64,000 nt of DNA from an uncultured Myxococcales bacterium (GTDB lineage Bacteria > Myxococcota_A > Polyangia > Polyangiales > Polyangiaceae). The position numbers and the translations under genes are program-made. The notes under the pieces are model-generated. The model was given only the letters and a program-made list of their open reading frames with translations, was not told the origin of the DNA and did no database searches. Below are positions 1-64,000 of the stretch, piece after piece; position 1 is the stretch's first letter, and the number at the start of each line of letters is the position of its first letter. Location of the stretch: contig CALMUT010000087.1 in the NCBI GenBank assembly GCA_937872925.1, forward strand, positions 1 through 64,000, given 5' to 3'.

Positions 1-1
1 C

Positions 2-790
2 GCATTCCGCAAGGGTGCTGGGGCGCCCCCAGCCTGTCCTGGAAGCTACGGAACGAGCGTGTCCACAGGCAACGCCGGATTGGTCCCCGGCACGGCGAGC
101 TGCAAATGCTCTTGCGACCCCGCGGCTGGCATCAGCTGCACCGGAACCGCCAAGGTCTTCGACGTGAACGAGACGGCAATTAGTTGCACGCAACAGCCCG
201 TCTTCGGCTCCGAAATTTGGTCTGGCAGTTCCTCAACTTGTTCGCAGCCGACCAAGAACACCGTCGGCAAGGTCATGGTGCAAACCCCCGCGCCGAGCAA
301 CCCAGGCAGTTGCGCCCCGAAGGCAAACAACACCCTGCCGACGGCCACATGGACGGAGCAGACGCGGATCTGCAATGGCGCCAAGGCAGGCAGCGGAACA
401 TGCGGCACAGGCCAAACATGCATGCCCCAGCCTGGGGCGCCCTACGATGTGTGTGTGTACCGGCCCGGCGACATCGCCTGTCCCACGGGCTACGGCAAGA
501 AAACGCTGGTGTACGACAGCTTCACGGACACTCGCAAATGCTCGGCCTGCACCTGCGGGACTCCTAACTCCAGCTGCGGTGGCCAGGTGAACTTCGCATC
601 GGGCTGCTCGGGAACTACGCTTCTATATACGTCGGCGAAAGGCTGTGCGGCGCCTGCCGGGGGGATCAACATCTCCACCGGCCACTGGGCGAGTTATTCC
701 CCCGCGCCAACGGGCACATGCACGGAATCAACGCCGACGCTGACCGGCGCCGTCACGCCTTCGGGTGAAGCCACGGTCTGCTGCATGTAG
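2..790 (+). CDS. Cys-rich secreted protein, 5' end cut by window
   Basis: The frame is open from the first bases of the window to a TAG stop, so the start lies upstream and the 262 visible residues are the C-terminal part. A GTG at 59 could be mistaken for a start, but the upstream codons continue the same composition. The protein has many Cys (motifs such as CKCSC and CSACTCG), Thr, Ser and Gly and few charged residues. This is typical of disulfide-rich extracellular or surface proteins of myxobacteria. I do not recognise a named family. Nothing indicates an enzyme. Confidence 0.6.
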   Translation, partial: AFRKGAGAPPACPGSYGTSVSTGNAGLVPGTASCKCSCDPAAGISCTGTAKVFDVNETAISCTQQPVFGSEIWSGSSSTCSQPTKNTVGKVMVQTPAPSNPGSCAPKANNTLPTATWTEQTRICNGAKAGSGTCGTGQTCMPQPGAPYDVCVYRPGDIACPTGYGKKTLVYDSFTDTRKCSACTCGTPNSSCGGQVNFASGCSGTTLLYTSAKGCAAPAGGINISTGHWASYSPAPTGTCTESTPTLTGAVTPSGEATVCCM

Positions 791-863
791 CGGGCGTCGG
801 TTTGCGGCGAACGGTGGGCGCGCTCCGTCGGTGCCGCTCAAGGCGTTGTGTTAGGCTGCGCCC

Positions 864-1481
864 ATGTGGCAGCGACCGTGCATCGTGGCGTTCGCGCTCG
901 GCGTGACGGTCTTCCCTGGTTGCTCCAAGGATCGCACGAAGTCGGACGCCCCGGCTGCGAGCAGCCGCGCGCCGGGTCCACGCAAGAGCAATATCGTCTG
1001 CACGGTCCACGTGCCCGCTGGCTGGTCACGCTCCGCGTCGCCGATGCCGGACCACATCGCGGAACTGATGACAAAAATGCGTGGGACCCTTCCGATCTCC
1101 ACCTTCGTGCTGGAGGAAGTCCCCACCCAATTCGGCTCTCTGACTGAAGCGGTTGGCGCAGAGACCCGGCGAGTCGACAACGCTTGGAGTGAGCAGTTGG
1201 ACTTCGGCCTGATCGGCGAAGAACCGTTTGCATCCAAGCGCGGCAGCGGAACGCTGCTGGCATTCCGCTGGCGGCGGGCCAAGGGAGAGCCAATGTGGCT
1301 GCACTATCGCGCGCTGCTACAGGTCGACGGGCTCTGGGTGCGCGCCATCGCAGAGACCGTGGCGGCGGATGGCGGCCCGCCGACCGCCGACGCAGACGAC
1401 GACGCCGCAGGGCGCTACGTGGGCCGCGAAACCGCAGCCATCCGGGCCATGCTCGCGTCGTTGACTTGTTCCGCGCCGTAG
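864..1481 (+). CDS. lipoprotein, possibly DcrB/PsbP-like fold
   Basis: 205 residues starting at ATG. A hydrophobic signal peptide ends in a lipobox (VFPGC, Cys about residue 20), so the protein is probably an outer- or inner-membrane lipoprotein. The mature part opens with a VHVPAGW stretch and is about 185 residues of mixed alpha/beta character. This resembles the DcrB/DUF1795 group of PsbP-like periplasmic proteins, but the match is by general pattern only. It stands alone, about 70 bp before the next lipoprotein gene on the same strand. The function is unknown. Confidence 0.6.
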   Translation: MWQRPCIVAFALGVTVFPGCSKDRTKSDAPAASSRAPGPRKSNIVCTVHVPAGWSRSASPMPDHIAELMTKMRGTLPISTFVLEEVPTQFGSLTEAVGAETRRVDNAWSEQLDFGLIGEEPFASKRGSGTLLAFRWRRAKGEPMWLHYRALLQVDGLWVRAIAETVAADGGPPTADADDDAAGRYVGRETAAIRAMLASLTCSAP

Positions 1482-1549
1482 CCGCAACGGCGGCGCCCGA
1501 AGACATGATATCCGTCAACTTCGGCACGCATCCTGCTATTGGAGCGAAC

Positions 1550-2278
1550 ATGAGCAAGACCCGACGTTTCCGCAGCCCCTTTGTCATCACGACCGCCGCT
1601 GTTTCCAGCATTTCCATGCTGGCCTGCGGGGGAAGCACAGATGGCGACTCTGGCACGGGTGGCACAGCTGGGACAGCTGGATCCGGGGGCGGCGGCAGCG
1701 GTGGCCAGGTCCAGACCGGCGGCAGCGCGGGTGTGGGCGCGACCGGCGGCAGCGCGGGTGCGGGCGCGACCGGCGGCAGCGCGGGCGCGGGCGCTAGCGG
1801 CGGCTTCGCAGGGGCGGGCGGCACCGGCGGTGTGGGACCCGACGGCGGGCCGATCTGTCCGCCGGATCCGCCAGGCTCCGGCTTCGGATACATGAAGTGT
1901 CCGGTCAAAGGCGCGAGCTGCAGCTACGACGTCGCCTGCCAAAGCGGTCTGCAGAAGTTCACCTTCAACTGCGACAGCACCGGCTACTGGAACGTGGCGA
2001 CGAAGAAGTGCGATCAGCCCTACGACTCGTGTCCCAAATCCGATCTGTACTGTTCCGGTGAATGGTCGGTGCCCCAGGGCACCAATCCGCCGTCACCCTG
2101 CCCCGCGACGCTGCCCAAGGCCGGCGACAAGTGCACAGCGGGCGGCTTTGGCGGCGTATGGGAAAACTGCGGCTACCGCTGCGACGCTTCGCCGAACGCC
2201 AAGTGGACGGTCATGAGCTGCAAATACGACCCGACGACCCCGTCCACTTGGACGAGCGATGGCGCTTGCGGGAAGTAA
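1550..2278 (+). CDS. lipoprotein with Gly-rich linker and Cys-rich domain
   Basis: ATG at 1550 is chosen because GGAG lies 6 bases upstream and it is followed directly by a signal peptide with lipobox SMLACGG. The longer open frame upstream overlaps the preceding gene and has no signal character. Residues about 28-85 are a low-complexity Gly/Ser/Thr/Ala linker built from a GGSAGAGAT-like repeat. The C-terminal ~150 residues contain about 14 Cys, a disulfide-stabilised extracellular domain. This lipobox plus Gly-linker plus Cys-domain plan recurs at 34927 and 57705. No enzymatic family is recognised. Confidence 0.7.
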   Translation: MSKTRRFRSPFVITTAAVSSISMLACGGSTDGDSGTGGTAGTAGSGGGGSGGQVQTGGSAGVGATGGSAGAGATGGSAGAGASGGFAGAGGTGGVGPDGGPICPPDPPGSGFGYMKCPVKGASCSYDVACQSGLQKFTFNCDSTGYWNVATKKCDQPYDSCPKSDLYCSGEWSVPQGTNPPSPCPATLPKAGDKCTAGGFGGVWENCGYRCDASPNAKWTVMSCKYDPTTPSTWTSDGACGK

Positions 2279-2355
2279 CCGCAGTTCAGCGGCGTACTCG
2301 CGTTCCAATACAACACTGCCACCTCTAGGTCTTGGCGGGCACCGGATGCGAGGCT

Positions 2356-2946
2356 CTACGACGCCTTGTTCACGGCGCTGATCTCGACCAGGCGATGCAC
2401 GAGCTGATCCGGCTTGCCGATGCTCTTGCCCTGAAGAGCCTGCGCGTATGGGGAGATGGCGGCCGGCGAGTCGATGCCGACGGCGCCCGGCGCGAAGGCC
2501 TTGAGCTCCATCTGGAAGCCCGCGTAGAGGTCCTCCGCCGAGTAGTGACTCTGGGCCGCCATGAGCCGGATCGCGGCAGCGAATTGCGGCGGTGAGCAGT
2601 CGGACCCGTCAGCGAAACACAGACCGTTCACGGTGCGCGCGTCGGCCGCGAGCTGACGCATCACTTCGTCGTCCCCGCCGAGCGGCATGAGCACGGCACC
2701 ACAGCCGTCGAGGTCATCACACCAAGCGAGCAGCAGGTGCGGCGCGGCCTCGAGGAGCGTAGTCTCGTCGAGCTGCGGCGCGGTCGACCAGTCGTCGATG
2801 AAGAAGTCGAGCGTCACGTCGCCCTCGACGGCGGCCGCGAAGGCGTCGATCACGGCCTGTCGCAAGGCGACGTGTGGCGCGTCGACAGAGGAATCGAGGC
2901 GCAGACGGCTGAGCCGTACCATGAGCTGTCGGGGTGTGTCGATCAC
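2356..2946 (-). CDS. hypothetical acidic cytoplasmic protein
   Basis: 196 residues, no signal peptide and no membrane segment. The sequence is rich in Asp, Ala and Leu (for example a DFFIDDWSTAP stretch near residue 48) and contains a CDDLDGCG pair of Cys. High GC at third codon positions supports coding. No family is recognised. It is transcribed toward the lipoprotein at 1550 and diverges from the gene at 3112. Confidence 0.55.
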   Translation of the reverse strand: MIDTPRQLMVRLSRLRLDSSVDAPHVALRQAVIDAFAAAVEGDVTLDFFIDDWSTAPQLDETTLLEAAPHLLLAWCDDLDGCGAVLMPLGGDDEVMRQLAADARTVNGLCFADGSDCSPPQFAAAIRLMAAQSHYSAEDLYAGFQMELKAFAPGAVGIDSPAAISPYAQALQGKSIGKPDQLVHRLVEISAVNKAS

Positions 2947-3111
2947 GGCGCGGTCGTAGCGTCGTGGCGACCGCGCGGCAACGGCTCGGGAGAATTGGGT
3001 TTATGTGCCGTCCCTGCGGCCCATCGGCCTTCCGCGCTGGCGCGCGCTTCGCGATCTGCCCGCTGCCCGGGCGGTTGCACGGGACGCCACCTTGGAGCAC
3101 GCTTCGCGGCG

Positions 3112-3546
3112 ATGCGAAACCGTAGTCTCTTGCCCCTCGCGCTCTTGGCGCTTTGCAGTTGCATCTCTTCGCGCCAAACCTTGACGCCGGAGGCGGCGAA
3201 GGTGCGCTACGTCGAATCCAAACTTGAACCCGCTTGCGAAATGGTGGAGGAGATCACCGTCGGGCGAGAGTGGTTCGTGACCGATGAGCGCCAGCCCGCG
3301 AAGAGTAAAGACGACGTCGTGGTGCGCATGCGTCGTTTGGCGGCCAAGCGCGGCGGCAACCTGGTGGTGATACTAGAGAACGAGCCGCCCAACGCGAAGT
3401 GCTCCGGGTACAACGGACTGGGGCGCGTGTATCGCTGCTCGGACGCGGAGTTGGCCAAGGTAGCGGGTGGCGGCGGACCCGACGAAGAAACGGCAGCCGC
3501 GCTGGAAACGCAGAACGGCGCGGAATCGAATGCGGACGCGAAGTAA
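3112..3546 (+). CDS. small lipoprotein, DUF4156-like
   Basis: ATG at 3112 begins a 144-residue protein with a short signal peptide and lipobox LCSCIS. The frame can be extended upstream, but only this start gives a proper export signal. The mature domain has a VRYVESKLEPACEMV segment, paired Cys and a hydrophobic NLVVILEN strand. This is the pattern of small RcsF/DUF4156-type outer-membrane lipoproteins, assigned by resemblance only. The 3' end overlaps the next gene by 17 bases, so the two are probably cotranscribed. Confidence 0.6.
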   Translation: MRNRSLLPLALLALCSCISSRQTLTPEAAKVRYVESKLEPACEMVEEITVGREWFVTDERQPAKSKDDVVVRMRRLAAKRGGNLVVILENEPPNAKCSGYNGLGRVYRCSDAELAKVAGGGGPDEETAAALETQNGAESNADAK

Positions 3547-4468
3547 CGCGTTTCTCATTCTCGTACTGTTGAGCGCCTCGGCGTGCGGAACGGACGAGCT
3601 TCTTGGCGACTCGGGCGACTCGGGCGCGGCAGGCTCAGACGGCGGTGTATCCGCCGTTCCCGACGGCGCGAGCGGTCCCGATGCGACCCTGGATGCCGCA
3701 CCGCCGGATGGCTCCACGCTTGCCTGTGTTTTCGAGCATGAAGTGACGCTTCCGGGGCACGAGGGACAATTCTTTGGCAATGCGAATTCCTTTTGTCGCA
3801 CCTTCGTCGCAGGGATCCCGAACAAGCCGGTCGTGGTGCTGGGCTCGGATGCGGCGGGCGTTGGAGATCACGATTGTCTTCTCGGACGCGCGGTTCGCTA
3901 CCACGTGGATTGGGGGGACGGGATCTGCACCTGGACCGAGCGCGCGGAGAAGTGCGATCGCGGCGTCGGGGTGGAGCATGCGTATGCAAAGCCGGGAACG
4001 TACACGGCCTGGGTATTTGCCCAGGACGACGACGGATTGCGCACACGAAAAGACGACAAGGTGTTCACGGTGCACCAGACGGGTGGGGATGTCTCCGTGT
4101 CAGCGAGCCAAGGGCAGCGCTCGGGTACCACGCTGAAGTTCACTCAAACGCTCGGCGCCTACGGCAACTTCGTCGTCGACAAGTTGACGGTGGCGTATCG
4201 TTTGGTGGAGTGCGACGGAACGGAAACGGAACTCGAAAGGCGTGAATTCCCATTGCCGGCAAGCTTTGCAACGACGCACCAGTCCATCACCAGCAGTCCA
4301 GTCGAATTGACGGTGCCCCTGAGTGTGACGAAGGGTCGGGTCGTTCTCGAGGTGGATCCCGATACGACGCTAGCCGAAACGTGCCCCACGGTCGGCACGT
4401 CGCCGAGCACACGTGGAGTGAACAACCTGTCCGCGGTGGACTTGGAGTCGTGCCCGATCTTCCAGTGA
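3530..4468 (+). CDS. lipoprotein with PKD-like domain
   Basis: ATG at 3530 lies inside the end of the previous gene and gives 312 residues. The signal peptide ends in lipobox SASACG, followed by an Asp/Gly/Ser/Ala-rich linker to about residue 65. Residues about 125-185 contain a VEHAYAKPGTYTAWV motif, the hallmark of a PKD-like beta-sandwich that is common in surface proteins. The C-terminal ~120 residues look like a second beta-rich domain. It is likely surface-exposed with a structural or adhesive role; no catalytic residues were recognised. Confidence 0.65.
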   Translation: MRTRSNAFLILVLLSASACGTDELLGDSGDSGAAGSDGGVSAVPDGASGPDATLDAAPPDGSTLACVFEHEVTLPGHEGQFFGNANSFCRTFVAGIPNKPVVVLGSDAAGVGDHDCLLGRAVRYHVDWGDGICTWTERAEKCDRGVGVEHAYAKPGTYTAWVFAQDDDGLRTRKDDKVFTVHQTGGDVSVSASQGQRSGTTLKFTQTLGAYGNFVVDKLTVAYRLVECDGTETELERREFPLPASFATTHQSITSSPVELTVPLSVTKGRVVLEVDPDTTLAETCPTVGTSPSTRGVNNLSAVDLESCPIFQ

Positions 4469-4596
4469 TGGCGCACACTTGACGCGGCAGATACAGGGCG
4501 TGTCGCGGTGGGCTGTGCCATGGCACAGCGCAACCCCGTCAAACTCGGGGGAATTCATGATGCGCAGCCGGCACGGGCCTTGCGTAGTCGAGCCCG

Positions 4597-5451
4597 ATGA
4601 TCGGCAGAAGCTTGGTAATCTTGCTTGCGTTGGGCCTGTGTGCCTGTGGTGGCGTGAGCCGTGCCCCAGGCGCTTCGGAGGGGGACGCTCGTGTGCTCGA
4701 AGAGCTGTCAGAGGCCACTTGGTACTATGGCAACCACAGCGCCGCCGGTTTCGGCGATGAGGAATGGTGGGACTTCTCTCAACAGTCAGGACACGTTGCA
4801 GGACGTTTTCGCCACTACGTTTCTGTCGGCGAGGTGAGTGAACAGCAGCAGCAGGCGACGGGTGAATTTCGCCACTCCGGGCGCCAGGTGGAAGTGACCT
4901 GGGCGGAAGCGCTTTCTGGCGTCGAGCGCGTCTGGTTTACGGTGGCGTCCTTCGACACTTGGACGCGCTGGGATGGCACGAATGAAAGCGGCCTGTGGCT
5001 TTCGACTCAAGGCTATGCACCCTTCGGCGGGGGGTATCGGAGTCGATACGGGCTCGTCGCCGACGGCAAGTTTGAAGAGACCACGCTGACGCTTACAGTG
5101 TGGCCCGCGCTCAGCACCATCTCAAATACGACCGCGTGCAACTTGAAACTAAGCTTTGCGGGTGCCGTCGGCGCGGACTCCGCGGAGCAGACCGGAACAG
5201 GCAGCCTCAGCTATGCAGCGACGTGCACCCCTCGCGGTGCCCGCTACGTCGACATTCGAGCCAGTGAACTGACGCTGAGCGAGTGGTACAACACCGCCAA
5301 AGACGCCGCGACGGACGCAGGCAGCCCGGAGGACGTCGCCCAGTTGTTCGGCCGCGTTTATGCCAGCGTCTTGCAATACGACCGAAGCCGCAACCTGGTG
5401 TTCAACGCGATCAGCGAACACCGCCGCGAGCGGAGCGTCAAGGCGCTTTGA
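4597..5451 (+). CDS. lipoprotein of unknown function
   Basis: 284 residues beginning with a signal peptide and lipobox GLCACGG. The mature part is rich in Trp, Tyr, Ser and Thr and looks mainly beta-structured up to about residue 215. It ends with a helical segment containing a charged, Arg-rich tail. No domain family is recognised. It follows a 128-bp gap after the PKD-like lipoprotein on the same strand and may have its own promoter. Confidence 0.6.
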   Translation: MIGRSLVILLALGLCACGGVSRAPGASEGDARVLEELSEATWYYGNHSAAGFGDEEWWDFSQQSGHVAGRFRHYVSVGEVSEQQQQATGEFRHSGRQVEVTWAEALSGVERVWFTVASFDTWTRWDGTNESGLWLSTQGYAPFGGGYRSRYGLVADGKFEETTLTLTVWPALSTISNTTACNLKLSFAGAVGADSAEQTGTGSLSYAATCTPRGARYVDIRASELTLSEWYNTAKDAATDAGSPEDVAQLFGRVYASVLQYDRSRNLVFNAISEHRRERSVKAL

Positions 5452-5487
5452 AGGGCTATTGCCGCGCCTGTGGGCTAGAACACGACG

Positions 5488-5856
5488 GTGACGGTCCTCG
5501 AGCCCGAAGCTCCCTCGCTGCCAGGCGGCAAGCGCAACGTCTTGTTCATTTGCAGCAAGAACCGATGGCGTAGCCCAACGGCCGAGCAAATCTGGCGCAA
5601 GCATGCGCTACTTTCCGTCCGCTCCGCGGGAACAAGTTCCAGCGCTCGCCGCCAAGTCACCGTGGAAGACCTGCAATGGGCGGACGTGATCTTCGTCATG
5701 GAGCAGAAACACAAGGCCAGACTCCGCGACGGATTCGCCAGCGCGATTGATCACAAACCCCTTCACGTATTGGACATCCCCGACGAGTACACATACATGG
5801 CTCCGGAACTTGTCGAGCAGTTGGAGCACTCGGTGGCGGCGCTGCTTGGGCTCTAG
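5488..5856 (+). CDS. low-molecular-weight tyrosine phosphatase-like protein
   Basis: 122 residues. The segment VLFICSKNRWRSPTAE near residue 19 carries the CX5RS catalytic P-loop (C-SKNRW-R-S) of the low-molecular-weight protein tyrosine phosphatase fold. The following IWRKH and SAGTSS segments are also where the family has them. It is shorter than classical LMW-PTPs (about 150) and matches the compact COG4551 type. The general-acid Asp is probably in the LDIPDEYTYM segment near residue 91. A cytoplasmic phosphotyrosine or phosphoarginine phosphatase is plausible; the substrate is unknown. GTG start. Confidence 0.75.
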   Translation: MTVLEPEAPSLPGGKRNVLFICSKNRWRSPTAEQIWRKHALLSVRSAGTSSSARRQVTVEDLQWADVIFVMEQKHKARLRDGFASAIDHKPLHVLDIPDEYTYMAPELVEQLEHSVAALLGL

Positions 5857-5869
5857 GTCCGGCCTCAGT

Positions 5870-5886
5870 CCCCCGCATTGAGGGGG
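5870..5886 (+). terminator. possible terminator hairpin
   Basis: Fifteen bases after the phosphatase stop, CCCCC and GGGGG face each other across a 7-base loop. No clear T-run follows, so intrinsic termination is uncertain. Confidence 0.3.
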
Positions 5887-6057
5887 TGGTCCGGCCGTGC
5901 CCGATGCTAGCTCAGGCAAGTTCTCGGGTTCGCTCTCGCGCTGCTCAGCGCCCCGGCCAGCGCAAACCAAGTCAGATCGCTGGACGTCCCTTGGCCATCG
6001 AGGGACAGCTAGGGGGGCCGCTTCTAGCGGACGAGTGGCGTGTGGTAAGTCACCCGA

Positions 6058-6984
6058 ATGCGCAGTGTCTCTCCTGGCGTCCACTTGGTACTCATCTTCG
6101 CGCTAGCTGTTGGCTGCGAAAAGCAGGAGGGCCCGAAGCCGACTGCGTCCGGTGCAGCGGTTACGCCCAGCACAAGCCCGACAACTTCAGCAGTCACATC
6201 CGTGACCGCGAAGGACTTGGAGGGACTGTCCCACCGCAAGGCCAAGGACGCCCTCGTCGCTTTGGGCTGGCGAGGCCAGAACGCGAGCACCGGGCCAAAT
6301 GAGGGGGCGTTCTCGCTTTCTACGTCAAAGGATGACGGCTCTGAAGTCGAAGTCGAAATGCACGTTTTCGAAAGCGAGTTCGAGAAGAAGGCGTTGCGTC
6401 CGCGCGCCATCAAGGACGCCGTCTTCGCCGAAGGGGGCAAGCGACTGCTCAGCGTGCGGGCCAACAGCGGCGGCAGCTTCGACCAGAATGCTTCTCGAGC
6501 GGTACTCGACGCACTCTTCAAGCGTGCGCGCGATCCGGAGGAGCCCTTCGCCTGGGTGAAGGCTCCCGAAACCGCATGGCTTGCGCCGTCGATCCAAACA
6601 GTGGACGACTATCTAGTGATCGCGCCGAAGCTGGCCGATGCGACCACCACGGCTCTAACCGCGCTCGGCTACCAGAACGTGACCCGGGAAAGCGAACAGA
6701 AGCGAAACACCAAGAACCCGAAAGACACTGGGTTTCCCGGGCTGACGCTACGCGCTGACAAGGCTGACGACCGCGTCGGCGTGAGCTTCCGGTGCCTGAC
6801 CGAAGACACGGACAAGCAGTTCTTCCCCAAGCCACACGACGCCGACCTAGGCGAAGCGATCTGGTTCGAGCAGCGCTGCAAGGTAGTCGTGTCCGTGATC
6901 GGCAAGACTCAGCAGTGGTCCGACAAGGCCAAGGCCAAGTCGCTGCTCGAGAAGTTGCTCACGTACAAACCCGCGCCGGGTTAG
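6058..6984 (+). CDS. lipoprotein with two repeated-type domains
   Basis: 308 residues with a signal peptide and lipobox LAVGCEK, then a Thr/Ser/Pro-rich linker to about residue 48. Residues 50-150 and about 165-300 look like two related alpha/beta modules. Each contains an ALVALGW or ALTALGYQN helix followed by a strand. The first phrase (LEGLSHRKAKDALVALGW) resembles PASTA-type openings, but no PASTA domain is claimed. The role is unknown; it is probably periplasmic and membrane-anchored. Confidence 0.6.
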   Translation: MRSVSPGVHLVLIFALAVGCEKQEGPKPTASGAAVTPSTSPTTSAVTSVTAKDLEGLSHRKAKDALVALGWRGQNASTGPNEGAFSLSTSKDDGSEVEVEMHVFESEFEKKALRPRAIKDAVFAEGGKRLLSVRANSGGSFDQNASRAVLDALFKRARDPEEPFAWVKAPETAWLAPSIQTVDDYLVIAPKLADATTTALTALGYQNVTRESEQKRNTKNPKDTGFPGLTLRADKADDRVGVSFRCLTEDTDKQFFPKPHDADLGEAIWFEQRCKVVVSVIGKTQQWSDKAKAKSLLEKLLTYKPAPG

Positions 6985-7250
6985 TCGTAGCGGCGCAGAG
7001 CCCGCGCCCGGGTGCACACAGCTTACCCGGGTGCACCAAGCCGGTATTAGCCGCTCCGGCGCGCCGACGCGCAGGTCGCTCACGGTTCCCGCGCCGATGA
7101 GGAGAAACCAGCAAGCGTCTAGGGGCACAGTCGCACGGCTTGGGCCAGCACGGGAGTAGCGCCCCTGGGCCGAGCCGCGACCCGACCAAAAAAAAATTCA
7201 CAACTCGCGGCCACTACGTCCGACGGGGCAAGTGTTGCAGGAGGCACCCC

Positions 7251-7760
7251 ATGGACGCAGTTCGGAATCACTCTTCAGCCAGCCAGAACCAGAGCTACTT
7301 GGACGACGAGCAAAACTCCTCACAAGCGCCCTCCAAGGCGCAGGGCAATCGCGCCGTCAGCCCGAACATGAGTTGCCCGCCAAAGGCAGCGCCCCTGCGC
7401 TCTGAAGCCCCCCGGCCGCAGTCCCGGACCGATGCCGGGTTGGACGCTGGCTACACGGGCAAGGACGGCAGCACGCAGGTATCTCGGGATGCAGTCAACC
7501 AGTTGGTCCGCGACGCAGGCAAGAAGTCGAAGCGAGTCGTGACGACGGGGGAAGCACCGAAGCCCGGTGGCAACGAGAAGACGCTGTGTGAGAAGCGCAA
7601 AGCGACGAACGAGGTACTCTGCAACGCGCTCGGCGTGGTCGCGACCTGGCGGGCCGGCGCGATGGCCGTGCCCGGGTTCGGTTTGGAGGTGGTGCGGACC
7701 TGTGAATCGTCGGCAAACTGGCTTGAAGAAAACGCGCCGGGTGGAGCTTGCGGCAAATGA
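7251..7760 (+). CDS. hypothetical small protein
   Basis: ATG at 7251 is preceded by GGAGG at good spacing, which decides the start over the longer upstream frame. The 169 residues begin with a Ser/Gln/Asn/Pro-rich disordered stretch to about residue 90. A conserved-looking tail with four Cys follows (near LCEKRK, LCNALG, TCESS and the terminal ACGK). There is no obvious signal peptide. The stop codon overlaps the start of the next gene, implying cotranscription and perhaps a shared function. No family is recognised. Confidence 0.55.
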   Translation: MDAVRNHSSASQNQSYLDDEQNSSQAPSKAQGNRAVSPNMSCPPKAAPLRSEAPRPQSRTDAGLDAGYTGKDGSTQVSRDAVNQLVRDAGKKSKRVVTTGEAPKPGGNEKTLCEKRKATNEVLCNALGVVATWRAGAMAVPGFGLEVVRTCESSANWLEENAPGGACGK

Positions 7761-8176
7761 TGGACCTTGAGCCCATTGCCGTGGTTTATGCCGGCTGTGT
7801 CGGAGTTGGCCTGGTCGCTCTCGACTCGCTATCCCATGCGGTCATGCCGAGCCGAGGCGCGTTGTGCGCTGCTTTCGGAGCTGTTGTTGCGTTTTCGGGA
7901 TATGGGGACGAGATCCTAGCATTCACCATCGCGTTTGCGATTGCGCGTGCTATTCCGCAACCGGCCGGTGGCGATAACCGCGCTGGTGCGAAACTGCTCG
8001 CGGGCCTGAGCGTGCTGTTCTTCGCCTTGGTTGGTTCTGGGCCATTCCCCTGGGACGACCTTCGCACTTGGGTGTGGCCGATCGCGGCGTTGCTCGTTCG
8101 TGCAGGCTTGCCTTCGCAACATCGGGGTAACGACCAGGCGAGCGCACTGCAAGGTGACGCGCCACCAAGCGAGTAG
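7757..8176 (+). CDS. small multi-pass membrane protein
   Basis: Starts at an ATG that overlaps the preceding TGA stop by three bases (ATGA junction). The 139 residues form about four hydrophobic segments: near residues 5-22, 29-45, 50-62 and 78-95. The C-terminus is short, polar and rich in Gln/Asp. No motif identifies a transporter or enzyme. Translational coupling to the upstream gene suggests a two-gene unit with one soluble and one membrane partner. Confidence 0.55.
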   Translation: MMDLEPIAVVYAGCVGVGLVALDSLSHAVMPSRGALCAAFGAVVAFSGYGDEILAFTIAFAIARAIPQPAGGDNRAGAKLLAGLSVLFFALVGSGPFPWDDLRTWVWPIAALLVRAGLPSQHRGNDQASALQGDAPPSE

Positions 8177-8179
8177 GTC

Positions 8180-8196
8180 GTGGCGCAATTCGCCAC
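8180..8196. terminator. hairpin between convergent genes
   Basis: GTGGCG and CGCCAC flank the loop CAATT in the 47-bp gap between convergent genes. It could act in both directions, but there is no T-run. Confidence 0.35.
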
Positions 8197-8223
8197 TTGC
8201 GCGGATGGCGCAACGCGTTCGCC

Positions 8224-9795
8224 TCACGACGCTGAGAGGCTCGTGCTCATCGCCTGTGGGCGCAGCTCGATCGTTTGGTCCAGCTGTAGACTTTCCAAGA
8301 ATTCCCGGTCGTGACTCGCGATCACCAGCCCGCCCGGCCACGCCAGCAATACCTGACGCAGAGCACCCGCGCCCGCGAAGTCGAGGGCATGCACCGGTTC
8401 ATCCAGGACGAGTAGCTCCACTGCGGGCCGGCGCTGCAGTAGACACACCAGCGCAGCGCGTGCACGCTCTCCGGGGCTAAGGGACGACAGCGGGCGCTCC
8501 GCCAAAGCCAAGGGGAAGCCATGGGCCAGGAGCAGTCCGGCCGCGGCCTCCGGCGACTGCACTCCCGAGTCCCAAGACAATCGCTCCAGCAAGCTCTCCT
8601 GACTCATCCAGTCGAGCGCGCCCTGTGCGATCACACCGATCCGCTCGAACTTTCGTCGGGCGTTGCCGGTAGACGCGGCTAGGTCGCCCGTCATGATGCG
8701 GAGCAGACTGGTCTTGCCAGCGCCGTTGGCTCCCGTCACCGCCACGCGTTCCCGGCCGATGCTGAGACTGAGATTCTGGAACAACGGCTTGCCCTCCACG
8801 TGAGCACTGACGTCTTGCAAGACCACCAGAGACTCACCGGTAGGCGGCGGCAGTTTGGGCATGACGGCTTCTAGGGGAAGCGCGACTGCGAGTGCCCGCC
8901 GCGCTGCTTTTGCCCAGCTGCGCGCGGCGTGGAGGCGGCTTTGGCGAACCGCCTCCATTCGCCCTTGCTTTTCTTGTGCGTAGCTGCGCTTCTGGTTGAG
9001 TCGCATGCGGGGGGTCGCGCGGCCCAGCTCTCGCACGCGGCCTACGTTCTTTTTCCGCTCACGACGCCTGCGGTACTTCTCGCTGTGGGCTTCTTGTTGC
9101 TCCAAGGCGTTGAGACGTCGCACATACTTGCGTTGATTGTCCGCTGCTTCCTGCGCCAACCTTGCCTCGAGCACTTCCAGATCGCCCGGGATGTAGCGAC
9201 AGCCGGATTCGGCCATGACGAGGAAGTGCTGGAAACAGCCGAGCAGCCGTCGCTGATGCGAGACCACCAAGAGTCCGCCGTCCCAGTCTTTGAGCCAACC
9301 AACCAGCCAGGCGATGCCGACGTCGTCCAGGTCCTGGGTCGGTTCGTCCAAGATCAGGAATTCCGGATGACGGATCTTCGCATCGAGCAGACAAAGCTTG
9401 CGCCGCTCGCCCGGGCTGCAGTGGCTCGTGCCACGCAGTGCACGGTGGTCCGACAGCCCCGCCGGGGCCAGTTCCCACCAAGCGGCTTCCCGTCCGCGGG
9501 CGCCGGGCTGCGACAGGAGTTGGTCCAGTGCGTCGGTGGGTCGGTTCGGCTCTAGTTGTTGGGGGACGAACCACGGCGTCGTGCGACGCACCACCCGGCC
9601 ACCGCTGATCCCTTCGTCACCCGCCAGAAGCCGTAGCAACGTAGATTTGCCCACGCCATTGCGCCCAAGAATCGCTGCCTGCTCGCGGCCGATGCGTAGG
9701 TTCAGTTTTTCGATCAACGGTCGCCCCGCCGGGGTCAAGAGATCGAGACCTCGAACCTCGAGCAGCGGCGCAGCCGTTTGAGATGAAGCGCTCAT
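8224..9795 (-). CDS. ABC-F family ribosome-protection ATPase
   Basis: 523 residues with two ABC ATPase domains and no membrane segment, the ABC-F arrangement. Domain 1 (about 10-205) has Walker A GRNGVGKST, signature CSPGERRK, Walker B FLILDEPTQDLD and the switch His in VVSHQRRLL. Domain 2 (about 325-510) has GANGAGKTS, LSPGERAR, LLVLDEPVHALD and IASHDREFL. The linker (about 206-310) is long and strongly basic, as in members that reach the ribosomal P-site tRNA. ABC-F proteins act on the ribosome E site; antibiotic-resistance members displace drugs from the peptidyl transferase centre. The gene overlaps hflX by four bases (ATGA), so it is coupled to another ribosome-rescue factor behind an attenuator-like leader. 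Whether it is a resistance or a housekeeping ABC-F cannot be settled here. Confidence 0.88.
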   Translation of the reverse strand: MSASSQTAAPLLEVRGLDLLTPAGRPLIEKLNLRIGREQAAILGRNGVGKSTLLRLLAGDEGISGGRVVRRTTPWFVPQQLEPNRPTDALDQLLSQPGARGREAAWWELAPAGLSDHRALRGTSHCSPGERRKLCLLDAKIRHPEFLILDEPTQDLDDVGIAWLVGWLKDWDGGLLVVSHQRRLLGCFQHFLVMAESGCRYIPGDLEVLEARLAQEAADNQRKYVRRLNALEQQEAHSEKYRRRRERKKNVGRVRELGRATPRMRLNQKRSYAQEKQGRMEAVRQSRLHAARSWAKAARRALAVALPLEAVMPKLPPPTGESLVVLQDVSAHVEGKPLFQNLSLSIGRERVAVTGANGAGKTSLLRIMTGDLAASTGNARRKFERIGVIAQGALDWMSQESLLERLSWDSGVQSPEAAAGLLLAHGFPLALAERPLSSLSPGERARAALVCLLQRRPAVELLVLDEPVHALDFAGAGALRQVLLAWPGGLVIASHDREFLESLQLDQTIELRPQAMSTSLSAS

Positions 9796-11177
9796 GATTG
9801 CTCATCCTCCAGACTGTGCATCACGGCAGCCACGACGAGCGGGTCGCCCTCCAACTCGAAACGCATGCCAAGCTCTTCGGGCTCTGCCGACAGCACACGA
9901 CAACGACCGTAGATGGTGGTCAGTGCAGACGTGGCGGCGTAGGGCACAAAGAGCCTCACGCGGCGTTGGTCTTTGCGAACGGACTGCAGCAACTTCTCTT
10001 TGAGGCGCTGCATACCATCCGCATCGTGACCACTGACCAGTGCGAACTCGTGTGGCCCGCACAGATCCTGGAGTTCTTCCGAGGACGGCGTTGCGGGCAC
10101 GCGGTCCAGCTTGTTGAAGACATAGAGCCGCGCAACGTCGCCGGCCCCAAGTTTGTCCAGCAGTGCATGCGTAGTGGTCAGATGAAACCGCCACTCGGGA
10201 TCGGAAACGTCCACGACCAACGCCAAAAGCGACGCTTCTCGCGCTTCGGCCAGGGTGGACTCAAAGCTCGCGAATAGACGCTCCGGCAGTCGCCGGATGA
10301 AACCCACCGTGTCGCTCAGCAAGACGTCGCCACCGTATCGACTCAGCGAGCGCGAAGTGGTGTCGAGAGTTTCAAACGGCATGTCCTTGGCCGAGAGCCC
10401 GGCTTCGGTGAGCGCATTCATCAGCGTCGTCTTGCCCGCGTTGGTGTAACCCACCAGCACGATGCGTTTACTCTGACTTCGTCCCTGACGCTGCGTCCGG
10501 CTCGAGCGACTGATGCGTTCGAACTCCCGACGCAACTCCGCAAGCCGGCCGTCGATCTGGCGCGACATCAATTCGCTTTGGGTTTCGCCCGGGCCGCGCC
10601 CGCCCATGACGCCACCCGCTTGTTGGTCCATCACTAGGCCGACTCCGCGGATCCTCGGTCGTAGGTACTCCAGATGCGCGATCTCCACCTGAATGCGAGC
10701 GCGTCGAGTGCGCGCATGTCGGAGAAACACATTCAGGATGACCGCCTCGCGATCGCACACAGCCAGCCCGGTCGCTTCTTCTAGATTACGCGTCTGAGAC
10801 GGACTGAGCTCCGCGTCGAGAACCAGCAGATCGGCGCCGCATTCTGTCGCTTGCTCCACCAGGTTTTCATAGGTTCCGCGACCGATGAAGGTGCGCGGGT
10901 TCGGCTGCGAAAGGCGATACGTCGCATGCCCCACCACCCGATCGCCCTGCGCCTGGACCAGCGCGAGGATCTCTCCGAGTTGCGCGCTCTTCACGGCATC
11001 GCTGTCCCAAACGCCCAAACAGGCAACAAAACACGAGTTCTTGCCGTCTTCAGCCGTCAAATGCGGCGCGGCCCGCTGCGCCCGACGCGTCCACTCTAAA
11101 ACGGCGGCTTCCAGTCGGCCGTCGTCTGCAAGCGGAGCTTCGCCATGCTCCTCAATAGGATTGGATTCGAACTTCAT
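9792..11177 (-). CDS. hflX: ribosome-splitting GTPase HflX
   Basis: 461 residues, slightly longer than the E. coli protein. The HflX N-terminal domain (about 45-215) includes the family signature GGRGPGETQ near residue 206. The G domain follows with G1 GYTNAGKTT, G3 DTVGF and G4 NKLD. HflX splits stalled ribosomes, and some homologues confer macrolide or lincosamide resistance. ATG at 11177 is preferred to the adjacent GTG at 11180 because the GGAG at 11183-11186 then sits at normal spacing. The gene is first in an operon with the ABC-F gene, which it overlaps. The 5' leader is about 215 bases long and carries its own short ORF and hairpins. Confidence 0.92.
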   Translation of the reverse strand: MKFESNPIEEHGEAPLADDGRLEAAVLEWTRRAQRAAPHLTAEDGKNSCFVACLGVWDSDAVKSAQLGEILALVQAQGDRVVGHATYRLSQPNPRTFIGRGTYENLVEQATECGADLLVLDAELSPSQTRNLEEATGLAVCDREAVILNVFLRHARTRRARIQVEIAHLEYLRPRIRGVGLVMDQQAGGVMGGRGPGETQSELMSRQIDGRLAELRREFERISRSSRTQRQGRSQSKRIVLVGYTNAGKTTLMNALTEAGLSAKDMPFETLDTTSRSLSRYGGDVLLSDTVGFIRRLPERLFASFESTLAEAREASLLALVVDVSDPEWRFHLTTTHALLDKLGAGDVARLYVFNKLDRVPATPSSEELQDLCGPHEFALVSGHDADGMQRLKEKLLQSVRKDQRRVRLFVPYAATSALTTIYGRCRVLSAEPEELGMRFELEGDPLVVAAVMHSLEDEQS

Positions 11178-11268
11178 CACTGCTCCAAAAGCTGTTGGCG
11201 CGAGTCACCGGGTCGCAAGGCACGACTGCGGTGATCGCCATCTCGAATACACGAACGCCCATTCGGTC

Positions 11269-11285
11269 CGGTGCCGGGAGCACCG
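11269..11285 (-). promoter_or_regulatory. second leader hairpin before hflX
   Basis: CGGTGC and GCACCG form a 6-bp stem around a 5-base loop, about 90 bases upstream of the hflX start. It could be part of the folded 5' leader and might compete with the larger hairpin at 11304. Pairing was read by eye. Confidence 0.4.
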
Positions 11286-11303
11286 CCGCGAGACGTCAGC
11301 GAA

Positions 11304-11337
11304 CGCCCCAGTCAGGTAGAAATACGCTGACTGGGCG
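11304..11337 (-). promoter_or_regulatory. attenuator-type hairpin after leader ORF
   Basis: Reading the minus strand, CGCCCAGTCA pairs with TGACTGGGGCG (one bulged G) around a 13-base loop. The stem begins only four bases after the stop of the short leader ORF. A ribosome stalled on that ORF would therefore physically block the 5' arm. No T-run follows, so the effect could be on Rho-dependent termination, on an anti-hairpin, or on translation rather than a simple intrinsic terminator. Confidence 0.6.
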
Positions 11338-11341
11338 AGGA

Positions 11342-11365
11342 CTAAATGAAGCTTGAAGTGCGCAT
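11342..11365 (-). CDS. 7-residue leader peptide MRTSSFI upstream of hflX
   Basis: ATG CGC ACT TCA AGC TTC ATT TAG on the minus strand, preceded by a near-perfect Shine-Dalgarno (GGGAGGAATT at 11370-11379) with 7 bases to the ATG. This ribosome site is stronger than that of most real genes nearby. The peptide is Ser/Thr-rich at positions 3-5. Chloramphenicol- and linezolid-type drugs are known to arrest ribosomes when Ala, Ser or Thr is the penultimate residue. With the hairpin immediately downstream and an hflX/ABC-F operon behind it, a ribosome-stalling leader is the simplest reading. Confidence 0.65.
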   Translation of the reverse strand: MRTSSFI

Positions 11366-11398
11366 TGTGAATTCCTCCCGAGTGCAGGGAGAGACCTA

Positions 11399-11427
11399 GC
11401 TATACTTCACTCTCGGGGACTCGGCAA
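11399..11427 (-). promoter_or_regulatory. candidate sigma-70 type promoter of the hflX operon
   Basis: On the minus strand TTGCCG and TATAGC are separated by exactly 17 bases, giving a start of transcription near 11392. This would place the strong Shine-Dalgarno of the leader ORF about 13 bases from the RNA 5' end and make the whole leader about 215 bases long. A 12-bp direct repeat (GCTCAGAAACGC on the plus strand, at 11433 and 11447) lies just upstream. Confidence 0.5.
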
Positions 11428-11575
11428 CGTCAGCTCAGAAACGCCGGCTCAGAAACGCATGGGTCGTGGTGGTCTTCAACGCAGGGGCGAGTGCTGTCCC
11501 GGGTCCGCGGGCTAGTCCTTCAAATCTGGCGGCTTCCGCCTTCTTCTAGTAGACGGGAAGCTAGGTAAGCCGAGC

Positions 11576-12196
11576 ATGGCGGGGAGAGACTTCGGATCGG
11601 AGGCGGCGCGCGATCGCGTCAAACGCAAGATCGCCGATTTGGAAAAGCTCACCTCGGCGGAGATCGTCGTCGCGATCCAACCTAGTTCCGGGAGCTACCA
11701 ACACGCTGACTACCTAGTTGGCTTTGCTCTGTCTTTCCTCAGCGTGCTGGTCTTCGTGTTTCATCCACGCGCGATGCGCAGCGACCTCTTCCCGCTGGAG
11801 CATCTTGTCGCCTTCATCTTCGGTGCCGCTGCCACGCGCTACCTGGCCCCTGTGCGCAGGCTGCTGAGCACACGGCGCCTAATGACAGAGAATGTGGAGC
11901 GCGCGGCCAAGGCGGCATTCGTCGATCTGGGAGTGGCAGGCACCCGCGCCCGCACCGGGATCTTGGTCTACGTATCGCTGCTCGAACGTTGCGTGTCCGT
12001 GGTTGCTGACAGCGGCGTGCCGGAGGCGGAGCTCCTTCTAGCCCAGCTGCGAATTGATGCAAGCGAGGCCATTCGCGCCGCGGATGTCGACGGTTTCGTG
12101 GCCGCCCTGACCGCGCTTGGCCCCCACCTCGCCGAAGCGCTGCCACGCGGAACCGACGACGAGAACGAATTGCCTGATGAAGTAGGTGCGGCGTGA
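11576..12196 (+). CDS. TPM-domain membrane protein
   Basis: 206 residues. The opening RVKRKIADLEKLTSAEIVV phrase is typical of TPM (Psb32/TPM_phosphatase) domains. Here the domain is interrupted by two hydrophobic segments at about residues 46-62 and 74-92. A second conserved part (ARTGILVYVSLLE, residues 126-138) matches the family's central strand and helix. TPM proteins are linked to photosystem or membrane-protein maintenance, and some have acid phosphatase activity; the role here is unknown. The stop overlaps the start of the Tim44-like gene by four bases (GTGA junction), so the pair should act together at the membrane. Confidence 0.72.
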   Translation: MAGRDFGSEAARDRVKRKIADLEKLTSAEIVVAIQPSSGSYQHADYLVGFALSFLSVLVFVFHPRAMRSDLFPLEHLVAFIFGAAATRYLAPVRRLLSTRRLMTENVERAAKAAFVDLGVAGTRARTGILVYVSLLERCVSVVADSGVPEAELLLAQLRIDASEAIRAADVDGFVAALTALGPHLAEALPRGTDDENELPDEVGAA

Positions 12197-13764
12197 ACGC
12201 GCGCGTTCGGATCTTCATCGCGTCGCTCTTTGCGCTGTTCGTGTTGGCGTCGACCACGGTGCTCTTTGCACGACCAGGTGCCGGGCAGAGCTACAGTGGA
12301 AGCTCGAATAGCAGCTACAGCAACTCCAGTTCCTCTTCGAGCAACTCATCGTCGTCCTACGGTTTCGGGAATTCGAATTCCAGCCCCGGCAACGAAGAGG
12401 CGCTCGGTGCCCTGATCGGCCTGGCTATGGAATATCCTGCTCTGAGCGTGCCGCTCTTGTGTGGTTTCTTGGTTTTCCTACTTCTGAAACACCGAAACGA
12501 ACACATCGCCCAGGGCTGGTACAGCAGCGGGGCTCTGAAGAAACGTATGCACCGCGCCAGCGCGGAGATGGACGTCGCGCGTTTTCGCTCACATAGCCAG
12601 AACGCGATGCGAGCCAAGCTCGAGCACTTGCGACGCTATGACGCGGACTTCTCGCTGATCATTTTTGAAGACTTCTTGGATGCGCTGTATCGCGAAGCAC
12701 ATTTGGCGCGCGGTCGCGGAGAGCTGGAAAACTTGAGCCCGTTCTTGAGCGAAGCCGCGCGACAACGCCTGGCGAAGTTCCCGAAGGCAGGGGTGGACAG
12801 CGTCCTGGTCGGCGCGCTCCGTTTCGTGCAGATAGAAGATCTGAACGTGGACTCCCGGCCGATTCGAGTCAGCGTGGAGTTCGAGTCGAACTACAGCGAA
12901 GAGCAGGCAGATTCGGCAGAAACGACGACTTACTATGCGCGCGAGCGCTGGGTGCTGCAGCGACAAAAGACGGCGCGCTCCCGAGCACCGGAACGCGCGC
13001 GCGTGCTTGATTGTCCCAATTGCGGTGCGCCCACAGACCGCGTCGTGAATCGCAAGTGTGGCTATTGCAATGAGACGGTTACCACCGGCGAGCACGACTG
13101 GCTCGTAACGGAGGTGGTCAGCCTGGAGCGCGAGCAGCGGCCTCCGGCCCTGACCAGCGACGTACAGGAGCGCGGGACGGACCTGCCAACGATCATCGAT
13201 CCGCAATCCGAAGCGCGTTTCGAGGCGCTGTATCGGCGGGATCCGGAGCTCAGCTGGTCGAGCTTCCAAGCGCGCGTGGAGTTGATCTTCGGGGAACTGC
13301 AAGGCGCGTGGAGCGCCCAAAACCTGGAGCCGGCGCGGGCATTCTTGAGCGACAACTTGTATGAGAGTTGGCAGTACTGGGTAGCCGCGTACAAACGCGC
13401 TGCGCTGCGCAACACGACCGAAAACGCGCGCGTGGTGCAGATCATCGCCGCCCGGGTCAGTCGGGATAAATACTACGACGCCATCACCGTGCGCGTTTTT
13501 GCGACGGGGCTGGACTACACCGTCGACGCAAAGGGCAAGCTAGTTACGGGCAGTAGGAAGAAGGAGCGCGCCTACAGTGAATACTGGACCCTGATCCGCG
13601 GGCGCAGCGCCAAAGGCCCGCCCAAATCCGACCTGACGTGCCCGAATTGTGGTGGTCCGTTGCAGATCAACATGTCCGGCGTATGCGAACACTGCCAAGT
13701 CAAGGTCACGGCCGGCGATTTCGACTGGGTGCTGTCCCGGGTCGAGCAAGACGAGTCGTACTAG
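12193..13764 (+). CDS. Tim44-like membrane protein with two zinc ribbons
   Basis: 523 residues with a signal peptide (about 1-26), a striking Ser/Asn/Tyr low-complexity stretch (33-66), and a membrane segment near 77-95. Two Tim44-like domains follow (about 130-260 and 335-470). Each is followed by a zinc-ribbon pair: CPNCGAP...CGYC and CPNCGGP...CEHC, each about 16 residues apart. Both ribbons end in a similar TxGxxDWxxxxV phrase, so domain plus ribbon has been duplicated. Tim44-like domains bind membranes and, in mitochondria, tether the import motor; in bacteria the role is unsettled. It is coupled to the TPM gene, a pairing also seen for lemA/TPM-type membrane clusters. Confidence 0.72.
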   Translation: MNARVRIFIASLFALFVLASTTVLFARPGAGQSYSGSSNSSYSNSSSSSSNSSSSYGFGNSNSSPGNEEALGALIGLAMEYPALSVPLLCGFLVFLLLKHRNEHIAQGWYSSGALKKRMHRASAEMDVARFRSHSQNAMRAKLEHLRRYDADFSLIIFEDFLDALYREAHLARGRGELENLSPFLSEAARQRLAKFPKAGVDSVLVGALRFVQIEDLNVDSRPIRVSVEFESNYSEEQADSAETTTYYARERWVLQRQKTARSRAPERARVLDCPNCGAPTDRVVNRKCGYCNETVTTGEHDWLVTEVVSLEREQRPPALTSDVQERGTDLPTIIDPQSEARFEALYRRDPELSWSSFQARVELIFGELQGAWSAQNLEPARAFLSDNLYESWQYWVAAYKRAALRNTTENARVVQIIAARVSRDKYYDAITVRVFATGLDYTVDAKGKLVTGSRKKERAYSEYWTLIRGRSAKGPPKSDLTCPNCGGPLQINMSGVCEHCQVKVTAGDFDWVLSRVEQDESY

Positions 13765-13851
13765 ATGAAGCGTGGCAGGTCGCCGACAACAGGAACCGAG
13801 GTTTCAGACGACTCGCTTGGCTATGATGAGTCCCTAGCATCGGTTTCGGGT

Positions 13852-14253
13852 TTACCCGGCTTTCGGCGTCTGTGCTTTTCCGCGCCGGCTACCGAGCGCC
13901 ACGCCCGCCACGGCGAGCAGGCCAAAGGCCAGCGTCAGCCCAACGGGAAGACCGGAATCATCGTGTGTGTGATTGTGCGCTGAACTTTCGTGCGACGTCT
14001 GGGGATTCGCTCGCTCGATGGGCTGATTGCGAACGCATACCAGCGCGTCGGCGACGCTGCGGCAGGTGCCGATGTAGCGGGAGTGTTCGGCGTCCTGCCA
14101 CGCGCAAGGAGCGTCCAAAGACCCGTCAGCGCATGCGTCCCAGGCCGCGCGATCACCGTGGCCGCGGTGGGCCTGCGCAGCGCCCGTGCACGTCACGACA
14201 CAGAAAAGCGCGGCAACGAGTCCCGGGGCGCGTAGAGCGCGTCGGCGCTTCAT
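13852..14253 (-). CDS. small exported protein with His-rich stretch and C-terminal membrane helix
   Basis: 133 residues. An N-terminal signal peptide ends near TGAAQAHRGHGD, leaving a mature N-terminus with alternating His. Four Cys lie between residues 40 and 75. A second His-rich stretch (SSAHNHTHDDS) comes just before a C-terminal hydrophobic segment (GLTLAFGLLAVAGVAL) and a short basic tail. This is consistent with a membrane-anchored periplasmic metal-binding protein, but no family was recognised. Last gene of the five-gene operon; its start overlaps the YHYH gene stop by four bases. Confidence 0.62.
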   Translation of the reverse strand: MKRRRALRAPGLVAALFCVVTCTGAAQAHRGHGDRAAWDACADGSLDAPCAWQDAEHSRYIGTCRSVADALVCVRNQPIERANPQTSHESSAHNHTHDDSGLPVGLTLAFGLLAVAGVALGSRRGKAQTPKAG

Positions 14254-15344
14254 TGGCAGTCGCTCGCGCAGTTTGCGGTTGTTTCCGGACCGTCACAGGT
14301 CCCATCACCGCAGCAAGGCGAACCCGCAGGAACATCCGCGCAAGCAGTGACTGCGCCGCCGGGGCCCGTACCCGTGGCAGTCCCCACAGTTTCGCCGCGG
14401 AAGCAGCCGATGAACATGTTCTCGCCCGCAGACGCGACGTGATAGTGGTAGCCGCGCTCGTCGTCCGTGTGTCCGCGGCAGGTGTCCAAGTCTTTCGGTT
14501 CGACTCCGTCTTCCCCGGCCATCGCGTGCATCGCGAAGCCGTCCAGGGCGTAGCCGATCAACGGCGCGTGACCGTCGGCCTGCTTTACCTCCGCCGAGCA
14601 ACCCGTTGCGGCGTGGTAATGGTAGCCAACGTGGGGGTTCACGTGACCGCCGCAGTCGTCAAAAGCGGCGATGGTGTAGGCCACCAAAATGGCCTGCACC
14701 GGCGCAGGCGGATCGAAGTGCGCGCCATTGAGCGCAACGCCCACCTTGCTAGCGCCGCCGATCTCCACTGGCGTGGCCCGAACGACGGGATGGATCGGGA
14801 TCAAGATTTCCGCAGCGATGCCGCCGTTCACGTAGTCGAGGGAGCACTCCACGCAGTGGTTTTGATACGCCGGGTCGACGTCGGGACGGGCGGCCGCTTC
14901 ACACGCCGCCTGCGTGTCGGTGACGCGGATGGCACCTGTGGCTTCGTCGTACAGCTGCCACTTTGCGTCGTTGTAGAAGGTTGCGAGGTTCTTGATGAAG
15001 GCCCCGTCCGCGTCGTACGCGTTGCCGGACTCGATCCAAATCCCGGCCTGCTCCGGACCATCCGCAATGTTACGCGGGCAAAAGGGTCCGACGGGATGGT
15101 CCGCTGGTTTGCCGGCAATCGGGATCCGGTAGCAGGTCGTGGTTGCCCCGTTGGAAAGCGTGCACTCGACTTCGGTGATGTCCCCGGTCAACGCGCTCGC
15201 GATGAAGTTCTTGGGGTCGAGCCCGTTCGAGCTCGCTACCGCTGCATCAGCCGGATCCGTGTTGGCATTGGAGCCACCACAACCGACGTAGGCGGTAACA
15301 CACGCCAGGGTAGCGAACGAAAGCGCTCGGTGGGTTGGTCTCAT
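14250..15344 (-). CDS. YHYH-domain lipoprotein
   Basis: 364 residues with a signal peptide and lipobox AYVGCGG. The YHYH domain spans roughly 95-320 and shows the two defining motifs HVGYHYHAATGC and RGYHYHVASAGEN, with GYALDGFAMH between them. The C-terminal tail is a Cys-rich SPCCGDGTCDGPET segment of a type common in myxobacterial surface proteins. YHYH proteins are secreted and of unknown function; the clustered His suggest metal binding. The start overlaps the stop of the preceding small lipoprotein gene (ATGA). Confidence 0.85.
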   Translation of the reverse strand: MRPTHRALSFATLACVTAYVGCGGSNANTDPADAAVASSNGLDPKNFIASALTGDITEVECTLSNGATTTCYRIPIAGKPADHPVGPFCPRNIADGPEQAGIWIESGNAYDADGAFIKNLATFYNDAKWQLYDEATGAIRVTDTQAACEAAARPDVDPAYQNHCVECSLDYVNGGIAAEILIPIHPVVRATPVEIGGASKVGVALNGAHFDPPAPVQAILVAYTIAAFDDCGGHVNPHVGYHYHAATGCSAEVKQADGHAPLIGYALDGFAMHAMAGEDGVEPKDLDTCRGHTDDERGYHYHVASAGENMFIGCFRGETVGTATGTGPGGAVTACADVPAGSPCCGDGTCDGPETTANCASDCQ

Positions 15345-15721
15345 CGCTTATCGCCGGCCCGTGGCGGGGGGCCATTGGGTCGACACGCCAGCGGCGCGTC
15401 TTTGGGGCCTGCGACACACGTGCCTTCCACCGTGCGATCGCGCAGTTGGAAGCTGCATGCCGCGGACTCAGCGAGACCCTTGCAAGCCTCGACAGCTTCC
15501 GCAGGCGGACCGCGCCGACCGTCCGGCCCACCCGGGCCCCCGCGGCCCGGTGGCCCCGCGTGTTTGCCTTGCGCTCCGGGCGGGGGAGCGTGGTTCGGTC
15601 CGGATGTTGCTGGGCTCTCCACGTCCGCGACCTCCGATGTCGGCTGCATGGCTGGGCTGCCGCCGCAGCCAAGCGCGGTGGTAAGGGCGGCGAGGGTGAA
15701 AGTCGGGATGGCTAGCTTCAT
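15341..15721 (-). CDS. small Pro/Gly-rich lipoprotein
   Basis: 126 residues with lipobox TALGCGG. The middle (about 45-72) is very rich in Pro and Gly, with PPPGAQGKHAGPPGRGG character, echoing the Pro/His repeats of the sensor kinase. A short C-terminal domain has four Cys (around EACKGL, ACSF, GTCV and LACRP). One base separates it from the upstream gene and it overlaps the next by four bases, so it belongs to the sigma-54 operon. Function unknown. Confidence 0.62.
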   Translation of the reverse strand: MKLAIPTFTLAALTTALGCGGSPAMQPTSEVADVESPATSGPNHAPPPGAQGKHAGPPGRGGPGGPDGRRGPPAEAVEACKGLAESAACSFQLRDRTVEGTCVAGPKDAPLACRPNGPPPRAGDKR

Positions 15722-15722
15722 G

Positions 15723-15941
15723 TCAGGGCTCCTCTTCTATTTCACGTTCCAGTGCGTCTAGGGTTTCGTTGAGTTCTCGTTCGGTCAGCTCGACGGGAGC
15801 TGCTTCCTCCGCGATGGTTTGGCAACTCTGCGCGGCGTCGCACGCGAGAGCGCCACTCGCCTCCGCGGACGAACACGCCAGCGAGGCGAGGGCCGCACAC
15901 ACCAGGGCAACGGCGCCAAAGACGGGTGCGAGCTGGGGCAT
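15723..15941 (-). CDS. very small lipoprotein
   Basis: 72 residues. The ATG at 15941 shares its A with the TGA of the upstream gene (TGATG), so it is translationally coupled. The signal peptide ends in lipobox ASLACSS; two further Cys flank DAAQS. The C-terminus (VELTERELNETLDALEREI) is an amphipathic acidic helix, similar in character to the LTxxQ helices of the Spy-like protein next to it. Function unknown; it may interact with that protein. Confidence 0.6.
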   Translation of the reverse strand: MPQLAPVFGAVALVCAALASLACSSAEASGALACDAAQSCQTIAEEAAPVELTERELNETLDALEREIEEEP

Positions 15942-16879
15942 CAACGCTTGCCCCGGGCCGGCCGGTTCGCGTGCCCTCGCCGCTGCGTCATGCGTGCCGC
16001 CAGGGTCTCGCGCTGCGCGTCGTCCAGCACTTCGAGCGCGGCTTGGGTTAGACGGAGCTGGCGCTCGAGGTGTTCGCGGCGCGGGTCCGCATCCGTGGCA
16101 TTGCTGACGAACTTGGCCGCTTCAAAATCGTCCGCGGCAAATCCCGCTAGCAGCGCTTCCATCTGCCCGCGGCGCTTCTCGTGCTCAGCACGGCGGTCGC
16201 TCGGGTCCGGACGCGGTCCGAGCTTGGCTTCCAGCGCGCTTTTCTGCGCTTCGGTCAGGTTCAAGTCGGCGAAGGGGTCACGTGGTGCGCCCTCGGGTGG
16301 CGGCATCGCGCCCTCGGGTGGCGGCATCGCGCCCTCGGGTGGCGGCACGTGCAGACCGGGCGCGCCAGAAGCGTTTGCGGAGTCCCGCGGGGGCGGTGCG
16401 TTGCGCTGAACGGCTTGCACGACGGCCTGGCGTTGCTCCAACGTCAATGTGGCGTGCAGCACGTCGAGGGCGTCCGCAATGTCACTCTGCTCGGAGACGC
16501 GCTTTTTGGAAAGCGCTTCGATCTCCGCCTGGACGTTTGCCGCATCGAGACTCGCCACGCGCAACGCAACGGCAAGCTTCTTCTCGATGTTGTGCGCACT
16601 CTCGTGGGCGGCATCGCACGTCTGTCGTCCGCTGGCAGCGAGGCCGCTCAGGGTTTCACGCTGCGAGTCGGTCAATTCCACTTCGCGCAGCGCCACGTCG
16701 ATCAACATCAGTGGCCCTGGCGGCGGCGGTCGGCGCGCTTGGGCGGCCTCAGCAGCAAGGCTGCTTTCGGATCCGGAAGTGGTGTCCGTCCCAGAGTCTT
16801 GGGACGTCGCGTCGCCACAGGCGGCAAGCGCGAGGGGTGCGATGACAAAAAGTGCGGTGTGAAGGGTTCGAAACTTCAT
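15941..16879 (-). CDS. Spy/CpxP/ZraP-like periplasmic lipoprotein
   Basis: 312 residues from ATG 16879, which has GGAGAT in front; the longer upstream frame crosses the promoter and is rejected. The signal peptide ends in lipobox LALAACG. Four LTxxQ-type helices are visible: ELTDSQRETL near 69, LTLEQRQAV near 145, LTEAQKSAL near 207 and the final LDDAQRETLAARM. LTxxQ repeats define the Spy/CpxP/ZraP chaperone family of envelope-stress proteins. A PPPEGAM repeat (7 residues, three copies, about 177-197) sits in the middle and is encoded by 21-bp tandem repeats at 16287-16349. First gene of the operon, with its own sigma-54 promoter and divergent from a ZraSR-like pair. Confidence 0.78.
   Translation of the reverse strand: MKFRTLHTALFVIAPLALAACGDATSQDSGTDTTSGSESSLAAEAAQARRPPPPGPLMLIDVALREVELTDSQRETLSGLAASGRQTCDAAHESAHNIEKKLAVALRVASLDAANVQAEIEALSKKRVSEQSDIADALDVLHATLTLEQRQAVVQAVQRNAPPPRDSANASGAPGLHVPPPEGAMPPPEGAMPPPEGAPRDPFADLNLTEAQKSALEAKLGPRPDPSDRRAEHEKRRGQMEALLAGFAADDFEAAKFVSNATDADPRREHLERQLRLTQAALEVLDDAQRETLAARMTQRRGHANRPARGKR
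16287..16349. repeat. 21-bp tandem repeat, three copies, in Spy-like gene
   Basis: Three abutting in-frame copies of a 21-bp unit encode PPPEGAM on the minus strand. Copies 1 and 2 are identical and copy 3 diverges at its last bases. Copy number may vary between strains. Confidence 0.85.
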
Positions 16880-16909
16880 TGGGTATCTCCTGGCTTGCCC
16901 CCGGTCATC

Positions 16910-16924
16910 GCAAGCCACGTGCCA
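16910..16924 (-). promoter_or_regulatory. sigma-54 promoter of the Spy-like operon
   Basis: Minus strand reads TGGCACGTGGCTTGC: the -24 TGGCAC and -12 TTGC elements match consensus with exact spacing. Transcription would start near 16898, leaving a 19-base untranslated region with a Shine-Dalgarno before ATG 16879. Confidence 0.75.
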
Positions 16925-16928
16925 CGCT

Positions 16929-17042
16929 GCATTTGCGGAAAATGCGACAAAACCAGCGCATGACGACTGCGGGAGCTGCAGCCGCACTGCGGATTTCGCA
17001 GGTCGTGGTTAGCCTTCGAAAACCGCGGCGTTTGCCAAACGC
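16929..17042. promoter_or_regulatory. three inverted repeats, possible enhancer sites
   Basis: Between the two sigma-54 promoters lie three short inverted repeats: GCATTT-N5-AAATGC (16929-16945), CTGCG-N5-CGCAG (16987-17001) and GCGTTT-N3-AAACGC (17028-17042). The first and third have similar half-sites. NtrC-type activators bind such dyads upstream of sigma-54 promoters, and here they would serve both directions. Confidence 0.45.
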
Positions 17043-17076
17043 ACTGCTAATCGGCGGCGAGCCCGCGCGGACAACA

Positions 17077-17092
17077 TGGCATCTCCCTTGCT
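17077..17092 (+). promoter_or_regulatory. sigma-54 promoter of the sensor kinase/regulator operon
   Basis: TGGCATCTCCCTTGCT has the invariant GG and GC and exact -24/-12 spacing. The start of transcription would be near 17103, which excludes the ATG codons at 17076 and (practically) 17103 as starts for the kinase and favours GTG 17151. Confidence 0.65.
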
Positions 17093-17150
17093 ACGTACTG
17101 CTATGTTTGCGGCGGGCTCATGCCCGTGCGCGTTGCTCCGAGACCCCGTC

Positions 17151-18553
17151 GTGACCCCTCCCCTCAGCCGAAAGCCTGCCGTCAACGCATGGGCGCAGCG
17201 GGCGCCGCTGCTGTTGATCGTCGCCCTCGCGGTCGCGCTCGTGTGGGTGTCTTGGAACAACCTGCAGCGGGTCGACGCTGCCAGCACTGAGATGGCAACC
17301 GGCCAGGGCTCGACCTACCTCGAATCGGTGATTGCGCTGCACGGAAACGACGAAGCCTTGCCGGAGCTGCTGGAGGCGCACGCACCGACCGGCCTACGCT
17401 ACGTGGCCATCGTGGTTGAGGGTTCGCTGCGCGCGGAAGCCGGCACACCCACTGGGGCCATCGACTTCGGCAGCCTGGAACGCGAACGGGGACGTACCTT
17501 CACCCGAGTCGGCGAGCGGGTGCAGATGGCGCTGCCGAAGCCCCCTCCGCCACCGGGCGCGCCGCCGCCTCCCGGAATGCACGCGCCGCCACCGGGCGCG
17601 CCGCCGCCTCCGGGAATGCACGAGCCGCCACCGGGCGCGCCTCCTCCGCCCGGAGTGCACGAGCCGCCACCGGGCGCGCCTCCTCCGCCCGGAGTGCACG
17701 AGCCGCCGCCTCCTCCCGGTGTCTCCCGAGGGCCGGGCCGTGGCCCTCGGCCCGCGTTCGTCATCGAGTTCGAACCCCTCGCCGCCAAGCGCCTGCAGGC
17801 GGATGCGCGCCGCTCTGTATTGCTGAGCGCCCTGGCTGCGGTGAGCTTCGTGGTCATCGCGTCGCTGATCTGGCGGACCCTGCGCCGGCGCGAGGCGGAA
17901 CAGGGGCGACTGGACCGCGAGCGACAGCTAGCACAACTGGGCGAGATGTCTGCGGTCCTTGCCCATGAGATCCGCAACCCGTTGGCATCCCTCAAGGGGC
18001 ATGCGCAGCTGCTGGCGGAGCAGCTCGAGCCAGGTCAAAGCGCTCACAAGAAGGCGACGCGCATCGTCGGCGAGGCTGAGCGCATCGAACACCTGTCTAC
18101 CCTGCTACTGGACTTCGTGCGCTCTGACTCAGTCCGGCGCACAACGGAGCGGGTGACGCCTCTACTCCAGCGCTGCGTCGACAAGGTCGATACCACTCGG
18201 GTGCAGCTGCACGTGGATAAGGCTCCCGAGACCTGGAGCCTAGACGCCCTGCGCATGGACCAGGTCCTGACCAATCTCCTGGAGAACGCGGTCCAGTCAT
18301 CTCCCGACGGCAGCCCGGTCGAGCTGACGGCGTCGCAGCACGGGCAGCAGCTGGAAATCGAAGTCCGGGACCACGGCACTGGCATCCCCAAGGGCGCGGA
18401 ACAGCGGATTTTCGAGCCGTTTCACACCACCCGGGTGCGCGGCGTCGGCCTGGGCCTATTCGTGGCCCGGCGCATCGTCCAACTGCACGAGGGCAGCATC
18501 AGCGCGAGAAATGCTACGGACGGGGGTGCCGTGTTCACTGTGAGGATCCCCCC

Positions 18554-18557
<4 letters not shown>
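17151..18557 (+). CDS. sensor histidine kinase with Pro/His-rich periplasmic repeats
   Basis: 468 residues from GTG 17151, chosen because the sigma-54 start point lies at about 17103 and because a short basic tail then precedes the first membrane helix (about residues 17-35). The periplasmic loop (36-220) contains four perfect-length copies of a 13-residue unit PPGAPPPPGMHAP (134-185). Each copy brings one Met-His pair, a plausible metal-sensing tract. A second helix (about 222-242) leads directly to HisKA (phospho-acceptor His in LAHEIRNPL near 271) without a clear HAMP. The ATPase domain has N box LLENAVQSS, DHGTGIP and GLGLFVARR. It overlaps the NtrC-type regulator gene by four bases, the ZraS/NtrB-like arrangement. 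Confidence 0.88.
17550..17705. repeat. 39-bp tandem repeat, four copies, in sensor kinase gene
   Basis: Four abutting in-frame 39-bp units encode a Pro-rich 13-mer with a Met/Val-His pair. Units 3 and 4 look identical; units 1 and 2 differ at a few positions. This suggests recent expansion and possible length variation. Confidence 0.88.
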
Positions 18558-19885
<1,328 letters not shown>

Positions 19886-19924
19886 AGCGCCCGCCACGTT
19901 GTGCGACCCGTGGGCCACGCGATC

Positions 19925-20875
19925 TCAGCTCGCGCGGCGTACCAGGGGGAATACGACGTCGTCGTCTCCTTGGTAGACTGCGGCCAGCACCGCTCGGCGC
20001 AGGGCCTCGGCGCTTTGATAGCGACAGTCCGGGTCCGGTTCCAGCGCCCGCATCACGACGTCGGATAGCGCCATCGAGATTTCGGCTCGCGGGGCCGCCA
20101 GGTGCGGAGCCAGCGGACGCTCGTGCATCTGGCGCAGACACAACTCCGCCACCGTGCCGCCGCTGAAGGGAGCCCGACCGACCAACATCCGGTACATCAC
20201 GGCGCCCAGGCTGTAGATGTCCGCGCGCGCATCGAGCTCCGCGCCCAAAGCTTGGTCCGGAGACATGTATCCCGGCGTGCCCACCACCACGCCCCGCGCC
20301 GAGAGGGTGTTGAACTCTCGGGAGTCTCGCAGCTTCGCCAAGCCGAAGTCGAGCACCACCGCTTCGTCCGCGTCGGTCAACATGATGTTCCCAGGTTTGA
20401 TGTCCCGGTGCACGATACCCAAGGCGTGCGCCTCGCTAAGCGAACGGCAGACGCCGTCGACCACCTTGGCGAGGCGAGGCGCGGCGAAGGTGCCGTGCTC
20501 CGTCAGGAGCCGGGACAAGTCACTGCCGGGAACTAGCTGCATGACCATCCAAGTCACCCCGTCCGTCACCCCGTAGTCGAAGACCTGCACCGTATGCGGG
20601 TCCGAGAGCTTCGAAACCAGCCGCGCCTCGCGTTTGAAGCGTGCAGCCATGGTGGAGTCACGACTTGCGCCTCCCGAAAGCGCCTTCAGCGCCAGGGGCT
20701 TGCCGAGCTCCACGTGCTGCACGAGGTACACCACCCCCATTCCGCCCCGACCCAAGCAGCTGAGCACTCGGTAGCGTTGATCGATGATCCGGCCGACGAG
20801 GGGCGCCCGCAGCGACGGCTGCGGGTGTACGTGGACTGAGTCGAGAAAAGTTGCGTCGTCTGGCTGTGCTTGCAT
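19925..20875 (-). CDS. eukaryotic-type Ser/Thr protein kinase
   Basis: 316 residues from ATG 20875, which has AAGGAG at ideal spacing; the longer frame is rejected. A kinase domain covers about residues 34-305: glycine loop LGRGGMGVVY, Lys in PLALKAL, catalytic HRDIKPGNIM, DFGLAKL and activation-loop end GTPGYMSPDQ. All catalytic residues are present, so it should be active. There is no transmembrane or sensory C-terminal extension, so it is a short, soluble Pkn-type kinase. Convergent with the NtrC-type regulator and 137 bp from the next upstream gene. Confidence 0.88.
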   Translation of the reverse strand: MQAQPDDATFLDSVHVHPQPSLRAPLVGRIIDQRYRVLSCLGRGGMGVVYLVQHVELGKPLALKALSGGASRDSTMAARFKREARLVSKLSDPHTVQVFDYGVTDGVTWMVMQLVPGSDLSRLLTEHGTFAAPRLAKVVDGVCRSLSEAHALGIVHRDIKPGNIMLTDADEAVVLDFGLAKLRDSREFNTLSARGVVVGTPGYMSPDQALGAELDARADIYSLGAVMYRMLVGRAPFSGGTVAELCLRQMHERPLAPHLAAPRAEISMALSDVVMRALEPDPDCRYQSAEALRRAVLAAVYQGDDDVVFPLVRRAS

Positions 20876-21012
20876 CGCGGGCTCCTTGGGAACCCGACAG
20901 CACTGCAAGGGCTGGGCCGGTGAAAAACCCCGGGGTTTGGCAGCGTCGAACCCGGCGCATGCCGATTCCGCAGCCCTCGGACTGCGAAAGCGGCAGCTGC
21001 TGCTCGACGAGT

Positions 21013-22137
21013 TCAGAGCTCTTTGAGCTTCCTGCGCACGCGCACGAGCGCCGGGCGCTCAGGAGAGTTCTTCGGCAGTTCACGATCGGCGTCGTCGAGT
21101 AGCGCTGTCGCACGTTCGAGGGAGTCACGGAAGGCGGCCGCCTGAGACTTCTTGCGTCCCCGGGCAGAGAACCGATTGACGATCAACTCTGCTGCGTAGA
21201 CCAGCGTCATGGTGCAGGCCACCTGGGGACTCGAAACGTAGCCCAAATCGATTGGCCCCAGCTGGATCCCCGGCGCCTGCGCCAGCGCTTCAAACTCTCG
21301 CAAGCGCGCCTGGCCAAGCTCAAGGTCACCAGCGGCAAACGCGCTACAGGCCGTCAGTCGCAGCAAGGATGGCGCCGCCACGTGAGCTTTTAGGAGCGCA
21401 TCAATCACAGGAGATGCCTCAACGTGTACCCCGGTGCCTAAGAGGCGGATCGCGATCTGCTCAAAGCAAGAGAGGGCGCGTTCCCGGACGTACGGTTCCG
21501 AGGATCTCGAAGCCGCACCAAGGATGGGGTCGGCATGCTTGAAGAAGCGCGACGGGTCATTGTATCGGAGCTCGTCGGCAAGCTCACTGACCAGCAGCAC
21601 TGCGCCTAACTTGCGAGTGAATCCTGGACGCGCAAACTCCGCGGCTGCGACCTTGAGCCCGCGCAACAGGCCCATTCGGTCATTGAGTTCCGCTTGAAGC
21701 GGCAGGTCAAAAATCGGATCCTGAAGAAAGGCCTTGGCGACTTTCTCAGGGGGGATGAAGCCGACGGCGAACAATCCTTCACCGACGACAGCGCGTCGAG
21801 CACACAATACGGCCTCACGAGATTCCTTGGCGGCAAGGTGATGCTCTGCGATCTGGAGCAGAGGCACGCGGACTTGATCGAGGAACGGTTTGAGGTTGGC
21901 CGAGGAAAGCGACGGGAGATGTGGCCCGTGCTGGCTGCCCGTGGCGGCAGCCCAATACGTCGCGCACAAGAGTGGAAGCGCACTGGCTCTCCCGCGAACA
22001 TCGTTCCCGCCGACCCGAAGGACCAGGTCGGGACCGCTGGTACTCACGGTGAACGGCAGCTCCCGCCAGTCGCTTGCCCCGAAGGAAGCCTTCCACGCGC
22101 CAATCGCAGCTTTCAGTTCGCGCTTGAGGTTGGGCAC
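21013..22137 (-). CDS. hypothetical alpha-helical protein
   Basis: 374 residues without a signal peptide or membrane helix. The sequence is mostly helical, Ala/Leu-rich, with repeated helix-pair character reminiscent of TPR or HEAT solenoids (about 75-330) and a basic C-terminal coiled stretch (RVRRKLKEL). It lies 137 bp upstream of the Ser/Thr kinase on the same strand and could be a partner or substrate. No family is recognised. Confidence 0.5.
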   Translation of the reverse strand: MPNLKRELKAAIGAWKASFGASDWRELPFTVSTSGPDLVLRVGGNDVRGRASALPLLCATYWAAATGSQHGPHLPSLSSANLKPFLDQVRVPLLQIAEHHLAAKESREAVLCARRAVVGEGLFAVGFIPPEKVAKAFLQDPIFDLPLQAELNDRMGLLRGLKVAAAEFARPGFTRKLGAVLLVSELADELRYNDPSRFFKHADPILGAASRSSEPYVRERALSCFEQIAIRLLGTGVHVEASPVIDALLKAHVAAPSLLRLTACSAFAAGDLELGQARLREFEALAQAPGIQLGPIDLGYVSSPQVACTMTLVYAAELIVNRFSARGRKKSQAAAFRDSLERATALLDDADRELPKNSPERPALVRVRRKLKEL

Positions 22138-22365
22138 AAGGGCTCCCTTTTCGAGTTGGGGTCTGCGTGAATGCTACGCCGCGGAGCGGTAACGTTGGAT
22201 AGAAAAGCTTGTCGTGTCCAGCCGGTGCCCAAAAATCGTCGCGCCAAGCGTGTCCCCCACCCTTGCGCGGCCCTGCGGGAGGCGAGAAGCTCACCGCCCT
22301 GAATTCGCAAAGGTGTCGATGACCGCCAAGAACTCTCCGATTCGGGCTGAGGGTTACCCCCAGGT

Positions 22366-22381
22366 TGCGAGTATCCTCGCA
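22366..22381. terminator. hairpin between two minus-strand genes
   Basis: TGCGAG and CTCGCA pair around a TATC loop, 35 bp beyond the stop of the lipoprotein gene that ends at 22416. A weak T content makes this only a possible terminator. Confidence 0.3.
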
Positions 22382-22415
22382 GCCAACATCGGCAACCGCG
22401 CCATTGACCAGTCTT

Positions 22416-24182
22416 CTAGCGGCTTAGTCCCGCTTGCTCGACACGAGGTCGCTCGTCTCGAAGGATTTGGCCGAGTCTCTGCTTGCGTTCGGACCACAGG
22501 ATGTCTTTTTTTCGCGGCTTCTTTCGCTTCGAGCGATGCTCCCACTGGATGTCAGCGTGGGCTCGTCGGGAGCCGTAGCCTTGGCGCCACCAGCCGGCGC
22601 GGGGACTGGAGTGCCTCTCGGGAGTGGCAACTAACACCGTTGCCAATTGAGCGACGTGCACGCCCAGTTGCTCGGCGATGACCGTGAGATGCTCGCGATA
22701 GAGAACTAAGTCGTTGTTGACCCAGGCACGCATGTAGACGTCCGCTGCGCTGACCGGGTCACCGGCGGCGAGGCGCTCCTTGCCTTCGTTCCAGCGCATC
22801 GTCGGTGCGACGACGAACTGGTAGGCGCCTTTCAAGCTTTGAACGGCGTGCTCCAGGGCGCGCTTGCGCAACGCCGTGGTGCTGCTCGGTTTCCGGGTGT
22901 CGGCTGACGCGCGACCGGTGAAGGCGCGCCGCAATGTCCCGGTGGGCGCATTGACAACGACGGATCCGGAAATCGTCCAGGTGCGCAGGGTGTAGGGCCG
23001 CGTCTCGGCCACGCGCTGCGTTACGACCTTCTCTGAGGTCTGGGTGCGTTTGACCCACTCCACGCCTTGCGAGACAGGGATGTCGCGGCACTCGTAGGTG
23101 AAGTACACGTCGCTCGCGTTGCATGACTTCAGCGCGCCCCAGTAGCGTTCTTTCATCGCACCAGACCTGCAATAGAAAACTTGATCGCACGTTTCCTGGT
23201 AGCGCGGCGGTTTGGCCACTGCATCGTAGTGGCTGCTGGAGACACGGACCCGCTTGGATCGCGGTACGTATATCGTTTCCGTGTGCCGCTCCGTCGACTC
23301 CTTGCAGGCCCCGATCTCGATCTCAACGTCCACCTTGCCGGCGGGTCCGCTGGAGGCCTGGCTTCCCAGCTCTTGGCGCAGCGCACTGGCGCATGGCTGA
23401 GCCCCGCTGACTTTCGTGACTTGCATCGCGGGTACTGTCGAGTCCACGTGCGCCAGCTTGGCCAACTTCACTTTGGGGACCACAGCCCCGCCGGCAGCCG
23501 CCATTTCCGCGTGCGCCATCGCCAGCCCCGGGTAGGTCGACCACAGTGCCGCGGCGCGCTTGGCGTGTCCCGCCGCCTGCTCTGCGTCGACACCGACCAA
23601 CCGGGACTTCTTGGACAAGAAGAACTTCAGCAAGGAGTGAGCAGACTCCGCGTCCCCGCTCTCAAGAGCGGCATCGATGGCTGGCTCGATCACCGGTTCC
23701 AGTAGATCCAACGGAAAGCGGTCGCCGCGAAACCTCTTTGTTTCGGCGAAAAGGACATGGACCAGCAGATCGGGGGCAGCGGCCGGCGTACGCCCCGCGG
23801 GCCCCAGAGTCTCGATCAGCGCGTCGGCGTACATCCCCCTCACCTCTGGGAACAGTCCCTCTGGCGGCACTGGCAGCTTGCGGTTGTATTGAGAAGGCTG
23901 CAGCAGCTTCGCCAGTAGTGGCAGCGCATGCGCTGGCGCCCCCGCCTCCAGCAGCGCCTTGGCTCTGACGAAGCTCGGCTCCAACTCTTTGCGCGCCACG
24001 GCGAGAAAGCGCTGGTCGATCACCTCGCGCGTCTCGTCTGGCGCCGCCTTCTTGTAGAGGTCAATTGCAGCCGCGAACCGACCTGCCGCGAGCGCGTCGT
24101 CCCCTTTGGACAGGTATGCGCTGCCGCAGCCCGTCAACCCGAGTGCAAGAAGTGCATGGCACAGGGTCCGAACATCCAGCAT
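22416..24182 (-). CDS. large lipoprotein with TPR-like start, possible 3' frameshift
   Basis: 588 residues as read. The signal peptide ends in lipobox GLTGCGS, followed directly by a TPR-like segment (GDDALAAGRFAAAIDLYKKA). The middle has a long helical part to about 235. A Cys-bearing beta-rich domain follows (about 260-420) with CDQVFYC and YECRDIPVS. The last ~65 residues are unusually rich in Trp, Arg and Lys. In the neighbouring frame the same DNA (about 22424-22620) reads as a Pro/Ala/Thr/Ser tail that suits the protein better, so a one-base frameshift near 22620 is possible. It probably acts in the periplasm; function unknown. Confidence 0.6.
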   Translation of the reverse strand: MLDVRTLCHALLALGLTGCGSAYLSKGDDALAAGRFAAAIDLYKKAAPDETREVIDQRFLAVARKELEPSFVRAKALLEAGAPAHALPLLAKLLQPSQYNRKLPVPPEGLFPEVRGMYADALIETLGPAGRTPAAAPDLLVHVLFAETKRFRGDRFPLDLLEPVIEPAIDAALESGDAESAHSLLKFFLSKKSRLVGVDAEQAAGHAKRAAALWSTYPGLAMAHAEMAAAGGAVVPKVKLAKLAHVDSTVPAMQVTKVSGAQPCASALRQELGSQASSGPAGKVDVEIEIGACKESTERHTETIYVPRSKRVRVSSSHYDAVAKPPRYQETCDQVFYCRSGAMKERYWGALKSCNASDVYFTYECRDIPVSQGVEWVKRTQTSEKVVTQRVAETRPYTLRTWTISGSVVVNAPTGTLRRAFTGRASADTRKPSSTTALRKRALEHAVQSLKGAYQFVVAPTMRWNEGKERLAAGDPVSAADVYMRAWVNNDLVLYREHLTVIAEQLGVHVAQLATVLVATPERHSSPRAGWWRQGYGSRRAHADIQWEHRSKRKKPRKKDILWSERKQRLGQILRDERPRVEQAGLSR

Positions 24183-24374
24183 CCCAGGATGCTACCCCCA
24201 CACCCCCGTTCGAGAGAAGCGAGAGCGGGCGATCTTTCCCCGATTGGGCGCGGTATTGTTCCCTCATTCGTCCAGAGTTGCAACGACATCGAAGCGGTCG
24301 AGTCCCCCTGCGGGTGAGACAGGATATGTCACACCTCGCGATGCGCGATGCGCGACGTGGGTGTAGGTTGGTGA

Positions 24375-25181
24375 GTGTCAATGCCTGCCGACAGCGCGAA
24401 GAAGCGTAGCGGCCCAAAGCGCCGGCGACGCCCACCGGCCGTCCTCCATACGGCTGCGCCATTCCTCATGGAGGCGACGGCAGACTTCGACGCCGTCGAT
24501 CGCTCGCGCCACCCCTTCAACGTGCGCGCGTTCTCACAGGGCATCGATCTAGACCTGAACGCAAGGGTGGTCTTCTTCGTGGGTGAAAACGGTAGCGGCA
24601 AGTCCACACTGCTGGAAGCAATCGCCGAACGCATCGGCTTCAATCCCGAAGGCGGCAATCGCGATCACCATCGCGCCACCTTCGGCGACCGCTCCGCTCT
24701 GGCCACCACGCTGCGGCTTTCGTGGTCGCGCAAGGTGGTGGAAGGCTTTTTTCTCCGCGCCGAGAGCTTCTACAACTTCGCGACGTACATCGATGAGGTC
24801 TCCGATTTGCGCGCCTACGGCGGAAAGTCCCTGCACGCGCAGTCCCACGGCGAATCGTTTCTGGCACTGTTCGACAATCGCTTCGAGCAAGGGCTGTACA
24901 TCTTGGACGAACCAGAAGCCGCGCTTTCGCCCCAGCGCCAGCTCTCGCTGCTGAAGATCATTCACGACCTAGAAACGCCGGGGCACGCCCAGTTCCTGAT
25001 CTCGACCCATTCCCCCATCCTGCTCGCCTACCCCGGCGCCCGTCTCTACAGCACGGACGGTGACACCATCCGACCCGTCACGTACGAGGAGACGGCGCAC
25101 TACCTCGTGACGCGCGCGTTCTTGGAAGCACCGGAGCGGTTCTTCAAGCACTTGTTTCGGGACGAGGCGGTCGAAGAGTAG
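24375..25181 (+). CDS. AAA/ABC-type predicted ATPase (COG3910-like)
   Basis: 268 residues; GTG start, with an ATG two codons later as the alternative. After a basic N-terminus (KKRSGPKRRRRP), Walker A is FFVGENGSGKSTLLEAI near residues 69-85. The signature-like SHGESFLALF, Walker B GLYILDEPEAALSP and switch His in LISTHSPIL follow in the order of SMC/Rad50-like or ABC-type ATPases that lack membrane domains. The length and motif spacing match the predicted-ATPase family COG3910. The cellular role is unknown; such proteins often accompany nucleases, but none is adjacent. Confidence 0.8.
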   Translation: MSMPADSAKKRSGPKRRRRPPAVLHTAAPFLMEATADFDAVDRSRHPFNVRAFSQGIDLDLNARVVFFVGENGSGKSTLLEAIAERIGFNPEGGNRDHHRATFGDRSALATTLRLSWSRKVVEGFFLRAESFYNFATYIDEVSDLRAYGGKSLHAQSHGESFLALFDNRFEQGLYILDEPEAALSPQRQLSLLKIIHDLETPGHAQFLISTHSPILLAYPGARLYSTDGDTIRPVTYEETAHYLVTRAFLEAPERFFKHLFRDEAVEE

Positions 25182-25457
25182 GTCCTTCGTGGCCGCGCTT
25201 GGTCCGAATCCACAGCGAGTGCCCCGTCGGCAATTCCGTCGCTTTCGCGCGATAAAAAGTCCGCGCCGCCCGTGTCTTCGTCGACCACCGCGTCGTCCTT
25301 GGATGCGCGCCGGTGCACCTAGGTCCCCTACCTCACTTCACCGACTCGCCCGCATCCCCGTGTCTCCCGTGGGCCGGCGAGTCCGCACTTCCAATGGTGC
25401 CCGCTGCCGCCCAGAACGGGCTGGCGCCTGGCTCGGTACGGTGCCAACGTTGGGTAC

Positions 25458-25862
25458 ATGCTGTGGTTGAAGCGCGCACTGACATTGGCGGCGATCGCGG
25501 CGTGTTCAGGCTGCGGGTCAGACGAACCGCGGCCACAGGCGGAGGCCGGGGGGGCCGCAGCGGTAGACAGCGGGGAAGGTGGATCCGCGAGCTGCGCAGC
25601 GCTGGATGAAGAGTCCTGCAAGAAGGCTCAAGCCACCGGACACTGCGCGCCAACCTATGGGTGGAAGGTGCCAGGCGGAGCAAAGGAGTATGCGGGCTGC
25701 ACCGAGGAGCTCGCGTGCGATCTGGTGATATCCTGTGGCGTGAGCCCGGCCGGCGAGTGCTGGAAGTTCCCAGATAGCTGTGTGCCAAGTGGTTGGAGTG
25801 CGATATTCGAGTGCTACCAGGGTCCCCCTGCGTGCGACGAGGCGCTGGACGGCGGCTCCTAG
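25458..25862 (+). CDS. small Cys-rich lipoprotein
   Basis: 134 residues with a signal peptide and lipobox CSGCGSD, then a short Ala/Gly/Glu linker. The mature domain (about 45-130) holds about ten Cys in a regular pattern (SCAALDEESCKK, HCAP, GCTEELAC, SCGV, ECWKFPDSC, ECYQGPPAC). This is a small disulfide-rich surface domain similar in style to that of the lipoprotein at 34927. Function unknown. Confidence 0.65.
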   Translation: MLWLKRALTLAAIAACSGCGSDEPRPQAEAGGAAAVDSGEGGSASCAALDEESCKKAQATGHCAPTYGWKVPGGAKEYAGCTEELACDLVISCGVSPAGECWKFPDSCVPSGWSAIFECYQGPPACDEALDGGS

Positions 25863-26321
25863 ATCCCCGCGCGGCAGCGGCGCGTGTGCTGGCCGCGCAA
25901 CAGGAGAGCGCCTCCGTCATCCGAAGGCGCGGATCTGCAACGGCGTCTCTCCATGCCTCCAGCGTCGCCCAGCCGACCGCCGCTAGCAACGGCGGTCACG
26001 GCGCGCTAGACGGGGAGAGCACGCTGCGACAACTGCAGACCTCATGACATGAACACGGACACATCTCCCGATCGCAGCGGACCCCAACCGCGCTTCCGCT
26101 ACCAATCCGAGCGTCACGCACCGGGATACGCCAAAGACGTCCGCGAGCATCGGTGTGGACTTCCGGCCCATGAGGCAGAGATCACGGCGTCCGACGCGGT
26201 CTAACGGCCAAGGTCGGCCTCACCTTCGTGCCAAGCAAGTCCAAAGGCTTCGGGCAATGCGGCCGGCGATTTCGGTCAAGGCTTACTGCAACTGCGAACG
26301 GACGCAGCGCAATTCGCCAAC
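25863..26321. other. non-coding stretch with one perfect hairpin
   Basis: No convincing gene is seen. GACCGCCG and CGGCGGTC pair perfectly around a 7-base loop at 25975-25997. Short open frames here lack ribosome sites and recognisable content. Confidence 0.5.
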
Positions 26322-26442
26322 GCGTGGTCTATCGAGATAAAACGCTCAGAAAAGTGAGCATTCGGTGGACATACGCGCGCATGCCAGGAAATTGATCACG
26401 TTCGTGATCATTTTGGCGACATAGATGCGGGGGCTTGCGCGG
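26322..26442. repeat. 121-bp direct repeat, copy A
   Basis: Aligns without gaps to 26634-26754 with roughly 15-20 mismatches. It contains a small hairpin GCTCA-N6-TGAGC (26344-26359) and an 18-bp perfect palindrome TGATCACGTTCGTGATCA (26393-26410), and ends with an ACATAGATGCGGGGGC block. Confidence 0.88.
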
Positions 26443-26478
26443 CCCCCCCCTGCGGCCCCTGATGCCCCGACGCGCTGT

Positions 26479-26610
26479 GCACACTGATGACGCGACGCGC
26501 TCGGACGGCGCCACGCACTCGGACGACCCCACGCACACTGACGACACGACGCACACTGACGACCCCACGCACACGGACGCGCCACGCGCTCGGACGGCGC
26601 GACGCACCGC
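26479..26610. repeat. 15-bp minisatellite between the 121-bp repeats
   Basis: About eight degenerate units of 15 bp built from ACTGACGACCCCACGC-like words. In one plus-strand frame they read as a TDDPTH-type pentapeptide series and in one minus-strand frame as SVCVG-type repeats. Neither looks like a real protein. Confidence 0.75.
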
Positions 26611-26633
26611 CAGATGGCTCGACCCGCGCCGGC

Positions 26634-26754
26634 GCGGGATCTATCTCGGCAAAGTGCTCAGAAAAGTGAGCATTTGGCGGACATACGCGCGCAAGCCCGG
26701 AATTTGATCACGTTTGTGATCATTTTGGCGACATAGATGCGGGGGCCCGCGCGG
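26634..26754. repeat. 121-bp direct repeat, copy B
   Basis: Second copy, same orientation, 312 bp after copy A. The hairpin GCTCA/TGAGC is intact (26658-26673). The palindrome at 26705-26722 has one changed base. The strong conservation of the palindromic parts suggests a functional binding site or a small mobile unit. Confidence 0.88.
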
Positions 26755-26855
26755 ACACTCTGCCCCCTGACGACGCGGAGCACGTTCGCCACCGCGCAAC
26801 CAACATGTGGACGACGTAGACGCCGTCGGCCAGGCCAACAACAGTCGCCGCGGCG

Positions 26856-27122
26856 CTATTCGACAAGTTCGGCTTCGCTCAACAGCGACTTGGCCAAGGA
26901 CTCCAGACCACTCTTGCCTAGGGTATCCGAGCGCGGAACGGTGGCGATCACGTAGCTCATGGCGCGCTCCAGGTTGTCTCGGCCTGGGTACGGACGCAGA
27001 TCAATGCGTCGCCGCAAGGCGCGGGCACGCGCGGGCGCGGGAGTGGGCGCGTGCTCTGAGAGCGTGCGCTCTAGCTGGTTTTCCGGAAAAGCGAACATTT
27101 CGGCGCGCGACAGGATCGGCAT
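26856..27122 (-). CDS. orphan small protein downstream of pilQ
   Basis: 88 residues from ATG 27122. Third-position GC is high and the sequence looks protein-like: FPENQLERTLSEH, then a Pro/Ala linker, then RRRIDLRPYPGRDNLERAMSYVIATVPRSD and an acidic C-terminal helix. The ribosome site is weak, there is no signal peptide, and the frame can be extended into the repeat array upstream. It could be a real small gene or the remnant of a longer one broken by the repeat expansion. No family is recognised. Confidence 0.4.
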   Translation of the reverse strand: MPILSRAEMFAFPENQLERTLSEHAPTPAPARARALRRRIDLRPYPGRDNLERAMSYVIATVPRSDTLGKSGLESLAKSLLSEAELVE

Positions 27123-27154
27123 GGGACGGAATTGATATCCCGCAGTCGCACACG

Positions 27155-27574
27155 TGGCCAAAAATTGAGTAAGCCACCCGAAGGCGGCTTGGCTCCTCAT
27201 GTCCAGAACACTGCGGCGATGACTAGCGGTCGAGCGCTTCCCCACACGCGGCCAAAGACTGAGCAAACCTCCCGAAGGCGGCCTGGCTCGTCATGTCTGG
27301 AGCACTGCGGCGATGACTAGCGGTCGAGCGCTTCCCCACACGCGGCCAAAAACTGAGCAAGCCACCAGAAGGCGGCCTGGCTCCTCATGTCCAGAACACA
27401 TGCCGGTCACGGTGCCGACAGCCAACCCAGCGGCGCCAACCCCACTGCGGCGAAGACTAGCGGCCGAGTGCTTCCGCGCGTGGCCAAAAATTGAGCAAGG
27501 CCACCCGAAGGCGGCCTGGCTCGTCATGTCGGAAACGCTGCGGCGAAGACTAGCGGCCGAGTGCTTCCGCGCGG
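27155..27574. repeat. four tandem ~94-bp copies of the pilQ 3' end and terminator
   Basis: Units begin with TGGCCA or CGGCCA at 27155, 27249, 27343 and 27481. The spacing is 94, 94 and 138 bp; the third unit carries a 44-bp insertion. The last unit includes the final codons and stop of pilQ (stop at 27550-27552) and its terminator. Earlier units keep a decayed copy of the same tail, where the pilQ end EALGR-stop becomes EALDR-stop. The array grew away from pilQ by duplication of its 3' end. Confidence 0.88.
27481..27516 (-). terminator. rho-independent terminator of pilQ
   Basis: On the minus strand GGCCGCCTTCGGGTGGCC forms a 7-bp stem capped by a stable TTCG tetraloop, followed by TTGCTCAATTTTTGG. 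It lies 34 bp after the pilQ stop. Copies with intact stems recur at 27361-27376 and 27173-27188, and a weakened one near 27268. Confidence 0.8.
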
Positions 27575-29862
27575 TTGACGATGCGCGGGGTGAGGAAGAT
27601 CACCAACTCGCCGCGGCTGTCGCTGGCGCGGCGCCGCTGGAACAAGAGCCCGATCAGTGGGATATCCCCGAAGAAGGGCACCTGGTCGAGGTTGCGACCC
27701 GTGTTGCGCGTGAAGATGCCGCCGATGACTGCGGTGTGGCCATCCATCACGAGCAGGTTGGTCTCGGCCTCGCGCTTCAGGATCGTCGGATCGCCTCGAG
27801 CGGACGTTTGGTTGAAGTCGGGCTCGTCGCGGTTGATCTTGACCTTCATGCTGACGCTGCCGTCCGCCGTCACGTGCGGGCGTACCAGAAGCTGCAGCTT
27901 GGCCTCTTGGAAGGTGGTCTGCACACCCTGCGCGCTGATCTGAGAGAACGGGATCAACGTGCCTTGGGAAATGCGCGCTTCGTGGTTGTCCAGGGTCAGG
28001 ATGCGCGGGCTAGACAGAATGCGCAGCATACCGCTGGACTCTGCCGCGGAAAGGCGCACCGCCAAGTTGATGGTGTTGTCGATGGAGCCGAAGGAAAGTC
28101 CGATGGCGCCACCTTGGCCGGTACCGACGGTCGCCGGCAGGTTGACTGCAAAGTTCGGGTTTTGAACCGTATTCGAAAAGGGCGACAAACCCGCCGTGGG
28201 CGTGTTCGTGTCGCTCGCGCCGCCGACGACGCCGACGGAGTTCGGGAACACCAGGCCCGTTGGGTTGCCCGTAGCGGACGAGAACGTGGCGTCTCCGCCC
28301 CACTGAATACCAACGTCGCGCAGGTAGCGACTCGTCGCCTCGACGATACGTGCTTCAACTAGCACCTGAGGGGTCTGCGTATCGAGTGATCGCGTGAGTT
28401 CCTCGATTTGGTTCAGGTTGCCCGCGACGTCCCGCACGATCATGACGTTGGTGCGTTCGTCGACGGCGATGGATCCGCGCTCACTGAGCAAATCCTTTGC
28501 GCGTGCCTGGATGTCCCCAGCGTTGGCGTAGCTGACCGGGATCAGTCGCGTCTCGATAGGGGCGAGCTGCATTTCCTGCTTGCGCCGCGCGATGGCCATT
28601 TCTCGCTCTTTTTCGAGATCTGCCAAAGGCGCCACGCGAATCATGTTGCCTTGGCGCACCATGCCCAGGCTCTTCGCCTGCAGCACGATGTCGAGCGCCT
28701 GGTCCCAGGGCACGTTGCGCATCCGGATCGTGACGGTACCGCTGACGTTGTCCGCGGTGACGATGTTCACGCGGCCCACGTCTGCGATCAGCCGCAGTAC
28801 GTTGTGGATGTCGGCGTCTTTCAAATCCAGGTCGATACGACGCCCCGTGAAGCCGCGACGCTGTCCGAGCACAGCGTTCGATACACCGGCTGCTTCGTCG
28901 GCCTGCGCAACCTTCTCGGCCACACCCGCGGGAAATCCATCATGCACTTTGGGCACATCCGCATAGTCCGTTTCAACGTGCACGGTGCGCGTCTTGCGAG
29001 CAATACCGCCGTCGCGCCCTACTCCCGTCACCGTGGACGGCAACGAACCGGGTTCGTAGAACGACCACACTAGGCTGTTGCCGCGACGCTGCAGGCGCGC
29101 CTCGGATTTCTCCGCGTCGACCTCGATGACAACTTGTTGCTTCTTCTTGTCCAGCACGTAGCTGGAGATTGCCTTGACGCGGCCGCCGAATGCGGTGGTG
29201 TCCAAGGTGCGCGTCAAAGCGGCGGGCAAGCTGGCAGACGAGAGCAGAAGCCGGATCCGACCCGTCGAAGTTCGCTCCTGGGAGTATTGAGTGGATTCGG
29301 AAAGCTCGACAATGACTTTGTCTTCGCTAGCCGAGTGCTCGAAGCGAACGTCGGAGACTCGCGCGACGCCCGTGACACCCTCGGCCGGGGCGGCAGCGCG
29401 TTTGCGAATTCGCTTCTTCTGCATCACCCCAAGAGGACCGGGCTCGAAATCCAGAACCAGCTTGTCGCCTTCAACTCGAACGGCGTAGCTGGCGTCTTTC
29501 AGCAAGGTCACCATCAGGCGGGTTGTCTTGCCCGCCGGCGTGTTGAAGGTTTGCGTCATGACGCCGCCCACCACCCCGGCCGACTTGGTAATCGCGCTCT
29601 TTGCGCCTTTCACCGCCGTGCCGGGCACGTCTACGATCAAACGCCGGCGCTTGATGTCGAGGCGGGCTGTGTACGTCGGCGTCGACGTAAAGCTCATCTC
29701 GACCCGAGCAGCTCCGTCGTCGCCCGTAGCACTCAGCTCCAAGCTGGTGGCGTAGCGTTGCGCCGGTGCGCCCGCCGCAGAAGCGGCAGAAGCGGGCAAA
29801 AATACTGAAAGTGCGAGCCCTATCGCGAGCGTACTTGTGAATCGGGCCGAGCTAAACCGCAT
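27550..29862 (-). CDS. pilQ: type IV pilus secretin PilQ
   Basis: 770 residues from ATG 29862 (GGAGAC in front), followed by a signal peptide ending near SAASAAGAP. The N-terminal half holds two AMIN-type beta domains (about 35-135 and 165-280) that bind peptidoglycan. Next come the STN/N0 domain (RRIDLDLKDADIHNVLRLIADV, about 335) and an N1/KH-like repeat (IPVSYANAGDIQARAKDLL). The secretin pore follows, with VLVEARIVEATSRYLRDVGIQWGG and the C-terminal GGIFTRNTG...VPFFGDIPLIGLLFQ signature. It forms the outer-membrane channel for the pilus. Last gene of pilMNOPQ; 259 bp separate it from pilP. Its last codons and terminator are tandemly duplicated downstream. Confidence 0.95.
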   Translation of the reverse strand: MRFSSARFTSTLAIGLALSVFLPASAASAAGAPAQRYATSLELSATGDDGAARVEMSFTSTPTYTARLDIKRRRLIVDVPGTAVKGAKSAITKSAGVVGGVMTQTFNTPAGKTTRLMVTLLKDASYAVRVEGDKLVLDFEPGPLGVMQKKRIRKRAAAPAEGVTGVARVSDVRFEHSASEDKVIVELSESTQYSQERTSTGRIRLLLSSASLPAALTRTLDTTAFGGRVKAISSYVLDKKKQQVVIEVDAEKSEARLQRRGNSLVWSFYEPGSLPSTVTGVGRDGGIARKTRTVHVETDYADVPKVHDGFPAGVAEKVAQADEAAGVSNAVLGQRRGFTGRRIDLDLKDADIHNVLRLIADVGRVNIVTADNVSGTVTIRMRNVPWDQALDIVLQAKSLGMVRQGNMIRVAPLADLEKEREMAIARRKQEMQLAPIETRLIPVSYANAGDIQARAKDLLSERGSIAVDERTNVMIVRDVAGNLNQIEELTRSLDTQTPQVLVEARIVEATSRYLRDVGIQWGGDATFSSATGNPTGLVFPNSVGVVGGASDTNTPTAGLSPFSNTVQNPNFAVNLPATVGTGQGGAIGLSFGSIDNTINLAVRLSAAESSGMLRILSSPRILTLDNHEARISQGTLIPFSQISAQGVQTTFQEAKLQLLVRPHVTADGSVSMKVKINRDEPDFNQTSARGDPTILKREAETNLLVMDGHTAVIGGIFTRNTGRNLDQVPFFGDIPLIGLLFQRRRASDSRGELVIFLTPRIVNRAEALGR

Positions 29863-30121
29863 GGTTTGTCTCCGATTTCGAACGCGACGAAACCCTTTCC
29901 CGCCGAGCCGAACTCTTCGTACTGGCATCCTATGCGTGGCCGCGGATTCGGCACAAAAAACGGGCACAACTTTGTTGCGCTTACTGAAGCCACGAGGCCG
30001 GAGCTCGCACGTCGGGACTCCAGGCAGCGCACCCGAGCGCCGAGCGCAAGTCCGCGAAGGGACGCTCTAGCGCCCCGCCAGGTTCCAGCGACCGCTCCAG
30101 GCTTCCCAGCCTGCCGCCGCC

Positions 30122-30754
30122 TCAGCCGCCGGAGACGATGGTGCCTTCAGGCCGCAGCGGGATCACGCGAGTTTGACTCGGCACATCAGGGTTCTGCGGG
30201 TCTTCGCGGATCAGGACCACGTCCCCGTCGCGAATACGATCGACCCGCCAGTTGATCTCATAGGCCGCGCCGGAACCGCTGCCCGCGGCCACTACCTCGG
30301 GTCGGCCGATGAACTGACCGCGGACGATCACGTGTCCCTTGCCAGTTGGGTCCACCAGCATCGCCTTGGCGGGGTGGATGCCCGTGACAATACCCACGAG
30401 CTTCAGCTCGTCGACTGCGTATTGATCCAAAACCACTTCGCGTTGGCTCTTGGCGCGTCCCTTCGTCTCGTCCACGAACGTATTCGCGTAAGAACGGAAG
30501 GGATCCCGGCTGCGTTCGCTCTCGGCAAACTCCGCCTCCTGAAAGTCGATCTTCGGCGGCGCTTCATCCGCGCCGTCGGCGCCCGCATCTCCAGCTCGGG
30601 CCGCGTTTGGCGCGGTGGCCCCCGGGCTGCCAGGCGGTGCCGCGCCGGGAACCCCTGAAGCGGCCGGAGCAGGCGGGTTCACAGGTTCCTCGCATCCTGG
30701 CAGCAGCGACACGCTCGCGCAAAGCAGCACAGACAAGCTAAGGAGTTTGGTCAT
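30122..30754 (-). CDS. pilP: type IV pilus lipoprotein PilP
   Basis: 210 residues with lipobox LLPGCEE, then a long Pro/Ala/Gly linker (about 25-65). The PilP beta domain (about 110-200) includes LDQYAVDELKLVGIVTG and the KAMLVDPTGKGHVIVRGQFIG phrase split across its core strands. PilP links the PilN/PilO inner-membrane complex to the N0 domain of PilQ. Its start overlaps the pilO stop by four bases. Confidence 0.93.
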   Translation of the reverse strand: MTKLLSLSVLLCASVSLLPGCEEPVNPPAPAASGVPGAAPPGSPGATAPNAARAGDAGADGADEAPPKIDFQEAEFAESERSRDPFRSYANTFVDETKGRAKSQREVVLDQYAVDELKLVGIVTGIHPAKAMLVDPTGKGHVIVRGQFIGRPEVVAAGSGSGAAYEINWRVDRIRDGDVVLIREDPQNPDVPSQTRVIPLRPEGTIVSGG

Positions 30755-31395
30755 TTCTTAGGACTCCGTGGCGGCGGCGCATTCTTCTGGGCATTGCCAC
30801 GCTTGTCGGGGCCGGCGGCGGCTTGGGCGTCGCTCAGGGCGCGGAACGCGGTCGCCAGCACTTCCGCCTTCACGCTGACTTCATCAGCTTCCTGCTTCGG
30901 TTCGGTAATGGAGATGTTCTCCATGTTGATGATGCGGTCGAGTTGACCGACACCGTAGAAGAACTTGGCTACCTGATGGAATCGACCGGTCAGCTCCAGC
31001 TTCATCGGCACCCGCGCGTAGAACTGCTCCGGGATTTCTTCCTGCGGTGTCCATGCCGACAGGCTCACACCGGACACGTTGGCAACCGTCTGGAGGGAAC
31101 TCAAGAAGGACGGATACTCCGTAGTTTGTGGCAGGATCTTCTGTAGCTCGCGTTGACGCTGTTGACGATCCGTCAGCTCTGCCAGATCCTTTTGGAAGGC
31201 GAACTCGTTCTTCCGAGCTTCCGCTAGCTCCTCACGGAACTGCCGCTCTTTGCCTTGGGAAGCTTTAATACTGCTGGCTAGCTCGCCGTAGAAAACGACG
31301 AAGTAGGCAACGCCAACCAGCAGAATGAGCCCGGTACCGATGCCCAACTTGGCAACAAGAGGCAGCCTGGCGAGAGCAGAAGGTTGCGTGGCCAT
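30751..31395 (-). CDS. pilO: type IV pilus assembly protein PilO
   Basis: 214 residues. One N-terminal membrane helix (about 15-36, LGIGTGLILLVGVAYFVVF) precedes a periplasmic coiled coil (about 45-85). A ferredoxin-like domain follows with LPQTTEYPSFLSSLQTVA and the VPMKLELTGRFHQVAKFFYG core. A Pro/Lys/Asn-rich tail ends the protein. It pairs with PilN as a heterodimer in the inner membrane. The ATG shares one base with the pilN stop (TAATG). Confidence 0.93.
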   Translation of the reverse strand: MATQPSALARLPLVAKLGIGTGLILLVGVAYFVVFYGELASSIKASQGKERQFREELAEARKNEFAFQKDLAELTDRQQRQRELQKILPQTTEYPSFLSSLQTVANVSGVSLSAWTPQEEIPEQFYARVPMKLELTGRFHQVAKFFYGVGQLDRIINMENISITEPKQEADEVSVKAEVLATAFRALSDAQAAAGPDKRGNAQKNAPPPRSPKK

Positions 31396-32033
31396 TAGTA
31401 CCTCACCTCTGCTTCGAGTTCGAAGCGCACCACTTCCAGCCCGCTCTCACGATCCTTTTCCTTCTTTGCCGGCAGCAGGCGAACGTTGAAGAACAGGCTG
31501 GAGAGGTTCATGCGCCGCGCCAGTTCGCTGACGTCTTCTCCGTCTCGAGCCGTGCCTTCTAGGCGCACCTTGCGACCCGTCTCGACGAAACGTCCAAGCC
31601 AAAGCCGCCGTGCGTCCCAGGATGGGTTGTATACAGCCAGAGGGTTCTCCTTGCGGATCTGGCTGAGGCGATCCGGATCCACACTGGGTCCGCGCCCCGG
31701 AGTCAGAATGCGCGCCAGCTCCAACATCACCGACGTCGGGCCCGTGCGTGCGCTCTGGAGCTTGGAGATCGCGTCTTCACGGGCGCGCAGCTGCCCAAGC
31801 TCTTCTTTCACCTTGGAGTGATTGACGACCGCCTTCTTGGCGCGGTCAATCTGCGTCTGGAGCTCCGCGTTCTTGCGGTTCTGGTCCTTAAGCTCTTCGG
31901 CCTTGAACCCGTGATACGCAAACAGCGCTCCGACCTCCACGAGAAACAGAAACAGCACTGCCAGCAGCCAAAGCTGGCTGCCCTCGCTGCGCTCTGCCCG
32001 CCTCTTCTGCGGGAGTAGATTGATGCGAATCAC
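31395..32033 (-). CDS. pilN: type IV pilus assembly protein PilN
   Basis: 212 residues from GTG 32033, chosen because it begins with the family's N-terminal INLLPQKRR motif (the PilM-binding site) and overlaps the pilM stop (GTGA). The single membrane helix is at about 23-42. A periplasmic coiled coil (about 45-90) and ferredoxin-like domain follow. The longer upstream frame belongs to the end of pilM. Confidence 0.93.
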   Translation of the reverse strand: MIRINLLPQKRRAERSEGSQLWLLAVLFLFLVEVGALFAYHGFKAEELKDQNRKNAELQTQIDRAKKAVVNHSKVKEELGQLRAREDAISKLQSARTGPTSVMLELARILTPGRGPSVDPDRLSQIRKENPLAVYNPSWDARRLWLGRFVETGRKVRLEGTARDGEDVSELARRMNLSSLFFNVRLLPAKKEKDRESGLEVVRFELEAEVRY

Positions 32034-33106
32034 GCGCGGGTCTCCTTTTCCTTGCGCAAGGCAAGGCCCAAGGCGACGGCCAACTGCGCCGCGGACTGCT
32101 GCACGACCGCGTGGTTGATATCCTTCGAATCGACCACGATGCGCTCCATGGGCGACCACACTTCGGTGGGCACGCGCGCGCGACGCTCGATGGCCTGTGC
32201 CAAGGCGACCAGATTGGCGGAACCACCGGTGACGAAGATCCGGCCAATCTCAGCTTCGCCGCTCGTCGCCATGAAGAAGTCCAAACTCCGCTGGATTTCT
32301 GCGGCAATGGCGTCAGAAACGGACTCGATGATCTGGACCACCTGAGCCGGCACCACGCCGGCGCGGTACGGGTCATTCGGATCCGCCGATCCTCCGCACT
32401 TGTAGGCCTCGGCTTGCTCGAAGGGCACGCCGAGCTGCTTCTGGATCTCGTCGGTGATCACGTTGCCACCGTTGGCGATCTCGCGAGTGAAAGCACTCAC
32501 GCCGCCGGCGATGATGTTCAGGGAGGTCAGGCTAGCGCCCACGTTGATCAACGCAATCGTCTGATCCGGAGGCAAGCCTCGAGAAAACTCGAATAGATTT
32601 TGCACCGTGAAAGCGTCGATGTCACAGATGATCGGCTTGAGCCGCGCGTCACGTGCCAACTGGGCGTAGTCGTTTATTTGATCGCGCTTAGCAGCGACAA
32701 GAAGCAAGTCCATTTGGCTGACTTCCGCGCGCTTGCGCAAGACCTGGTAGTCGACCTGCACGTCCTTGATGTCGAAAGGGATGTGTTGCTCGGCTTCCCA
32801 ATGGATCTGCTCGTCCAGCTCCGCGGCCGTCATCATGGGCACGCTGATCTTTCGAATGATCACGCTCTGGCCGGAGACGCTGATTGCGCATTCCTTTTGT
32901 CGGATCTTGGCGTTGTGGAAGACACGTTGCAGCGTCTCGATCACACCGCTCGGGTCCATCACCTGGCCATCAACGATGGTCTGCGCCGGGAGCGCGCCAA
33001 TACCCAGCTTCTGGAGCATCAGTCCCTTTCGGGTCTCCTTCAGCTGGCACACTTTGATCGCGCTCGTCCCAATATCGACCCCGATCAAGTTTTTCCCTTC
33101 GCCCAT
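32030..33106 (-). CDS. pilM: actin-like type IV pilus protein PilM
   Basis: 358 residues from ATG 33106; the extended upstream frame has no coding character. The FtsA/actin-like ATPase fold is shown by GVDIGTSAIKV (phosphate 1), LINVGASLTSLNII (phosphate 2) and RIFVTGGSANL (adenosine region). It sits in the cytoplasm, binds the PilN N-terminus and starts the pilMNOPQ operon. Confidence 0.95.
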   Translation of the reverse strand: MGEGKNLIGVDIGTSAIKVCQLKETRKGLMLQKLGIGALPAQTIVDGQVMDPSGVIETLQRVFHNAKIRQKECAISVSGQSVIIRKISVPMMTAAELDEQIHWEAEQHIPFDIKDVQVDYQVLRKRAEVSQMDLLLVAAKRDQINDYAQLARDARLKPIICDIDAFTVQNLFEFSRGLPPDQTIALINVGASLTSLNIIAGGVSAFTREIANGGNVITDEIQKQLGVPFEQAEAYKCGGSADPNDPYRAGVVPAQVVQIIESVSDAIAAEIQRSLDFFMATSGEAEIGRIFVTGGSANLVALAQAIERRARVPTEVWSPMERIVVDSKDINHAVVQQSAAQLAVALGLALRKEKETRA

Positions 33107-33458
33107 GTCGCCTCGCCTTAGCCCGACCGGCCAGCATCCGCCGTATCGCAGCGGCGCGAAGCGGTGGTTTTCTGGGGAATTGTCGGTGTCATAGATCCTC
33201 GACTGGCTCCGGGGCCCGGGGCAATGCCCAAGTCTCACGATAGCCCGGGACAAACTTTGGCACTGTCCTGGAAAAGACGCCAAAAAAGGGGAGGCAATCT
33301 TTTGCTGTCCGGGCCGGCTGCGCCGGGAATCCACGCACCGGGTCAAGGGGCTAGGTGGATGTAGTTCCGTGTCAGATGCCGGTTCTGGTTATCGAAGCGT
33401 CCGTTTTTTTCCGCTTTGCGCGCAGTTGTGCAAGAGCTAAGGGCCTGAGGCTTTCGAC
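33107..33458. other. divergent intergenic region between pilM and LysM gene
   Basis: A 352-bp region that should hold promoters for both sides. I see short A/T-rich tracts (AAAAAA near 33282, TTTTTTT near 33404) but no convincing promoter pair, and no RNA gene. Confidence 0.4.
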
Positions 33459-34565
33459 ATGAGGCGCATTGGCTATGTACTGCTGCTGGCTTTGGCCAGC
33501 CTTTTGTCGACCCCTGACGGCTTCGCGGCGTCCAAAAAGCCGAAAACCCACACCGTCTACCCGGGCCAGACGCTGGGTGGCATCGCCAAGCGCTACAACG
33601 TCGAGCTCGACGCGTTGTGCAAGGCCAATGGCATCAAGCGCAAAGCGCCGATCCGCCCCAAACAGCGCCTCGTTATCCCACTGAAAAGCGACAAGGACGG
33701 GACGGAGACGGCCGCCCTCGTGCGAAAGCTCGAGCAGGAAGCTCGCGAGAACGACGCCAAGCCCGAGAAGAAGGTTTCAGCCGCAAAGACGCGCGCCGAG
33801 AAGCGCGAGGGCGCGAAGCGAGCCGCAGAAAAGCAGAGCACCAAGGCAGACGGCGGCAGGAGCACCAAGGCCAAACGGTCCGCCAAGACCAACAGCAACA
33901 AGACCAACAGCAAGAAGGCCAACTCCAAGAAGCAAGAGCCGACCTACGCCAAACGTCCGCGGCGCAAGGGCTATTTGACCCTCAGCGGTACCGTCGGCAG
34001 CTGGAAGGGTGTCGGCGTCGATCGCAAAGGCCGCGTCCCGAAGAAGGCCGCGGACGGGGTTGCGAAGGTGTTGGCGTCCTGGCGCACCGGCCAGCGGGAG
34101 GATATCCACAAGCGCCTGATCCGGATGCTGGTGCGCGTCAGCGATCACTTCGGTGGGCGACCGGTTCGCGTCGTCAGCGGATACCGACCCTACCGTGCTG
34201 GCCAATACACTGCGCACTCGCGGCACAATGAGGGCAGCGCCGTGGACTTCTTCATTCCGGGAGTGCCCAACGAAGCAATTCGGGACTATTGCCGGACTCT
34301 CCCCAATGTCGGCGTGGGCTACTACCCGAATTCCACGTTTGTCCACTTGGACGTACGCGAAGTCCGGACCTACTGGATCGACTATTCCGGACCCGGCGAG
34401 GCTCCGCGCTACGCAAACGCGGGCGGCAAGGATCCTGGGCCTGCAGCTCCGACGCCTGCCCCGAAGCCGGAAGCCGAGCCCGAACCCGAACCCGCGAAGA
34501 CGGAAACCGAAGCTTCCGAAGAACGCGACGCCCGCAAGAGCAAGGCGCAGCCCGAGCGTGGCTAA
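33459..34565 (+). CDS. LysM and M15/DUF882-type peptidoglycan peptidase
   Basis: 368 residues with a signal peptide (about 1-24). A LysM domain spans 31-75 (HTVYPGQTLGGIAKRYNV). A Lys/Ala/Ser/Asn-rich basic linker covers about 95-168, with KTNSNKTNSKKANSKK repeats. The DUF882/M15-like domain (about 170-310) carries SRHNEGSAVDFFIPG and FVHLDVR, the His/Asp/His zinc ligands of LD- or DD-carboxypeptidases. The C-terminus is a Pro/Glu-rich tail. It likely trims cell-wall peptides in the periplasm. Divergent from the pilus operon, so a role in making room for the pilus is conceivable but unproven. Confidence 0.82.
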   Translation: MRRIGYVLLLALASLLSTPDGFAASKKPKTHTVYPGQTLGGIAKRYNVELDALCKANGIKRKAPIRPKQRLVIPLKSDKDGTETAALVRKLEQEARENDAKPEKKVSAAKTRAEKREGAKRAAEKQSTKADGGRSTKAKRSAKTNSNKTNSKKANSKKQEPTYAKRPRRKGYLTLSGTVGSWKGVGVDRKGRVPKKAADGVAKVLASWRTGQREDIHKRLIRMLVRVSDHFGGRPVRVVSGYRPYRAGQYTAHSRHNEGSAVDFFIPGVPNEAIRDYCRTLPNVGVGYYPNSTFVHLDVREVRTYWIDYSGPGEAPRYANAGGKDPGPAAPTPAPKPEAEPEPEPAKTETEASEERDARKSKAQPERG

Positions 34566-34909
34566 CGTGATCCGCCGCGCCGACGCTTACGCACGACCTG
34601 CGCGTCCGGTTCCGTGCGCAGGATAGCGTTGGTCTTGGCGTCGCGATAGCGCACCTGGCGCGTGAGCTTGCCGGCGGCCAAAAAGCCCGCGTCGGGATCG
34701 AATAGGTAGCGCACCTCCCGCACCTCTCCGGGAGCCGCGCGCGATTTGCCTTCGGGGTCCAGCTCCGAGACCCACTCGCCGATGCGCTCCGGGAGCGGGT
34801 CTAGCTTGCCCAGGCGCTGGTCAGCGAAGCCGGGGACGAAGCGCATCATCAAGCTCACGTAGATGGAGATGGCGACGACCGCCAGCACAACTAGGAATCC
34901 GACCAGCAC
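34562..34909 (-). CDS. small single-helix membrane protein
   Basis: 115 residues from a GTG start. An N-terminal hydrophobic segment (about 2-22, VGFLVVLAVVAISIYVSLMM) is followed by a soluble domain of about 85 residues with GEWVSELDPEGK and VREVRYLFDPDAG. The end is strongly basic (RKRRRGGSR). It overlaps the stop of the convergent LysM gene by four bases. It lies 17 bp downstream of the lipoprotein at 34927, so the two may be cotranscribed. No family recognised. Confidence 0.55.
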   Translation of the reverse strand: MLVGFLVVLAVVAISIYVSLMMRFVPGFADQRLGKLDPLPERIGEWVSELDPEGKSRAAPGEVREVRYLFDPDAGFLAAGKLTRQVRYRDAKTNAILRTEPDAQVVRKRRRGGSR

Positions 34910-34926
34910 CAGGAATCCAGCGAACG

Positions 34927-35598
34927 CTAGTTACACAGCGCTTCGAGCTGCGACTGCCAGTTCGGAGAGTCGCAAGTTAGCGCCAACTTAGTCTCACCCA
35001 AGGGATTGGGGCCGTGCGTGCACACACAATACAGCCCCCCGGATTGGGGCGCGCACTTTCCGCCCCAAGTGTCGCAGTCAACGCTGCAATAGCCACCGGG
35101 AGACGCGCCGACGCTGCATGAGCCGCTGCCACCAAGGCACTGTCCAAATTTGTCGATTACCGGGTCGCACTCCGGCGCGAGTTCGACTTCTCCGCTGAAG
35201 GAGCAGCTGATTGGCCGTCCAAGCGCGCAGTCGATGATGTCCTCGAACTCGTTGAAACAGCCTTCTGCCGACGCGATTTTCACCGCCTGTTGCAATTCGT
35301 CCTCACAGTTGAAGCTCGGACAGGGAAGGGTCGCTGCCTTCGCGCAGAACGCCTTGGCCTTCTGATCGAAGCTCAGCCCGCCACCGCTGCCGCCGGTGTT
35401 CACACCTCCGCTGCCTGCGCCGCCCGTCGCGCCGCCTCCGGTGCCGGCGCCACCGACGTTGTTGCCGCCGGTGTTTGCGCCGCCGGTCCCGACGGCGCCC
35501 ACGCCACCGGAGCCCGGAGGGTCCGTCGCCTCCGTCTTGCCGCCGCACGCGGGAAACAGAATCAGAAGCGCGCAGAGCGTACAGGTTGCTCGATTCAT
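34927..35598 (-). CDS. lipoprotein with Gly/Thr linker and Cys-rich domain
   Basis: 223 residues from the ATG at 35598, directly ahead of the signal peptide and lipobox LFPACGG. Residues about 25-75 are a GGxGTGG-type linker. The C-terminal ~145 residues include about 13 Cys (CPSFNCEDEL, GCFNEFEDIIDC, ECDPVIDKFGQC, YCSVDCDTWGGKC, YCVC). Same plan as the lipoprotein at 1550. Probably surface-exposed; function unknown. Confidence 0.68.
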   Translation of the reverse strand: MNRATCTLCALLILFPACGGKTEATDPPGSGGVGAVGTGGANTGGNNVGGAGTGGGATGGAGSGGVNTGGSGGGLSFDQKAKAFCAKAATLPCPSFNCEDELQQAVKIASAEGCFNEFEDIIDCALGRPISCSFSGEVELAPECDPVIDKFGQCLGGSGSCSVGASPGGYCSVDCDTWGGKCAPQSGGLYCVCTHGPNPLGETKLALTCDSPNWQSQLEALCN

Positions 35599-35687
35599 CG
35601 AACAGATTCTCCGAACGGCACTCGGACTGCCGCGTTCATGAGACAGCTTGGCACACACACTGCCGCTGGTGCAATCCGGAGCGGAAG

Positions 35688-36899
35688 TCAGGATTCAAAG
35701 TCGTCGCCCAGTGCTTCCGCATAGCGCACAGCAGCCGGGATTTGATCGGGCTCGGTCCCGCGCAGGAAGATGTGCCACCGCTCGCGACGCACCATCGTAT
35801 CGCAAACGCTGACGTACCAGGCACGGGTTGGGTTGTCCGCGCGCGTGCGCCAAAATAGCCGGGGAAAGTCCCGCGTCAGGTGCGTCCACAAATCCCGCCC
35901 CACGCCCTCACCCCGGGCCGCGGGTTCGACGGCAAATTTGGATAAATAGGGCGCAATTGGCGTGTCGCAGACCACAGCCGCGCCGCGGTATTCTTGCTCA
36001 ACGTACACCGCGCGCGGCTCCGCACCGAAGAAACCAGCGCCGAGCTTTCGCTCGAAACTCGCTTCGAAGAGCCCGCTCAGGCGAGACCGCTCCACGCTAC
36101 CGTAGCTGTCGTGGCGCGCGATTTCACTGCCGCGTTTGATCAGCGTTCCTGCGCCGCGCACCGTAAACAGCTCGCGCAGGAGGTCCAAGGGGGACGTAAC
36201 GCTCACCATCAATCCGTCCACGCGCATGACCAACTCTTGGGCAAGACTGAGCAGCTCTCGGTCGAGCTTCCCGAGCAGCTCGCCATGCAAGAGCTCCGCG
36301 TCTGTCTTGAGATTGACTAGCGAAAGCGTGTTGCCCTCGAGGGCAAGCTGCCAGGTCTCTGCCCGTGCCATCCGCCGCTCGCCTTGCAGTGCGAAGCCGC
36401 CCCGACGACGGATTAGCGCGAGCTTTCGGGTACCCAGTTGAGCGGCCAATTCCGAAACCCATCGCTGGCGCGCAGCATCCTCCGCCTGGTCCAGCGCTAT
36501 CACAGGCAGAACACCGGCGCGGAGCTGCGTCGTGATAGCGGCGGCAGCTCCGGAGCCCACGGCGACGCGCTCCGCGGAAACGCCCACCTGCTCCAGCCTA
36601 CGTAACAGTCGAACGGCGCTGGCATCAGCGCTCGCGGGATCGAGCAGTCCCAGCACCAGCGGGGCGGAAAGCCCCAGCTCCGTCAGGAATCGAAGTTGTT
36701 CGACGAAACCTGACAAGCCCTGTCGGATCACCGGCGCGCCCGGGAGCACGATCGCAAAGCTCTCCTTTGGCAGGTTCCGGAACAAGCGCAGGTAGAACTC
36801 CGCCTCGGCGCGCTTTCCCGTGCTCTCGAGAAACCTGAGCACAGCTTCGGCAGCTGGGGGCGGGGGCACGGAAGGCGCGGGCACGAGAACTTCAGACAT
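35688..36899 (-). CDS. N-acetylglutamate synthase-like protein (kinase-like plus NAT domain)
   Basis: 403 residues. The C-terminal ~130 residues match the NAT/DUF619 acetyltransferase of vertebrate-type N-acetylglutamate synthases: PYLSKFAVEPAARGEGVGRD is the acetyl-CoA loop, followed by FPRLFWRTRADNPTRAWY and RERWHIFLRG. The N-terminal ~260 residues have the size of an acetylglutamate-kinase-like domain. However, I cannot find its GG substrate loop or a convincing ATP site, so kinase activity is doubtful. It would make N-acetylglutamate from glutamate and acetyl-CoA, the first step of arginine synthesis. No other arg gene is nearby. Confidence 0.75.
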   Translation of the reverse strand: MSEVLVPAPSVPPPPAAEAVLRFLESTGKRAEAEFYLRLFRNLPKESFAIVLPGAPVIRQGLSGFVEQLRFLTELGLSAPLVLGLLDPASADASAVRLLRRLEQVGVSAERVAVGSGAAAAITTQLRAGVLPVIALDQAEDAARQRWVSELAAQLGTRKLALIRRRGGFALQGERRMARAETWQLALEGNTLSLVNLKTDAELLHGELLGKLDRELLSLAQELVMRVDGLMVSVTSPLDLLRELFTVRGAGTLIKRGSEIARHDSYGSVERSRLSGLFEASFERKLGAGFFGAEPRAVYVEQEYRGAAVVCDTPIAPYLSKFAVEPAARGEGVGRDLWTHLTRDFPRLFWRTRADNPTRAWYVSVCDTMVRRERWHIFLRGTEPDQIPAAVRYAEALGDDFES

Positions 36900-37082
36900 A
36901 TTGTCGGGCAGGACGCTGGGGCGGTCGCGGTCGCTTTCGCCGAACGTCGAGCCGCTTGCTTTCGCGAAACGGCCGGAAGGCTAGCACCAGGCCTGGGCCA
37001 ACCTGCAGCATTTGTTGCGGGATTGGCGCCCCAAATCCTGACCGCATCGCCCCGTCCGACTTTTTCGTTATCATCCCGCGCC

Positions 37083-38834
37083 ATGCATGTGGGCTTGGTA
37101 ACGGCGCCAGGAGTCCTCGGACAGTTTGTGGCACGAGCGGTCGAACCCGCCGGGCACAGCTTGTCGGTTGCGCCGGACTTGAATGCGCTCTTGGAGCAGA
37201 GCGTCGAGGCCGTCCAGGTCGTTCTCTTCGCGCCCATCGTGGGCGGCATCGCGGCGGAGGATGCGCTCGGTCGCGCGCGGTCTGCCGGCATTGCGCCGGA
37301 GCACGCCGTATACCTGGGCTTGGACGTGCGGAGCTGCGAGGACGCCCGCCGCGCCGGATTCTTACAAGCCATCCAGCTGCCGTTTCAGGCTCAGGAACTG
37401 CTCCGTGTCATCGAGTCCTCGGCAGAAGGCAAACTGACGGTGCTGCTCGTTGACGACAGCGAGCTGATCCACAAGCACACCGTCCCGATGTTGGTGGAAG
37501 CCGGCTATCGGGTCGAAGAAGCCTGGAACGGCAAAGAGGCGCTGGCGCACATCGCAGACTCACGTCCGGATCTCGTGCTCTCGGACGTCGAGATGCCGGA
37601 GATGGACGGTTTCACACTGTGCCGTACCCTCAAGGAGCAGGAGGGCACCTCAAGCATTCCCGTCGTGATTTGCTCGTCTCTGGGTGAGACAGCCGACCTG
37701 GAAAAGGGCTTCGACGCTGGAGCCGACGACTATCTGGTCAAGCCGGTGGTCCCCGAAGAGCTCATCAGTCGACTGCATGCACTGCTCGCCACGCGCATGA
37801 TCAGCGCTCGTGAGCACGTCTTGGTCGTGGACGATTCCGCTGCGGTGCGCCACTTGGTCGCGGATTGCCTGCGCCGACAAGGCTTCCGGATCGAGACTGC
37901 CGTGGACGGCCAGGATGGCTTGGAAAAAGCGGTCGCGGAGCCACCGGATCTCGTGCTGACGGATTACGACATGCCGCGCATGACGGGGTTTCAGTTCGTT
38001 CACGCTTTGCGACGTGACGATACGACCCGGGACGTGCCTATCGTCATGCTCACAGCCCGAGACACCAAGCGAGATCAGGCGCAAATGCGCGCCGCAGGAC
38101 TGACCAGCTATTTGGTGAAGCCGTTCTCGACAGACAAGTGCATCGCCATCGTCGAACGCGTACTCGCAGAATCGCGTCTCTCTCGGTACAAGGAGGCGAG
38201 TCGGCTGTACATCAGCGAAGGGGCCGTTCGCGCCGCCGAGGAGCTGTCTGTGAGCGGCATCAAGGGCGAGGCGCGTGCCCGTGAAGTCGATGCGACGCTG
38301 CTCTTCTCCGATATCTCGGGATTTACCAGCATGAGTTCGCGCATGAGCCCCAAAGACGTGGTGGCGATTCTGAACGCCGCGTTCGACGCCCTCTGCATCG
38401 TGATCAAGGAGCAGGGCGGTGACATCGACAAGTTCATCGGGGACGCCATCATGGCGGTATTCGAAGATCGCCCGGAGTTTGACGAGCCCCACGTGCTCCG
38501 CGCCGTGCGCGCCGCGTGGGGCATGCAACAAGCGTTGCTGGAGTTCAACTCCACGCGAGAAAAACCTCTGGTGATGCGCATTGGCCTCAACGCCGGCCCT
38601 GTGGTCCGCGGCGACATTGGTTCGCGATTCGTGCGCCGCGACTACACCTGCATCGGAGACGTTGTAAACCGAGCGCAACGCCACGAATCCAAAGCGCCTC
38701 TTGGTGGAGTGCTCATGAGCATGAGTGTGCACGAGCGGGTCAAAGACCAAGTCCTCGCGGAAGAAATGACCGGACTTACGTTCAAGGGAATCGACGAGCC
38801 TCAGAGTGCGTTCGTGCTAAAGGGTTTTGTGTAG
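37083..38834 (+). CDS. triple-receiver class III adenylate/guanylate cyclase
   Basis: 583 residues from ATG 37083. Residues 1-115 are a degenerate receiver without the phospho-acceptor Asp. Residues about 118-240 are an intact receiver (LLVDDSE, LVLSDVEMPEMDGF, YLVKPV), and 244-365 another (LVVDDSA, LVLTDYDMPRMTGF, YLVKPF). The cyclase domain (about 400-583) shows FSDISGFTSMSSRM and FIGDAIMAVF, which hold the two metal-binding Asp. GLNAGPVVRGDIG and YTCIGDVVNRAQR hold the transition-state Asn and Arg. It should make cAMP or cGMP under control of two phosphorylation sites. Divergent from the NAGS-like gene. Confidence 0.9.
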   Translation: MHVGLVTAPGVLGQFVARAVEPAGHSLSVAPDLNALLEQSVEAVQVVLFAPIVGGIAAEDALGRARSAGIAPEHAVYLGLDVRSCEDARRAGFLQAIQLPFQAQELLRVIESSAEGKLTVLLVDDSELIHKHTVPMLVEAGYRVEEAWNGKEALAHIADSRPDLVLSDVEMPEMDGFTLCRTLKEQEGTSSIPVVICSSLGETADLEKGFDAGADDYLVKPVVPEELISRLHALLATRMISAREHVLVVDDSAAVRHLVADCLRRQGFRIETAVDGQDGLEKAVAEPPDLVLTDYDMPRMTGFQFVHALRRDDTTRDVPIVMLTARDTKRDQAQMRAAGLTSYLVKPFSTDKCIAIVERVLAESRLSRYKEASRLYISEGAVRAAEELSVSGIKGEARAREVDATLLFSDISGFTSMSSRMSPKDVVAILNAAFDALCIVIKEQGGDIDKFIGDAIMAVFEDRPEFDEPHVLRAVRAAWGMQQALLEFNSTREKPLVMRIGLNAGPVVRGDIGSRFVRRDYTCIGDVVNRAQRHESKAPLGGVLMSMSVHERVKDQVLAEEMTGLTFKGIDEPQSAFVLKGFV

Positions 38835-38840
38835 ATCGAA

Positions 38841-39446
38841 ATGAGAGTTCCAGTTTTGAAGAGTCACTTTCGAATTGCGTTCGGCACGGCCATCGCCTGT
38901 GTAGCCGGGGCGAGCGCGTTGTTTGCCTATACGAGCCGAGCCGGAGCCGGGCCGGCCAAAGCCAGCCGCTACCCTTACGACCCGGTCTGCGACTGGGGCC
39001 GGGTGTCCAATGGCAAAGGCATGCTGGTTCGTTGTCTGACCAAGACCGAGTCCGCGGCGCTTTCCGCGGCGGGCGGTAGCTCGACAGCACCATCGGCAGC
39101 ACCATCACCTGCGGCCAACAATGTCCCAGTGAGTGCCGACGTCGCCAGCGTTACCGTAGACCAGGGCGCGCTTCCGGTTGCGCAAAAGAAGCTCAGGGAA
39201 GCCAACTCACGCTTCGCGGAATGTGTCGAAAAGGAGGGGGGGCTGAGTGCCACGCGCGGCGAAGTCCACGTGCGGTTCCTGGTACGCGCCCGGGGTCGCG
39301 CAGAGGGTGTCAGCGTGTCAAAGCGCGTCGGTGTCGGAGAATCTGCGGCGCGCTGCGTGGCACACGTGGTCGACCGCCGCTGGGTGGGGACGCCCGCCGC
39401 CCCCATCGTGGGAGGCACAGCCGTGATCCGCCTTGAGAAGCGTTGA
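38841..39446 (+). CDS. exported protein with TonB/AgmX-like C-terminal domain
   Basis: 201 residues. An N-terminal membrane anchor or signal (about 11-31) is followed by a Cys pair (PVCDWGRV...VRCLTK) and an Ala/Ser/Pro linker (70-100). The C-terminal ~90 residues (EVHVRFLVRARGRAEGVSV, then CVAHVVDRRW and a final beta strand) look like the TonB-type energy-transducing or AgmX/PglI C-terminal fold. It starts seven bases after the cyclase stop, so it is probably cotranscribed. Role unknown. Confidence 0.62.
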   Translation: MRVPVLKSHFRIAFGTAIACVAGASALFAYTSRAGAGPAKASRYPYDPVCDWGRVSNGKGMLVRCLTKTESAALSAAGGSSTAPSAAPSPAANNVPVSADVASVTVDQGALPVAQKKLREANSRFAECVEKEGGLSATRGEVHVRFLVRARGRAEGVSVSKRVGVGESAARCVAHVVDRRWVGTPAAPIVGGTAVIRLEKR

Positions 39447-39527
39447 AAGAAAGCCGCCTGGGCGAGGCAATGCCCTGCTGCGGATTCCCCACGCAGCGGT
39501 CCCAGCTATTCGGGGTAGAGTCCCCAC

Positions 39528-40580
39528 GTGGCCATCCGCGTCCTCGTAGTCGACGACTCCGCGTTCATGCGCGGGGCCATCGCGCGCGTATTGGACGCCG
39601 ACGACCGCTTCGAAGTCGTGGGACAAGCCTCTGATGGCGCGAGCGCCGTCTCCTTGGCGCGCGAACTGAAGCCCGACGTCATCACGATGGACTTCAACAT
39701 GCCGGGCATGAACGGGGCCGAGGCAACACGGGCCATCCTGGCCGAACGCGGACAACCCATCGTCATGCTCTCTGCCCACACGCGCGAAGGCGCGACCGCA
39801 ACCGTCGAGGCGTTGGCAGCCGGAGCGGTTGACTACGTGGAGAAGCCAGGAGGCGAAGTCAGTGCCAACCTCAGTGGGATCCGCGAGGCCCTGATCGAAA
39901 AACTTCTGCAAGCCGCTGGAGCCAATGTGCGGGGTGGCCCCCCTGCCTCCATGCCGATGTCGCAGCCGCTCTCTTCCAGTCGGCGCACCGCGCGACAGGA
40001 CAAGCCCATGCCAGCCGGGCAACGCCTGGTGGTCATTGCCTGCTCCACGGGCGGCCCGGCAGCGCTCGTGGAACTGCTGCCAAGCCTGTCCCTGGGCAAG
40101 CGAGGCAGTTTGTTGATTGTGCAACACATGTCTGCCGGCTTCACTGAGGCGCTGGCTGCTCAGCTCTCGGAGCACGCTGGCTACGCAGTGCGCGAGGCCA
40201 GCGGCGGTGAGGAGCTGACTCCAGGGTCCGCTTGGGTCGCTCGTGGCGGCGCACACCTCTTGGTGGATCGCAGCGGACGCCTGGCGCTGTCCGATGCTGC
40301 CCCCGTGCACGGAGTGCGCCCTGCAGCGGACGTGACCTTCCAAAGTGCCGCACAAGTCTTCGGCGCCCGCACCATCGGAGTGGTGCTCACCGGCATGGGT
40401 CGCGACGGCGCTTTGGGACTTGCAGCAGTCAAGTCCGCCGGCGGTCGAACCCTGGCGCAAGACAAGGCCTCTTCTACGGTTTACGGCATGCCGCGCGCCG
40501 CGGTAGAGCTTGGCGTGGTTGACGAAGTCCTTTCCCTCGCACGGGTCGGGCGCGCGATCACGACGCTAGTCACGAGCTGA
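39528..40580 (+). CDS. cheB: chemotaxis methylesterase CheB
   Basis: 350 residues. The receiver (1-120) has VDDSAFMR, phospho-acceptor Asp in DVITMDFNMPGMNG and Lys in VEKPGG. After a Pro/Ser/Arg linker (about 140-165) the methylesterase domain shows the catalytic Ser in ACSTGGPAAL, His in VQHMSAGF and Asp in LTGMGRDGALG. CheB removes methyl or amide groups from chemoreceptors for adaptation. No cheA, cheR or receptor gene lies in the window; the neighbours are a cyclase and a MutS-like ATPase. GTG start. Confidence 0.92.
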   Translation: MAIRVLVVDDSAFMRGAIARVLDADDRFEVVGQASDGASAVSLARELKPDVITMDFNMPGMNGAEATRAILAERGQPIVMLSAHTREGATATVEALAAGAVDYVEKPGGEVSANLSGIREALIEKLLQAAGANVRGGPPASMPMSQPLSSSRRTARQDKPMPAGQRLVVIACSTGGPAALVELLPSLSLGKRGSLLIVQHMSAGFTEALAAQLSEHAGYAVREASGGEELTPGSAWVARGGAHLLVDRSGRLALSDAAPVHGVRPAADVTFQSAAQVFGARTIGVVLTGMGRDGALGLAAVKSAGGRTLAQDKASSTVYGMPRAAVELGVVDEVLSLARVGRAITTLVTS

Positions 40581-40583
40581 GCC

Positions 40584-42449
40584 ATGAACGGACCGTCCAC
40601 AGACGCGCGCCCAAGCTGCGCTCAGGTGTACCAAGACAAACGCGCCAAGCATGAGGCGGCGGCGGAAGACATCGCGTCACGTTCTCGCCTTGTGTCAAAC
40701 CTGCGCGGACTGTCATTCGGCGTCTTCGTCATTGCGGCACTGTGGGGACTCTTTGGCGGTGCGCCCCAGACCGGTGGGTTGATCGCGCTTGGGGGTCTGG
40801 TTGCATTCCTCGCGCTCATCACTGTGCACGGGCGCGTGCTGGCTCGTGAAGAGACGGAGCGACGCTTCGCACTGGTGAACGCACACGCCCTAGCCCGCGT
40901 GACCGGACGCTTTCGCGAGCTGCCCGAAGACGGCTCCAGTTTGAAACCGGCTGCTCACCCCTATGCCGACGACCTGGACGTCTTCGGTCCTGGTTCCTTG
41001 TTCCAGCGCTTGAGCACTGCGCATACGACGCTCGGCAAGCGCCATTTGGCGGCGTGGCTGTCGGTGCCGGCGAGCCCGGAACTGATCTCAGCGCGCCAGG
41101 AGGCCGTACGTGAGCTCGCGCCAGCACTGTCGCTGCGTCAGTCCTTGGAAGCGCTGGCGCTCTTCGCCGTAACCGACCCGACGCAATCGACAGCGGGCAA
41201 GGTCAAGCGTGCTCCGGATCCTGAGCCCTTTGTGGCATGGGCAGAAAGCGCTCCAACCCTGCTGTCCAACACCGCGCTCGTTTGGGGCAGCCGCATCCTG
41301 CCGGTCCTGACGATGGCGGCATTGGCCGGGTTGATTTGGGCAGGGCTTCCAACCTGGGCATTCACGCTACCGCTGATCGTACAGCTGGTGATCTTGTACA
41401 AAACCCGCGACGCAACGTCGCGCGCGTTCAACGCCGTGTCTACGTCCGAGGGTGCGTTTTCACGCTACGGGTCGATGTTGCGTCTGGTGGAGGGGCAGTC
41501 AGTCGAAGCGCGCCTACTTCAGGAGCTAAAGGCTCAGCTGACCGCTGGGGGCAAATCTCCCTCCCAAGCCATGCGAGTCCTCGGGCGCGCTGTGGGCTGG
41601 TTCGAGCTGCGCCACAACGGACTGGTCCACCCCTTCGCGAACGCCCTATTGCTGTGGGACGTGCACTGCGTGCTGATGCTTGAGGCGTGGCAGCGGGAAA
41701 GCGGGAAAGCGGCACGCATGTGGCTGGAGCGCTTGGGCGAACTGGAAGCACTGGCATCTTTTGCTGCGTTTGCCCACGACGATCCAAAGACGTGTTTCCC
41801 CAGCGTCGAGGCGGACAAGACGCTATTCGAGGCCCGCGCACTGGCGCACCCGCTGCTCGAAGCCGACAAGCGCGTCGAAAACGACGTCACCCTGCCCAGC
41901 GGTAGCACCTCGCTACTTGTAACGGGTTCGAACATGTCGGGCAAAAGCACCATGCTACGCGCGATGGGCCTCGCAGCGGTCATGGCCCAATCCGGCGCCC
42001 CGGTATGCGCCGAAAGCCTGCGCCTCGGTCCCTTCGCGGTGCGCACCAGTATTCGTATCAGCGATTCTCTAGAGCGCGGCGTGAGTCATTTCTACGCAGA
42101 GGTCGAGAAACTAAGCGCAGTGATGAACGCCACGGCCGGTGGTCCCCCGGTGTTTTTTCTGCTCGACGAAATCCTGCACGGGACGAATTCAAGGGAGCGC
42201 CAGATCGGCGCTCGCTGGGTGCTCGCTGAGTTGCTTGAGCGCGGTGCAACAGGCGCAATATCGACGCACGACATGGAACTGTGCCGCCTTCCGGAGGAGC
42301 TGATGCAAAAGGTCCAGCTTGTGCATTTCCGTGAGAACGTGAAGGACGGAAAGATGACCTTCGACTTCAAACTGCGCGAGGGCCCGGTGACAGCGGGCAA
42401 CGCGCTACGCTTGATGCAACTGGCGGGCTTGGACGTGCCCCTGGAGTAA
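40584..42449 (+). CDS. membrane-anchored MutS-like ATPase
   Basis: 621 residues. Two hydrophobic hairpins are present (about 46-80 and about 232-275). The C-terminal ~190 residues are the MutS ATPase domain: Walker A VTGSNMSGKSTMLRAMG, ISDSLERGVSHFYAE, Walker B PVFFLLDEILHGTNSRERQIG and the switch His in ISTHDMELC. The mismatch-recognition and connector domains of classical MutS are absent. Membrane-type MutS-like proteins of this kind occur in several phyla and their role is unknown. It starts three bases after the cheB stop, implying cotranscription. Confidence 0.85.
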   Translation: MNGPSTDARPSCAQVYQDKRAKHEAAAEDIASRSRLVSNLRGLSFGVFVIAALWGLFGGAPQTGGLIALGGLVAFLALITVHGRVLAREETERRFALVNAHALARVTGRFRELPEDGSSLKPAAHPYADDLDVFGPGSLFQRLSTAHTTLGKRHLAAWLSVPASPELISARQEAVRELAPALSLRQSLEALALFAVTDPTQSTAGKVKRAPDPEPFVAWAESAPTLLSNTALVWGSRILPVLTMAALAGLIWAGLPTWAFTLPLIVQLVILYKTRDATSRAFNAVSTSEGAFSRYGSMLRLVEGQSVEARLLQELKAQLTAGGKSPSQAMRVLGRAVGWFELRHNGLVHPFANALLLWDVHCVLMLEAWQRESGKAARMWLERLGELEALASFAAFAHDDPKTCFPSVEADKTLFEARALAHPLLEADKRVENDVTLPSGSTSLLVTGSNMSGKSTMLRAMGLAAVMAQSGAPVCAESLRLGPFAVRTSIRISDSLERGVSHFYAEVEKLSAVMNATAGGPPVFFLLDEILHGTNSRERQIGARWVLAELLERGATGAISTHDMELCRLPEELMQKVQLVHFRENVKDGKMTFDFKLREGPVTAGNALRLMQLAGLDVPLE

Positions 42450-42484
42450 GCAGGTGTGGGCGGGCGCGCCGGATACGCTCGCAC

Positions 42485-43000
42485 TCAGGACCTGGCGAGA
42501 TCGAAGCGCACCAGCACTCGATCCTGTAACTTGATTGCACCGAGCATTGCTTTGAATGGCGCAATCCCCCACTTGCTCGGCGCGAACTCCACCTCGCCAC
42601 GGACCCGACCATCGACTTCCTGAGCGTTGAGTTCGAGGGCGTGCTCCTGCCCGTGCAGACTCAAGCGTCCAGAAATGCGAAGGGCCGACGCGCCGGCAGT
42701 GATCGTGCCATGAAAAGTCGCTTCCGGATGACGCCCGGCATCGAGCACTTTATCGCGGATGTTTTCCTCGATCTGCCCGCGGTCCTTTGGCGACAGCGCG
42801 GAGGGGTCTGGTGTGCCCTCGCGCATGGCGTGCGCGACACGCAGGCTATGCAGGGCAAAGCTGGCTTCCACCGAGGTCTCGCCGGCCTCAACTGCGAACT
42901 CCCCTACGCGAATACACAAGTCGTGAGCGACGCGGGAGAGCAAGCCCTCCTTGAAAGTGAACACTTCGACATTGCCACTGAAGGGCTTCCGTCCGCTCAT
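42485..43000 (-). CDS. YceI-like domain protein
   Basis: 171 residues from ATG 43000; the longer frame includes the 10-bp repeat and is rejected. No signal peptide. The pattern FKEGLLSRVAHDLCIRVGEF at the start and GRLSLHGQEHALEL in the second half, with FDLARS at the end, fits the lipocalin-like YceI fold that binds isoprenoid-type lipids. DKVLDAGRHPEATF is the usual YceI DMLDAxxxPxxxF phrase. The missing export signal suggests a cytoplasmic variant. Convergent with the MutS-like gene. Confidence 0.75.
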   Translation of the reverse strand: MSGRKPFSGNVEVFTFKEGLLSRVAHDLCIRVGEFAVEAGETSVEASFALHSLRVAHAMREGTPDPSALSPKDRGQIEENIRDKVLDAGRHPEATFHGTITAGASALRISGRLSLHGQEHALELNAQEVDGRVRGEVEFAPSKWGIAPFKAMLGAIKLQDRVLVRFDLARS

Positions 43001-43309
43001 TTTGGGTTCTCCATCTGGGTTTCTGCGACCCTTGCCGGGGCAACTGAGGGCAACTGAGGGCAACTGAGGGGCCATGGCGGCCCACGGCACCCGGCGGTAG
43101 CCTACAAGGTAGGCCTAGGTCGCACCTGAAAGTGTCCATGGTCAAGGACCGTTCACCATGTAATCTTAGAAGCTTATCGATTCTTGACGATGAAATGAGG
43201 GCGCGACTAGCCTGCAACGTGGGTTCCACTGGGGAGCATAGAGCCGACGGCGATCGGCACTGGCGGGCTTTCTTGGGAAACGCGGCATGAGCCGAGGGGT
43301 AGAGCCCAG
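43001..43309. other. divergent intergenic region with 10-bp tandem repeat and promoter-like site
   Basis: Three copies of GGGCAACTGA lie at about 43038-43068. Further right, TTGACG (43184-43189) and TAGCCT (43208-43213) with an 18-base spacer could form a promoter for the FHA-GGDEF gene. Nothing else is recognised in this 309-bp gap. Confidence 0.4.
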
Positions 43310-44209
43310 TTGAGCGAATTCGACGAAAAAACGCGAGTCACCCAAGTGGTGCAGCGGCCTTCCGGAGACGAAGGTGATACCGGGAATGACTGCCTGGTCG
43401 TGATCTACACGAAAGAACCCGGTTTGCTCGGCAAGCGTTTCGTGATGGACAAGAACCCCATTCGCGTTGGGCGCGGTGCCGACTGCACCATCGTCCTGGA
43501 AGGCGACTCGGTTTCGCGACGGCACGCCCACTTCTCGCGACGCACTGGGCATTGGTACATCGTCGATGATGGGTCCACCAACGGCACCTACCTGAACGAA
43601 GAGCAGGTCTCTAAGGAAGCCTTGTTGAACAACAGCGACCGCATCAAAGTAGGCCCGACGATCTTGAAGTACTTGTCGGGAGCAGACGCCGAGGCAAAGT
43701 ACCACGAAGAGATCTACAAGATGACCATCGTTGATGGTCTCACGCAGATCTTCAACAAGCGGTACCTGTTCGAGACTCTAGAGGGTGAAGTCAGTCGCGC
43801 TCGGCGGCACGACCGGCCGCTCTCGGTCATCATCTTCGACATCGACTTTTTCAAACGCATCAATGACCAATTCGGTCACCTTGCCGGAGACTACGTGCTC
43901 CGAGAGCTCGCCCGCGTGGTGGAAGCGCGCATTCGTCGGGACGAGTGTTTCGCGCGCTACGGTGGCGAAGAGTTCGTGATCGTGCTGCCTGAAACCGCTC
44001 TGGATGGCGCCACTTCCTTGGCGGAGAACCTGCGAGCCCGAGTAGCGGAGCACACCTTCATTTTCCAGGGAGAGCGCATCCCAACGGCGATCAGCATGGG
44101 ATGTGCGCTGTTGGTGGACGCCGACAAGACCGCCACAGACCTGATCCAGCGCGCGGACGAGAAGCTTTACGAGGCCAAGCGCAGCGGACGCAACCGCGTC
44201 TGCTACTGA
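43310..44209 (+). CDS. FHA-GGDEF diguanylate cyclase
   Basis: 299 residues from TTG 43310, with GAGGGG upstream; a nearby ATG is out of frame. The FHA domain (about 28-125) shows VGRGADCTIVLEGDSVSRRHAHF and STNGTYLN split over its phosphothreonine-binding loops. The GGDEF domain (about 137-299) has DGLTQIFNKRYL, FDIDFFKRIND and the active-site RYGGEEF. The inhibitory site position reads RRDE rather than RxxD, so product inhibition may be lost. It should make c-di-GMP in response to a Thr-phosphorylated partner, linking Ser/Thr kinase and c-di-GMP signalling. The next gene begins about 40 bp downstream. Confidence 0.9.
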   Translation: MSEFDEKTRVTQVVQRPSGDEGDTGNDCLVVIYTKEPGLLGKRFVMDKNPIRVGRGADCTIVLEGDSVSRRHAHFSRRTGHWYIVDDGSTNGTYLNEEQVSKEALLNNSDRIKVGPTILKYLSGADAEAKYHEEIYKMTIVDGLTQIFNKRYLFETLEGEVSRARRHDRPLSVIIFDIDFFKRINDQFGHLAGDYVLRELARVVEARIRRDECFARYGGEEFVIVLPETALDGATSLAENLRARVAEHTFIFQGERIPTAISMGCALLVDADKTATDLIQRADEKLYEAKRSGRNRVCY

Positions 44210-44250
44210 CGGCTGGCACTGAGGCCCGGAGCGCACTAGCGTGCGCCACC

Positions 44251-45606
44251 TTGGGTTTTTCGGAAATTCCACCACCGCCGGAAGTCGAGCCCGGCCAAGA
44301 CCAGCCGGTCATCCGCACGCGGCCACCTGGTCCGCAGTCGCGCACTTGGTTGACGCGACTTGCGCAGGTGGCGGCGCCCATGGGACCACGCCGGAAAGTC
44401 GATCTGCGTCGAGTTGTTCGAACGGACGCGGCGCCTTTCACCGTCGTCTACTCGACGGCTAAGGGTGCCAACGTTCTCGATGCGGATGGCAATCGCTACG
44501 TCGATCTCGCGGCGGGGTTTGGATCACTGCTGCTGGGGCATGCCCATCCGCGCATCACAAAGGTCATCGAACTCCAGGCCGCACGCCTGATGCAGGCTCT
44601 TGGCGACGTGTACCCATCGGAACCCAAGATCGCGCTGATGCAGCGCCTGGTCGAACTACGCGCGGAGCCTGGAAGCAAAGTCATCTTGGGTCAGAGCGGC
44701 GCGGATGCCGTGACCGCTGCGCTGAAGTCTGCGATCCTGCATACAAAGAAGAGCGGGCTGATCGCTTTCGAGGGCGCCTATCACGGTCTCTCCTACGCGC
44801 CCTTGGCTGCCTGCGGCTTTCGCGAGAGCTATCGCGCACCGTTTCAAGAGGTACTGGGAGCGCATACGCGCTTCGTACCGTTTCCGAGAACCGAGTCCGA
44901 GCTACCCCAATGTCTGGAGAGGCTACGCTTCGAATTGGCCCAGGGCGACGTCGGAGCAGTGCTATTCGAGCCAATATTGGGCCGTGGCGGCTGCGAGGTG
45001 CCGCCCGAAGAATTCGTGCCGGAACTCTTGCGCATGTGCGCACGGAGCGGTGCGGTGTCCATTGCCGACGAAATTTGGACCGGGCTGGGCCGCACCGGAG
45101 CGATGCTTTGTAGCGAGCGAGGCACCGAGGCACCAGACATCGTGTGTCTCGGCAAGGGGCTCGGTGGCGGGCTACCGATCAGTGCCTGCATCGGCCGGAG
45201 CGAGATCCTGGATGCATGGAGCCAGGCCGACGAAGTGATCCACACGTCGACCTTTTCGGGGGCCCCATTGGCCTGCACGACCGCCATCGCAACCCTCGAC
45301 ATCCTCAGCCGAGACAACTTGGTGCAGCGAGCGAAACGCGTCGGCGAGCAACTCCGTGACACGCTGAAAGCGCGCTACGCCGGACATCCAAAGGTGCGCG
45401 CGGTCCGCGGGCGCGGATTGATGCTTGGAATAGACCTGGGTGACGAGGCGGGTTCCGCAGCACGGGTTGCGCGTCGTTTGCTCGAGCGTGGCTACATCAC
45501 CAGCACGGGCGGAGGTCTGCGGCAGGTTCTGATCCTCACCCCACCGCTCAATATTGCGGAGCCACTGCTACATCGCTTCGCAGACTGCCTGGCCGAGGCA
45601 CTTTGA
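44251..45606 (+). CDS. class III PLP-dependent aminotransferase
   Basis: 451 residues from TTG 44251. This start is uncertain; ATG 44380 is an alternative that would still leave the full fold. The glutamate-1-semialdehyde/4-aminobutyrate aminotransferase fold is shown by YVDLAAGFGSLLLGHAHP, the SGADAVTAALKSA phosphate loop, AYHGLSY, VLFEPILGRGG and DEIWTGLGRTG. The PLP Lys is in VCLGKGLGGGLP. It typically moves an amino group to a terminal aldehyde or ketone. Its stop overlaps the LuxE-like start (TTGA), and LuxC-like follows, suggesting that the aldehyde made by those enzymes is its substrate. Confidence 0.86.
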   Translation: MGFSEIPPPPEVEPGQDQPVIRTRPPGPQSRTWLTRLAQVAAPMGPRRKVDLRRVVRTDAAPFTVVYSTAKGANVLDADGNRYVDLAAGFGSLLLGHAHPRITKVIELQAARLMQALGDVYPSEPKIALMQRLVELRAEPGSKVILGQSGADAVTAALKSAILHTKKSGLIAFEGAYHGLSYAPLAACGFRESYRAPFQEVLGAHTRFVPFPRTESELPQCLERLRFELAQGDVGAVLFEPILGRGGCEVPPEEFVPELLRMCARSGAVSIADEIWTGLGRTGAMLCSERGTEAPDIVCLGKGLGGGLPISACIGRSEILDAWSQADEVIHTSTFSGAPLACTTAIATLDILSRDNLVQRAKRVGEQLRDTLKARYAGHPKVRAVRGRGLMLGIDLGDEAGSAARVARRLLERGYITSTGGGLRQVLILTPPLNIAEPLLHRFADCLAEAL

Positions 45607-46742
45607 GCGACGTGGATTTCGTTGCCAAGAGCGACGCCCTGCACGGGCGGGTGCAAGCCTTTGCGCGGGGCCAGGGCGACGACGAATTTGAGGCCCTTGC
45701 CCTGGAAATCGCGCAATTCCAGGCCCGCAACATCCCGGCATATGCACGACTACTGGAAGCGCGGGGCAGCACGCTTTCCAGCTTCGCCGACATCGTGGCG
45801 GTGCCGACGGACGCGTTCCGCCTCGCCCGCGTGGCAGTGCATCCAAAAGCGATGGACCAAACGTGCTTCGTGTCCAGTGGGACGAGCTCTGCGGCTCGCA
45901 GCGTCCACCCGATGCGCCGCTTGGACACGTACCAAGACCTAGCCGTACGCTTCGCTACCGAGAAGCTCGTAGACGATCCCCATTCCCGACGCGTGGTCGT
46001 GGCGCTCGCACCGCATCCGGGTTCGCCACCTACATCTTCATTAGGATGCATGATGCGCGCGTTGATGGTCGCCCTTGATGGTCGTGCGCTCAGCGTGGAT
46101 CCTGACGGCGCGCTGTTCAACCCCGACAGCCTTGAGCGTTGGCTCGTTTCCAATCAGGGCTTGAATTTCGCCGGACTTGAGCGCGCGGCGCGCATGGCCT
46201 TAGAGCGACAGGAGCCACTCTTGATTCTCGGAACTTCCCTGGCGCTTGTGAACTTACTGGATGCCCTAGACGGCCGCACTCTTCGCTGCCCACGCACCAC
46301 CACCGTGATGCAGACCGGCGGAACCAAAGGCCGCAAACTACGCAGCACAGCGCCAGACATCGCCCAAGGTGTGGCCCGCGCTTTGGGCATCGGCGTAGAA
46401 CGCGTCGTCAGCGAATACGGCATGACCGAGCTCGGCAGTCAGGCCTACAGCGATAATCTTCGCACGGGCACAAACACCACGGCATTCACGCCCTCCCCTT
46501 GCTTGCGGATCACACCGGTTGATCCCGTGCGCCTGCGTCCCGTGCCCGACGGAGAGCCCGGCCTCGCGCGCTTCGTGGATCTCTGCAATGTGGACTCCGC
46601 GGTCTGCGTGCTCACCCAAGATTTGGTCGTGCGCACGGACCAGGGCGTGGAGCTGCTGGGCAGGCGACCCGGCGCACCCGCCCGCGGCTGCTCCCTAGAT
46701 CTGGAAGACTTGATCTTGCACCGTAGCGCTCCCCAATCATGA
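45603..46742 (+). CDS. LuxE-like acyl-activating enzyme
   Basis: 379 residues from TTG 45603, overlapping the preceding stop. Matches the LuxE/acyl-protein synthetase branch of adenylate-forming enzymes: SSGTSS (91-96) as phosphate loop, ALAPHPGSPPTSSLG, TVMQTGGTKGR and SEYGMTELGSQAYS as the adenine and acyl-site motifs. In luminous bacteria LuxE activates a fatty acid and hands it to LuxC. Here the two genes overlap (ATGA), so acyl transfer to the LuxC-like protein is likely. No luciferase gene is present. Confidence 0.82.
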   Translation: MSDVDFVAKSDALHGRVQAFARGQGDDEFEALALEIAQFQARNIPAYARLLEARGSTLSSFADIVAVPTDAFRLARVAVHPKAMDQTCFVSSGTSSAARSVHPMRRLDTYQDLAVRFATEKLVDDPHSRRVVVALAPHPGSPPTSSLGCMMRALMVALDGRALSVDPDGALFNPDSLERWLVSNQGLNFAGLERAARMALERQEPLLILGTSLALVNLLDALDGRTLRCPRTTTVMQTGGTKGRKLRSTAPDIAQGVARALGIGVERVVSEYGMTELGSQAYSDNLRTGTNTTAFTPSPCLRITPVDPVRLRPVPDGEPGLARFVDLCNVDSAVCVLTQDLVVRTDQGVELLGRRPGAPARGCSLDLEDLILHRSAPQS

Positions 46743-47794
46743 CGACGGCCATCGAAGAACGCCGGCAGCGCGTTTTGCAACTCTTGGACGCGGCACGGCT
46801 CCTGGCGGATCCAGCCACGCCTCTAGGGCAGCGAGCCCGCCTGGAGCTGCCCCAAGAGACCGGCCTGTCCCCGGAGAACGTCGCGCTCTGCCTCGAACAA
46901 CATCTCGAAACCAAAGTCGCAGCAAGGGATCTCGATGCGCTATTGGCCAAGTCGACGCCATGTCGCAAGGCCCATGTCCTGCTATCAGCCAACGTCTTCA
47001 CAGCTCCGCTGCGCGCGATCAGTTTGGCGGTGTCGCAGTCCGCACGAGTGGATGTGCGTCCGTCACGGCGGCAGCCGCTCTTTACACAACTATTGTGGGA
47101 AGCGAGCGGCGGTGCTTTTCGGGTCGTGAAGGAACTCGGCCCGGCACCTGAGGACCACGTGTGGGCCTATGGCCGCGACGAAAGCCTTGAAGCGGTGCGC
47201 GACGAAATGCCCGCGGGAGTGGTGTTCCACGGACACGCGAGTGGTTTCGGGATTGCTGCGGTCACTTCGGAGTCGGGAGAGAGCGCGTCGAAGGTCGCGA
47301 CCGCACTGGTTAGTGACGTTTTTCCCTTTGACCAACGCGGCTGCCTGAGCCCGCGCATTGTCCTCGTGCGCGCCACCACGGCCTGGGCGCGCGATCTTTG
47401 CCAAGAAGTCGTGCGCGCGCTTTCGGCGGCGAACCACGACGTGCCGCTGGGAACTTTATCCGAGGATGAGGCCGCGGAACTGACCCGCTACCGCGACACT
47501 ATGACCTACACCGGCGAACTGCTACATGCCGGCAAGAGCGTCATTGGCTTCGACGAACGCGGCAACGTTCTTTTGCCTCCCGTGGGGCGCAACCTGCACC
47601 TGACGTGCGTTGAAGATTTCGGCAGCGCGCTGGCGACCGTCACGAGTCACGTCACATCCGTCGGCGCTCCAAGCGCACTGCATGCTGAATTCGCCCAACT
47701 GCTACCGCGGGCACGCATCGCGCTTCTGGGCCAGCAGCAGCGCCCACCCCTGGACGGACCTGTGGACAAGCGACCGGTCGCCGAGGTTCTGTAA
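46739..47794 (+). CDS. LuxC-like acyl-CoA/acyl-protein reductase
   Basis: 351 residues, shorter than LuxC (about 480); the N-terminal lid is reduced. The catalytic Cys is Cys202 in FPFDQRGCLSPR, the LuxC/ALDH active-site phrase. The dinucleotide-binding part is in the region HVLLSANVFTAPLRAISLA and VFHGHASGFG. It would reduce an activated acyl group to an aldehyde with NADPH. With LuxE-like and aminotransferase genes before it and overlapping, the set would convert an acid to an aldehyde and then to an amine. Confidence 0.8.
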   Translation: MTTAIEERRQRVLQLLDAARLLADPATPLGQRARLELPQETGLSPENVALCLEQHLETKVAARDLDALLAKSTPCRKAHVLLSANVFTAPLRAISLAVSQSARVDVRPSRRQPLFTQLLWEASGGAFRVVKELGPAPEDHVWAYGRDESLEAVRDEMPAGVVFHGHASGFGIAAVTSESGESASKVATALVSDVFPFDQRGCLSPRIVLVRATTAWARDLCQEVVRALSAANHDVPLGTLSEDEAAELTRYRDTMTYTGELLHAGKSVIGFDERGNVLLPPVGRNLHLTCVEDFGSALATVTSHVTSVGAPSALHAEFAQLLPRARIALLGQQQRPPLDGPVDKRPVAEVL

Positions 47795-47875
47795 CGCGGA
47801 CCTGGTATCCGGGGCTCTGAGCGTCGGCTTCGCCGGGGTGATCGGTGCGCCAAAAACAGTTTGTATGCAAATTGA

Positions 47876-47982
47876 TTTTCACCCACGCGGAACCCTTGCG
47901 CGGCATCGATGGCGTTGCCAGCTCTGTGCCCTCCGAGGCGTCCCATTCGGCGGTTTTCACCCACGCGGAACCTTGCGCGGCA
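47876..47982. repeat. two copies of a ~29-bp repeat
   Basis: TTTTCACCCACGCGGAAC plus CTTGCGCGGCA occurs at 47876-47905 and again at 47954-47982, with one base difference in length. Both copies lie in the 213-bp gap between convergent genes. It could be a dispersed genomic repeat or a pair of protein-binding sites. Confidence 0.7.
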
Positions 47983-48007
47983 GCGGTACCCGCCGCCATC
48001 CGCACCG

Positions 48008-49639
48008 CTACCGGATCGACGCGCTCGCCGTGCCCGCAGCGCCAGCGACAACTGGTGACGCTCCGGTCGGCACGAGCACGCTGTCCTTCGGACGGATCCG
48101 ATAGAGCAGGCTGCGTAGGGGCGCCTCCGCCATGATGCCTTCCCAAGTCCGCCTCCGCGGTCGTTTCATCTGATCCGCCAACCCGTAGGGGAACCCGCTG
48201 AGAGGATCGGTGCGCTCGATCAGGATTGCGTGCTGATGGATCTTGCCGTCGTTCTTGAGCCCTTGGATGGCGACAATGTCCCCCGCTCGAAAGCGATCGG
48301 CGTGCTCGGTCAAAAACCCGAAGAAGCGCTCTCGTTCCCGAAACTTGATGCGCTCCTCCGGTGCCAAGCGCTCGTGCTCGAAGAGCTCGGTTCTCTCTCG
48401 CGCGAATTCCCCAAGAGCGAGCACCGCGCGCCTGTTTTCGATGCCAAAGGCGTTGAAGTCCAGTCGCCCCGCGCTCCGTTGCGGCGGCTCTCCGCGTGGC
48501 GAGTACCAGGTGTCGTTTGCACGCTCGAAGCTATCCAGCACGAAGTCGACGCAGACTTGCGGCGGATGTGGCCGCCCCTCGGAGTCGTAGACCGGATACC
48601 ACTGTTCATCGAATTGGAAGCCCTGGCGCCCCGCCAAGTACGCGAAACGCCACGCGGGCCGGAGTTGCCCATCCCGGTCCGCCGTTTCTTCACCCCGGGG
48701 GCGGTCGAAGGGCAACGCCTCACGCACATACGCGTCCACGGCATGCCGCAGTCGCGTCAACGCTGCGCGCCGCGGCGCCTCGCTAGCAAGGTGCTTTTCG
48801 ATGCGCAGTCGCCGCTCCTGCGGTTCCCGAAAACACGACAGGCTCAGGGCAGCCCCGTCGGAAGCCAGGGTGACTTTGGTCCATGCCGCACCAAAGCGCA
48901 GCCTAGCCAAGATGCCATCCTTGCTTGCGTGCTCCACTTCCATGCGGTCAAAGCCCAAGCGGTCCTGCAGCGCGCGTGCGTCACGATGCAGCGGTGCGTC
49001 CAGGGCGTCGCGGCTGGTGGCGACGCGGTCTCCAAACAGCAGCTCCGCACGGCTGCCATCAGCATGCTCATAGCGAGCGTCGCGTCCGCGGACGCGCTGC
49101 AACGCGTGGATGACCTCCCCGCGTTGCAGATAGATCGTATCTTCATCGAAGAGGTCCGTCAGCGCGAGACGCGTCACTAGCGCCAATGCTTCGATCGGGT
49201 CCGCAGAGTATACGTAGCCTTGTGGCAGCAGTAGCGCCCGGAGTGCCGGCCGGTCACCAGCGAGGGCGCGACGCAGGGAAACAACGCGCGCGAAGGGGCC
49301 GCGTTTGGCCGTGGCCCGCTGGACGCGAAGGGCGACCTCCGGCAGCTCCGCCGCCGGCGTTGGCTCTGGCTCGCGCAAGAACAGCATGGGTTCACCGCGA
49401 GCGCGCCCCAAGATCTCCGATCGCTTCGCTTCGAACTTGGCCGCTCCAGGCAGTGCTGCCGCCCGACGGATTTTCTGGCTGAGCACGCTGCAGCGCTCCA
49501 GCTGCTCGTCCCGCTCCACAGCCGCGCTCGCGGACACCGGGCTGGCACTGCGCGATGTGGGGCCAGGCGGTGCCTCGCGGGTGCAGCCCGAAAGCAGCAC
49601 GCACAGACCGGTGGCGAAGCCCCAAAGCGGGTGTGTCAT
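48008..49639 (-). CDS. lipoprotein with possible NlpC/P60-like C-terminal domain
   Basis: 543 residues from ATG 49639, followed by a signal peptide and lipobox LLSGCTR. The central part (about 60-330) is Arg/Leu-rich and helical. The last ~190 residues include PQVCVDFVLDSFERAND and, about 85 residues later, GDIVAIQG and KIHQHAILIERTD. A Cys near the start of a helix and a His before a hydrophobic strand suggest a papain-like NlpC/P60 or DUF1287-like fold, but this is a weak assignment. Last gene of the minus-strand run that includes LOG and patatin. Confidence 0.6.
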   Translation of the reverse strand: MTHPLWGFATGLCVLLSGCTREAPPGPTSRSASPVSASAAVERDEQLERCSVLSQKIRRAAALPGAAKFEAKRSEILGRARGEPMLFLREPEPTPAAELPEVALRVQRATAKRGPFARVVSLRRALAGDRPALRALLLPQGYVYSADPIEALALVTRLALTDLFDEDTIYLQRGEVIHALQRVRGRDARYEHADGSRAELLFGDRVATSRDALDAPLHRDARALQDRLGFDRMEVEHASKDGILARLRFGAAWTKVTLASDGAALSLSCFREPQERRLRIEKHLASEAPRRAALTRLRHAVDAYVREALPFDRPRGEETADRDGQLRPAWRFAYLAGRQGFQFDEQWYPVYDSEGRPHPPQVCVDFVLDSFERANDTWYSPRGEPPQRSAGRLDFNAFGIENRRAVLALGEFARERTELFEHERLAPEERIKFRERERFFGFLTEHADRFRAGDIVAIQGLKNDGKIHQHAILIERTDPLSGFPYGLADQMKRPRRRTWEGIMAEAPLRSLLYRIRPKDSVLVPTGASPVVAGAAGTASASIR

Positions 49640-49688
49640 CTTCCCCCAACAAACGCTGCAGATCCCGGAAACAATCCCGCCCCGATTC

Positions 49689-50399
49689 TCACTCCGCGCC
49701 GCGTTGCTGCGCCTGGAACCGTTCGATATGCGGCCGTAGCGCCGCGATGGCGCCGGCCACGTCGGGAACACAAGTCGGCAGTGCCACGTCTTCGGCGCTG
49801 GCCAAGGCGGCGCCGTTTTCCACCATGTTGCGGGAAGCCCACTCGGTCAGTTCGCGCCACATGTCGCCGACAAAAATCAGCGGCACATCCGTCACGTGAC
49901 GCACTTGCAGTAGCTGCCACACCATGAGCGTCTCAAGCGCCGTGCCAATCCCACCGCGCACGATCACGAACGCGCTGGACAGCCGCATGAACTGCGCTAG
50001 CCGCGAGTAAAAAGTGCGGTGCGTGTAGACCTTCTCCACGAAGGGATTCGCCCCCTGTTCGAAGGGCAACTCGATGCGCACACCGTAGGAACGCGTCTTG
50101 TTCTCGGGGTCTCCTAGATTCTCGCCTTCGTTGGCGGCTTGCATCAGCCCGGGGCCACCGCCGGTGACGATATCCACGCCCAGCTCCGCAAGGCGTCGAG
50201 CGAGTTCCTTAACCTCGTTGTAGGTAGGCGAACCGGGCTTGGCGCGCGCGGAACCAAAGATGGCAACGCGATAATACTCCGGACTGTCGGGTCGGATCTG
50301 CGACAACTCGTTGACCACGGACCAGAGCTGATCCACCGCCGTCTCGACAACTTTGAGCGTTGCAGCGTTCGCTGCAGGGCATGTTCTATCTTCGTCCAT
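49689..50399 (-). CDS. LOG-family nucleotide-processing protein
   Basis: 236 residues. The Rossmann-like LOG fold is shown by VAIFGSARAKPGSPTY, TGGGPGLMQAANEG and the family motif RGGIGTALE (PGGxGTxxE in the consensus, with Arg for Pro). LOG proteins cleave ribose phosphate from nucleotide 5'-monophosphates, including cytokinin nucleotides; many bacterial homologues have related pyrophosphatase or nucleosidase activity. The ATG shares a base with the patatin stop (TAATG). Confidence 0.86.
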   Translation of the reverse strand: MDEDRTCPAANAATLKVVETAVDQLWSVVNELSQIRPDSPEYYRVAIFGSARAKPGSPTYNEVKELARRLAELGVDIVTGGGPGLMQAANEGENLGDPENKTRSYGVRIELPFEQGANPFVEKVYTHRTFYSRLAQFMRLSSAFVIVRGGIGTALETLMVWQLLQVRHVTDVPLIFVGDMWRELTEWASRNMVENGAALASAEDVALPTCVPDVAGAIAALRPHIERFQAQQRGAE

Positions 50400-51169
50400 T
50401 ACGCCTCCCTGGCAGAGGTTCGCACGATTCCATCCGCGAGCCGCTGCCCTAGGGCCGCAGCGGTGCTCTTTCTAGCCTGCTCGAAGGCTCGCTTCCCGGC
50501 CGCCAAACGAAAGGGCCCCACCCGTGCGATGCCATCGACGACCAGCGCCACCAGCCCGGGCCGCCGCGGTGGGTTCAAGGACGCACTGCCCTTCCGCCGC
50601 CATGGAGATCGCGACGCGAGATGGTGGTGCAGCACGCGCGCGCTTGCGTGGGCACCGGCGACGCCGGGCCGGTCGAGCACGCCCCCGTCGAGCAGCGGTC
50701 TGCCCTCCACCCACAGCGGGTGGAACAGCCCGGGCAGCGTGCAGGACGCCTGGATTGCGGGAGCCAGCGCGCCGCAGGACAACACACGCGTCTCGCGCGA
50801 CAGCACGTCAAAGACGCTCAAAGCTGCCGGGACACGGCACGCCTCGAAACTCTGCACCGGCAACAGCTCCGAGAGCATCGCTCGGAAGAGCGCACCGCGC
50901 AACAGGCCGAACCCAACCCCCGGGTCCCAGAAGTCGTCCCGGCGCAAGCGCATGAGCACGTCGCGCTGCGCGCACGCGTCGACGCCCCCAGCCCACAGCC
51001 CGCCCACGAGTGCGCCTGCACTGGCACCGGTCACCCGCGACGGGAGCAGCCCCGCATCCTCCAAGGTCACCAACATGCCAGCGTGAGCGAAGAAACCAAA
51101 AAAACCAGCCGACATGGCCAGGGTGAATTCGCCTTCGCGCAGCCACTCGCGCAGGGTGGGACGTTCCAC
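50399..51169 (-). CDS. patatin-like phospholipase
   Basis: 256 residues. The nucleophile elbow is GASAG (Ser near residue 49) and the catalytic Asp is in LLDGGVLDRPG. The oxyanion region near AMSAGFFGFFAHAG is a modified form of the usual GGxxG. No signal peptide, so it probably acts on cytoplasmic-side lipids. It is translationally coupled to the LOG gene and lies 111 bp after the giant TPR gene. Confidence 0.84.
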   Translation of the reverse strand: MERPTLREWLREGEFTLAMSAGFFGFFAHAGMLVTLEDAGLLPSRVTGASAGALVGGLWAGGVDACAQRDVLMRLRRDDFWDPGVGFGLLRGALFRAMLSELLPVQSFEACRVPAALSVFDVLSRETRVLSCGALAPAIQASCTLPGLFHPLWVEGRPLLDGGVLDRPGVAGAHASARVLHHHLASRSPWRRKGSASLNPPRRPGLVALVVDGIARVGPFRLAAGKRAFEQARKSTAAALGQRLADGIVRTSAREA

Positions 51170-51280
51170 GACGCCGCACTGTATCAGAAGGTACCGCTAC
51201 GCGGTCTTCGACCGCCACGCAGGCGTACCGCCGAGGCCGCCGCCGTCAGCACCGTGGCGGCCGGCTGAACCCGGTGCCAG

Positions 51281-54200
51281 TCAGTAGCGGCGCAGAAGCC
51301 ACAACAAGACCAGGACCATCCCGGCGGACAGGATAGCGGCGGGCCCCCCCTGCATCAGAAGCCAGCCAGCGAGCAGCCAAGCTCCGAGTACCAGCGCCAC
51401 CCTACCTCCGGCGCGCAGCATGTCCGAGGGAGCTTTGGTCAGCGCGGCAATCCGGTAGGCAACCCGCAACCACTGCCACGAGTCGGGGAATACGTTGAAC
51501 GAGCCAATCGCGTCCAGGTGGGTCCACGCCGCACGCGCAAAACCCGCCCGTTCAGCAGGGTCCACGGCCCGAGAAAGGTTCACGACGTTCTCAGCAATCT
51601 GGTACGTCGGAGCAAGCGCAGCCGGGAGCTGGGGAACCACAACCTCTCGCAAGCCGACTTCCGCATCCGCGGTTTGCCCACGCAGCGCGTACTCCAGAGA
51701 CACCAAAGTCAGATGTCGCGCAGTCGTGTGGTCGGGTTCGAGACGCAGCGCGTACTCTCCCGCTGCCAGGGCGCGGCCAAAGCAAAGCCGCGCGCGGAGC
51801 GCATGCGCCAAGTTGTAGAGCATCCATGGATCCGGCGAGCGCTGTTCGTAGTCCCTCAGCCACCACGCGGCGATCGTCCAGAGCGACGCATTGGTCAACA
51901 CATAACCCACTGTTCCCCAGAGCGCATGGTGTCGGCGGATAAAGCGGTAGTGCAACAGGATCAGTGCAAGCGCGTTGATGATCCCGCCCGTGTCACCCAC
52001 CGCGTCGAGGGTCACTCGGAGCGCCTCGACCGCAGCCGCGGGGTTTCGGCGCCGCACCCGCGCGATGTCGAGCGCTCCTCTGGTCCGTGCCTGCGCCCAG
52101 GAAGCTCCGAGACGCGACGGCGCTTCGGAATCGAGCACCCAACGATCGAGCATCCGCCGCGTTGCGCTGGCTGCGAGCGAATGGACCCGCCCTAGGGCAG
52201 ATTCGAAGCTCTCGAGCGGAGCCCGCTCGTCGAACGCAAGGCGCTTGAGGGCCTTGAGCGCGGTGCGCGGTTTCTGCTTCGCTACTGCAAGTCTCACGTC
52301 GAAGAACGCGCGCACCCAAGGTTCGGACACGTCGGCGTGAGCACGGGCAACGCTCCGCGCTTCAGCGTAGTCAGACCGCTCAAGCGCAAGCTCAACGAGG
52401 CGCATGGCCGCGAACTGATAGGTCGGCATCAGCGCAAGCGCTCTGCGGTACTCCTTTCGAGCCCGGCGTGGCTTTCCGGCTTTTTCGAGAGCCGACGCGA
52501 GGTAGCCGCGAGCTATGGCACTCCTGGCATGGAGCCGCGCCAGAGCCTCCGCCGCACGCAGCTCCCGCGGGCCGTCGTCAGTGGCCTCCGCCCAGTCCGC
52601 GAGCTGCTGGTGTCCCCAGGCGTAGTCGGGATAGTCCTCCAGGACCGCGTCCATCAGCACAATGGCGCGCTGGACCTCGCCGAACTGGGCCCAAACCCAC
52701 GCCTCACGACCCCGGAGCTCCGCTGGCACGTCCTCGCCGAAATGCTCCGGTCGACACGCCTCTAAAGCTTGTGATCGACGACCAGTGCGGGCAGCAATCA
52801 TGACGCGCAGGTCGTGCGCTTCCACACGGTGAGGCTCAAGCTCGATGGCACGGTCGAGAGCTACAAGCGCGCCGTCCACATCATTTTGCGCCTTCGCCTG
52901 GGCGAACCGCAACCATGCATCCGTATCCCACGCGCGGTGTTCCAAAACATTGGCAATCAACTTCACTGCTGTCGCGGCGTCCGCGAGCTCCGTTAGTAGC
53001 TCCCATGGCGCGGGCGCACGCGGGTCCGCGTCGATGGCCGATCGTAGCGTGGCAAGGGCCTCGTCGCGGCGACCGACCCGCTTCAGCAATGACGCCTTCT
53101 GAACTAGCAACGTCACGTCGAGAGGCGCATGACGAAGCGCCCGATCGAGAACGTGCAGCGCTCCCACCATGTCGGCTCTTCGTTCCAGAACAGTACATAA
53201 GTCCAGGGTGGGTGGCAGAAACGCAGGATTGATCTCAATGGCCCTTTCCAGCGCGGCCACGGATTTCGACTCTTGGCCCGACGCATCGCTTGCTCGGGCG
53301 AGCCCCAACCAAGCCCCGGGCAGCAGCGGGAAACGTTCAGTCATCTCTTTGGCAACAGCCACGGCTGCCGCGGGCCGCGTTCCGTACGAGGTGTCGGCAC
53401 CAACGCACCAACTGGCGAACAGGTCCGCGCGTTGGATGCGAGCGTTCTTGGCGCGTCGCGCCAGCTCGATCGGCTCGAAGTGTCCCAGTGCCGCTGAGAA
53501 CCATGCGAACACACCGTCGCCGGTACGCGATTCGCGAAGCACGCGATCATAGCAATCCTCAAGCAGCGCCACCACTTCACCACTCCCACCCAGCATTCCC
53601 ACCACAGCGGAGAGCGCCAGACCGGAGTCGGCATCCAGTTGCATGGCTCGCTGGTACTGCGCGCGTGCTCCCTCTCTATCACCGCTGAACTCTGCAACGC
53701 GCCCAAGCACAAGGGGACCGCTCGGATTCGACGGCTCCAAGGCCAACGCCTGTTGCGCATGCTGTCTAGCTCGTTCGAAGGACTTCAATTTCGACAACGT
53801 CAGGGCCAGCTCACGGTGTGCCCATGCGTGAGCTGGCTCGAGGGCCACCAGATGCTCGAGCGCCGTCAGTGCGTGATTCGGGTCCGATCCACTCAGGTGT
53901 TCGGCCAACAGCGTCTGCAGTGCGACGTTCTCGGGAAAACGTGCGGCCAGCTCAACCAGGTAATCCCGAGCAGCGTCAGGCCCATGCCCGATCAAGAGAC
54001 GCTGGGCCACGGCTGCGTGCGCATCCGTGGCCAGGGGTTCGAGCGTCGCTACTTCACGCCACGACTGGAGTGCAAGGTCGCCGTCCCCTGCACACGCCGC
54101 CACTTCGGCAACACTTCGCAGCCACTCACTGCGTGGGGACACGGGTTCGGCACGCTGAAGGAGCTCCTGTGCGTGTTCCAGGTTCCCGTACCTGGCTTCG

Positions 54201-56344
54201 GCCCTTGCCGCGAAGCGGCACAGAGCGCCATCCTGCGGACGCGCCGCGAGCGCCATCTGCAGCACTTCGAAAGCCCGCACGCTCTGGTCGGTCTGCTCCA
54301 GCGCACAGAAGAGGGTAATATCTGGGCTGGAGCTTCGCTTTCGGCTCTGCTCGGCGCGACGCTCCAGGAACCGGATGCCCTCCGGCGCTCTTCCTAGTGA
54401 CAGGTTCGCCCGGAAGAACGCGGTGGCTGCGCGTTCGGAGGTCGTATCGAGTGTTGCGGCCAGGCGGTAGAGGCCGAGCGAGTGTTCGAACTCGCGCAGG
54501 GTCCAATGGCACTCCGCCAACGCGGTGAGCGTTGCGGATCGGTCCCGCAACTGACGCGCTACACGACGCAAGAGTCGCATAGCCCGCGGCAGCTCCCGCG
54601 CGTCTCCAGACAATTCCGCTGCCAACAGCTCGCGAAACACAGGGTGCGCGGAGTCGTCGGCGTGGATGGCTTCCAACTCCTGCGCTACCCGTGCGCTGCT
54701 CGAGTTGGCACGCAGAGCAGAGAGTCGCTGCAGCAGCCATGTGGGTTCTCCGGGAAAGAGCACAAGGCCCGCATCGGCTGCGGCTAACTGTTCGAAGGGA
54801 TTCTCGTCGTAGTTCGCCAGCGCGCGGCGGCCCAGAATCGCTAGTCGATGCCCGGGCGCTTGTTTCTGCAACTCCGAGGCTGCAGCGCTGGCGGATGCAC
54901 GGTCGTGGACTTCCAGTGCTGCCTCAATGCGTTCCAAATTGGCATACAATTCACTCTCAGGAAGCTCCAAGCCATGCAGCCGGGCCGCTTGCTCAGCCGG
55001 TACGACGGCGAAACCGCGCGGCCCGTGCGCGGCATACTGCTCGAAGAACTGCACAGCAAGAACCTCGACCAGCGTGGGCAAATAGGGGTCGCGAATGAAG
55101 AGCGTGCCACGACGCAGATCGTAGCCGACGATGGCCTGCGCGTGGGCCGAGGTTGCCTGAATGGTATCGACGATGAATGGCACGCCGCGGTCACAGAGAT
55201 CCACCGTCGCGTCCCAGGTCACGGTGAACTCGCGCGCCTCCCATCCCTGCTGTCTCGCCCACTCGCGACTCGCGTGAGCGCGCGTCCCGTCGTAGCAAAT
55301 GCGATCCGCGATTGCCAAGTGGTCCGCACTGCACCGCCAGAAGCGTGCCAGGGCGGCAAGCGTCGCTGGAACGCAGGTCAGATGGTGCTGCCTGACAAAG
55401 GGAACGTCCAACAGGACCGTCTTCATCTGCAGGCTGCGAGCAAGGTTGTTGGCAATCTGCTCTTGAAACGGCGTCGATGCGCGCTGAGCCGCCGCGATCG
55501 CTCCCGCCGTGTCACCACGGAAGTAAAGAGCATCGGCTCGAGCACTTGCCAGGAACTGAAGGATTGGCTCTTCGGCCAACGGTAGGAGTTCCTCGGCGCG
55601 GTCCAGAGCGGCCAGCGTCTCGGGATAGTGTCGGAGCTGGAACTCCACGTGCGCCAGCGCCAGGTACAGCGCACCACTTTCGAAGTCGCCCACCCGTTCG
55701 CGCAGCACCGAGCACGACTCATCGAACTTGCCGTGAACCTGCAAGAGTTCCGCGAGATCCCGAACCCCTGCGCGAGATCCGGGCTGGGAAGCGACCAGGG
55801 CGCGTGCAAATTCCAGTGCCTCGTCATACCGATCCGCAGCGGACAGCACCCCTAGACGCAGCACCTCAGTGTGCGGGTCTTTAATTCCATGAGTGTCCGC
55901 GCGATCGAGCCACGAATGCGCCACGTCGAAGTCCCGAAACTCCGTCGCCAGCATGGCGCGGAGCCAGCAGTGGTATCGCTGCTCCTCATCGTCGACGTCA
56001 GCGTCGGGCGCATAGTCTCCAAGCCAGTGCCAGGCCGCGAGCGGCCCGCGCAGCTCGAACCACGCGGCACCCACCCAAAAACGCGCGTGTGCCGAACGAG
56101 GGTCTCTGCGGTACGCCCGCAGCGCGAGTCGTCGGGCAAGCCCATGCGCTCCCAAGTGGTAAGCAAGACGCCTACCGATACACAGGGAGTGAACGCTTCG
56201 CCAGCTGTCGAGCGGAGCGAACTTCGAGAGCAAACGGTGCGCCTTGGCGAAGGCCCCTGCATCGCACAGCCCATCGACTTGCGTGAGGATGTGCGCGTCG
56301 GGCTCGCCCCCATGCAGCCCCCGCCCGATATCCCCCTCAGTCAT
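51281..56344 (-). CDS. giant TPR protein with embedded C39-like peptidase domain
   Basis: 1687 residues from ATG 56344; an earlier TTG at 56389 is possible. TPR-like helix pairs run through about 20-300 and 490-1600 (typical phrases AIEINPAFLPPTLDLC, ALALMPTYQFAAMRLV, ALRLEPDHTTARHLTL). Between them, at about 305-450, is a peptidase C39-like papain fold: Cys near 321 in HLTCVPATLAALARF, His near 402 in AHAQAIVGYD and Asp near 419 in IRDPYLP. Two short hydrophobic segments close the protein (about 1640-1685). No N-terminal signal peptide is evident, so topology is unclear. C39 domains usually cleave double-glycine leaders; no bacteriocin-like peptide or transporter is adjacent. Confidence 0.75.
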   Translation of the reverse strand: MTEGDIGRGLHGGEPDAHILTQVDGLCDAGAFAKAHRLLSKFAPLDSWRSVHSLCIGRRLAYHLGAHGLARRLALRAYRRDPRSAHARFWVGAAWFELRGPLAAWHWLGDYAPDADVDDEEQRYHCWLRAMLATEFRDFDVAHSWLDRADTHGIKDPHTEVLRLGVLSAADRYDEALEFARALVASQPGSRAGVRDLAELLQVHGKFDESCSVLRERVGDFESGALYLALAHVEFQLRHYPETLAALDRAEELLPLAEEPILQFLASARADALYFRGDTAGAIAAAQRASTPFQEQIANNLARSLQMKTVLLDVPFVRQHHLTCVPATLAALARFWRCSADHLAIADRICYDGTRAHASREWARQQGWEAREFTVTWDATVDLCDRGVPFIVDTIQATSAHAQAIVGYDLRRGTLFIRDPYLPTLVEVLAVQFFEQYAAHGPRGFAVVPAEQAARLHGLELPESELYANLERIEAALEVHDRASASAAASELQKQAPGHRLAILGRRALANYDENPFEQLAAADAGLVLFPGEPTWLLQRLSALRANSSSARVAQELEAIHADDSAHPVFRELLAAELSGDARELPRAMRLLRRVARQLRDRSATLTALAECHWTLREFEHSLGLYRLAATLDTTSERAATAFFRANLSLGRAPEGIRFLERRAEQSRKRSSSPDITLFCALEQTDQSVRAFEVLQMALAARPQDGALCRFAARAEARYGNLEHAQELLQRAEPVSPRSEWLRSVAEVAACAGDGDLALQSWREVATLEPLATDAHAAVAQRLLIGHGPDAARDYLVELAARFPENVALQTLLAEHLSGSDPNHALTALEHLVALEPAHAWAHRELALTLSKLKSFERARQHAQQALALEPSNPSGPLVLGRVAEFSGDREGARAQYQRAMQLDADSGLALSAVVGMLGGSGEVVALLEDCYDRVLRESRTGDGVFAWFSAALGHFEPIELARRAKNARIQRADLFASWCVGADTSYGTRPAAAVAVAKEMTERFPLLPGAWLGLARASDASGQESKSVAALERAIEINPAFLPPTLDLCTVLERRADMVGALHVLDRALRHAPLDVTLLVQKASLLKRVGRRDEALATLRSAIDADPRAPAPWELLTELADAATAVKLIANVLEHRAWDTDAWLRFAQAKAQNDVDGALVALDRAIELEPHRVEAHDLRVMIAARTGRRSQALEACRPEHFGEDVPAELRGREAWVWAQFGEVQRAIVLMDAVLEDYPDYAWGHQQLADWAEATDDGPRELRAAEALARLHARSAIARGYLASALEKAGKPRRARKEYRRALALMPTYQFAAMRLVELALERSDYAEARSVARAHADVSEPWVRAFFDVRLAVAKQKPRTALKALKRLAFDERAPLESFESALGRVHSLAASATRRMLDRWVLDSEAPSRLGASWAQARTRGALDIARVRRRNPAAAVEALRVTLDAVGDTGGIINALALILLHYRFIRRHHALWGTVGYVLTNASLWTIAAWWLRDYEQRSPDPWMLYNLAHALRARLCFGRALAAGEYALRLEPDHTTARHLTLVSLEYALRGQTADAEVGLREVVVPQLPAALAPTYQIAENVVNLSRAVDPAERAGFARAAWTHLDAIGSFNVFPDSWQWLRVAYRIAALTKAPSDMLRAGGRVALVLGAWLLAGWLLMQGGPAAILSAGMVLVLLWLLRRY

Positions 56345-56495
56345 CAGCGGACGGCGAGTATTCTCCAATACAATGCCCCGTGCAAGCACAGCGCTAGCGC
56401 TAGCTCCGCCAATTGGCTCTTGCCGCGTGCACCCACGGAGTCACAAGACGGGGACGAGCCACACCGGTTTCCATCCCGGAGCGGCATGACGCGAA

Positions 56496-57686
56496 TCAAC
56501 CCGGTCGACCGTCGACCCGGGGGGCAAGGAGCATCGAGGATTGCCATAGAACGAAGGCGGCGAAGCCGGAGGCCCACAAGAGACCGGCGCAGACCAACAG
56601 CGTGACCTGCGCCGAGCCAAATAGCGGCGCGACCACTCGCAGGACAGCGCCGAGCGCCGTCGCCAGAAAACCCCACGCCACTGGCCGCGGCGCGGCAAGC
56701 ATGCGACCGGTGTGTCCGAGAGTCACTCGCGACATCATTCCGAGCGTCAGGCAGCCAATCGCGCCCGCGGTCAGGCAGTGGGTCCACATCGAAGTGGGAA
56801 CGATGCCCAGCGTGCCACTGATCCCGCGCAGCACCAGGCCTAGTCCGATGAAAGTATGGCCAACATGCAGGATCCATAACAACGGACTCTGCAGCGTCCG
56901 CTGACCCCGCCAGGTGTAGGCACGTGCGAATACCAGTACGCCAGTGGCGAGCGACAGCGTCGACACGACGCGCTCGTCCACAGCTGCGCCGCCCAGCAAA
57001 GCAACAATGACCGCACCGCCAACGGCTAACCAATCTAGGGTCGGATTGCTGCGCACTGACGGGTCGTCCAGTCCATTGCGGGTGAACATCGGCACGATGC
57101 GCGCCGTCACCAGCACCATCATGACAACGACGACGTCCACCGCCCGCAGCGGACCCAGACGCAGCCCCGGAACCGCATGGCCGGACGCCCCAAAATGCAC
57201 CCAGGCGTCAGCGCAAAACAGCCCGAAGATCAAGACGGGGAACAGATAGTTTCGCTTGGAACGCGCAAGCAGAATCGGCCGGGCGATTGCGAAACAGAAA
57301 CCCAGGAAGAACGCACCGTCCGCGATGGCGGCAGCGCTGTGCCCCAGCAGCGAGAGCACCCGGCCCAGCAGCCACAGCAGACCGAGCAGCGCAAGGGGCG
57401 CTCCTGTCGCTGTGTTTCTCCCCGTCCAGTTCGTCACGGCGGTGAGCAAGAACCCCGCGATGACTGCGCTCGTGAATCCAAAGAGCATCTCGTGGGCGTG
57501 CCAGACGTTGGCCCCTAGCCCACCGCCAACCTGGGTTTGCCCCGCGAGCACGAGCACCCACAGCGGCACCATCACCACCGCGTGCAGTGCCGCCAATAGA
57601 AAGAACGGGCGAAAACCCTTCGCCAAGATTGGGAGTGAGTCTCCGCGGCTTGGCGCGTCTGCGCCATGGACCAAAGAACGCGACAT
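56496..57686 (-). CDS. nnrS: NnrS family heme-copper membrane protein
   Basis: 396 residues, about 12 membrane helices. NnrS signatures are present: ILAKGFRPFFLLAALHAV at the start, NVWHAHEMLFGFTSAVIAGFLLTAV, and later ILHVGHTFIGLGLVLRGI and GMMSRVTLGHTGR. The conserved His in WHAHEM and LHVGH are candidate heme or copper ligands. NnrS proteins protect against nitric oxide stress, often beside denitrification genes; none is present here. It lies 151 bp upstream of the giant TPR gene on the same strand. Confidence 0.9.
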   Translation of the reverse strand: MSRSLVHGADAPSRGDSLPILAKGFRPFFLLAALHAVVMVPLWVLVLAGQTQVGGGLGANVWHAHEMLFGFTSAVIAGFLLTAVTNWTGRNTATGAPLALLGLLWLLGRVLSLLGHSAAAIADGAFFLGFCFAIARPILLARSKRNYLFPVLIFGLFCADAWVHFGASGHAVPGLRLGPLRAVDVVVVMMVLVTARIVPMFTRNGLDDPSVRSNPTLDWLAVGGAVIVALLGGAAVDERVVSTLSLATGVLVFARAYTWRGQRTLQSPLLWILHVGHTFIGLGLVLRGISGTLGIVPTSMWTHCLTAGAIGCLTLGMMSRVTLGHTGRMLAAPRPVAWGFLATALGAVLRVVAPLFGSAQVTLLVCAGLLWASGFAAFVLWQSSMLLAPRVDGRPG

Positions 57687-57704
57687 AAAATGGGGACCGG
57701 CGAC

Positions 57705-58652
57705 TCAGGGACCGGCGGCGAAATTTAGTGCAACTTCCGCGGCGCTGAGGGCTGCGCAATATATAGCCACCAAATGATAGCTGCCAACCCAGGGGCGTGA
57801 ATCCACGAACTCGTTCCCCAATAGGAACCCGTAGCTAGCATCCCAGTTGCTGAAATCCCCACTCAAGATGTTGTTCTTGATGGCCACGCCGTCGACGTAG
57901 AATCCGCTAGCCCCGTTGGCTGCGCGGGTGAATACCAGGTGCGTGACATTGGTGGAGACCGTGCCGAGAGGTGTCTGGATTTCCGGTGTTCCGCTAATGT
58001 TGGTGCTGGTGCGCATGCGCACGCCCCAGGAGTTGTCCATCTGCATGAGGGCAAAGTTGCGATCGTATTGGCCCTTCGAATTGCTGAAGACCCGAGCGTG
58101 GCCGCCCTGGGTCGTGTTTTTTGGCGTCACCCAGGCTTCCATCGAGAACGCTTTGGACTTCTTGCATTCGTCGAGCACCTTCTTTGGCTGCGCTGGATTC
58201 TCGATGCGCGTCTCGCTGTTCACCGTGAGTACGCCGCTGCCCCACGTCACATTGCCCACGTCCGCGATGGTCAGGTCGTAGGCCTTGCCGGGGCCCGTAC
58301 CTTTGCCCTTGCTCCCGGAGGCACCGTCGAACCCGCCCAGCACCTGCGGGCCCCACGCGGCGCGCCCTGTAGTGGCATCAGGTGACGCATCCGCGACGGA
58401 GCCGGCGCTGCCCCCAGTAGCGCCACCGCCGGATCCCGACTGCCCGCCTGCGCCCGCGCTGCCACCGGCCCCGGAGCTCCCGCCGAGTCCACCGGCCCCA
58501 GAACTTCCACCAAGGCTGGCGTCGGAATTGACGACCGTTCCGCCCGTCCCGCTGTCGGGACTCGCGCTGCTCAACCCGCCGCCAGAATCTTCCAAGCTGC
58601 AAGCGACGACCGCGAGAAGCAACGCACCACATACGGTCCAGGAGCGCCACAT
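57705..58652 (-). CDS. lipoprotein with LamG/concanavalin-like domain
   Basis: 315 residues from the ATG at 58652, next to the signal peptide (lipobox LAVVACS). A Gly/Ser/Ala linker (about 25-95, GGSSGAGGLGG type) leads to a LamG-type jelly roll (about 110-310) with FSMEAWVTPKN, NFALMQMDNSWGVRM, THLVFTRAANGASGFYVDGV and the closing LSAAEVALNF. LamG domains bind glycans or proteins at the surface. It lies 18 bp upstream of nnrS and may share a transcript. Confidence 0.78.
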   Translation of the reverse strand: MWRSWTVCGALLLAVVACSLEDSGGGLSSASPDSGTGGTVVNSDASLGGSSGAGGLGGSSGAGGSAGAGGQSGSGGGATGGSAGSVADASPDATTGRAAWGPQVLGGFDGASGSKGKGTGPGKAYDLTIADVGNVTWGSGVLTVNSETRIENPAQPKKVLDECKKSKAFSMEAWVTPKNTTQGGHARVFSNSKGQYDRNFALMQMDNSWGVRMRTSTNISGTPEIQTPLGTVSTNVTHLVFTRAANGASGFYVDGVAIKNNILSGDFSNWDASYGFLLGNEFVDSRPWVGSYHLVAIYCAALSAAEVALNFAAGP

Positions 58653-58666
58653 AGGAACAAAGCGTA

Positions 58667-59182
58667 TCACGGGGAGGCGGCCCGGGCGCGGCCGAGCCAG
58701 AGGGGCACAGCCAAGGCCGGAAGCGTCAGGAGGTCCGTCACATCCTGCGGGGGGTGCAGGCGCCGCGGCGCCGGGCGGGGAGGGCGCCCCCCAAGCAGCC
58801 CGAATCCCGCCTCAAACGGCCACTGCAAGGCACCCAGCCCCACGCGGTAGAGCTCCGCGGCAGCTGGATGCAGCTGGACCGCGGCAAACACCAGGGCGGT
58901 CAGCACGACCGCCGCCAGCAAGACCCGACTGCTGCGACGTACGGGCTTGCCGAAGACGCGCAGGCCCATCTCCCACAGGGCCTGCAGGAACAGCGGAAAG
59001 AAGACGAGCCCCGCAATGTCCGAGAGCTTTCCCGTGATCGCGGACGGCCAGAGTCTCTTGAACACATGATCGTTCAGTAGCAGCAGGGCCACGGCGCTCA
59101 GCACAACGGGATGCAGCAGCTGCTCGCCAACGATCGGCTGCTGCAACGGCGTATTGTCGGCGGTTTCCGCGGGCGGCGTCAC
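58667..59182 (-). CDS. multi-pass membrane protein of unknown function
   Basis: 171 residues with about four hydrophobic segments: near 25-37, 52-70, 85-103 and 150-163. Short conserved-looking phrases are LLLNDHVFKRLWPSAITGKL and DIAGLVFFPLFLQALWE. No transporter or enzyme motif is recognised. It begins 1 bp after the next upstream gene (59184) ends, so the two are probably one unit. Confidence 0.6.
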   Translation of the reverse strand: MTPPAETADNTPLQQPIVGEQLLHPVVLSAVALLLLNDHVFKRLWPSAITGKLSDIAGLVFFPLFLQALWEMGLRVFGKPVRRSSRVLLAAVVLTALVFAAVQLHPAAAELYRVGLGALQWPFEAGFGLLGGRPPRPAPRRLHPPQDVTDLLTLPALAVPLWLGRARAASP

Positions 59183-59183
59183 G

Positions 59184-59717
59184 TCAGTCTTGAGTAACGG
59201 TCACAAATGCGTCGCTCGGCTCGTCTGCGCCTGAGCCTGAGATGACCGCAACAAGATCGTAGTCGACGTGAACGGTCTCGTTTGGATGCCCATCGACCAT
59301 GCTCAGCTTGACGGTGTAGCCCGCCGCACACTGTTCTTCGACGCAGGGCACGTTCGCACTGGCGTGTAGCGATGAATCCTCGATCTCGCCGTCCGTGTTC
59401 ACAGCGTCCGAAGCGCGTTCGATTTGTTCCCGTAGCAAGGAGCCGTCATCCGCCAAGATCTGTACACGCACCGCCCCTGCCGGCGAGGTGATCGCGCTGT
59501 CCCAACGGATGTTGCCAGAGACGGATACCGTATGCCGCTGACTCGAGCGCACCGTGAAATGACGAACGTCTTCGGGTTGGTTCGTATCCAGTCGAACGTC
59601 CGTGACCGCCGACTGGTCTGACAAGCTCCACTCTGCCGGGCTGGTCGCAAGGGAGGCAAGCGCAGCCAGCACCACCCCCGCGCCGCTCAGTCCACGCCTC
59701 CAGGTGTCTTCGCGCAT
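59184..59717 (-). CDS. exported beta-rich protein of unknown function
   Basis: 177 residues from ATG 59717. The N-terminus is Arg-rich followed by a hydrophobic stretch (GLSGAGVVLAALASLA), a signal peptide or anchor. The mature part has alternating polar and hydrophobic strands and two Cys (VPCVEEQCAAGY) that probably form a disulfide. Coupled to the membrane protein gene downstream. It diverges from the PP2C gene. Confidence 0.58.
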   Translation of the reverse strand: MREDTWRRGLSGAGVVLAALASLATSPAEWSLSDQSAVTDVRLDTNQPEDVRHFTVRSSQRHTVSVSGNIRWDSAITSPAGAVRVQILADDGSLLREQIERASDAVNTDGEIEDSSLHASANVPCVEEQCAAGYTVKLSMVDGHPNETVHVDYDLVAVISGSGADEPSDAFVTVTQD

Positions 59718-59869
59718 GCCTAGGTGTACCAGCAACCCGCGTGCCGACCAGGTTGGACCGGCATTTTGCCGGGCTAGAGCGAGCTTCCGGCGAGCCCGGC
59801 GTGACAGCTGTGTCAGTCCCCGCGAATCCGGGTGTTCACGCCGTGCGGTCGAGCGTTTATGGTCCTGGG

Positions 59870-61162
59870 GTGAAACTGACAGCCTTTGGCGCCACAGACG
59901 TTGGTCAGGCCCGCACCCACAACGAAGACCACTACCTGCTGGACGATGAGCTCGGCCTATTTGTCGTATGCGACGGGATGGGCGGGCACGCTTCCGGCGA
60001 GGTGGCTTCGGCCATGGCCGCCAATTCCGTGCGCGCCGTCGTCAAGGCAGAACTCGGCGCCATCGACGCTCAAAAGGACGAAGGGCGCGCTGCGGACTTC
60101 GTCGCGGACGTGCTCAAGCGGTCCGTGGAAGCAGCGAATAGTAGTGTTCACTCCCATGGCAAGAACGCCGAGGCCGGACGCGCGGCGGGCACCACCTGCA
60201 CCGCGCTTTGCATTCGCGGCAACCGCGGCACCCTGGCCCACGTAGGTGACTCGCGGCTCTATCTACATCGGGGTGGCCAAACGCATTTGCTCTCTTTTGA
60301 TCACAGCTTTTTGGCGGAAGCCATTCGGCGGGGCATCCCACGAGAAGAAGCGGAACAGAACTTCCCTCCTAATCTACTGAGCCGAGCGGTCGGCCCGCTG
60401 CCCCGGGTGCAAGTCGACACCCTCGAGTTCGACATCCTCCCCGGAGATTTGTTTGTACTCTGCTCCGACGGGCTTCATGGCTACTTCGAATCAACCGACG
60501 CCGTTGGCGCCATGCTGAATGACGACCCCGCTTCACTCCCGGAGCGCCTGGTTGCTTTCGCCAACGAACGGGGCGGTGCGGACAACATAACGGCGGTGGT
60601 CGTGTGCGCGGGCGCCGCCGAAGCGGAAGAACCCGCACGCCTTTCCCGGGTGCACGAGGACCTTTCCGCTCTCCAAACCATGGAGCTCTTCAATGAGCTC
60701 ACCTACCCGGAGCTGCTCGAGGTCGCCGCCGCATTAGGCAGTGAGGAGCACGGCCCGAAGCACTTGCTCCTACGCGAGGGCGAGACGAGCCGCAGCCTAT
60801 ACGTAATCGCCTCGGGGAGCGTGGAAGTCCGGCGTGGTGAGACCCTGCTTGCGAAGCTGGCCAGTGGAAGCCACTTCGGAGAAATGGCCCTGCTGACGAA
60901 CCGCCCGCGCTCCGCGAGTGTCCGCACCCTGGAGCCGTGCCGGCTCCTCACTTTGGATCAAGATCAAATCTATCCGCTCTTTCAGCAGAACCCGGTGATC
61001 GGTCTGAAGTTCCTCTGGAGGCTTGCGCAGATACTGAGCCTGCGTCTGGACGAGGCGACGCTGTTCACTTCGCCAATCCCAGACACGGAGCGTCGCGCCC
61101 CCGAGATGATCGGAACCGTCACCGACGAGCTATTTCCGCCGCCCTTCAGCAAGAAGGTCTAG
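59870..61162 (+). CDS. PP2C phosphatase fused to a cyclic-nucleotide-binding domain
   Basis: 430 residues from GTG 59870; the longer upstream frame shows no PP2C sequence before this point. The PP2C domain (about 1-245) has GQARTHNEDHY, VVCDGMGGHASGE, LAHVGDSRLYL, LCSDGL and GGADNITAVVV, so all metal-binding Asp are present. The cNMP-binding domain (about 275-400) follows with LLLREGETSRSLYVIASGSVEV and HFGEMALLTNRPRSASV, the phosphate-binding cassette being GEMALLTNRPRSA. It would dephosphorylate Ser/Thr-phosphorylated proteins under cyclic-nucleotide control. This fits with the Ser/Thr kinase and cyclase elsewhere in the window. Confidence 0.88.
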   Translation: MKLTAFGATDVGQARTHNEDHYLLDDELGLFVVCDGMGGHASGEVASAMAANSVRAVVKAELGAIDAQKDEGRAADFVADVLKRSVEAANSSVHSHGKNAEAGRAAGTTCTALCIRGNRGTLAHVGDSRLYLHRGGQTHLLSFDHSFLAEAIRRGIPREEAEQNFPPNLLSRAVGPLPRVQVDTLEFDILPGDLFVLCSDGLHGYFESTDAVGAMLNDDPASLPERLVAFANERGGADNITAVVVCAGAAEAEEPARLSRVHEDLSALQTMELFNELTYPELLEVAAALGSEEHGPKHLLLREGETSRSLYVIASGSVEVRRGETLLAKLASGSHFGEMALLTNRPRSASVRTLEPCRLLTLDQDQIYPLFQQNPVIGLKFLWRLAQILSLRLDEATLFTSPIPDTERRAPEMIGTVTDELFPPPFSKKV

Positions 61163-61170
61163 GATTTCCC

Positions 61171-61181
61171 GCAAAATTTGC
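61171..61181. promoter_or_regulatory. short palindrome upstream of pckG
   Basis: GCAAAATTTGC is a perfect 11-bp palindrome about 87 bp before the pckG start. It could be an operator, but also a chance match. Confidence 0.25.
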
Positions 61182-61267
61182 GAACGACCTGGGATTTCTG
61201 CGCGGCATCCCTGCCCGCGGCTTTGTTTGCTAGGTTAGCCGCCCCCTGAGAAAGGAGCGGTGGAATC

Positions 61268-63097
61268 ATGGCCGAGGCCCCCACAAAACATGCCCAGTTG
61301 CTCGCCTGGGTTGAAGAAATGAAAGCGCTCTGCAAGCCAGAGCAGGTGTACTTCTGCGACGGAAGCCAAGAGGAATACGATCGCATCGCCAATGAGTTGG
61401 TGGAGTCCGGAACGTTCATCCGCTTGAACGATGCCAAGCGTCCGAACAGCTTCTTGGCCCGCTCCGATCCGAAAGACGTAGCGCGCGTCGAAGACCGCAC
61501 CTTCATTTGCTCCAACGCCAAAGGCGATGCGGGGCCGACCAACAACTGGATGGCACCAAAGGAAATGAAAGAAAAGCTCCGCAAGCAGCTGGACGGCTGC
61601 ATGCGTGGGCGCACGATGTACGTCGTGCCCTTCTCCATGGGCCCGCTCGGTTCGCGCATCGCGCACCTGGGCGTGCAAATCACCGATAGCCCCTACGTTG
61701 CCGTCAGCATGCGCATCATGACGCGCATGGGCAAAGGCGCCCTCGACGTGCTCGGCACCAACGGCGAGTACGTGAAGTGTTTTCACTCCGTCGGCAAGCC
61801 CCTGAGCCCCGGCGAAAAGGACGTGCCTTGGCCCTGCAACCCGGAGGCCATCACCATCGCGCACTTCCCGGAGAGCCGCGAAATCTGGAGCTTCGGCTCG
61901 GGCTACGGCGGCAACGCCCTGCTGGGCAAAAAATGCCTGGCACTACGCATCGCCAGCACCATGGCGCGGGACGAAGGCTGGCTCGCAGAGCACATGCTGA
62001 TCGTGGGCGTCGAGAACCCCAAAGGCGAAAAGACCTACGTCGCTGCGGCGTTCCCCTCGGCCTGTGGCAAGACCAACTTTGCCATGTTGGTGCCGCCGGA
62101 GGGCTTCGAAGGCTGGAAGATTTGGACCGTCGGCGACGACATCGCTTGGATCAAGCCGGGCAAAGACGGTCGGCTCTACGCCATCAATCCCGAAGCGGGG
62201 TTCTTCGGCGTCGCTCCCGGCACAGGGGACCACACCAACCCCAACGCCATGCGTGCGCTGGACAAGAACTGCATCTTCACCAACGTTGCGCTCACGGACG
62301 ACGGCGACGTGTGGTGGGAGGGCATGACGAACGAGCCGCCGAAGCACTGCATCGATTGGCGCGGCAACGACTGGACTCCCGACTCCAAGACCCCCGCGGC
62401 GCATCCCAACGCGCGCTTCACCGCGCCCTTGGCTCAGTGCCCAACCGTGGATCCGCGCTGGGAGGATCCCGAGGGAGTTCCCATCCGCGCGTTCATCTTC
62501 GGCGGACGCATGTCCAAGAGCATGCCGCTCGTCTTCCAGGCATTCAACTGGAGCCACGGCGTGTATCTGGCGGCCACGATGGGTTCCGAAGCCACCGCCG
62601 CCGCCGTTGGCCAAGCCGCCATGCGCCGGGACCCGATGGCGATGCTACCCTTCTGCGGTTACAACATGGCCGACTACTGGAGCCACTGGCTGGACTTCGG
62701 ACGCCACATCCCGAACCCGCCCCGCATCTTCCGCGTGAACTGGTTCCGCCGAGACGAAAACGGCAAGTTCATCTGGCCAGGATTCGGCGAAAACATGCGC
62801 GTGCTCAAGTGGGTCGTGGAACGGGTGCGCGGCCGCGCCTACGCGGTGGAGAGCCCCCTGGGCTGGATGCCACGCTACGAAGACCTGCACTGGGCCGGCA
62901 TCGACTTCCCGCCCGAGCGCTACCAGGAAATCATGGCAGTGAATCGCGACGCGGGTCGTGCCGAAGCAGCCGACCACGAGATCCTCTTCGACCGCTTCTA
63001 CGATCGCCTACCCAAAGAACTGCTCTACGAACGCGAGCTACTCCGCTCCCGTTTGTGGCGCTCGCCGGCGACCTGGGAACTAGCTGAAGAGCACTGA
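61268..63097 (+). CDS. pckG: GTP-type phosphoenolpyruvate carboxykinase
   Basis: 609 residues, the usual length of the GTP family. [16 protein letters not shown] (about 258-273) contains the P-loop and the reactive Cys. Other family features are [59 protein letters not shown] and the guanine-binding [10 protein letters not shown]. The enzyme interconverts oxaloacetate and phosphoenolpyruvate with GTP. Start ATG 61268 has GAAAGGAG in front. It follows the PP2C-cNMP gene at 105 bp and probably has its own promoter. Confidence 0.97.
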
Positions 63098-63137
63098 TCG
63101 CCGCAAACGCGGTGGTTGGTTTGGTTTGGTGGGGCGT

Positions 63138-63166
63138 CCCAGCGCGTCATCGTCATGCGCGCTGGG
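63138..63166. terminator. strong hairpin between convergent genes
   Basis: CCCAGCGCG and CGCGCTGGG pair over 9 bp around an 11-base loop, 40 bp after the pckG stop and 37 bp before the end of the convergent gene. It is a likely shared terminator, though without a T-run. Confidence 0.5.
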
Positions 63167-63202
63167 CCCCGATTGCTCGACTGCGCCACATCGCGCCGAA
63201 GG

Positions 63203-64000
63203 TCAGCCCACTAGGCGCAGCCGGGTCCGGCCATCAGTCGTGTGCTCCGCCCGCGTCACGACGGTGCCCAGGCCCGGGGGCAGCGGCATGTTCTGGTGCT
63301 TGGCGTAAACGCCGTGTTTGCCGTGGGTCGCGTACCACTCGCCCACCGTCGCCGTCTGGTGCATCTTTTCGATGATCTGTCGGAACCCGACGCCGGTGTT
63401 GTAAGCGCAAAACGAGATTTCGCCCTGCTGAGTGCCATAGGGGATGATGCACATCTCCGTGCGGCGGAAGTCGTAGTTCCACAGATCCTGAAACCACATG
63501 CCCGCCACAAAGAGGAAGCGCCATTCAAACTCGGCTGCGTCTCCCTCACTGGCTCCGACGCCGTCGCCCTTCGCTCCCATTTGTGACAAGAGCTGACGTG
63601 TCAACTCGACAAGGCCATACCCCTCCGGTGCCTGATCGGGTCGGAACGCCTTGAGCAGCGCCAGTCCCATGGCGAAGAGCGTGCGCTTCTTGCCGTAGCC
63701 CGCGTCAGCAATCGTCGTGAGATCACGAAGAAACCCGTCGATGTCGACGAAGTCCGCGAGGGGCACCATGCGCTTGTCCTTCTTGTGCACGAGCAACACG
63801 GTGCCGATGCCGCAGTTCGGATGACAACCGCACTTGAGTGCGCCGAAATCCGCGCTTTCGTCCAACATCAGGTCGAGCACGTCGCTGAACGGATTCATCG
63901 CCGACAGTGGGTACCAGTCTCGCATGGGCTCGGTCGCACCCAGCTGCGTGCTGAGATCCCGCGCCAGGTGACTGAGGGTGTAGCGCTGCGCCTTGCGGTC
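63203..64000 (-). CDS. radical-SAM family protein (COG1964/Tes-like), N-terminal part outside window
   Basis: The frame stays open to the window end, so only the C-terminal 265 residues are visible and the ATG at 63925 is internal. The radical-SAM CxxxCxxC cluster would be upstream and cannot be checked. Visible features are CGCHPNCGIGTVLL, a Cys-rich accessory site, MVPLADFVDIDGFLRDL, and GMWFQDLWNYDFRRTEMCIIPYGTQ followed by GEISFCAYN. From memory these resemble the C-terminal region of COG1964 radical-SAM proteins, the family of tetraether lipid synthase Tes and its bacterial relatives. This is a family resemblance only. Confidence 0.55.
   Translation of the reverse strand, partial: DRKAQRYTLSHLARDLSTQLGATEPMRDWYPLSAMNPFSDVLDLMLDESADFGALKCGCHPNCGIGTVLLVHKKDKRMVPLADFVDIDGFLRDLTTIADAGYGKKRTLFAMGLALLKAFRPDQAPEGYGLVELTRQLLSQMGAKGDGVGASEGDAAEFEWRFLFVAGMWFQDLWNYDFRRTEMCIIPYGTQQGEISFCAYNTGVGFRQIIEKMHQTATVGEWYATHGKHGVYAKHQNMPLPPGLGTVVTRAEHTTDGRTRLRLVG

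Follow-up and report, generated by a model that had tools for sequence, protein, structure and literature searches.

A conserved seven-codon leader ORF and its putative role as a ribosome-mediated attenuator of hflX/ABC-F operons in Myxococcota

We describe a conserved family of short upstream ORFs (uORFs) preceding operons that encode a second HflX paralogue (HflX2) and an ABC-F ATPase, mostly in Myxococcota. The window analyzed here, a 64,000-nt stretch of DNA from an uncultured Myxococcales bacterium, carries one such operon (Table 1). Computational analysis of orthologous loci reveals conservation of the uORF, constraints on its peptide, specific complementarity of the uORF to the start region of its own hflX, and release of that region in silico when the uORF is occupied by a ribosome. 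Judging from sequence comparison, the short ORF upstream of hflX is a real, conserved attenuator element, and it probably acts as a ribosome-mediated translation attenuator, in which arrest at the uORF stop would open hflX-abcF.

In the mechanism we propose, a promoter would drive a leader whose first element is the 7-codon ORF. Following normal release of the peptide, the uORF RNA would base-pair to the hflX Shine-Dalgarno region, 80-437 nt further 3' (164 nt in the window), and so silence hflX together with ABC-F, whose translation is coupled to it. A ribosome arrested on the uORF, most likely at its stop codon with the conserved penultimate Phe in the peptidyl-transferase centre, would cover the uORF strand and free the Shine-Dalgarno region, allowing HflX2 and ABC-F to be made. 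By analogy with the streptococcal leader peptide MsrDL, the trigger would be a ribosome-targeting drug binding the tunnel or the PTC, against which HflX2 and ABC-F would presumably protect. We give even chances to a more specific proposal: an unreported family of 7-residue stop-codon arrest peptides (M-aromatic-hydrophobic-x-x-Phe-x-stop), often leaderless, would sense a ribosome-targeting compound that these bacteria encounter and switch on a two-protein rescue operon by undoing a long-range duplex of uORF and hflX start site.

Table 1. Operon and leader features in the window
Feature	Position	Strand	Basis and remarks
-35-like TTGCCG	11422..11427	-	sequence
-10-like TATAGC	11399..11404	-	sequence; 17-nt spacer to -35
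Shine-Dalgarno of leader ORF, GGGAGGAA	11372..11379	-	sequence; same in closest ortholog, L007
Leader ORF MRTSSFI-TAG, 7 codons	11342..11365	-	conserved M-x4-F-x-stop uORF in orthologs
5' arm of predicted long-range helix, within uORF (CACU + GCUUCA)	11347..11360	-	duplex and full-leader folds
Hairpin 1	11304..11337	-	begins exactly 4 nt 3' of uORF stop
Hairpin 2, CGGTGCTCCCGGCACCG	11269..11285	-	MFE and centroid folds of the window leader
3' arm of predicted helix, UGGAGCAGUG	11178..11187	-	duplex, folds; includes hflX Shine-Dalgarno GGAG (11186-11183)
hflX2, GTPase, second HflX paralogue	9792..11177	-	TIGR03156; clade support 100/100; ATG at 11177
ABC-F ATPase	8224..9795	-	PF00005 x2; 4-nt overlap with hflX2 stop

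The leader parts claimed in the initial annotation are all present on the minus strand: promoter pair, Shine-Dalgarno, MRTSSFI ORF, hairpins and hflX/ABC-F overlap. The window uORF reads ATGCGCACTTCAAGCTTCATTTAG (codons ATG CGC ACT TCA AGC TTC ATT TAG). Relatives also show a TTG-type -35 and a TA-rich -10 at 16-18 nt spacing, and the window promoter pair gave no match in a scan with a stricter consensus. At many loci the -10-like hexamer ends 9-10 nt 5' of the uORF ATG, with the TTG-type -35 located 16-18 nt further up; this distance from -10 to ATG suggests that the uORF may be leaderless in many loci, unlike the window and its sister L007, which have a strong Shine-Dalgarno. Scanning 21 genomes for the combined promoter and uORF pattern yielded nine matches, eight of them at this leader, and none with a reversed control; the ninth was discarded as an artefact that lacks a stop codon and ends in TGG. 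In the window's own genome one of two matches was real, and no regulon of other genes under the same leader was found in the 21 genomes. An Rfam search of the window returned no family match.

The window HflX2 scores 330 bits against TIGR03156 (cut-off 216.75), and the GTPase motifs GYTNAGKT, SDxVGF and FNKxD are invariant in A1; another, higher-scoring hflX lies on contig C210 of the same genome. The first ~25 residues of HflX2 (MKF.SKPIEEH.EVPLADDGR; window 11103-11177, minus strand) are near-invariant across the clade and fall outside known HflX domains and alignments to solved HflX structures. For the ABC-F protein, the ribosomal protection-like family NF000355 is the best by a wide margin, with 244 bits in the window and 240-291 bits across seven orthologues; all stay below the cut-off of 380, so that a resistance role for ABC-F is putative, and the proteins represent an unassigned ABC-F subfamily. 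Its interdomain linker (window 8900-9150, minus strand) has a tip, RRRxRKKNxGRxxELGRATPRxRLNQKRSYAQEKQGRM, that is strikingly conserved between phyla and likely faces the PTC or the tunnel. On the plus strand, a divergent pair at 11576-13764 encodes a TPM-domain protein and a Tim44-like membrane protein with zinc ribbons, and is not part of the leader-hflX-ABC-F unit. A secreted-looking protein with YHYH motifs (GYHYHA, GYHYHV) is encoded at 14250-15344 on the minus strand, adjoining small lipoprotein-like ORFs.

Searching 59 genomes (the window's own and relatives) identified six close orthologues of HflX2, with 55-75% identity and well apart from other HflX proteins. Orthologues were present in 13 of 184 genomes order-wide and in 10 of 379 phylum-wide; together with a GTDB scan, these searches gave a non-redundant set of 33 loci with readable leaders, window included, which constitute one HflX clade (tree support 100/100). 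The distribution is patchy, the sole other genome of the same genus having no orthologue. Most members are Myxococcota (Enhygromyxa salina, Plesiocystis pacifica, Paraliomyxa miuraensis and many bins), and further members come from MAGs labelled Thermodesulfobacteriota, Pseudomonadota, Planctomycetota, Lentisphaerota and Eremiobacterota (labels as filed). An ABC-F gene lies 3' of hflX in 29 of the 31 loci with sequence reaching far enough; matches come in pieces at L074, ABC-F is missing at L080, and only fragments are seen at L079. In this last locus, from a Kofleriaceae MAG, the uORF (MKFVRI) deviates as well as the ABC-F being fragmented, which would fit a joint decay of leader and operon. 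A plasmid search for the operon gave no match.

A short ORF is found 5' of hflX at all 33 loci. It spans exactly seven codons in 28 of them (27 with ATG, one with GTG), and the penultimate residue is Phe in 31 of the 33 peptides, with consensus M-[W/F/Y]-[I/L]-x-x-F-[V/I/L/T]-stop. The 7-mers are MRTSSFI (window), MIISSFI, MWISRFV (twice), MWMHRFL, MFLRSFR, MFISTFV, MLITYFS, MWLNEFV, MWLFHFV, MRLFSFV (twice), MFMLSFL, MYKSHFQ, MWTPSFQ, MWQYTFV, MVHWYFT, MYYCNFL, MWKYRFV, MDPTQFR, MILFTFK, MLINYFT, MFILNFT, MVIFQFF, VYSSNFV, MFILYFT, MIYFAFV and MNYSRFV; MRLRPLFFV (L010), MYTYFQ and MTNFTSNFL have other lengths with a penultimate Phe, and the two deviant loci carry MKFVRI (L079) and MFMCWYVFQTW. 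Because part of the uORF set was chosen by its penultimate Phe, an unbiased comparison has to count ATG-initiated 7-codon ORFs with Phe6 within 500 nt upstream of hflX. Such ORFs occur at 27 of the 33 loci, where dinucleotide shuffles predict 0.225, and at none of 72 other hflX loci. Among hflX genes outside the family, MKLMFW at L126 was rejected, as it lies within upstream coding sequence. Single 7-codon ORFs are common in any sequence, yet these counts refute the idea that a long leader merely contains such an ORF by chance, an explanation to which we assign a negligible probability. They bear out the earlier proposal that a leader ORF precedes the hflX/ABC-F operon of this myxobacterial genome, and this ORF is conserved in close relatives.

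Residues 2, 3 and 7 and the A/G/P counts played no part in ORF choice, and can be used to assess constraint on the peptide, with p-values that ignore relatedness. Among 26 distinct 7-mers, residue 2 is aromatic in 15 (p 4e-11) and residue 3 is I/L/M/V in 15 (p 1e-5); residue 7 is enriched for V/I/L (p 6e-6), and A/G/P are rare (3 of 130 positions, p below 1e-9). The window peptide has Arg2 and Thr3, without the aromatic residue 2. What the family conserves is Phe at codon 6, its spacing from the stop and an aromatic side chain at residue 2, whereas residues 3-5 vary freely (TSS, ISS, ISR, LRS, LNE, KSH, YCN and more), a pattern that points to stop-codon arrest rather than to an Ala/Ser/Thr context. 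The initial annotation had taken the Thr-Ser-Ser stretch to suit arrest by phenicol- or oxazolidinone-type drugs, and this part of it is not supported. Arrest set by a phenicol/oxazolidinone context, with Ala/Ser/Thr in the chain, could draw on Ser4 and Ser5 in the window and L007 peptides and on Ser/Thr5 in 10 of 28 7-mers, but residue 5 may otherwise be R, Y, N, H, Q, E or A and no Ala/Ser/Thr position is conserved; we consider it very improbable.

Pairing between the uORF and the hflX start region was analyzed on a 33 x 33 table of duplex energies, comparing matched with swapped partners after removal of row and column effects. Matched pairs are ~3 kcal/mol more stable than swapped ones (z = -6.8, 0/20000 permutations), and the 24 nt directly after the uORF stop show a weaker complementarity signal to the start region (z -3.9). 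Control pairings were null, both for the uORF against hflX positions -50..-25, -75..-50 and codons 4-12, and for the start region against the 30 nt 5' of the uORF or the stretch 25-48 nt past its stop. Predicted duplexes are exemplified by CAACTTCCT/AGGAAGTTG (L075), TGTTCTCCT/AGGAGAACA (L082) and AACTTCACTTC/GAAGTGGAGTT (L066). When a ribosome was modelled on 26 leaders by blocking the uORF and 10 nt past it, the opening cost of the hflX Shine-Dalgarno region fell by 4.0 kcal/mol on average, versus only 0.27 kcal/mol for an equal block elsewhere (difference p 3e-5). Across the family, leader RNA hides the start site in silico and a ribosome on the uORF relieves it, in agreement with the attenuator architecture suggested earlier.

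Phe6 is encoded by TTC throughout, including in genomes whose hflX favours TTT (0/10 TTC in the hflX of L063), indicating that Phe6 is also held at the nucleotide level; the invariant TTC is consistent with the place of this codon in the anti-Shine-Dalgarno strand. Together with the pairing itself, this feature would suit a uORF that is a mere anti-Shine-Dalgarno strand, whose peptide senses nothing and whose response is to the general rate of translation or initiation. We regard this account as improbable, given that the 7-codon length, in-frame Phe6, aromatic residue 2, hydrophobic residue 3 and A/G/P depletion are constraints at the peptide level, and that Phe6 persists where specific pairing is absent (L051, L083, L076, L072, L047). 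The frame, the length, the aromatic residue 2 and the retention of Phe6 in those leaders suggest that the peptide, too, is under selection.

In the window, pairing of CACU + GCUUCA with the 3' arm is moderate (4.8-6.5 expected pairs in full-leader folds; centred residual -0.9). For region -13..+3, the block lowers the opening cost from 7.5-9.1 to 5.1-5.9 kcal/mol, with no such drop for -16..-3, and the computed release varies with the region chosen, from -1.1 kcal/mol in one computation to +1.6 to +3.8 in another. The modelled pairing switch thus has good support across the family and is plausible in the window copy.

The initial annotation also featured a hairpin following the uORF stop. The first 45 nt past the stop fold at -20 kcal/mol in the window (z = -4.5 versus dinucleotide shuffles), the fold of the whole window leader being unremarkable by itself (z = -1.08), and across the 33 loci the sequence immediately past the stop likewise tends to form a hairpin (mean z -1.06, Wilcoxon p 8e-5). 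Its position is kept, its sequence is not conserved, and hairpin 1 was rejected as an intrinsic terminator for lack of a U-tract; pairing of the uORF with the hflX Shine-Dalgarno region is the better supported switch. A rival mechanism is transcription attenuation, in which the leader would terminate, intrinsically or through Rho, unless a ribosome were arrested on the uORF. Known hflX and ABC-F leaders (vmlR, hflXr, msrD) act in this way, and terminator-like hairpins occur in 4 of the 33 leaders (0.6 expected), mostly in A+T-richer genomes, and transcription attenuation may operate in these four. At ~36-60 nt past the uORF stop of L066, GCAGCAACGCTGCTGTTTTTC resembles a true intrinsic terminator, so that in this lineage a uORF of the present type may act through termination. 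The leaders, moreover, have a higher C content than hflX (skew 0.09 vs -0.01, p 2e-4), and Rho sites tend to be C-rich. No terminator-like hairpin was detected, however, in the other 29 leaders, that of the window included, and transcription attenuation has no need of specific complementarity between uORF and Shine-Dalgarno; as a general mechanism for the family we deem it rather unlikely, and favour translation attenuation.

Drug-inducible leader peptides of HflX and ABC-F genes had previously been described in Gram-positive bacteria. The present family, conserved in Myxococcota and in several further phyla, combines a distinct peptide consensus with a simple putative lock on the start site. 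It would bring drug sensing through the ribosome to a large group of bacteria that make antibiotics and prey on others in soil, with a single operon joining the splitting (HflX) and the protection (ABC-F) of stalled ribosomes. The family offers many natural variants of a candidate arrest peptide that can be tested in vitro, and the leader could serve as a reporter for the compound sensed by these bacteria.

In Gram-positive bacteria, hflX and ABC-F genes lie under drug-sensing uORFs that act mostly by transcription attenuation (PMC6310831, PMC8632094, PMC9226507, PMC10201436), and no earlier description of the present leader family was found among open-licence papers. The closest parallel is MsrDL (MYLIFM-stop) of streptococcal msrD, which blocks release factors with erythromycin bound and arrests at its stop codon with the involvement of Y2, L3 and F5 (PMC10314930). 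Both uORFs are very short and lie upstream of ABC-F. The penultimate Phe, the aromatic residue 2 and the Leu/Ile at residue 3 recur as trends in the present family (31/33 for Phe; 15/26 each for aromatic residue 2 and I/L/M/V at residue 3), the window peptide having Arg2 and Thr3. It is this combination, with the immediate stop as in MsrDL, that leads us to propose for our family the stop-codon arrest observed in MsrDL. MsrDL has six residues, a UAA stop, intrinsic-terminator attenuation and ABC-F alone, in Firmicutes (PMC10314930), whereas the present uORFs have seven residues, mostly UAG, mostly no terminator and hflX with ABC-F, mainly in Myxococcota; peptide length and sequence differ, and the likeness is solely one of working.

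The drug-induced hflXr/rli80 leader of Listeria monocytogenes (PMC6310831) and the uORFC-6-1 motif of Bacillales hflX (PMC8632094) likewise place a second hflX copy behind a leader ORF. Their 14-residue peptide with an RLR motif and their terminator/antiterminator folds are not characteristic of the present family, in which only MRLRPLFFV (L010) contains RLR, and in Listeria hflXr stands apart from the ABC-F gene lmo0919 instead of sharing one operon with it. Short uORFs also precede the ribosome-protection ABC-F genes vmlR (MIN), vmlR2 (MK[L/Q]), cplR (MR[I/M]) and lsaA (MAGN), with Shine-Dalgarno occlusion as an added layer in vmlR and cplR (PMC9226507, PMC10201436). These Gram-positive uORFs encode 3-4 residues and control is mainly by transcription termination. 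In the cat and ermC translation attenuators, a ribosome arrested on the leader ORF frees the Shine-Dalgarno of the resistance gene, as in the mechanism proposed here; they rely on local hairpins, whereas in the present family the uORF itself, often leaderless-looking, would pair across a structured spacer of 80-437 nt. Relative to the Gram-positive leaders, the novelty of this family, as read from its sequences, would reside in its peptide, its host range, its gene pair and the prevailing lack of a terminator.
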